Part shown: positions 1 to 23,800 of the stretch, in pieces | How the letters are laid out: every line of letters begins with the position of its first letter | How positions within the stretch are numbered: position 1 is the stretch's first letter | Virus record (IMG/VR): IMGVR_UViG_3300023210_000224 | Span: 1 to 23,800 of that record | DNA length: 23,800 nt | Direction: 5' to 3' (one strand) | Source of the DNA: a virus | Notes under the pieces: generated by a model | What the model saw: the letters and a program-made list of their open reading frames with translations, nothing else | Told to the model about the DNA's origin: nothing | Databases searched by the model: none | Translations under genes and position numbers: made by a program

Positions 1-508
1 CAGAACCTGCAAATAGTTTCTGAACAGTTGCAGCAGTTGCAGTTGCTTTGGCATTTAGTTCTTGGAATACTGCTTGTGCTTTAGTTGCAATTGATAGCTT
101 TCTCATTGCAATAACACCATTGGCTAAATCTCGCAACCCGGTTGTCAATGCCAATGCACCTGCTACTTTTGCTAATGTCTTTTCAAGCTGCTCGGATTCT
201 GCACCAAATAATGCTGCTGCACCTTCGGCAACTGCGAACCCACCTGCAATCCCTACAATTGCATCACTCCCGGCAGTAAGTTTTTGCTCAAAATCTAATG
301 CTTCAAATTGCAACTCAACATCTTTAACTGCTGATTGTGCTTTCTGTAAATCTCTGTTCAATTCATTGAAACGCTTTGAGCCGATTGGCTCACTCTCAAT
401 CAACTGCTTTAACTTCTCAATCCTATCCTCTAAGCCACCAATTGAGTTTTCAGCTTTGCCTGTTCCTTCAATGTCAACTTTAAATACTATATTTTTCTGT
501 ACTGCCAT
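1..508 (-). CDS. tape measure protein, N-terminal part (cut by left edge)
   Basis: An open frame starts at the ATG at 508-506 and runs without a stop through 169 codons to the left edge, so only the N-terminus is visible. The start MAVQKNIVFKVDIEGTGKAE is followed by a helical heptad-like stretch (about residues 25-70, rich in K, E, L, Q) and then a long Ala/Gly-rich hydrophobic segment (about 80-160). This N-terminal coiled coil plus Ala-rich helical region is typical of tail-length tape measure proteins, which span the tail tube and set its length. The ATG overlaps the TAA of the tail spike gene (TAATG), so the two are probably translationally coupled. The assignment rests on N-terminal character and context; the full length, usually well over 700 residues, cannot be checked here. 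Confidence 0.72.
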   Translation of the reverse strand, partial: MAVQKNIVFKVDIEGTGKAENSIGGLEDRIEKLKQLIESEPIGSKRFNELNRDLQKAQSAVKDVELQFEALDFEQKLTAGSDAIVGIAGGFAVAEGAAALFGAESEQLEKTLAKVAGALALTTGLRDLANGVIAMRKLSIATKAQAVFQELNAKATATAATVQKLFAGS

Positions 509-2250
509 TATTCTCTTATTACTACTTGCCAATCAGTCACTCTCATATTATCATTTGACTGCGTATTTTCTACCCATATTTCTATGTAATCATTTTGCAC
601 CATCAACACACCATACACCAAACTGATTGCACTATTCTTTTGAGCATCAACCAAAGTTTGAGAACCTGCCAACTGCGCACCGTTTTTGTAAAAATAAAAC
701 ACATAATCATCAGAACCGCCACCTTGCTTGTCGTAACTGACTGATGCGTGTAAACTAACGTATGCTTGTTTAGTTCCTGTATAGGTACAACGCCCGGCAG
801 TACTGACTGTGTATCTTACTGATGCTTGTAATACTGCACCGCCACCTGTGTTCACAATTGATGGTGTGTTCACAGTTAATGATGTATTGGTTGTGTTGCC
901 GTTCAATGTCATTACCACACCACTTGTACTGTTGAGCAATCCTTGATTTGACTTTACATCGTACGTCAAACACTCAGTATTTGAATAACCGCCTGTTAAT
1001 GGATTAGGAAAGAACTTGAACCCGGTTATCAGATTAGCATCAACAAATGTATTGGATGAGATTGTTGCAAATCCTGTTGTGCTTAATGGATTTATCTTAA
1101 TGCCATTCTGGCTCAATTGTGGATGCAGTATGCAGCCAGACATCTGGAATGCGCCAACACCAACACCTGCACCATTTGGAAGTATCTCAATCATTGATGC
1201 AGTTGCATAACCGCTTGGAGTTGGCAATGTAGATTCATCAAACCATCTGATAAATTCACATGATGATATTTCAAGTTTAGATGTGTTTAAAACCTTGATT
1301 CCAAAGTTAGGTGCTTTGACATAGAAAAATAAAGAATTTTGAATGTCGATGAGATCAAAACCTTCAAACGATGCTACATCATAACACCCTCTAAATTGAC
1401 AATTTACGATGGTTAATATTTTGTTTCTACCTGCGTTGTATGCAGCACCATCATAGTTGTCTGCTTCAATCACAACAGAACCTGTATTGTTGGCACTCAA
1501 ATAAATTCCTGTCAAATCAAAATCAACATCTGTGATTGTGATCATTGTTGTACCTGCTGCACCATCCCAGATTAACCCATCTTTGTTTCTATCAAATCCA
1601 ATAATGGCAGAGCCGCTATTTGTTACAAGTCTTGGAGTTGATAACGTAATCAAACCTCTAATAAAATAGGTTGTATTCGCTGCTAATGTTGTTGGTAAGT
1701 CTGATGCTTGTACCACCTCAACGAAATTAGTACCATTAGCAACAGGAGTAAATACAGGTTTTGGAAAGGTTGTAATAACCCAATTAAAACCATCGTACAT
1801 TATTTCAATTGTATCATCCTCTGCATACAAATACGCATACTGATTGCCATCAATTGTCTTTGCACCTGCGTTAATAATCACAATGTTATTGCTCACAAGT
1901 TTCTTAAATGTGAACTTCATTCCCGGATAGTAATCAGCTTCATTAAACGACAAGACAAATGTGGTATTATTGCCTGTTGTATCTGTTAAGTAATAAGATG
2001 TATTTGCATCTGTATTATAATTCGCTGCATCAGTTAGCACAACTTGATTGCCAGAATAACTGTGATTGAATCTCTTGATATTGCCATCAATCACAACCGT
2101 ATTGCTTTGAGTTACAACTTGATTATCACCAACAATAAAAACATTATTTACCTTTCCTTGAACCTTGTTACCGTTGCCATTGATAGTGATGTTGTTTGCT
2201 GATGCATCAACAAAGTTATTCACTCCTTGTATGTTTATACGTCTGCTCAT
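508..2250 (-). CDS. tail spike / receptor-binding protein with beta-helix fold
   Basis: This 580-residue protein probably sits at the tail tip and contacts the host surface. Residues 1-55 hold short Asn/Val repeats (ITINGNGNKV, VFIVGDNQVV, TVVIDGN), the signature of a beta-solenoid. Residues about 170-420 have the repeated rungs of a right-handed parallel beta-helix (ITITDVDFDLTGIYL, KILTIVNCQFRGC, KLEISSCEFIRW), as in pectate-lyase-like tail spikes. The last 120 or so residues (from STAGRCTYTG through YVFYFYKNGAQLAG and DYIEIWVENT) resemble a C1q/TNF-like jelly-roll trimerisation or binding head. No catalytic motif is recognised, so a depolymerase activity is not claimed. The start ATG overlaps the stop of the preceding tail gene (ATGA) and the stop overlaps the tape measure start. 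The architecture is seen; the receptor role is inferred. Confidence 0.75.
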   Translation of the reverse strand: MSRRINIQGVNNFVDASANNITINGNGNKVQGKVNNVFIVGDNQVVTQSNTVVIDGNIKRFNHSYSGNQVVLTDAANYNTDANTSYYLTDTTGNNTTFVLSFNEADYYPGMKFTFKKLVSNNIVIINAGAKTIDGNQYAYLYAEDDTIEIMYDGFNWVITTFPKPVFTPVANGTNFVEVVQASDLPTTLAANTTYFIRGLITLSTPRLVTNSGSAIIGFDRNKDGLIWDGAAGTTMITITDVDFDLTGIYLSANNTGSVVIEADNYDGAAYNAGRNKILTIVNCQFRGCYDVASFEGFDLIDIQNSLFFYVKAPNFGIKVLNTSKLEISSCEFIRWFDESTLPTPSGYATASMIEILPNGAGVGVGAFQMSGCILHPQLSQNGIKINPLSTTGFATISSNTFVDANLITGFKFFPNPLTGGYSNTECLTYDVKSNQGLLNSTSGVVMTLNGNTTNTSLTVNTPSIVNTGGGAVLQASVRYTVSTAGRCTYTGTKQAYVSLHASVSYDKQGGGSDDYVFYFYKNGAQLAGSQTLVDAQKNSAISLVYGVLMVQNDYIEIWVENTQSNDNMRVTDWQVVIRE

Positions 2251-4682
2251 CTTGTGTTATTATCTTTAAATGTCGCATCTGTTGATGGTGATGGCTCTGA
2301 ATCTGCACCGCCTGTGATTGTTGCATTACCACCATTTAAGACGAATGGCACATCTACAAAATCAACAATATCTGCTAACTTGATAAACACACATTTTGTC
2401 AATTGCCTATCAACCGGATTATAATCCACTACTTGTTGTAATCTGTAATAACTGCCATTGAAATAATACTGTTTCTTGAATGACAATTCATTGATATCAA
2501 CTGCGTTTAAATTAAAATAAGCAGTTACAATCTTGCTATTCTCATTGCTAATCTCATTGATGTAATTGAAATAATACCGATTCACAAGACCTGCAATTGT
2601 ACCATTGACTGTTGCAAATGAATCATCATAATATACCTCTTTACTCAATCCAAAATTCAAATCAATTGTAGGATTATACGCATCATCCAGATGCCCGGCA
2701 AAAGGATAACCAACTCTGTTAACTGTTGCAACAATATCTGATGTGTGTGCCCATGAGTTATTTGATGTTGCTACATAGTTATAGTATAAGATTCTTGGAT
2801 TGTGTTCTAATGTCACCTTGTTGTTAGCATTGTCAGTCTTGAATATTTCGCTGATGATTCTGTCTGATGTAGAACTGCCAATCAATGGAGTTGGAGAGAA
2901 TGATAATTCAACCTTCTTAGTTCCCTTTAAAAATTCATTATCTAATATAACTCTCCGATATCCATAAACCTCATCATACGTATCTTCATATAAAGCATTG
3001 TAGTAGTCTTTATCAGCTTTGTAAGTAAATTCAAAATCTCTGAACTTCAATGCACCTAATGGCTCAATCAGAATATCATTTAACGTATCTAACTTACCAC
3101 TCCAATCAACCACATCTGTTGTGTAGAAGTCATCTCTCGGCTCAATGTCTAATACCTTCGGATTCTCTCGTTGTGGTTGTATATAGAGATTGTGCATATT
3201 AATAATGCTCTTGAGAAATTCACGTTGCTTAATTGTTTTAGGGATTGCACTATTCATCCCTATCTGGTCACCTTCTGCAATCGTTGCTTGTTGTGGTATA
3301 ATCCTAAAATCTGCTGCATTGATATTCAAGTTGATTGTACCACCATAGTAAACAAATGGAGAGCCAGATGCATCAACAAAGTAATCATTGATAGTTGGTG
3401 CAGGTGAACCACCGCCAACAGTTGTATATGGTTGTATTGGTCTTAACCAATATTGCAACTCAACACTCACCACTTGCCCTGCTTCAATCCTCATGTTTGA
3501 CCTTGTGGCAATTGATACAGATGCCGGATTGAATAAGTTATTAGGAGTTAATTCTCCTAAACCTGTTCTGTCTGCAAAGTATTCATCTGATGGCGGTGCA
3601 GGATTGATTGCAGTTGTGTATCCACTTGGTAATGGTGCAACTTGTCCGTTTGGAGCAATGTATATATTTTTAATTGTTTCAATAACGCCATCAACTAAAA
3701 TCCTAATCTGTCCCTCAATTGCAAATAAAGAATCAACAAGAGTTGCAGCACCACTAACAATGAATTGCGCATTGTAATTCAACTCACCAATCAAATCATA
3801 ATAACCACTCTCTGCAATCGTTGCCTCGTATGTTACAAAATCAAACTGTGATAAATTGTCTTGAATAGCAGGTGATGTGAATTGCACATCATAGGTCTGG
3901 GCAAATTGAGCAACCAATACTGTATGCGTTGTAGTATTCTGCACAATCACTTTCCTATCCTCAACCTGTGTTGATGTCAATCTTAAATCCTTTCCATTGT
4001 AAGGAATGATTAAACTCTTGAAATAGTTGCTATCAAAAAATGTTGAGTTGTAAGTATAACCTGCTGCTGCAAATATTCTGTCAATATATTCCTTTGCATA
4101 TACTGCCGGGAATAGGTGACTGACTGCAAACTCATCTTCTGAATTATCAAATCCATAATCAATCATCGGATATACATAACCCTTTCCCAATTCAAAAGGT
4201 ACTGCAACACCACCCTCAATGATTGATGTACCCCATGACAATGCCTCATTATCCATTGTCCAATCATGGTTAAATGTGCTGATGTCTAACTCATTTAATA
4301 ATGCCTCACCGATATCATTAAACAGATTTGCGTTTCTGCCAAAGATATTAACCTCATAGCTAATACAACCATCTTTGATGTTGACCTTTTTAAGTTGCAA
4401 ATATCCATCAATCAATTCAACTGAATTAACTGCATAACTCGCACTCACTCTAATGTTAGGATTGAATGATGCTGATGAATGTGTTAAATCAATGTTGACA
4501 TTGTAGATGTGTGAGAATAGCTTGTTGATCTTCTCACTACCCGGCAAGTTGATTGTCTTGGAATAATCTGCTTTCCTGTTTTCTGGCTCTGCAATATCAG
4601 CAATCAAGAAATTGAGAGCAACTGCAACATCATCACTCAACTCAACTATATTATTGTCAATAAATAACTCCTGCCTATCCAT
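2247..4682 (-). CDS. tail tip / baseplate-type structural protein
   Basis: The product has 811 residues, is rich in Asn, Tyr, Asp and Ile, and has no membrane segment. The N-terminus (MDRQELFIDNNIVELSDDVA, then a run ending KADYSKTINLPGSEKIN) has the look of a conserved opening in tail-region proteins of Bacteroidota phages and prophages. Most of the chain looks beta-rich, with insertion-like loops. It lies between a 397-residue tail-type gene and the tail spike, starting within the preceding stop (TAATG) and ending in an ATGA overlap. Size and position fit a tail-associated hub or baseplate component, but no enzymatic motif (lysozyme, peptidase) is visible. A homology search against phage tail proteins would settle whether it is the hub. 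The function is inferred from context and general resemblance only. Confidence 0.55.
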   Translation of the reverse strand: MDRQELFIDNNIVELSDDVAVALNFLIADIAEPENRKADYSKTINLPGSEKINKLFSHIYNVNIDLTHSSASFNPNIRVSASYAVNSVELIDGYLQLKKVNIKDGCISYEVNIFGRNANLFNDIGEALLNELDISTFNHDWTMDNEALSWGTSIIEGGVAVPFELGKGYVYPMIDYGFDNSEDEFAVSHLFPAVYAKEYIDRIFAAAGYTYNSTFFDSNYFKSLIIPYNGKDLRLTSTQVEDRKVIVQNTTTHTVLVAQFAQTYDVQFTSPAIQDNLSQFDFVTYEATIAESGYYDLIGELNYNAQFIVSGAATLVDSLFAIEGQIRILVDGVIETIKNIYIAPNGQVAPLPSGYTTAINPAPPSDEYFADRTGLGELTPNNLFNPASVSIATRSNMRIEAGQVVSVELQYWLRPIQPYTTVGGGSPAPTINDYFVDASGSPFVYYGGTINLNINAADFRIIPQQATIAEGDQIGMNSAIPKTIKQREFLKSIINMHNLYIQPQRENPKVLDIEPRDDFYTTDVVDWSGKLDTLNDILIEPLGALKFRDFEFTYKADKDYYNALYEDTYDEVYGYRRVILDNEFLKGTKKVELSFSPTPLIGSSTSDRIISEIFKTDNANNKVTLEHNPRILYYNYVATSNNSWAHTSDIVATVNRVGYPFAGHLDDAYNPTIDLNFGLSKEVYYDDSFATVNGTIAGLVNRYYFNYINEISNENSKIVTAYFNLNAVDINELSFKKQYYFNGSYYRLQQVVDYNPVDRQLTKCVFIKLADIVDFVDVPFVLNGGNATITGGADSEPSPSTDATFKDNNTR

Positions 4683-5875
4683 TAAAATTGTTGTCTATCA
4701 GAATCAATTGCATAACTGAAATCAATCTCTAAATTAAATAACTCATCTCTGTCCTCGTATTTCACATCATAACTTGACTGCTGAATGTTAACCGCATTAT
4801 AAGCACCATCAATCTCAAGGTAGATATCTTGTGATGACAACATATCTTTCAACCATTCTGATTGCTCACCTGTAATCCAATTGCTTGTCAGCTTTGTGAT
4901 GCGTTTCTCTTTAACCCAATAATCAAGATTCTGCCTATCACGTTTTGAGTATCTAACAACACCGGGTACAGTCACCACATCTGGCACTTGTTTCATCTGT
5001 TGCCTCTGCACCTCATATCTATCTTTACTTGACAATTCAAAATCAAAATAATCATAACCACCTAACCGATTTAACCAATGCACTCTGATTGGCTCATTGC
5101 AAGTATCAACAATGTTGTATGTGAATACTTCTGTTGTGCCTGTTGATAGTGTTGCCTCAACTGTGTATGATGTGATTAATGATGTGATTGGCGGTAATAA
5201 AGGTGCGCCAACATAGTTAGCAGGTGCAATGTCATTTATCGAATCAACACCACTTGCAAATACATAATAGTTAGTTGCAACTAATGCAGTTGTCACTTGA
5301 TACGTTTGAAACAACACACCGCTTTGATAAGTCTTGATTGTGAGATTGGTTAACGTAGTACCCACATCAAGCATCAAATGCAATGCACCACCACCTGCAA
5401 GAATTGTTGATTGCGTTCTTGGTGCATCTGTTAAGAACTTTGAATCTAAATAAGTTGATGGATTGAAATCAACGAAATCTGTATAAGATAATGCGCCATT
5501 AAACACATAGCTTGTTGCATTGGCAAGATTAGGAAATTGAGTTAACACACCTGCAACTTCATACTCCTCACCAATCTGTATCTCATACTCTGTGAATGAT
5601 TCATTGCCATCAATGATGCCTTGAGTAAATGTTTCAATGTACAGATTCTGTGATACGTAATTCCTTAATATCTTTGATACATCAACCACTAATAAATCAT
5701 TGCCTGTTGTTGGCTCTGCTTTAATCTTATATCGATATACTTGCACCGCATTGATGAATATATCAACCAAATATTTAAACTGTGGTTGTGCATCATTGGT
5801 TGATGAACCTGTCCAGATAACATTGTTGTTTACAGGTACAAAATTAGATGGTGTATTTATTATTGTTATTGCCAT
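4682..5875 (-). CDS. putative distal tail / baseplate protein
   Basis: This protein of 397 residues starts MAITIINTPSNFVPVNNNVI and is beta-rich throughout. The C-terminal third contains IRVHWLNRLGGYDYFDFELS and NWITGEQSEWLKDMLSSQDI, a pattern found in tail proteins of Bacteroidota phages that lie just before the large tail-tip protein. The conserved W-L-N-x-L-G-G-x-D segment suggests a shared beta-sandwich domain. The gene overlaps the preceding stop (TAATG) and its TAA overlaps the start of the 811-residue gene, so the set is probably cotranslated. No membrane helix or signal peptide is seen. A Dit-like adaptor between tube and tip is one possible role, but this is inference from position. 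Confidence 0.5.
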   Translation of the reverse strand: MAITIINTPSNFVPVNNNVIWTGSSTNDAQPQFKYLVDIFINAVQVYRYKIKAEPTTGNDLLVVDVSKILRNYVSQNLYIETFTQGIIDGNESFTEYEIQIGEEYEVAGVLTQFPNLANATSYVFNGALSYTDFVDFNPSTYLDSKFLTDAPRTQSTILAGGGALHLMLDVGTTLTNLTIKTYQSGVLFQTYQVTTALVATNYYVFASGVDSINDIAPANYVGAPLLPPITSLITSYTVEATLSTGTTEVFTYNIVDTCNEPIRVHWLNRLGGYDYFDFELSSKDRYEVQRQQMKQVPDVVTVPGVVRYSKRDRQNLDYWVKEKRITKLTSNWITGEQSEWLKDMLSSQDIYLEIDGAYNAVNIQQSSYDVKYEDRDELFNLEIDFSYAIDSDRQQF

Positions 5876-6408
5876 TATTCTTCAAATTGATTTGCAATGT
5901 CTTGTGCTAATGTTTCTGCTATCTCCTCATTCAATTCATTAATTGCTTGTTCTGTTAGCACATCAGATGCAAAGTATGTTGGCTTAGTTCCTTTCCTAAA
6001 GATGCCTTCTCTGATGTTCAATGCAGAGAAATAATCACTACCCTTTGCAGGTAGTTTAGTTTTAACCCATCTCAATATATCACTCAATGGCGGTTTTTTA
6101 TTATCATACTTGAATGGTGATGTTGCATTCTGATTAGGCATTGCATTGTTTGTGATGTCTGAATTACCACCAACACCTCGCACACCTTCATCAACAAATG
6201 CCCAATAATCTTTGGCAATGATTAACCCGGAGATGATACCACCTTTCTCATCGACTGCATCATTAAAGTTTGCAGCTAATGATTGACGTAATGCACCACT
6301 ATTGTTGCTACCTTCTTGTGCTAATTTCTGCTGCATTCGTCTTATGCGTACATTAATCCACAGTTGCAGTCTTGCAGTTGTTAACGGATATTTATCTTTT
6401 TGTGCCAA
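5875..6408 (-). CDS. HK97 gp10-like tail completion / neck protein
   Basis: The protein has 177 residues. Features matching the HK97 gp10-like group are a basic helical N-terminus (about residues 12-50), a central W-A-F-V-D-E-G-V-R-G segment around residue 68-77, a loop region with PPLSDILRWVKTK, and a C-terminal helix after KGTKPTYFASDVL. Proteins of this group act at the head-tail joint or in tail completion. The apparent start is TTG at 6408-6406, directly after the stop of the frameshift extension; the first ATG in frame lies 24 codons further on and would remove the first helix, so TTG is preferred. The assignment is by pattern and position and is moderately sure; a general virion morphogenesis protein is the alternative. 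Confidence 0.5.
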   Translation of the reverse strand: MAQKDKYPLTTARLQLWINVRIRRMQQKLAQEGSNNSGALRQSLAANFNDAVDEKGGIISGLIIAKDYWAFVDEGVRGVGGNSDITNNAMPNQNATSPFKYDNKKPPLSDILRWVKTKLPAKGSDYFSALNIREGIFRKGTKPTYFASDVLTEQAINELNEEIAETLAQDIANQFEE

Positions 6409-6684
6409 TTATCTACGTGCTTTCATTTCGTTCATCTGTCTAATCTTCTCAATATGCTCCTCTTTATCTTTGTAATACAACAACAGATTTAAGAACTCAA
6501 GCAATTTCATCTCATAATAAAACTGCCATGTTTCTGGTCTGCTATTGCTCATGTTATCTAATGTCACATACCATCCCCATTGCTCAAGTCCTTTGCCACT
6601 TCCTGTAAGATTGCCTCTGCTTTTGTTAGTTGGTTGTTGCCATAATCTGTCATACTTTTTGTTAATTCTCCCCAAAGATTCCAA
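6409..6684 (-). CDS. -1 frame extension of tail assembly chaperone (gpT-like)
   Basis: This open frame overlaps the end of the 212-residue chaperone gene by 121 bases in the -1 frame. It first becomes accessible at 6684, inside a run of nine T on the coding strand, and has no ATG or leader of its own there. Read after a -1 slip it adds 91 codons (beginning L-E-S-L-G-R-I-N-K-K) to the first 173 codons of the upstream gene, giving a fusion of about 264 residues. The C-terminal part is helical and charged (YEMKLLEFLNLLLYYKDKEE). Long-tailed phages commonly make a G and a longer G-T chaperone in this way. It could instead be an independent small gene from the TTG at 6684, which is judged less likely. 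Confidence 0.65.
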   Translation of the reverse strand: MESLGRINKKYDRLWQQPTNKSRGNLTGSGKGLEQWGWYVTLDNMSNSRPETWQFYYEMKLLEFLNLLLYYKDKEEHIEKIRQMNEMKARR

Positions 6685-7202
6685 AAAAAAAGAGCAATGG
6701 GATAGGCATATCTGATGCTCATCTTTGTTCTAATTGCCTCGCTGACCTCTGCAAATAACTCACCGTTGTACTTTCCTTTTTTCCATCCAAATGCTTTCTT
6801 CTCATCTCTGATAATAATGCACGTCAGTATCTTGTGCAGATTCTGAATGATCAAGAAATCAGAGTTGTTGCACTCCTTTAGAAAGTGCATCAAATCCATA
6901 TACTGCCCACCTGTCATTTTGTGGATATCCGTTTCAATGTGATACCTCACTCCATCAATCTTAAACGTATCTGGCATCTCTTTCAGCTTATCAAACTCAT
7001 TCAAGAAACTCAAATGCTTATTCAACCGTTTGTAATCCTCAATGCTGATCTTCTTGATATCATCTAATGGCTGCCCAGATAACACAGATAACAATGCAGG
7101 TACTCTCTCAATCAATGTCGCATCAGATGAAAGCACCGGGTACAACTCCGCAAAGTTTCCAACCGTTACTGCATCCCAATCTTTAGGTATTTGTATGTTC
7201 AT
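6564..7202 (-). CDS. tail assembly chaperone (gpG-like)
   Basis: The product has 212 residues, no membrane segment and a mainly helical character. The start M-N-I-Q-I-P-K-D-W-D-A-V-T-V-G-N-F-A-E-L resembles the 'I-T-V-G-x-F/Y-x-E-L' opening of tail assembly chaperones in Bacteroidota phages, followed by an acidic helical segment with LLSVLSGQPLDDIKKIS. In lambda-like phages such proteins bind the tape measure and assist tube assembly. Support comes from the overlapping -1 frame and the slippery T run at 6683-6691. The ATG at 7202 is the first after the intergenic promoter region. One oddity is that five genes lie between it and the tape measure, whereas these chaperones usually sit directly before it. 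Confidence 0.6.
   Translation of the reverse strand: MNIQIPKDWDAVTVGNFAELYPVLSSDATLIERVPALLSVLSGQPLDDIKKISIEDYKRLNKHLSFLNEFDKLKEMPDTFKIDGVRYHIETDIHKMTGGQYMDLMHFLKECNNSDFLIIQNLHKILTCIIIRDEKKAFGWKKGKYNGELFAEVSEAIRTKMSIRYAYPIALFFWNLWGELTKSMTDYGNNQLTKAEAILQEVAKDLSNGDGM
6682..6692 (-). promoter_or_regulatory. slippery sequence for -1 ribosomal frameshift
   Basis: On the coding strand the sequence reads C followed by nine T and GG. In the zero frame this is CTT TTT TTT TGG; after a -1 slip the next codon is TTG GAA. The T-TTT-TTT heptamer fits the X-XXY-YYZ slip rule, and the -1 frame stays open for 91 codons beyond it while the zero frame ends after a further 39 codons. No strong downstream stem was identified by eye. 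Confidence 0.6.
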
Positions 7203-7232
7203 GTAGTATAATATAATTTATTTGCAAGTTGT

Positions 7233-7262
7233 CAAGCATAAAAAAAGGAGCAGCAGAATCAA
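7233..7262 (-). promoter_or_regulatory. candidate Bacteroidota-type promoter for the tail block
   Basis: On the minus strand TTG (7262-7260) is followed after 19 bases by TATGCTTG (7240-7233), one mismatch from the Bacteroidota -7 box TAnnTTTG with an accepted spacing. The start would be near 7226, leaving a short AT-rich leader before the ATG at 7202. An alternative sigma-70-like reading is TTGACA (7235-7230), 16 bases, then TATTAT (7213-7208), which would give a nearly leaderless message. Either would drive the tail genes separately from terminase. Confidence 0.4.
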
Positions 7263-7297
7263 CTGCATACCCCTCTTTAAAAACTAAAAACAAAACA

Positions 7298-7316
7298 AAC
7301 CTTTTAACTAAAGGTT
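7298..7316 (-). terminator. candidate terminator after terminase
   Basis: AACCTTT and AAAGGTT form a perfect 7-bp stem with a 5-base loop (TAACT on the plus strand), and on the minus strand it is followed by T-rich sequence (TTTGTTTTGTTTTTAG). It lies 20 bases after the terminase stop. The stem is AT-rich and the T run is interrupted, so termination may be weak. The gap 7203-7336 holds this element and the promoter candidate and no gene. Confidence 0.4.
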
Positions 7317-7336
7317 GATATCACAAAGATAATCAA

Positions 7337-8530
7337 TTATCTCACTTTATATACACCCTTGTTGTTTAATGCCAACTCATTTAATGCAACATATCTGACT
7401 GCATCCAGACAATGGTCAAACATACTCACAGGTTTTCCTGTTGGTCTGTCATTCTTATCCATTGCCCACTTGTAATTCTTGAACTCCTTAATCAGATTGT
7501 GAGAATCCTCTGTCACGAATATTTGAAACCGCTTCAAGATATCAATACCATTATTGATACTGTCCTTTCCTTTCTTTGCCGGGAAGATATTCATACCCAT
7601 TCTATACATCTCCTCAATTGACTTTGGCTCTGCTGAATCAAAAATAAATTTATCTCTGATGTCTATCCCTTTGGCTTTAATTTCTTGAACAATATCTCTA
7701 TTCGTGCAGCCAACCCGGTAAAGCACTTCTCTAAGATATAACCTGTTGCCTGTACGCCATACCCCGACAATAACTGTAGGATCAACAGAATAACCATAAT
7801 CGCCACCAAAGGCAACAAAATCACACCCACTATCGATGCTACTACATAACTCATAATTTTCATATACTCTCCCTTTTATAACACCGTACTCACCCAATCC
7901 ATAAATCTGCCAGAATGCTCTATCAGTTTTTTCCAATAATTCAATCTCTTGCACCAATGACTGTGGCAAGTATGTGTTGTGTTTATAATTAGAAACAATG
8001 ACGTTAACATCACGTTCCTGTTGCTTTCTCTTTTGCTCTAATTCAGTATTAATCCATACATCTTCATCATCCGGATTGAAATCCAAATAAATCTTATTCT
8101 CTGTACGAATCAATAACTGAAAGAACTCCTTTCTGTAATTCAACTCATTCGCCTCATTGCAATACAATATATTCTGCTTTGAACCTCGCAGCTTTTGCTC
8201 ATCATCTGCACCAATGAACTGCACCACTCTCTTGTCAAATGAGTATGTTTTCTTAGTCTTGTTATGCTCTACTTGATTATAGTAATCATTGTTGTTCAGT
8301 ATCTCCTCAAAATCCTTTACAACCGTATTGTCTAATGTTGTTCTGTACTTTCTAACTGTACTCCACGTACCAACATGACAAAATTGATTGTCACCATAGC
8401 AACCTGTCATCAACCACAATGCAGAGAGTTGAGCAATTGAATAGGTTTTGCTTGACCTTGTACCGCCTCTATTGATTACAATCTTCTCTGTTGCATCATA
8501 GTTCCGTTCAAATACAGGTGTGACGTCCAT
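7337..8530 (-). CDS. terL: terminase large subunit
   Basis: This 397-residue protein is the ATP-driven packaging motor and nuclease. The N-terminal ATPase has an atypical Walker A (GGTRSSKT, residues 22-29) and a Walker B with catalytic Glu (ILYCNEAN, 121-128). The C-terminal RNase-H-like nuclease has its acidic residues at D244 (GGDYGYSVDPT), D298 (FIFDSAEPKSI) and D372/D376 (FDHCLDAVRY). Length and motifs fit the PBSX/Terminase_3 group. The ATG at 8530 overlaps the TGA of the small subunit (TGATG); an in-frame TTG one codon earlier is less likely. It is the last gene before a terminator-like gap. The portal gene does not follow, which is unusual for tailed phages. Confidence 0.93.
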   Translation of the reverse strand: MDVTPVFERNYDATEKIVINRGGTRSSKTYSIAQLSALWLMTGCYGDNQFCHVGTWSTVRKYRTTLDNTVVKDFEEILNNNDYYNQVEHNKTKKTYSFDKRVVQFIGADDEQKLRGSKQNILYCNEANELNYRKEFFQLLIRTENKIYLDFNPDDEDVWINTELEQKRKQQERDVNVIVSNYKHNTYLPQSLVQEIELLEKTDRAFWQIYGLGEYGVIKGRVYENYELCSSIDSGCDFVAFGGDYGYSVDPTVIVGVWRTGNRLYLREVLYRVGCTNRDIVQEIKAKGIDIRDKFIFDSAEPKSIEEMYRMGMNIFPAKKGKDSINNGIDILKRFQIFVTEDSHNLIKEFKNYKWAMDKNDRPTGKPVSMFDHCLDAVRYVALNELALNNKGVYKVR

Positions 8531-8994
8531 CAATCTCTATTCCTTTTTACATTGATAGTTATTTCTTGCCTCTGTTCAATCTTCTCTGGCTCATTCATAC
8601 CAAGCATCTTTGCAAGAGAATCTAATGCACCTTTGGCATCACTACCCTTGAGCAATCCAGAATTAGCCATTGCATAAATCTTCTCTTTGTCATTCTTGGT
8701 TAACTTGTCTTGGTGCATTAATCTCTTAATCTCCTCAAATGTTTCAACCATTCCAATGTATTTCTGCACTATCCAATCTCTGTCTATCTGATGTTTTTGT
8801 GCAGTCTGTTGCTTTAACTCATTGACAGTTAGTTGTATGTTAGTCTTTGCCATTAATTTAGATGCGTTGATTCTTGCCCATTCAGCATCTTTATTTGTCA
8901 CATCATACGCTTGTCTGTACGCCTCTGATTGATTGCCTAATTCAACAACCAACTCTGCAAACTTTCTTTCCTTGATAGTTAGTTCTCTGCTCAT
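8530..8994 (-). CDS. terS: terminase small subunit
   Basis: This 154-residue protein has an N-terminal helix-turn-helix region, MSRELTIKERKFAELVVELG then NQSEAYRQAYD, the classic opening of Terminase_2-type small subunits that recognise the packaging site. Residues 45-60 (WARINASKLMAKTNIQ) and the following helices fit the central oligomerisation domain. It starts directly after the TAG of the preceding gene with no gap, and its stop overlaps the large subunit start. The motif and neighbour agree, so the call is firm; the DNA site it recognises cannot be read from this window. Confidence 0.88.
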   Translation of the reverse strand: MSRELTIKERKFAELVVELGNQSEAYRQAYDVTNKDAEWARINASKLMAKTNIQLTVNELKQQTAQKHQIDRDWIVQKYIGMVETFEEIKRLMHQDKLTKNDKEKIYAMANSGLLKGSDAKGALDSLAKMLGMNEPEKIEQRQEITINVKRNRD

Positions 8995-9285
8995 CTAATT
9001 CAATAAATAATCATTATCATTCTCAATGTACAAGAAAGCAATGTAATCCAATGAGATACTGTCAAGGTTGATATATAACTCGTGACCTGCACTCTTTGCA
9101 TCTTGTATTGTCTTAACTGCTGAATCATTTAAACCTACTCCATTTACTTCATCAATATAAACGTATGATATGGTTTTAAAGTAAGCATACAATATCCCAT
9201 CAGAACCTACCAATATTCCATCAGCAGATTTGAATTTCCAAACATCATCCTCTCTCTCACTCCTGTTATCCACCTCGCTGCTCAT
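8995..9285 (-). CDS. hypothetical protein (96 aa)
   Basis: The family is not recognised. The 96-residue product is acidic (Asp- and Glu-rich), with no membrane helix or cysteine motif, and looks like a small alpha/beta domain: strands around GILVGSDGILYAYFK and ISYVYIDEVNG, a helix around SAVKTIQDAKSAG, and a strand ELYINLDSISLDYIAFLYI. It overlaps the preceding stop by ATGA and abuts terS. Position between the sigma-like gene and terminase suggests expression with packaging genes; no function is proposed. Confidence 0.6.
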   Translation of the reverse strand: MSSEVDNRSEREDDVWKFKSADGILVGSDGILYAYFKTISYVYIDEVNGVGLNDSAVKTIQDAKSAGHELYINLDSISLDYIAFLYIENDNDYLLN

Positions 9286-9524
9286 TTCTTTTTTGCTCCT
9301 CTGCTTTTGTATGATTCTTTAGTTGTGAAATACCAATTGCAAATCCTTTGCATGGCTCTTGAAACACATACATTGCAACCTCTATCTAATTGATTACCAG
9401 AATGCTTTTGATACAAATCAAACAACTCATTGATCTCTTTCTCCTTGCCTCTGGTCATGCTTTTAGTTCGCTGATACATGAACAGGATATCATCATATTG
9501 TTTTAATTGTTGGTAGTAAGTCAT
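9282..9524 (-). CDS. hypothetical protein with CxxC motif (80 aa)
   Basis: The family is not recognised. This basic, helical protein of 80 residues has a C-terminal half with GCNVCVSRAMQRICNWYF, where two close cysteines and a third nine residues later could bind a metal, and it ends in a very basic KSRGAKKK. It starts in an ATGA overlap with the membrane protein gene and ends in the same way into the next gene. The compact basic helix and cysteines suggest nucleic acid or protein binding, but this is speculation. Confidence 0.6.
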   Translation of the reverse strand: MTYYQQLKQYDDILFMYQRTKSMTRGKEKEINELFDLYQKHSGNQLDRGCNVCVSRAMQRICNWYFTTKESYKSRGAKKK

Positions 9525-9808
9525 AGCTTAAACAGTTTTAAATGCCTCTCAATGCCCTCTGTGAGTATTGGTACGCATCCAATATATAATATAAAATTTT
9601 GATTTAATGTCAATGTATAGGCAACCGCCAACCATATTGATAAGCAGGTTGCACATGAGAATGGCTTGTATGATAATACAGTCAACAGGATTGCACCAAT
9701 GTAATACAGATACTTGTGAGCAGTTACTTTCTTGATGAATGATGGCAGATAATCAGCTATCAGAAAGGGAACGGTTGAACAGAATATTAATGCTTTTAAG
9801 ACTTCCAT
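9521..9808 (-). CDS. small membrane protein (95 aa)
   Basis: The family is not recognised by name. The protein has three or four hydrophobic stretches: MEVLKALIFCSTVPFLIADY, YLYYIGAILLTVLSY, CLSIWLAVAYTLTL and FILYIGCVPILTEG. It also carries a C-A-T-C motif (PFSCATC) at the head of the third segment. It overlaps the end of the sigma-like gene by 13 bases and the start of the next by ATGA, so it is expressed between the regulator and terminase. It could be an inner-membrane protein affecting the host envelope. A holin role is unlikely because a clearer holin lies at 21326-21796. Confidence 0.65.
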   Translation of the reverse strand: MEVLKALIFCSTVPFLIADYLPSFIKKVTAHKYLYYIGAILLTVLSYKPFSCATCLSIWLAVAYTLTLNQNFILYIGCVPILTEGIERHLKLFKL

Positions 9809-10365
9809 AACTCTCTAAAATTATCTGGCATTAGTTTCTTAACTCGTTTCAATCTATTGTGCAACCATCCATAACTAAATGAACCTGCGCCACTCTGCTT
9901 CAACTCCTCATACATCTCCTTGAAATTATACTGAACTCCAAAATATGCTTTCATCAATCCAATATCAATGGCATCAAAGTTCTTGTTCTGCTCCATGTAG
10001 TTAATCACTCGCCTCTGCTCAATGTATTCATCCCGGCAATATGTCTGTTGAATGTCATTAGTAAAATGATACAACTCAATGAAATCTTTGTAGTCTATTG
10101 AATGTGGGCAATTGTTTCTGTGCTTCAATCTCTGATAATTGTATTTTGAATATCCACTATTATAATTGATCAACATAATCTTTGCGCAATAATCAATCAG
10201 CTTTCCCTCTTTGTTTATCAGCATCAATTGCTCTTTGTCTTTCTCAAGTATCTGCACAATGACCTCTTGCAACAATTCATCTTGCTCATCCTTTCTCCGG
10301 GTTATCTTCTTGCTCAAATCCATCAGAAACGAGTACACATCTTTTATTGCAGATTCATAATTCAA
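9796..10365 (-). CDS. sigma-70-like transcription factor
   Basis: In this 189-residue protein, residues 20-45 (RRKDEQDELLQEVIVQILEK) resemble sigma-70 region 2.1/2.2, which binds the RNA polymerase clamp. The following YCAKIMLINYNSGYSKYNYQ suits region 2.3/2.4, and the C-terminal half (FKEMYEELKQ, then SYGWLHNRLKRVKKLM) looks like a region-4 helix-turn-helix. The likely role is switching host polymerase to late phage promoters, supported by its place before terminase. The start used is TTG at 10365, preceded by AGAGGA and overlapping the previous gene by 11 bases; the first in-frame ATG, at 10323, would lose 14 residues but keep region 2. Sequence similarity is weak, so the call is moderate. 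Confidence 0.55.
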   Translation of the reverse strand: MNYESAIKDVYSFLMDLSKKITRRKDEQDELLQEVIVQILEKDKEQLMLINKEGKLIDYCAKIMLINYNSGYSKYNYQRLKHRNNCPHSIDYKDFIELYHFTNDIQQTYCRDEYIEQRRVINYMEQNKNFDAIDIGLMKAYFGVQYNFKEMYEELKQSGAGSFSYGWLHNRLKRVKKLMPDNFRELWKS

Positions 10366-10612
10366 TGTTATCCTCTAATCTTTTGCATCGTTTCTCTAAA
10401 TGCCTCAACTCCATTTTACTCTCTGCCCATTTATGTCTGTATTCTGATGCAGTTGAATAATGTTTTGTTGATTGCTTTTGCAATTCAGATATCAACAGGA
10501 TTGCCTCAATCAATGTCTGCTGCTCATCCAGATTCTCATTCTCACCTTTGGCTTTTATCCTCTCAAGAAGATGTTGCAACTTGACCTTTGTTGTAAGTAT
10601 CTTGATATCCAT
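10355..10612 (-). CDS. hypothetical coiled-coil protein (85 aa)
   Basis: The family is not recognised. The 85 residues are almost all helical and charged: an N-terminal helix (MDIKILTTKVKLQHLLERIK), a short Glu/Asn loop, a central helix with LIEAILLISELQKQS, and a C-terminal coiled coil (SKMELRHLEKRCKRLEDNIE). The ATG overlaps the preceding stop (ATGA), and the stop lies inside the start region of the sigma-like gene. A small dimeric adaptor is possible; there is no direct evidence. Confidence 0.6.
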   Translation of the reverse strand: MDIKILTTKVKLQHLLERIKAKGENENLDEQQTLIEAILLISELQKQSTKHYSTASEYRHKWAESKMELRHLEKRCKRLEDNIEL

Positions 10613-10863
10613 CAGAATGCTTTTAGACCTGCTTTAATAAACAATTCTCTGTGAATAACTTTGTACTTTTGATTGATGAGTTTCTGATGTGTTACATTAA
10701 ACCAACTGCCGAAATCATTAAACAATCTCATCTTGTAATCAAACACCTCACATTGATTCTCTGCGTTCCAACTGATTGCTCTATCTACAATCTCATAGGT
10801 CTTGCCATGAATCAAGAAAATACTATCCAGAGCAAAAGGTAATTTTAATCTAATATCGTTCAT
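10612..10863 (-). CDS. hypothetical protein (83 aa)
   Basis: The family is not recognised. The product is 83 residues long, beta-strand-rich in the middle (DSIFLIHGKTYEIVDRAI) and ends in a basic segment (QKYKVIHRELFIKAGLKAF). It has no membrane helix or metal motif. It starts 9 bases after the cytosine methyltransferase stop and ends in an ATGA overlap with the coiled-coil gene, so it belongs to the middle part of the leftward operon. Confidence 0.58.
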   Translation of the reverse strand: MNDIRLKLPFALDSIFLIHGKTYEIVDRAISWNAENQCEVFDYKMRLFNDFGSWFNVTHQKLINQKYKVIHRELFIKAGLKAF

Positions 10864-10872
10864 GCTTTAAAT

Positions 10873-12000
10873 TTAATAAATCTTTTGGATAATCTTTTGA
10901 ATGACTGCAACTGTTATGGAGTTACCTGCTTGTTGATAAAGGCGAGTATCGGAGCAAACATCAGCAGCTTTAAAAAAAGCATCATCTGGAAAGTCTTGCA
11001 ATCTCCAACATTCCAATGGCGTTAATCTTCTGATTCTTTCTGATTCAATGAAATTATTTTCTATTCTTGCACCCTCTTTTGTGGTAATAGATGTTGCAAC
11101 TCCATCCCCTGCGCCCGGTTGAAATTTAAATCCATTACCCTTTTCTTGGTTTTTGATATGATTTTCTTTAAAGTATTTAACCAATTTATCAGATAAATAA
11201 TATTTGTCATCTACAGAAATAAAACCATCTTCAGCACCACCTTTAAAATAACGAGCAGTTATTGTTGATGAGATTCCATCTAAATTCAAAGGAAAGTCAT
11301 TTTTTGATTGCCTTTTTTTTCTATGGTTTATTATCCATTTTCTCCATTTTTCAGATATTAAGTACTTTGATTCTGGATTGTCTTGCAGCATATCTCTCAA
11401 CTGCAACTGCAACTGCTCTTTAATTGGAAAGCTGAACTCTCTGAAATCTTTGAATCCAACAATGAAGATTCTCTCTCTGTTCTGTGGCACTCCATAATCC
11501 TTCGTGTTGAGTACTTGAGCAATGCAATGATAACCCAATCCATCATCAAACAAATCAATGCTTATCTGTCCGTTCAATGTACCACCACCATTGGTTAAAA
11601 TGTCTGTGATTGTTTGATATGTCCTTCCTTTATCGTGTGACAACAACCCTTTAACATTCTCTAAAATAAAGCATTTCGGTTGATTGATTCTGATGAACTC
11701 TGCAACGTCAAAGAATAGTGTGCCTCTTGCCTCATCAAATCCTTTTCGCTGACCTGCAATACTGAATGACTGACAAGGAAACCCGGCAACATACAAATCC
11801 AATTGCTCAACCTCTGTATGGTCACGTTTTGTAATATCATTATAGAATCTCTTTGGCTCATCGTGAATTGCTAAATAAGATTGCCTTGCATACTTGTCAA
11901 TCTCACAAGCAAATACTGATTCAAAATCAATACCTAAATTCTTTAGTGCTTGTTCTGGCGCACCAATACCACTAAAATCTGTACCTACTTTTAATTTCAT
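10873..12000 (-). CDS. DNA (cytosine-5) methyltransferase
   Basis: This enzyme transfers a methyl group from S-adenosylmethionine to C5 of cytosine. All hallmark motifs are visible in its 375 residues: motif I D-F-S-G-I-G-A-P-E-Q-A-L (8-19), motif IV with the catalytic Cys in GFPCQSFS (C76), motif VI FILENV (111-116), motif VIII PQNRERIF (172-179), motif IX RRLTPLECWRLQDFP (324-338) and motif X QQAGNSI (356-362). The target recognition domain lies between about 190 and 320; its site cannot be read. The leader is A-rich (AAAACAAAACAAA) in the 12 bases after the helicase stop. No cognate restriction gene is present, so the likely job is hiding phage DNA from host restriction. Confidence 0.95.
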   Translation of the reverse strand: MKLKVGTDFSGIGAPEQALKNLGIDFESVFACEIDKYARQSYLAIHDEPKRFYNDITKRDHTEVEQLDLYVAGFPCQSFSIAGQRKGFDEARGTLFFDVAEFIRINQPKCFILENVKGLLSHDKGRTYQTITDILTNGGGTLNGQISIDLFDDGLGYHCIAQVLNTKDYGVPQNRERIFIVGFKDFREFSFPIKEQLQLQLRDMLQDNPESKYLISEKWRKWIINHRKKRQSKNDFPLNLDGISSTITARYFKGGAEDGFISVDDKYYLSDKLVKYFKENHIKNQEKGNGFKFQPGAGDGVATSITTKEGARIENNFIESERIRRLTPLECWRLQDFPDDAFFKAADVCSDTRLYQQAGNSITVAVIQKIIQKIY

Positions 12001-12012
12001 TTTGTTTTGTTT

Positions 12013-13014
12013 TTAAAAAGGTGCATCATGCTCTCCTCTGAATTTCTCTAACAATCCATTGTTCATAACCTGCATCTCTGTCTGGATTGGAATCTGCTCA
12101 TCATCTGTCAATGGCTCTGCGTATTTCTTAACACCACCATTTAATATCTCAAAATACTTTCCTTGCTTGATATCATAACTCAATGAAGTTGTACCTCTGA
12201 TGCCGACAATGGCAGGTTTTGCTTTATCAATTTTAATATCAGAACTATGTGAATCAAAATCTCTGTGAACTATTATAACAGATTTTGCATTGTTTCCCCA
12301 TTCAGAACCACCTTTCAATTGGTGCATATCCGGCATAATCACTTTGCCATCCTTGTCTTTTTTAGCAGTCTTTGGATGAATGATTGTGTGAAAATGCAAC
12401 CCGGATGATTCAGCCAATTCATTTCTGTTACTTAGTGTTGCCTCTAACCATTTATCTTCTCTGCTAAATCCATCAGTATCGTGCTTCATGTAATTCCAAG
12501 AATCAATAACTGCACTAAACAACTCTAATTCATCCTTGTGTTTTACTGCATATTCCCAGAACTCTGTTGGAGTTACTTGTTTGCTGCGATTGTCTTGCTT
12601 TGGATTAAAGATTTTAAAGTAATGCAACACCTCTGTGAGATGTCTGTCAATGTCAGAGATCTCAATCCTGTTCTCAATGACTTGCTTATTGCCTTCTGAA
12701 TCATAGTAGAACTCTTGGAATTGCTTTCCACTAAACTTGTGCAGCAGCTTTGCAACCACCTCTGCATTGCTCCCTGCATCTGGCATATAAATGAGATGCT
12801 TATGGTCATAGAACTCTGAACAGTTTTTTAATAACTCAAATAACAATTCTGTTTTACCACTACCGGGATAACCTGTCCAATCTGTGCAACCACCCTCCTT
12901 GATGTTGTAGTGAGATGCTAATCCTTTAAAACCACAATAGTAAACATTACCACCGCCATTCTTGTACAGGTGCAACACTTCCTCTCTAATGTCTGCTGCT
13001 TTGACTATCCCCAT
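12013..13014 (-). CDS. RecA-fold replicative helicase (DnaB/Twinkle-like)
   Basis: This 333-residue ATPase probably unwinds DNA at the phage fork. Walker A is TGYPGSGKTE (47-56), Walker B is FSAVIDSWNY (166-175), a DnaB-type H-motif region reads HFHTIIHPKT (207-216), a conserved GGSEWGNNAKSVIIVHR (235-251) resembles motif H4 of T7 gp4 and Twinkle, and a basic G-I-R-G-T-T-S-L-S-Y-D near 271 fits the arginine-finger strand. There is no primase or N-terminal DnaB domain, so it is short for the family (DnaB is about 450). It overlaps the end of the initiator gene by 10 bases, the initiator-helicase order known from lambda-like phages. Confidence 0.8.
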   Translation of the reverse strand: MGIVKAADIREEVLHLYKNGGGNVYYCGFKGLASHYNIKEGGCTDWTGYPGSGKTELLFELLKNCSEFYDHKHLIYMPDAGSNAEVVAKLLHKFSGKQFQEFYYDSEGNKQVIENRIEISDIDRHLTEVLHYFKIFNPKQDNRSKQVTPTEFWEYAVKHKDELELFSAVIDSWNYMKHDTDGFSREDKWLEATLSNRNELAESSGLHFHTIIHPKTAKKDKDGKVIMPDMHQLKGGSEWGNNAKSVIIVHRDFDSHSSDIKIDKAKPAIVGIRGTTSLSYDIKQGKYFEILNGGVKKYAEPLTDDEQIPIQTEMQVMNNGLLEKFRGEHDAPF

Positions 13015-13682
13015 TTTCGTGCATCCTCTCTTAACTTTTTTCTATGTGCCTCTTGTTTTTCATAAGCATCCATCTCCTCCTCTTTCTTATATTGAATAGC
13101 ATCCTTATCCCCAAACCATAACTCAGCACTATTTCTCCATACTTTCGATACTTCAAAACCTTTTTTATTTATCCAATTAAGAGAGTTGTAATAATGAAAA
13201 AACTTATCTGCGAACTCCTCAACGTAACCTCTGGAATCAAAATACTGTCTGCACATTTCAATTGTTGGTGAGTTGCTTTTATTAGTAACAGTAACAGTAT
13301 CATTTACATTTACATTAACAGTATCAGTTACAGTAACAGTATCAGTTATTTTTGTTATAGCATTTTTAACATTGTTATCTTTTGTTATAACGGTGTTATC
13401 TTTTGTTATAGTCTTGTTATCCTTCCAACGTGACTGCATCCCCTTTTTACCTGCTTCACTTCGTTTCTGTTTCTGGTTATCCCAATCTTTTAAATCTCTT
13501 TTGAGTTGTCGTTTGATTGGCTCAAATGCAACAGATAGCAACACATCATCCACTTCTGGATTGTTGTCATTGGTGTAGTTAAGAATTAATTTGAATAGTT
13601 TACCTGCAACATCATCCGGGAGTTTCTCCACAGTATGAATTAAATCACAGTACAATACAAAGGACTTTTTGTTTTCTGCCAT
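13005..13682 (-). CDS. replication initiator-like protein (DUF6291-like)
   Basis: The protein has 225 residues. The N-terminus (KKSFVLYCDLIHTVEKLPDD, then KLFKLILNYTNDNNPEVDD) and the RSEAGKKGMQSRW segment at about 90-102 match the small initiator-like proteins of Bacteroidota and Firmicutes phages often called DUF6291. A low-complexity Thr/Val/Asn/Lys linker (about 104-150, repeating I-T-K-D-N and T-V-T-V-T) separates it from a helical C-terminal domain with a conserved-looking F-x-V-x-K-V-W-R-N-S-A-E-L-W-F. The linker DNA consists of tandem repeats that may act as iterons. The ATG directly follows a repeated leader element, so expression may be autoregulated. Function is inferred from family resemblance and the adjacent helicase. 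Confidence 0.6.
   Translation of the reverse strand: MAENKKSFVLYCDLIHTVEKLPDDVAGKLFKLILNYTNDNNPEVDDVLLSVAFEPIKRQLKRDLKDWDNQKQKRSEAGKKGMQSRWKDNKTITKDNTVITKDNNVKNAITKITDTVTVTDTVNVNVNDTVTVTNKSNSPTIEMCRQYFDSRGYVEEFADKFFHYYNSLNWINKKGFEVSKVWRNSAELWFGDKDAIQYKKEEEMDAYEKQEAHRKKLREDARKWG
13291..13410 (-). repeat. tandem repeats inside the initiator gene, candidate origin iterons
   Basis: Two repeat types lie side by side. AACAGTATCAGTTA occurs at 13317-13330 and 13335-13348 (period 18), with a partial copy GTAACAGTATCA at 13291-13302. TGTTATCTTTTGTTATA occurs at 13373-13389 and 13394-13410 (period 21), flanked by partial copies near 13350 and 13415. Both periods are multiples of three, so the coding frame is kept. 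Iterons inside the initiator gene are known from lambda O; that these act as an origin is inference. Confidence 0.5.
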
Positions 13683-13708
13683 TATTGTGTATTTAAATAT
13701 TGTGTATT
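13683..13708 (-). repeat. 11-bp direct repeat in the initiator leader
   Basis: On the minus strand AATACACAATA occurs twice with a 15-base period (13708-13698 and 13693-13683), and the second copy runs directly into the ATG of the initiator gene. Part of it (ACACAATA) is complementary to TATTGTGT at 13738-13731 in the upstream terminator-like structure. It may be a protein operator or an RNA switch. Confidence 0.5.
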
Positions 13709-13772
13709 AAAAAAAAGAATGTGGAAAGGAACACAATACAACCTATTACTGCGATGCCTCGCAAACCACATT
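13709..13772 (-). terminator. structured terminator or attenuator before the initiator gene
   Basis: On the minus strand AATGTGG (13772-13766) and CCACATT (13724-13718) form a perfect 7-bp outer stem, followed by C and eight T (13716-13709). Inside lies a second perfect hairpin, TGCGA-GGCA-TCGCA (13763-13750). This looks like an intrinsic terminator with extra structure, ending transcripts from the helicase-methyltransferase side just before the initiator gene. The gap 13683-13778 has no gene. Confidence 0.55.
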
Positions 13773-13778
13773 ATAAAT

Positions 13779-14102
13779 TTAATCAAAATTCTTGGAATAA
13801 TTTTCCCTTTCAACCTCTAATTTATAGAATAAAAAAGCACTAAATCCATTGATGTGTGAATCAGTTGGAAAGAAATATCTCCATCCTTTTGATTTGCCTC
13901 TGGCAATATAATAACAGAAAGCAATACCTAATTTACCAGATGATTTTCTAAAATTAATTATTGCAGTATGATCAGATGTTGGCACAATCTCCTCAACCTT
14001 AAATGATTCATTGTTGTAATTACCCTCTCTGTCTTTCATTGAATAACGATTTGCAATTACTTGAGCAAACTCATTCAACTCTTTTGCTATATCACTATTC
14101 AT
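13779..14102 (-). CDS. hypothetical protein (107 aa)
   Basis: The family is not recognised. The 107-residue soluble protein has a helical N-terminus (MNSDIAKELNEFAQVIANRY), a beta-rich centre (FKVEEIVPTSDHTAIINFRK, then IAFCYYIARG) and a conserved-looking KGWRYFFPTDSHINGFSAF near the end. It overlaps the membrane protein gene by ATGA and is followed by the structured terminator, so it ends the operon segment that contains the helicase-methyltransferase. A role linked to that enzyme is possible from position only. Confidence 0.6.
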   Translation of the reverse strand: MNSDIAKELNEFAQVIANRYSMKDREGNYNNESFKVEEIVPTSDHTAIINFRKSSGKLGIAFCYYIARGKSKGWRYFFPTDSHINGFSAFLFYKLEVERENYSKNFD

Positions 14103-14320
14103 GTCGTTGATTTAATTGATTGCCTGTTGAACAACCTTCTGATTGCATAACTTCTCAAAATACTTGCCATCGTAAATACAATAGTAATGATTACATTTTG
14201 ATTTACATTAACTTCAATATCCAAAATTGGATAAATTATAATTTGAATAAAAAATGACATTATCATACCCACGATAGTATTAATAATACTTTCTATTAAA
14301 CTTTTTATTTTAGTCTGCAT
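14099..14320 (-). CDS. small two-helix membrane protein (DUF7220-like)
   Basis: This 73-residue protein has two hydrophobic helices, IVGMIMSFFIQIIIYPIL (about 16-33) and VIITIVFTMASILRSYAI (about 43-60), followed by the basic RRLFNRQ. The pattern 'SLIESIINTIVG...Q...PI' followed by 'FT-x-S-x-x-RSY-x-x-RR-x-F' matches the short phage membrane proteins known as DUF7220, whose function is unknown. The start overlaps the stop of the helicase-methyltransferase (TGATG). It could be a holin-like or superinfection-exclusion protein, but nothing in the sequence decides this. Confidence 0.68.
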   Translation of the reverse strand: MQTKIKSLIESIINTIVGMIMSFFIQIIIYPILDIEVNVNQNVIITIVFTMASILRSYAIRRLFNRQSIKSTT

Positions 14321-16500
14321 CAGAATAGTTGTAATACAGATTGCTTTTCATTAACGCAATCTTTATGATTCTTTGCATTAATCTTGAAATAAGATTCTTT
14401 TAATTCAATTGATATGCTTTTTCTGTTCATTTTTAATGCTTGAAAACCTTCTGAACCAACACCTCCAAATGGTGATAATACTGTTTCACCTTCATTAGAA
14501 TATAAATGTATTATCCTTTCAATCGTATCTAATTGCAAAGGACAAATATGCTTTTCATCATTTCCATCTCTGCCACTCCTGTATTGCAATGTGCGCTTAT
14601 AATCCACATCCATCCATACAGGAGATGCGTATTTTTGCCATAAATCAACAGGTAAATAATCTGCTTTGCTTTCATCTTCTGATTGATGAGTTATTGGAAC
14701 TTCATTATCTCCTTCGTTTCTGAAAAATAAAATATAATCCGGAATACCAACTCTACTCATGCAGCTATCTTTTTTTATTGTTTTATGCAATAATCCTAAT
14801 GCTTTAGTTCTTTGCATTTCAGTTACAGGATTCTTCCATATTGTAGTTTTCGCATGATAAATAAATCCCTCATTTGTAAACCAATCAATCAACATTCCAG
14901 AGAAGTCTCTCAATCCAATGAATCCCTCTTTGCCTTTTTGTATTGGTAAATCCATGCAATGAACTGCACATATTCTTCCTTTTTTCAAAGTTCTTTTTAG
15001 TTCTGGAATAAGATATTTAAAATGCTTTTCAAATTCTTTGTAATTAGACACATTGCCCATATCCTCTGCTTTATCAGAGTATACGTATAACTCTGCGAAA
15101 GGAGGAGAAAACAAAACTAAATCAGCGCAATTATCTTTTAATCTTTTAGATTCTTGAACACAATCACCATTAATACAATGATAGTTTTCTGTTTTGATTT
15201 CTTTATTTTTTACAATTACATTTGACTTATTTAATGTATAATCTGTATTTGATGAATAGTTGCTCATTTCTTTTATCATTGTTTTATGTTTTTGTTCTTT
15301 TTGTAGTATTGTTTTCCTAACATTAATTTGGCTCTCTGGAACTAATAAATGAACCTTGACCTTGTTTAATTGCCCAAATCTATAACATCTCCTTACTGCT
15401 TGATAAAATGCTTCAAATTTAAAATCATAAGATGTAAATACCATATTGCAGCATTGTTGATAGTTCATTCCAAATGATGCTATTGATGTTTTGGTTATTA
15501 AGTTTCTAAATTCATTTTTTGCAAATCCATTTAAATGTTTAGACTTGTACTCTGGATTGTCAGACCCTTGAACATTTATGGAATCATCTAATACTTTTTT
15601 TAATTCATTCCCTTCATCATTTTTTAAAGTCCATATTATCCATTGCTCATTTGAGTTGTTTACTAATTCAATTGTTTTATTAATCCTTGCTTTAAAACTC
15701 CTTTTTAAATCTTTGTGAAGGTCAGTTGCACTAACTGCAACATCACTAAATAATGACATTGTGTTATTTTCGACAGGAATAATATGCTCAATGTATTCAA
15801 TTTCCGGCAGGTTATATCCTTTGGAATCAAACCCTAATGTTTTTGGATTGTCTAATGATATAGACCATGTACATACATATTTCCAAAAATCATCTTGAGC
15901 ATGTTTTCTTAATCTCCATTTTGATGTTTCACCACCATCATGCACAAAATACATTGCTAACATTTCTAAGTAACTCATTGCTCCTAAAAACTCGCTATGC
16001 TGCCCTAATTCCATGTGGTCATTTGGAGATGGAGTTGCCGTACAAGCTAATTTATAAGGATACGATTCAAAAGTATTAATAATTAATTTGCTTAATTTGC
16101 CATCTCTGCCTTTAAGAATGCTGCTCTCATCAAGCACGACACCGGAATAAATACTGCAATCTATATTTTTCAATTGGTCATAATTGGTTATATCAAAAGC
16201 ATCTTGATTAATATTAAACTTTACAGATTCTAATTTAGTCTGATTAACAACTGCTAATGGAGCAAGAACTAATACTTTCTTTTTTGTTTTATTATATACT
16301 TGCTCACACCATGATAGCTGCATTAAAGTTTTGCCTAATCCACAATCTGCAAATATTGCAAATCTGCCTTTTTTTAGTGCTATTTTGATTATATACTTTT
16401 GAAAGTCAAAAAGACTACTGTTTAAATTATCTTGACATATATCGAATCCAGATGATATAAATTTCTTTTTCTTATTTTTTAAAAAATTATCGTATTTCAT
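14320..16500 (-). CDS. SNF2-type helicase fused to a DNA methyltransferase
   Basis: This 726-residue protein has two enzymes in one chain. The N-terminal SF2/SNF2-like ATPase shows Walker A DCGLGKT (52-58), motif II LDESS (123-127, DExx box), motif III TATPS (154-158) and motif VI QAVRRCYRFGQ (367-377). After a linker, residues about 437-710 form an amino-methyltransferase: INGDCVQESKRL, catalytic motif IV SPPF (465-468) and SAM-binding motif I LSPFGGVGSEGFQAL (675-689). Motif IV preceding motif I indicates a beta-type order, and SPPF (rather than DPPY) favours N4-cytosine. A reasonable model is a translocating or remodelling methylase that modifies phage DNA; no nuclease domain is seen. Its leader is AAAACAAAACAA, and its stop overlaps the membrane protein start. 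Confidence 0.88.
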   Translation of the reverse strand: MKYDNFLKNKKKKFISSGFDICQDNLNSSLFDFQKYIIKIALKKGRFAIFADCGLGKTLMQLSWCEQVYNKTKKKVLVLAPLAVVNQTKLESVKFNINQDAFDITNYDQLKNIDCSIYSGVVLDESSILKGRDGKLSKLIINTFESYPYKLACTATPSPNDHMELGQHSEFLGAMSYLEMLAMYFVHDGGETSKWRLRKHAQDDFWKYVCTWSISLDNPKTLGFDSKGYNLPEIEYIEHIIPVENNTMSLFSDVAVSATDLHKDLKRSFKARINKTIELVNNSNEQWIIWTLKNDEGNELKKVLDDSINVQGSDNPEYKSKHLNGFAKNEFRNLITKTSIASFGMNYQQCCNMVFTSYDFKFEAFYQAVRRCYRFGQLNKVKVHLLVPESQINVRKTILQKEQKHKTMIKEMSNYSSNTDYTLNKSNVIVKNKEIKTENYHCINGDCVQESKRLKDNCADLVLFSPPFAELYVYSDKAEDMGNVSNYKEFEKHFKYLIPELKRTLKKGRICAVHCMDLPIQKGKEGFIGLRDFSGMLIDWFTNEGFIYHAKTTIWKNPVTEMQRTKALGLLHKTIKKDSCMSRVGIPDYILFFRNEGDNEVPITHQSEDESKADYLPVDLWQKYASPVWMDVDYKRTLQYRSGRDGNDEKHICPLQLDTIERIIHLYSNEGETVLSPFGGVGSEGFQALKMNRKSISIELKESYFKINAKNHKDCVNEKQSVLQLF

Positions 16501-16513
16501 TTGTTTTGTTTTA

Positions 16514-16909
16514 TTATTTAATTGATTGCCTCTCCTGTTTCAAGTTGCTTATCTTGATGTTGAGATTCTGATTGATATTATTCAACTGTTCCAACTGCAT
16601 TTTGATACGTCTGTAATTATTCTCCGCACGTTTCTCATCTCTGTACTCCGGGCAATTAATATAAAACATTTCTTTTGCTTTGCTGATTGCATCTGATGTA
16701 TCTCTCAAGTATTCGCCTAACTTCTGTTTTCTGGCATACTCTTTTGAGATATACAACTCATGTAACAATCCACAATGCTCTGCAATATAATAGGAATAAA
16801 CACCAATCTCTGTCTGCAATTCAATGAGTTGATTGATGTCAGTTGATGCAGCTTTCACTAAATCAACCAACACCTCAACCCTTGAAATATCAATGAACAA
16901 ATCACGCAT
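16514..16909 (-). CDS. hypothetical helical protein (131 aa)
   Basis: The family is not recognised. The 131-residue protein is nearly all helical. Residues 1-60 have mixed helices with LIELQTEIGVYSYYIAEHCG, the middle is basic (SKEYARKQKLGEYLRD), and residues about 95-131 form a coiled coil (KMQLEQLNNINQNLNIKISN). It starts in an overlap with the stop of the SSB-like gene and ends 13 bases before the helicase-methyltransferase start. Placement in the recombination/replication cluster suggests an accessory role, without direct evidence. Confidence 0.62.
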   Translation of the reverse strand: MRDLFIDISRVEVLVDLVKAASTDINQLIELQTEIGVYSYYIAEHCGLLHELYISKEYARKQKLGEYLRDTSDAISKAKEMFYINCPEYRDEKRAENNYRRIKMQLEQLNNINQNLNIKISNLKQERQSIK

Positions 16910-17274
16910 CAGAAAGGTAATGTATCTGATTCGCTGATGTGCGTTTTTGTAGCATCTTCTAATTCAACAGGTGAATCTTGTTTCAACCCGGTGAACTGCT
17001 CAACATTTGCTTTAAACACTTTCCAAGCAGTTAGATTCACATAGTACTTGCCATTATGCTCATTGCCTCTGATGTTGAAATCAACCTCAACTGCATTGCC
17101 AACTTTGTTGTATTGTAAGAACTGCTCTGCTTTCTCCTTTACAATTTCAAACTTAACGTCTTGAGGATATTTCTCATTTGTCGTTAATATAAACTCCACT
17201 TTTTGGAATCCAGAATCAAACTTAATTAACTCGCCTATCTGCTTGATAGTACCTGTACATTTTAACTCACTCAT
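16909..17274 (-). CDS. DUF3127-like single-strand DNA-binding protein
   Basis: This 121-residue protein has an OB-fold-like beta-rich core (TGTIKQIGELIKFDSGFQKV, then FILTTNEKYPQDVKFEIVK and VGNAVEVDFNIRG) followed by a flexible acidic tail ending ESDTLPF. The core pattern matches the Bacteroidota DUF3127 family. The tail ends like the acidic D-x-L-P-F tip with which bacterial SSB recruits replication and repair enzymes; that tip is strong support for an SSB role. It follows the YqaJ-type exonuclease and annealing-type genes, as expected for a recombination module. The leader is A-rich (AAACAAATAAAATAAATAAA before ATG). Confidence 0.75.
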   Translation of the reverse strand: MSELKCTGTIKQIGELIKFDSGFQKVEFILTTNEKYPQDVKFEIVKEKAEQFLQYNKVGNAVEVDFNIRGNEHNGKYYVNLTAWKVFKANVEQFTGLKQDSPVELEDATKTHISESDTLPF

Positions 17275-17292
17275 TTTATTTATTTTATTTGT

Positions 17293-17970
17293 TTATAAAT
17301 CTTTTAATATGTTATCAATGTAACCTCTGCACTCAATCACTCGCTGATTAATCTGATCAATCACTTCATCATCTCGCTTTATATCAAACACTTTTATTCT
17401 GTATTTGTTAGCAACATTATCGTAATTGTAATGCTTTGCAAATTCATCATAATCAACTGCATCAGAAAACTTGTACTCCTTTTCAACTAATGATTCTGGT
17501 GTGTTCATCAATGTATAAATCAATTTGTAATGCTTTGCGCCTGTCAGATTCATATAACCTTGCGCTTGATAGTAGTAATCCTTATTCGGCACATTGTCAT
17601 AGAATAATGGAAAGGTTGAGAAATCCCATGAATTTTTTACATCAATAACCAAGTCACTATCAGCAAATTTTAAATCCTCACCTTTGATAATTAAATCCGG
17701 TGTGCCTGTCATGTACTCATCTGTGAAAAACATTTCATTCTTAACCAATCCTTTCATCCCTAAATACTGTGAGATAAATTTGATTGATTCATCTTCACAC
17801 ATATTGCCCTTGTCAAGATACTTGGATTGGATTTGCTTTTGTCTGTCGTATATTTTCTCCTTAATCCAGAGATCAAGATATGATTGTGTTGTCTTGCTCA
17901 ACTCACCTTTCTTTCTTGAGTTAGTCATTATCTGCCCAATGGCAGAACATCTGATTTTGAATGGAATCAT
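17293..17970 (-). CDS. YqaJ-type (lambda-exonuclease-like) recombinase exonuclease
   Basis: This 225-residue nuclease is probably the 5'-3' exonuclease half of a phage recombination pair. Core motifs of the PD-(D/E)XK YqaJ family are present: KGNMCEDESI (54-63, catalytic Glu), GTPDLI with D92, LVIDVKNSWDFSTFP with D110 and K112, and YYYQAQGYM (132-140), the Gln motif of the family. The N-terminus (KIRCSAIGQIMTNSR) matches the usual R-x-S-x-x-G-x-I opening of YqaJ proteins. The ATG overlaps the stop of the putative annealing protein by ATGA, which supports joint function. Confidence 0.85.
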   Translation of the reverse strand: MIPFKIRCSAIGQIMTNSRKKGELSKTTQSYLDLWIKEKIYDRQKQIQSKYLDKGNMCEDESIKFISQYLGMKGLVKNEMFFTDEYMTGTPDLIIKGEDLKFADSDLVIDVKNSWDFSTFPLFYDNVPNKDYYYQAQGYMNLTGAKHYKLIYTLMNTPESLVEKEYKFSDAVDYDEFAKHYNYDNVANKYRIKVFDIKRDDEVIDQINQRVIECRGYIDNILKDL

Positions 17971-18353
17971 TTTGAACCCCCTCTCTTGAAATCATCTGCT
18001 TCATCCTCACCGAATACTTGCAACGAATAAAAACCTGTAAGTTTCAATACTGCTCTGCTCATGGATCTCTTTTCTGCCATTGCAACCGGGTAACTGTTTG
18101 ATGTGTTTGATGGTGATGCCTCGCCAAATGTTTCAATACTTACATCATCCATCTTTGCGAATGCTTGAATGATAATGTGCTTTGTATCTTGTGAATTGAA
18201 TTGCAGTTTGTAACTGATTTCAATACCTGCTGCTGCTTGTATCTTATCGATTCCAGACCTTGTGATTATTGTATAAAATTTGTGTTTAAAATAATCGTCT
18301 GATGTTAGGTTGTACTTTTTATACAACGCATTTAATTGCTCTGCTTTTGTCAT
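17967..18353 (-). CDS. putative single-strand annealing protein
   Basis: In this 128-residue protein, the segment SYPVAMAEKRSMSRAVLKL followed by TGFYSLQVFGEDEADDF strongly resembles the conserved 'A-x-x-R/K-A-x-x-R-A-x-x-x-x-G ... A-E/D-E' region shared by phage annealing proteins of the Rad52/Sak, Erf and related groups. The N-terminal half (GIDKIQAAAGIEISYKLQF, HIIIQAFAKMDD) provides a strand-rich core. It is shorter than most RecT or Erf proteins, so it may be a minimal annealing protein. Its stop overlaps the YqaJ-type exonuclease start, which matches the exonuclease-annealase pairing. Leader: CTAAAACAAAACAAC before ATG. Confidence 0.55.
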   Translation of the reverse strand: MTKAEQLNALYKKYNLTSDDYFKHKFYTIITRSGIDKIQAAAGIEISYKLQFNSQDTKHIIIQAFAKMDDVSIETFGEASPSNTSNSYPVAMAEKRSMSRAVLKLTGFYSLQVFGEDEADDFKRGGSK

Positions 18354-18364
18354 GTTGTTTTGTT

Positions 18365-18619
18365 TTAGATTAAATTTAGTTCGTCTGTGAAATAGTCTAA
18401 TGTAGATTTGTAAACTGATTCATCAATCAGCTTTAACTGATAACCACTATCACTCATGAAATAAGAGGAGATGTGAAATGTGTTAATGATTGATACTTCT
18501 TTTCTGGATAGATTGATTTCAACACCCTTGCTGCTTGATTTCAATTTCACAATGCAAGTGATTGTATCTTCAAATACTGCTTCGAAATAAGCCGGATACT
18601 TTAGTTCTGTAATACTCAT
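18365..18619 (-). CDS. hypothetical protein (84 aa)
   Basis: The family is not recognised. The 84-residue product looks beta-rich (YFEAVFEDTITCIVKLKSSS, VEINLSRKEVSIINTFHIS) with a short C-terminal helix (YKSTLDYFTDELNLI). It has no membrane helix or metal motif. It has its own leader, ACTAAAACAAACAAACCG before ATG, preceded by a perfect TAnnTTTG box at 18649-18642, so it may start a transcript that continues into the recombination genes. Confidence 0.6.
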   Translation of the reverse strand: MSITELKYPAYFEAVFEDTITCIVKLKSSSKGVEINLSRKEVSIINTFHISSYFMSDSGYQLKLIDESVYKSTLDYFTDELNLI

Positions 18620-18641
18620 CGGTTTGTTTGTTTTAGTTATT

Positions 18642-18649
18642 CAAATATA
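18642..18649 (-). promoter_or_regulatory. -7 box of a candidate promoter
   Basis: The minus strand reads TATATTTG, a full match to the Bacteroidota -7 box TAnnTTTG, 22 bases before the ATG of the 84-residue gene in a 41-base gap. No TTG lies at the usual 17-23 base spacing upstream (the nearest is about 31 bases away), so the promoter is only partly supported. Confidence 0.4.
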
Positions 18650-18660
18650 AAAATAAATTG

Positions 18661-19053
18661 TTAATAAATAGATAATTCTGCAATCAAATCTGCATCCTTT
18701 TTGTTCTCTCTTTTGCGTTTCTCAATGCGTTGTCTGGCCATTACAATCTTCAAATTGATATCATCCAATTCCATTCTGCGAACTATGGCAATGTAATCCT
18801 CTCGCACCTTTTTGTTGTTGATACTGAATTGATTTTCAATGACCTTTGCCGAATGCACAACAGATGAATGATCACGATTAATTAAATCTCCTGTCGGTTT
18901 ACATTTGTGATAATGTCTGACCTTTGCCAGATAACAATACATTTGCCTCACCTCAATCAATTCACTCAATCTGCTCTTGCCCTTTACATCTTCAATATCT
19001 TGCCCATAGAATGAGCAGCACTCTCTCAAAATAATATTTAAATCTAACTTCAT
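18661..19053 (-). CDS. stand-alone DnaA domain IV-like DNA-binding protein
   Basis: This 130-residue protein contains RQMYCYLAKVRHY (36-48) followed by NRDHSSVVHSAKVI (59-72), which closely match the C-terminal helix-turn-helix of DnaA (the 'RQ-x-x-x-Y-L' helix and the 'GRDHTTVLHA' signature that contacts the DnaA box). The AAA+ ATPase of DnaA is absent. The C-terminus is a charged helix (KIVMARQRIEKRKRENKKDA). Such a protein could bind DnaA boxes on phage or host DNA, either to recruit replication or to block host initiation; the direction is not decided by sequence. It starts in an ATGA overlap with the glucosaminidase gene. Confidence 0.75.
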   Translation of the reverse strand: MKLDLNIILRECCSFYGQDIEDVKGKSRLSELIEVRQMYCYLAKVRHYHKCKPTGDLINRDHSSVVHSAKVIENQFSINNKKVREDYIAIVRRMELDDINLKIVMARQRIEKRKRENKKDADLIAELSIY

Positions 19054-19436
19054 TTTACTGTTATTTGTTTTAGTTTATTAATGTAATTCTTGTCTGTTGC
19101 ATAACCTCTGTCAGTTAAAAACTGATAGTAATCACCGCCTTTGTAATGTCGTTTCTGCCATCTCTGATAATAAGCAATGGAATCTTGCCATGAATCAAAA
19201 ATCAAGTACTCACCTTTGTACCGGAAACCAAATAAATTGTGCCGGTGTTTGCAGGAGTAACTTGACAACCATCCTGTTTCCAGAATAATCTGTTGCAATA
19301 CAATCTCTTTATGTTGTATCTGTGAGCCATTTAGATGCGTTTTAACGGACTTAATTGACTGCGCTGATAGTTCACCTATAACGCACAAAATAAAGATGAT
19401 TAAAAGCAACAAATATATTTTAGTATTTTCTTTCAT
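19050..19436 (-). CDS. secreted glucosaminidase (GH73-like peptidoglycan hydrolase)
   Basis: The 128-residue protein begins with a basic, then strongly hydrophobic N-terminus (KIYLLLLIIFILCVIG) ending in LSAQ, a typical Bacteroidota signal peptide. The catalytic core follows: VLQQIILETGW with the expected catalytic Glu, then HNLFGFR, FDSWQDSIAYYQRW and GGDYYQFLTDRGYATD, all hallmarks of the Flg-J/GH73-type N-acetylglucosaminidase fold. It would cut glycan strands in the periplasm. Unlike the M15 endolysin it is exported by its own signal and lies in the early block, next to small membrane-type genes, so it may act in entry, superinfection control or lysis. At about 105 mature residues it is near the minimum for the family. 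Confidence 0.82.
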   Translation of the reverse strand: MKENTKIYLLLLIIFILCVIGELSAQSIKSVKTHLNGSQIQHKEIVLQQIILETGWLSSYSCKHRHNLFGFRYKGEYLIFDSWQDSIAYYQRWQKRHYKGGDYYQFLTDRGYATDKNYINKLKQITVK

Positions 19437-19439
19437 TTC

Positions 19440-19634
19440 TTAGTTCTTTAAATCAATATCATCAAGATCATAACCTTTGAACGGATGCCAATTCTCTCTG
19501 CTTAATGTCCAACTGTTTTGATATCCTTTGCTGAATAGCATTTCAATACTGTAATCTCTAATCCTCAAGTCTTGCCTCATTAAGAAATATGCACAAGCTT
19601 TGCACAACTCCTTATCCTCTTTTATCTCTGACAT
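19440..19634 (-). CDS. hypothetical protein (64 aa)
   Basis: The family is not recognised. The frame is open further upstream to a TTG at 19676, but that part overlaps the better-supported 51-residue membrane peptide in another frame, so the ATG at 19634 is chosen. The resulting 64 residues are charged and soluble: MSEIKEDKELCKACAYFLMR (with C-K-A-C), a helix, then NSWTLSRENWHPFKGYDLDD. It overlaps the membrane peptide gene by 23 bases and precedes the glucosaminidase by 3 bases. Confidence 0.5.
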   Translation of the reverse strand: MSEIKEDKELCKACAYFLMRQDLRIRDYSIEMLFSKGYQNSWTLSRENWHPFKGYDLDDIDLKN

Positions 19635-19767
19635 GAAATAAAGGTAATAATATAACACCAACAACACCCACCACAATTAATGCAGCAGGTATTGATTTTA
19701 AGTTGATTGTTAAGCAGATGAGTAATGATAAGAATGCTGATGTTGATAGCCATTTAACTGTATTCAT
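19612..19767 (-). CDS. short membrane peptide (51 aa), two helices
   Basis: This small gene starts at the ATG at 19767, overlapping the TGA of the preceding gene (ATGA), and ends with TAA at 19612. The 51 residues contain two hydrophobic helices: LSTSAFLSLLICLTINL (about 7-23) and PAALIVVGVVGVILLPLF (about 27-44), with a basic end HVRDKRG. Topology and size resemble small phage holins or envelope-acting peptides. Its place two genes before a secreted glucosaminidase invites the idea that it works with that enzyme, but this is inference. The stop/start overlap and strong hydrophobic pattern favour a real gene. Confidence 0.55.
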   Translation of the reverse strand: MNTVKWLSTSAFLSLLICLTINLKSIPAALIVVGVVGVILLPLFHVRDKRG

Positions 19768-19946
19768 CCTTTGAGTTTTTTTAGTTCGTTTCTCACTTCA
19801 TTCCAATAATATGATGACATCATGTTCCCATCGTACTCTGGTTTAAATGGAATGTAAATGATTAATTTTTCTGCACATATTATTGCATGGTCAATGTTGC
19901 CATCAAACTGCAACAACAAGTCTTTTGCTGATAGTTCTGGATTCAT
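19764..19946 (-). CDS. hypothetical protein, first gene of the early block (60 aa)
   Basis: The family is not recognised. The 60 residues are soluble and slightly acidic in the first half: NPELSAKDLLLQFDGNIDHA, a hydrophobic strand IICAEKLIIYIPF, then a C-terminal helix WNEVRNELKKLKG. It is the first leftward gene after the control region and carries the standard leader ACTAAAACAAA directly before ATG. With the promoter at 19999-20026 this gives a leader of about 45 bases. First-position early phage genes often act against the host, but no motif shows this. Confidence 0.55.
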   Translation of the reverse strand: MNPELSAKDLLLQFDGNIDHAIICAEKLIIYIPFKPEYDGNMMSSYYWNEVRNELKKLKG

Positions 19947-19998
19947 TTTGTTTTAGTTTTTAATTATGACGCAATATATATAATTAACATTAAACCAC

Positions 19999-20026
19999 CA
20001 AAACTATTTTCATTGTTTATAACAAA
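19999..20026 (-). promoter_or_regulatory. Bacteroidota-type promoter for the early leftward block
   Basis: The minus strand carries TTTG (20026-20023), 16 bases, then TAGTTTTG (20006-19999). The second box is a full match to TAnnTTTG; the spacing is one base shorter than the usual 17-23. Transcription would begin near 19991 and run into the first early gene at 19946. The gap 19947-20064 holds this promoter, a palindrome and no gene. Confidence 0.6.
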
Positions 20027-20036
20027 TAACTAATTA

Positions 20037-20046
20037 TAACCGGTTA
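20037..20046. promoter_or_regulatory. 10-bp palindrome, candidate operator
   Basis: TAACCGGTTA is a perfect palindrome in the divergent control region, just upstream of the early promoter and about 18 bases before the plus-strand nuclease gene. The word TTATAAC occurs nearby at 20018-20024 and again at 20034-20040, where it runs into the palindrome. A repressor or activator site is plausible but no regulator is identified. Confidence 0.3.
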
Positions 20047-20064
20047 CAATCGTATATTTAAAGG

Positions 20065-20352
20065 ATGAGAAGAGCAGCCAGAATTGATGCCAATCAGCGA
20101 ATTATTGTAAAGGTATTGAGATTGATGGGTTATTCTGTTGCAATTACATCAGCAGTTGGAAAGGGATTCCCGGACATCGTTGTTGGTACAGGTAAAAAGA
20201 ATTTTCTATTTGAGATTAAAGATGGTAATAAGTACGCATCTCAACAAAAGCTGACAGTTGCAGAGCAAGATTTTTGCGACAATTGGAAAGGTCAGTATCA
20301 TGTGATCACTTGTCTTGATGATGCTATCAAGATAATCAACTCAACAGATTAA
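20065..20352 (+). CDS. VRR-NUC-like nuclease
   Basis: This 95-residue protein is the only plus-strand gene. It is a minimal PD-(D/E)XK nuclease of the VRR-NUC type: N-terminal helix (RRAARIDANQRIIVKVLRLM), then SAVGKGFPDIVVG with the catalytic Asp of G-x-P-D, and FLFEIKDG with the E-x-K pair. Phage VRR-NUC proteins of this size are thought to act as branched-DNA or Holliday-junction nucleases. It is read divergently from the early block and its last 17 bases overlap the end of the opposing gene tail to tail. A plus-strand promoter is unclear; TATATTTA at 20053-20060 resembles a -7 box but lies too close to the ATG for a normal leader. Confidence 0.82.
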   Translation: MRRAARIDANQRIIVKVLRLMGYSVAITSAVGKGFPDIVVGTGKKNFLFEIKDGNKYASQQKLTVAEQDFCDNWKGQYHVITCLDDAIKIINSTD

Positions 20353-20566
20353 TCTCATCCCAGAACTCGGAATCAATTTGTTTAATCTCACCATTCAACC
20401 GTTTCATTTCAGCATTAAATACTTTCAACTCTTGAGCAGTAATATCAGTTGCATCAATCATTGGAGTAAGGTTGTGCATCTTTTTTAATCTCATGTCAAC
20501 CCTTGCCCGGATTGCTTCATTCGTGTAATACCTTGACCGATATGCGTTGTCTTTAGTTCTCATCAT
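20336..20566 (-). CDS. hypothetical protein (76 aa)
   Basis: The family is not recognised. This basic, helical protein of 76 residues has an N-terminal helix (NAYRSRYYTNEAIRARVDMR) and a long C-terminal helix (LKVFNAEMKRLNGEIKQIDS) that may form a coiled coil. Two adjacent ATG codons (20566 and 20563) are possible; the second overlaps the exonuclease stop most closely. It is the last gene of the right leftward block and runs 17 bases into the 3' end of the VRR-NUC gene on the other strand. No terminator with a T run follows. Confidence 0.55.
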   Translation of the reverse strand: MMRTKDNAYRSRYYTNEAIRARVDMRLKKMHNLTPMIDATDITAQELKVFNAEMKRLNGEIKQIDSEFWDEINLLS

Positions 20567-21339
20567 TTGATTCCATTTAGCATCTTGTAATTTAGTAAAT
20601 CTTGATAAACCTTTCCGCTAATTGTGTAAAGAGTTTTACAATCTCTGCACAACATATTGAATCTCTGCACACCTGTTGTTGTTGTATATCTCTTGCTTAA
20701 TCCAATATTATGAGATGCACACTCCGGGCAGCTACATTTGCTATGACCTGCAAGTACACCATAATGAGTTTTGTTTTTGGTTATCTTATTTAGTTTCTCA
20801 AATACTTTCTCCAATATCACAACGTCATTGTCACAATACTCAATCATCTTTAACAAAGCTGACCTATCATTGTCAAGACAAATGTCTTTCCACAAATCAA
20901 AACCACCTGTATCTGTCTTTGCACCAACACCGAAATATTGAGCAATGTAATCTAACTTATTACTGTTCATATACAGACAACTCTTTGCCAACTTCAAAGT
21001 ATCAACTGTTCTGTAATTCACTTGTGTTTCAATGCCATGATACAAGCATCTTGTTTTAATCCATTTGATATCGAACCTGTCACCGTTATGAGCAATCATC
21101 TCATCAGCTTTGTTCATCTCTTTGATAAACTTCTTTAGGAGTTTCTTATCGCATTGCCTACGTCCCCAATCAACATGATGCACATCTGTTTCGCCTTCCC
21201 ATTTCCAACTGATGCAAATGATTTGACGTTCTTTAATTATCTGATTAGGTCTGATTGTTTTATTCCATCCACAACTGAAATCTGCTATTGTATTGAATGA
21301 CGTTTCAATGTCATAAAATAACCGTTTACGATTTATCAT
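20563..21339 (-). CDS. DnaQ-like DEDDy 3'-5' exonuclease with zinc ribbon
   Basis: In this 258-residue protein the exonuclease motifs are LFYDIET (Exo I, D10 and E12), IAHNGDRFDIKW (Exo II, about 82-93, D90) and EYCDNDVVILEKV (Exo III, Y168-x3-D172), which places it in the RNase-H-like DEDDy group (YprB-like). Residues 202-234 add a four-cysteine zinc ribbon (CSCPEC ... CRDC). There is no polymerase domain, so it is a separate exonuclease, possibly for proofreading, DNA repair or host DNA breakdown. It starts 14 bases inside the end of the holin gene, so it is coexpressed with late lysis genes, an odd place for a replication enzyme. Confidence 0.82.
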   Translation of the reverse strand: MINRKRLFYDIETSFNTIADFSCGWNKTIRPNQIIKERQIICISWKWEGETDVHHVDWGRRQCDKKLLKKFIKEMNKADEMIAHNGDRFDIKWIKTRCLYHGIETQVNYRTVDTLKLAKSCLYMNSNKLDYIAQYFGVGAKTDTGGFDLWKDICLDNDRSALLKMIEYCDNDVVILEKVFEKLNKITKNKTHYGVLAGHSKCSCPECASHNIGLSKRYTTTTGVQRFNMLCRDCKTLYTISGKVYQDLLNYKMLNGIK

Positions 21340-21796
21340 ATTTTTCCTTGTGATACTTCTCTATTGTCCTCGCACCAAAATATGCACCGTTCACCGCTAA
21401 TGCTAACACCTCAAATACTGTGATATAGATTGAATCTATTGAAACACCGAAAGCATCCATCACCACCAAGATTGTCAGCATAATCCAAGTATAAGCAAGT
21501 ACAACCGGGCGAATAAGTTTAGGCAATTTTAAATCTTGCTGATTATCTGATTTCCATCTTGCACTAATTTCAGCTTGTTCAACTTGCTCAATCTCTAATA
21601 ACTTGTATGCAAATTCCTTGTCATAGGCATCAAGAGAATCATCATTATCTAACAGATTTTTGGCAATACCAAGAACACCGTTATCTGGTAATATGTCACC
21701 AATCACATCAAGTATCTTTGGTGCTTTGTCTTTTAAGAATACGCCAATTGATGTATCTTTAAATTTCTTTCTGGCTCTCCTATCTTTTCGGCTCAT
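21326..21796 (-). CDS. holin, three-helix GTA type
   Basis: The protein has 156 residues. A basic N-terminus and soluble helical region (about 1-75) precede A-E-I-S-A-R-W-K-S-D-N-Q-Q-D (75-88), then KLIRPVVLAYTWIMLTIL (93-110) and VFEVLALAVNGAYFGARTIE (127-146). The order 'A-x-x-x-x-R-W-x-S-D ... IRP-x-x-L' then a second hydrophobic helix with 'G-Y/A-x-x-G-A-R-T-x-E-K' matches holins of the three-helix gene-transfer-agent release type (GTA_holin_3TM). It would make inner-membrane holes at lysis. It follows the M15 endolysin with an ATGA overlap, which supports the role. Confidence 0.8.
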   Translation of the reverse strand: MSRKDRRARKKFKDTSIGVFLKDKAPKILDVIGDILPDNGVLGIAKNLLDNDDSLDAYDKEFAYKLLEIEQVEQAEISARWKSDNQQDLKLPKLIRPVVLAYTWIMLTILVVMDAFGVSIDSIYITVFEVLALAVNGAYFGARTIEKYHKEKYDKS

Positions 21797-22227
21797 GGGT
21801 TCACAATTTTAAATTCCTCTAATCCTGTTAATCTGCAATCAAGGTGCAACCATGTTGGTGTATGTTCGATGTTCTCAATGGTTGATAATCCAATACCAAA
21901 GTATTTATCTTGATTGTGCAATATGAAATCATACACTTCTTTAATTGTCATTCCTTTAAATTTGCAATCAATGGCTCTGCCATATTTATGCTGCGAATAC
22001 TTTGCACCAATTTTAGAACCTTGAGTACGCAATCCAGATGATTTATATTGACCGCCTGTCATGTAGTTATTAATGGTTATTGGCACATTCAAATCATCAC
22101 GCAACTCTTGTGCAACTGTAATGATTCGATGATCAACAAACCACAAAGCATTAGCACCAAACTTGTTGTGATAATCCGGATGCACAAACTCATCCAAATG
22201 AAAGTTATCTGTTATTCTGTATCTCAT
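21793..22227 (-). CDS. M15-type peptidase endolysin
   Basis: This 144-residue peptidase cuts peptide cross-links in the cell wall. Zinc ligands of the M15 (D-Ala-D-Ala carboxypeptidase/L-alanoyl-D-glutamate peptidase-like) family are H80 and D87 in SQHKYGRAIDCKFKG and H128 in TPTWLHLD; the SGLRT segment (64-68) before them is also typical. The N-terminus F-H-L-D-E-F-V-H-P matches the usual F-x-x-D-E-F opening of phage M15 enzymes. There is no signal peptide, so it needs a holin, which is the next gene. It is flanked by ATGA overlaps on both sides. Confidence 0.9.
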   Translation of the reverse strand: MRYRITDNFHLDEFVHPDYHNKFGANALWFVDHRIITVAQELRDDLNVPITINNYMTGGQYKSSGLRTQGSKIGAKYSQHKYGRAIDCKFKGMTIKEVYDFILHNQDKYFGIGLSTIENIEHTPTWLHLDCRLTGLEEFKIVNP

Positions 22228-22424
22228 CCGAACATTGATTTAATGAATGTCGATATGCTAACCGCAGCAGTACCAATCACACCCCATTTAAACTTATTCA
22301 AGTCTTTAACATCCTTTTCAACATTGGTTAATCTTCTGCCTTTATCCTCCAACTTCTGCTCAACAACTGCCAGAGATGTTTTCATCTCAATCTGATTATC
22401 AAGTATCTTATCTAACTTATCCAT
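22224..22424 (-). CDS. XhlA-like small lysis-associated membrane peptide (66 aa)
   Basis: The ATG at 22424 lies within the stop of the preceding gene (TAATG) and is preferred over a TTG seven codons upstream. The 66 residues form a coiled coil (DKLDKILDNQIEMKTSLAVV to NVEKDVKDLNK) followed by one C-terminal hydrophobic helix (WGVIGTAAVSISTFIKS). This layout is that of XhlA-like peptides, which often accompany endolysin and holin genes. It may help the holin or anchor at the membrane. Position directly before the endolysin agrees. Confidence 0.65.
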   Translation of the reverse strand: MDKLDKILDNQIEMKTSLAVVEQKLEDKGRRLTNVEKDVKDLNKFKWGVIGTAAVSISTFIKSMFG

Positions 22425-22918
22425 TATGCTTTTGGGATTACACAAGCATTGAGATTAATTGCTTGTCTGATTGTAATGTCAAAAACCCATCCAACAAGAT
22501 TGTCATCAAACCTTTCTGTAAATGATGTACCTGTTGATGTGCCTTGATTATAAATTCTTACTGCATTAGTTTTAAATGATGGCTCAATTTGTAGATAGGC
22601 AAGAAAGTCTTGATAGATAAGTAATGTATTTGATTTGATATTGTTCTCAATAGTTTCTTCACCATCTTTATCAAACTCAATCCCTGCGACAACTATCTGG
22701 AATGAGTAATCAAGTTCACCCGGTGAGAATGTTGCACCATTATCTGAAACCCAAAACACAGGATAATTTCTGTAATCAAATTCACCTGCTTTTGTTTTCT
22801 CAACCAATTCCCAAAAGTCACCATTGCCAAAGTAGTTAATCTCATAGTGAGCATCAGCAAATTCTTGAAAGATGGTAATCATCTGCAAGTATGTTATGTG
22901 CTTAGTCTTTATTGCCAT
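22424..22918 (-). CDS. putative tail completion / terminator protein
   Basis: This 164-residue protein has an N-terminal helix (YLQMITIFQEFADAH) followed by beta-rich sequence: NYPVFWVSDNGATFSPGELD, YSFQIVVAGIEFDKDGEE, and a conserved-looking C-terminal strand LVGWVFDITIRQAINLNACV. Small proteins with 'Y-P-x-x-W ... Y-x-x-x-I-x-V-x-D ... G-W-x-x-x-I-x-x-x' are found near head-tail connectors in Bacteroidota phages and are viewed as tail completion or terminator-like. It sits between the connector and lysis genes. The function is inferred from pattern and context. Confidence 0.5.
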   Translation of the reverse strand: MAIKTKHITYLQMITIFQEFADAHYEINYFGNGDFWELVEKTKAGEFDYRNYPVFWVSDNGATFSPGELDYSFQIVVAGIEFDKDGEETIENNIKSNTLLIYQDFLAYLQIEPSFKTNAVRIYNQGTSTGTSFTERFDDNLVGWVFDITIRQAINLNACVIPKA

Positions 22919-23021
22919 AGCGTTTCTTAAAGTAGTTTAACAACTCTTTCTCCGATTTACCCCATTTCCACTTCTTTTGCTTAGGAGTTGCTTTCCCAAT
23001 ATCTCGCATCTTTTTTGCCAT
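22902..23021 (-). CDS. small basic protein (39 aa)
   Basis: This short gene starts with ATG at 23021 (or the second ATG at 23009) and ends with TAA at 22902. It overlaps the connector gene's end by 41 bases and the next gene's start by 17 bases, filling the 62-base space between them. The 39 residues are very basic (about a third Lys/Arg) and include KKWKWGKSEKELLNYFKKRY. No family is recognised. Filling the gap and a clean start/stop favour a real gene; the long overlap is against it. Confidence 0.4.
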   Translation of the reverse strand: MAKKMRDIGKATPKQKKWKWGKSEKELLNYFKKRYGNKD

Positions 23022-23541
23022 AATACTTTTTAGCTTGTCCCAAATACAACCCTGTTCTCGCAGCAGATTTCAATGGAGATACCTCACCACCTTCATCATT
23101 AGTACAGTACTCTGGAAACAATGAACTGTTACAAGTCAAATAATCAACCATCTTCATACCATAAAAGTCTGCTTTCCTTTGTGCTTTCTCCATTAAGAAA
23201 TTCAATTCTTGAAATGATACTGTCTGACTGTTCTCACTATTCTTGGTTGATGTTCCTTTGTTTCTGATCTTGTAATTATTCATATAAATAATGTCATGCT
23301 CTGTCCACTTCACCAAAGTATTCACAACATAATCATTCATTAATGTCAAGTAATCACCTGTCAATGTACCACCAATTATCTTAGTCTTTAAGGCCTCATA
23401 TAATCTTGTCCCTAATAATGGCTCAATGTACATTGCTTGTGCATCTTGAATTGCAGCAGTCAGCACTTTTGCACCTACATTGTCAGATACAACTGTATTG
23501 CTTTTAAAATAATCCTCTGTTATAAATAATACCTTTGCCAT
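22981..23541 (-). CDS. head-tail connector-like protein
   Basis: The ATG at 23541, in a TAATG overlap with the preceding stop, gives 186 residues; a GTG 16 codons upstream is less likely. The protein is helical: VLFITEDYFKSNTVVSD, then ALTAAIQDAQAMYIEPLLG-like helices (I-Q-D-A-Q-A-M-Y-I-E-P-L-L-G-T-R-L), and a long C-terminal helix pair. The 'A-I-x-D-A-Q-x-x-Y-I-x-P-L-L-G-x-x-L' pattern is the hallmark of the DUF6712-like connector proteins of Bacteroidota phages, related in role to gp6-type connectors that bridge portal and tail. It lies after a minor head-like gene, as expected. Confidence 0.6.
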   Translation of the reverse strand: MAKVLFITEDYFKSNTVVSDNVGAKVLTAAIQDAQAMYIEPLLGTRLYEALKTKIIGGTLTGDYLTLMNDYVVNTLVKWTEHDIIYMNNYKIRNKGTSTKNSENSQTVSFQELNFLMEKAQRKADFYGMKMVDYLTCNSSLFPEYCTNDEGGEVSPLKSAARTGLYLGQAKKYYGKKDARYWESNS

Positions 23542-23800
23542 TATTGTTTCTTTCTTATTATAGTCTGCTGAAAAATATGTCTGCACCACGGTGTGATTCT
23601 GCCGGTTGTAGGATTATTGTAATATCCACCTCTGGATGTAAACACATCTAATCCTTGCCCATTGCTCAAACCGTTAATCTCTTGCCTTGAATACAGTTTC
23701 CTTTGTCCCATCATTGAGATGCAGAAATTTCTTGAACGACCTTTTAATGCAGGTGCATCAGACCTCAACGCATATCTGTATGCAATTGATAACTGTGATT
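23541..23800 (-). CDS. minor head protein-like, C-terminal end (cut by right edge)
   Basis: The frame is open to the right edge, so the N-terminus is missing and about 85 C-terminal residues remain. The visible part, SRNFCISMMGQRKLYSRQEI, then RGGYYNNPTTGRITPWCRHI, matches the C-terminal segment of Bacteroidota phage proteins that follow the portal and resemble Mu gpF-like minor head proteins: 'R-x-F-C ... Y-x-R-x-E-I ... D-V/x-x-x-R-G-G ... P-x-C-R-H-x-W/F'. Such proteins sit inside or at the base of the capsid. Family assignment is tentative because most of the gene lies outside the window. Confidence 0.5.
   Translation of the reverse strand, partial: SQLSIAYRYALRSDAPALKGRSRNFCISMMGQRKLYSRQEINGLSNGQGLDVFTSRGGYYNNPTTGRITPWCRHIFQQTIIRKKQ

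Follow-up and report, generated by a model that had tools for sequence, protein, structure and literature searches.

A Phage SNF2 Motor-Methyltransferase Fusion with a Candidate Sliding Clamp-Binding C-Terminal Tail

The window analyzed here, a stretch of 23,800 nucleotides of viral DNA (positions 1 to 23,800 of IMG/VR record IMGVR_UViG_3300023210_000224), encodes a protein of 726 residues in which an SNF2-type motor is joined to a beta-class amino-methyltransferase. On balance, the sequence comparisons suggest that this protein is a replication-module enzyme that methylates phage DNA while carried by its motor and that would be docked on the sliding clamp by a degenerate DnaN-binding peptide at its C-terminus. 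The enzyme would be produced together with the replication genes, and the C-terminal peptide would dock it on the beta-sliding-clamp (DnaN) behind the replication fork. The SNF2 motor would then carry the enzyme along the fresh duplex, where the methylase would modify an exocyclic amino group of the phage's own DNA. Methylation would thereby be coupled to synthesis, as is done by Dnmt1-PCNA in eukaryotes, and newly made phage DNA would escape host restriction. What the comparisons show directly is the two domains with their conservation and co-inheritance, the recurring and constrained tail motif, and the replication/recombination neighborhood; we infer the enzymatic activity, the target base, the clamp binding, the movement, and the protective purpose. 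An earlier, sequence-only reading of the same DNA had proposed phage self-protection; DNA modification is a sensible job for this enzyme, and protection is its presumed benefit. The clamp-like tail, which that reading overlooked, is the part worth testing.

Domain Organization and Predicted Fold

The open reading frame is found where the sequence-only reading had placed it, and both of its halves are identified by Pfam and by fold. The features of the gene are listed below.

14320..16500, minus strand: helicase-methylase fusion coding sequence, 726 residues, ATG start, stop codon at 14320-14322, match to phrog_16
15256..16500, minus strand: SNF2-type motor, residues 1-415, with GLGKT (54-58), DESS (124-127), TATP (154-157), and QAVRRCYRFGQ (367-377), assigned from profiles and fold
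15193..15255, minus strand: variable linker, residues 416-436, pLDDT below 50 at 423-430, pN/pS 0.489
14341..15192, minus strand: beta-class amino-methyltransferase, residues 437-720, with motif IV SPPF (465-468), motif I SPFGGVGS (676-683), and a last helix at 702-720
14323..14340, minus strand: C-terminal tail SVLQLF, residues 721-726, pLDDT below 50 at 723-726, similar to sliding-clamp-binding peptides

The Pfam profile N6_N4_Mtase matched residues 460-708 with an E value of 3e-19 and 70.3 bits (cutoff 26.7). For the motor, Helicase_C (27.8, cutoff 23.5) and ResIII (23.7, cutoff 22.5) scored above their Pfam cutoffs, and SNF2-rel_dom (21.7, cutoff 24.9) and DEAD (24.1, cutoff 26) scored below theirs. 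Further profile matches of the motor were to 1z63 (6.6e-16) and ISW1 (2.5e-13).

The AlphaFold2 model of the complete 726-residue chain has a pLDDT of 82.2 and a pTM of 0.65, and the placing of the motor relative to the methylase half is less sure because of the latter value. Structure alignment of the model returned INO80, ISWI, SRCAP, and SNF2h as the best matches for the motor, with Z scores of 27-29.5; the top alignment covers residues 23-416 (Z 29.5, rmsd 3.8, 362 residues aligned), and DEAD-box motors rank after the SNF2-type ones at a Z of about 25. The methylase half resembles TTHA0409 of Thermus over residues 439-720 (Z 26, rmsd 2.3-2.4). The solved methyltransferases matched by this half include adenine enzymes (DpnA and MboIIA) and a cytosine-N4 enzyme (8s9n), and a search of a "viral" fold library returned helicases together with N4-cytosine methyltransferases of Pandoravirus. 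Structure prediction of the full chain and the domain searches of each half recover the two predicted enzymes. The motor has the two RecA lobes and the SNF2-type fold of an SWI2/SNF2 ATPase. In beta-class amino-methyltransferases motif IV precedes motif I, and this order is found here under a profile match that exceeds its cutoff.

Catalytic Motifs, Selection, and Target Base

All of the catalytic motifs quoted in the sequence-only reading (GLGKT, DESS, TATP, QAVRRCYRFGQ, SPPF, and GGVGS) are present in the window protein. Their conservation was surveyed in 72 sequences, comprising representatives of 71 clusters formed at 70% identity and the window protein itself. TATP occurs in 71 of these and SATP in the other one, 70/72 have DESS or DEAS at motif II, and Walker A deviates in a few. 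Motif IV reads SPPF in 54 sequences, SIPF in 17, and SVPF in one. The start of motif I, for which a pattern is given in 56 of the 72 sequences, is [S/T]PF in 43 and DPF in 13. The SPF of the window protein had been regarded as a departure from the usual DPF; since [S/T]PF predominates, SPF is the family norm.

Purifying selection acts on both halves. Among 60 close relatives, pN/pS was 0.276 in the motor half and 0.181 in the methylase half, values that are rough because synonymous sites are near saturation. The earlier impression that the fusion is active is therefore a probable one: the motifs persist in nearly all 72 sequences, pN/pS is low in both halves, and each half is probably an active enzyme. 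The pairwise distances of motor and methylase are correlated with r = 0.877, a value reached in 0 of 999 permutations, and the two halves share a history and have been inherited together. SPP[YFW] is the catalytic motif expected of an N4-cytosine methyltransferase, and the base methylated here would probably be cytosine at N4 or, less surely, adenine at N6.

Distribution and Earlier Annotation of the Fusion

The fusion is not new; it is ordinary and widespread in phages. Residues 23-726 align with positions 266-922 of the 986 in phrog_16, annotated "DNA helicase" (E 6.8e-87). Matches were found in 355 of 50,697 phage records, and at least 80% of the query is covered in 304 of them, split pairs included. 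The hosts of these phages include Flavobacterium, Mycobacterium, Arthrobacter, Pseudomonas, Synechococcus, Gordonia, and others. The annotation "DNA helicase/methylase" already exists for gp70 of Mycobacterium phage Gorge and gp73 of Arthrobacter phage Auxilium, and a passage of PMC11855218 ascribes to Pacc40 gp60 a helicase domain and, after it, a methylase domain. The coupling of SWI2/SNF2 ATPases to methyltransferases in phages is likewise on record in a section of PMC5512222. The novelty suggested in the sequence-only reading does not survive phrog_16, the 304 records, the existing annotations, and the account of Pacc40 gp60. That reading had allowed that novelty would fall if this were an already characterized, common phage enzyme, and this holds for its annotation and its distribution but does not extend to its biochemistry.

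Gorge gp70, Auxilium gp73, and Pacc40 gp60 agree with the window protein in both domains and in their order, and the Gorge protein, like the window protein, aligns to phrog_16 almost end to end. Proteins of the Gorge/Auxilium type are about 28-31% identical to the window protein. They differ from it by roughly 70 inserted residues that follow window residue 622 and are lacking from the window protein, and by a tail of the form [MVTA]P[ST]LF-D rather than xLxLF. A much closer relative is the "hypothetical protein" of the FCV-type phages of Flavobacterium columnare (Ficleduovirus), which is 75.8% identical over residues 2-726 and ends in ATLTLF, the same type of tail. Unlike the window, the fetched stretch of FCV-3 (L066) has no match to either of the two small genes found beside the fusion here (see below). 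The two halves are encoded by separate adjacent genes in S-LBS1 and Fancypants, and in hattifnatt the split halves have two genes between them, one of which is an HNH gene. The family sample used for the following comparisons consists of 299 distinct fused proteins from at least 354 loci, which is a sampling of the family.

A Clamp-Binding-Like Motif at the C-Terminus

In the AlphaFold2 model the last helix stops at residue 720, and the residues beyond it are predicted to be disordered. In the family alignment the final residues are conserved and the stretch that precedes them is variable. Passages of PMC12309361 and PMC4549789 give the bacterial clamp-binding motif as QL[S/D]LF or QxxLF, often C-terminal, and assign the greatest importance to positions 1, 4, and 5.

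The last 25 residues of the 71 clusters were compared with those of 2,398 distinct, unclustered phage ORFs from the same contigs, a background of the longest non-overlapping ORFs of at least 100 residues, some of which may not be genes. A strict form of the motif (Q..[LIM][FLI] or QLxLx[FL]) is present in 34/71 clusters versus 72/2,398 background ORFs. The corresponding numbers are 27/71 versus 17/2,398 for QxxLF and 56/71 versus 148/2,398 for LF. Either the strict form or LF is found in 63 clusters, and neither in eight. In a smaller set, for which family and background were both clustered, the last 20 residues contain QxxLF in 17/51 family clusters and 10/1,350 background clusters; shuffling the tails of this set gave QxxLF in 0.75%. 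Clustering at 50% identity leaves 12 clusters, seven of them with the strict form, so the members of the fused family are not independent events. Outside the clade of the window protein, endings include KQISLF, TQVNLF, SQLSLF, NQISLF, and TQIDLF, with QLSLGF as an example of the longer form. The split methyltransferase of hattifnatt retains KQETLF.

The tail of the window protein is a degenerate version of this motif. In SVLQLF the residues L2, L4, and F5 fit and Q1 is absent; that is, the pentapeptide VLQLF agrees with the motif at positions 4 and 5 and departs from it at position 1. Most of this clade is without the Q. The most common ending is STLTLF (25 of 60 relatives), and two of the 60 close relatives stop short of the motif (EEKNST). 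Within the clade, pN/pS is 0.162 for residues 723-726 and 0.475 for residues 711-721 before the tail, and the constraint on the former is about that on the methylase domain (0.162 versus 0.181). The clade with the long insert ends mostly in [MVTA]P[ST]LF, with a Q in one of 21 clusters. A comparable loss of Q with retention of LF is described for DnaE3 polymerases in a section of PMC12309361. With the Q missing, the phage of the window could have weak docking or none at all.

For the motif on the host side, two Bacteroidota MAGs supplied three DinB-type ORFs; QIHLF is found in one, and the other two have no such pattern. A relative from a Methanosarcinales virus, ending in QASLFTFG plus seven further residues, raised the idea of an archaeal host and a PCNA-box. 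The 75 related ORFs whose tails are complete include 0 with a full PCNA-box, 45 with the strict bacterial motif, and 31 with LF, and the idea was dropped because of these counts.

The same motif occurs in a second family. One of the background matches led to an unfused phage methyltransferase of 201 residues (L105:6750-7352), which belongs to PF01555 and to PHROGs annotated "DNA methyltransferase". All 84 complete-tail ORFs of this family, taken from the 80 closest loci of the scan, end in the strict motif, although at identities of about 60% and more they are not independent. Endings include QQKLF, QTKLF, and QLKLF, and LF is present in 79 of the 84. No motif was found in the 21 distinct tails of C5-type ORFs on the same contigs.

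The tail could instead belong to an ordinary self-modification enzyme in which the motor assists protection from restriction and the clamp plays no part, the LF end serving as a packing or dimer contact or arising by drift. The fold and the catalytic motifs suit this explanation as they stand, the key Q is missing from the window tail, and beta-class methyltransferases are known to dimerize via their C-terminal parts. It accounts poorly for a motif that greatly exceeds its background frequency and sits in a tail predicted to be disordered, behind a linker that drifts, and poorly for the presence of that motif in all 84 ORFs of the unfused family. We consider this explanation possible but unlikely. 

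Our search of the open-access literature, judged mostly by titles and the starts of abstracts and with most subscription journals outside its reach, returned no paper on a clamp-binding phage or bacterial DNA methyltransferase. As far as that literature shows, the clamp-like tail is unreported for these enzymes.

Phage-Encoded Clamps and a Variant Tail

Sliding clamp genes directly adjoin the fusion gene in loci L044, L078, L174, and L429, and in Auxilium the clamp gene is one gene away. All three Pfam clamp domains were detected in L044, L078, and L151 and two in L174; in L429 the N-terminal domain is above its cutoff and the central one below. In 32 of 354 loci the fusion ends in QGxL[VLM], a poorer match to the clamp motif. 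Among records not chosen for a clamp, PF00712 is present in six of eight with QGxL[VLM] tails (L329 and L393 are without it) and in none of ten close relatives with QxxLL tails, one of the ten being a split pair. The Fisher value for this difference is 0.0015, which ignores kinship and fragmentary records. In more distant, further whole records a clamp was found in 1/26 (L124), with L080 of this set being the record of L024.

Within the fetched stretches, clamp genes accompany 17/32 QGxL loci, 1/129 strict loci, 4/164 LF loci, and 0/29 others. Outside the QGxL subgroup this comes to 5/322 loci, in which a BLASTP clamp match of L429 is not counted. Most such phages would need the host clamp, since clamp genes of their own are rare. 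Four clamp-bearing records (eight stretches, 213 ORFs) have the tail pattern solely in the fusion protein. The polymerase families PF00476 and PF07733 were each found in 0/15 records. A first sample of 25 records (PF00712 in 13/25) was set aside as circular because clamp matches had guided the choice of its 11 QGxL records and of L044 and L078; PF00712 is present in 0 of the other 12.

The QGxL tail fits a re-tuning to the phage's own clamp, in what is one clade, known from fragmentary records, and possibly one event. For the family as a whole, we regard the case as evenly poised that the motor-methylase fusions and the unfused methyltransferases dock on the bacterial clamp via a C-terminal QxxLF-type peptide, which is adjusted in phages that encode a clamp themselves, and so would form a prokaryotic counterpart of Dnmt1-PCNA.

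Genomic Neighborhood

The genes around the fusion are listed below.

10873-12000: C5 methyltransferase, downstream, identified by Pfam
13779..14102, minus strand: 107-residue protein of unknown family, its gene overlapping the DUF7220 gene by four bases
14099..14320, minus strand: DUF7220 protein of 73 residues (PF23858, E 1.5e-26), its gene sharing one base with the 3' end of the fusion gene
16909..17274, minus strand: DUF3127 protein (PF11325, E 1.2e-20), the upstream neighbor
17293..17970, minus strand: exonuclease of the phage recombination type, in the same module (phrog_5715 "exonuclease", E 2.4e-51)

The upstream module of the window contains the DUF3127 protein, the exonuclease, and a DnaA-C protein. 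The PF11325 protein of hattifnatt carries the annotation single strand DNA binding protein, and in several relatives the annotated neighbors are exonucleases, annealing proteins, SSBs, and a DnaA-type protein. Given the C5 methyltransferase downstream, two kinds of DNA modification are probable in this phage.

The fusion and the two small genes that follow it had been proposed to constitute a functional cassette. Among the matches listed, DUF7220 is present in 13 of 354 loci, the window included; in the 12 others, which lie on 10 contigs, the match starts 0-5 bases past the stop codon of the fusion. Three of the DUF7220-bearing contigs are near-identical to the phage of the window. The 107-residue protein has no Pfam or PHROG match at an E value of 0.05, and its gene occurs in 4/354 loci among the matches listed, again including the window; the three further loci comprise two near-identical phages and one in which the gene is 3.2 kb away. 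DUF7220 does adjoin the fusion in a few relatives, but the 107-residue gene hardly recurs, and with 12 and 3 of 353 other loci, respectively, the three genes are not one conserved unit.

The frequent presence of exonuclease, annealing-protein, and SSB genes beside the fusion, and the PHROG name "DNA helicase", would also suit a protein that is chiefly a replication or recombination translocase, acting in fork remodeling or strand exchange, to which the methylase is a secondary add-on. The methylase half, however, is the more constrained of the two (pN/pS 0.18 versus 0.28) and has been retained despite gene splits and a variable insert, which makes this explanation improbable. The SNF2 half may serve recombination or fork repair in its own right.

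Comparison with Known Systems

Type ISP enzymes carry an N-terminal Mrr-like nuclease in the same chain and a gamma-class methyltransferase with motif I before motif IV. Neither feature is found here: the motor begins within about 20 residues of the N-terminus, no nuclease family was matched in the chain (Pfam, E 0.05), and motif IV precedes motif I. PADLOC was applied to the fusion, to its motor half alone, and to the C5 methyltransferase, and in it the motor weakly and partially matched DpdE (3.4e-10), DrmD of DISARM (2.9e-7, the best match spanning residues 309-386 alone), and ZorD (1.9e-5). These are the points in favor of the resemblance to Type ISP and DISARM raised in the sequence-only reading, but the matches span short stretches, the gene sits in the replication/recombination module of a tailed phage, and with no nuclease domain matched and the Type ISP motif order reversed, it is highly improbable that the protein is the modification half of a phage-borne defense or superinfection-exclusion system.

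The DarB-type dyad is similar in that an SWI2/SNF2 motor and a DNA methyltransferase are combined in one phage protein, for which protection of phage DNA is proposed in a section of PMC5512222. As described there, the DarB-type protein has the methyltransferase before the helicase, a gamma-class NPP[YF] motif, and an LPD36 domain and is a virion protein. In contrast, the fusion reported here has the helicase first, SPPF as its catalytic motif, motif IV before motif I, and no further domain matched; by domain order and catalytic motif it is not a member of the DarB type.

The docked enzyme that we propose has a parallel in Dnmt1-PCNA of eukaryotes, where a methylase is docked on the replication clamp via a short motif, according to a passage of PMC9690074. 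The methyltransferase class, the clamp, and the motif are all different, and the likeness is an analogy in which the coupling to synthesis would be shared. PMC7736820 links M.EcoGIX and M.BceJIII, plasmid replication-associated methyltransferases of mobile elements, to replication and to escape from restriction, which is the role proposed for the fusion. They differ from the proposed enzyme in that their partner is DNA polymerase I and they modify single strands, and the clamp is named there only as a possible go-between.

Biological Significance

The usual picture of a phage methyltransferase is of a free enzyme in a race with the nucleases of the host. A clamp-docking tail, if it functions as proposed, would explain how fast-replicating phage DNA is modified in time, and it would also explain the place of this enzyme in the replication module and the lasting union of motor and methylase. 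DNA methyltransferases would join the clients of the bacterial clamp; passages of a review (PMC9690074) mention DNMT1 for eukaryotes and no bacterial DNA methyltransferase. Clamp docking, if true, would hold for many phages besides this one.

Clamp-Like Tails and Phage-Borne DnaN

Relatives of the helicase-methylase fusion were compared for their C-terminal tails and for the presence of a gene for the bacterial sliding clamp, DnaN, in the same phage.

L324-L393 (records G003-G013 and G028-G045): relatives of the fusion that end in QGxL[VLM], and close relatives that end in QxxLL
L105:6750-7352 (relatives L234-L313): unfused phage DNA methyltransferase, 201 aa, DPPY
Window 10873-12000, minus strand: C5-cytosine DNA methyltransferase (PF00145, E 2.9e-73)

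In unselected records, the phages of 6 of the 8 QGxL[VLM]-tailed relatives were found to carry their own DnaN gene; none was found in the 10 phages of close relatives with QxxLL tails. A putative sliding-clamp motif of the QxKLF type terminates all of the complete ORFs (84/84) among the closest relatives of the unfused methyltransferase. Inspection of the C-terminus of the C5-cytosine methyltransferase, which ends in QKIIQKIY, revealed no clamp-like tail. A further gene of the window is oriented opposite to the adjoining genes.

Window 20065-20352, plus strand: small PD-(D/E)XK nuclease-like gene (PDDEXK_9, E 5.5e-4, a weak match below the cut-off)

Enlarged Forms of the Fusion

L075:2989-6501: Mycobacterium phage Veteran gp63, fusion relative

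Veteran gp63 is longer by ~330 residues than the fusion of Mycobacterium phage Gorge. It is annotated as the large subunit of an anaerobic ribonucleoside reductase, with "DNA helicase" in the note field, and the reductase label is apparently a misannotation. An intein or hidden-HNH element like those described in PMC11855218 may account for the additional residues.

The long-form fusions (L071-L074) contain an insert of ~70 residues past residue 622 of the fusion, within the methylase and between motifs IV and I. Because target recognition is expected at this position, the insert suggests that the DNA specificity of the long form is altered.
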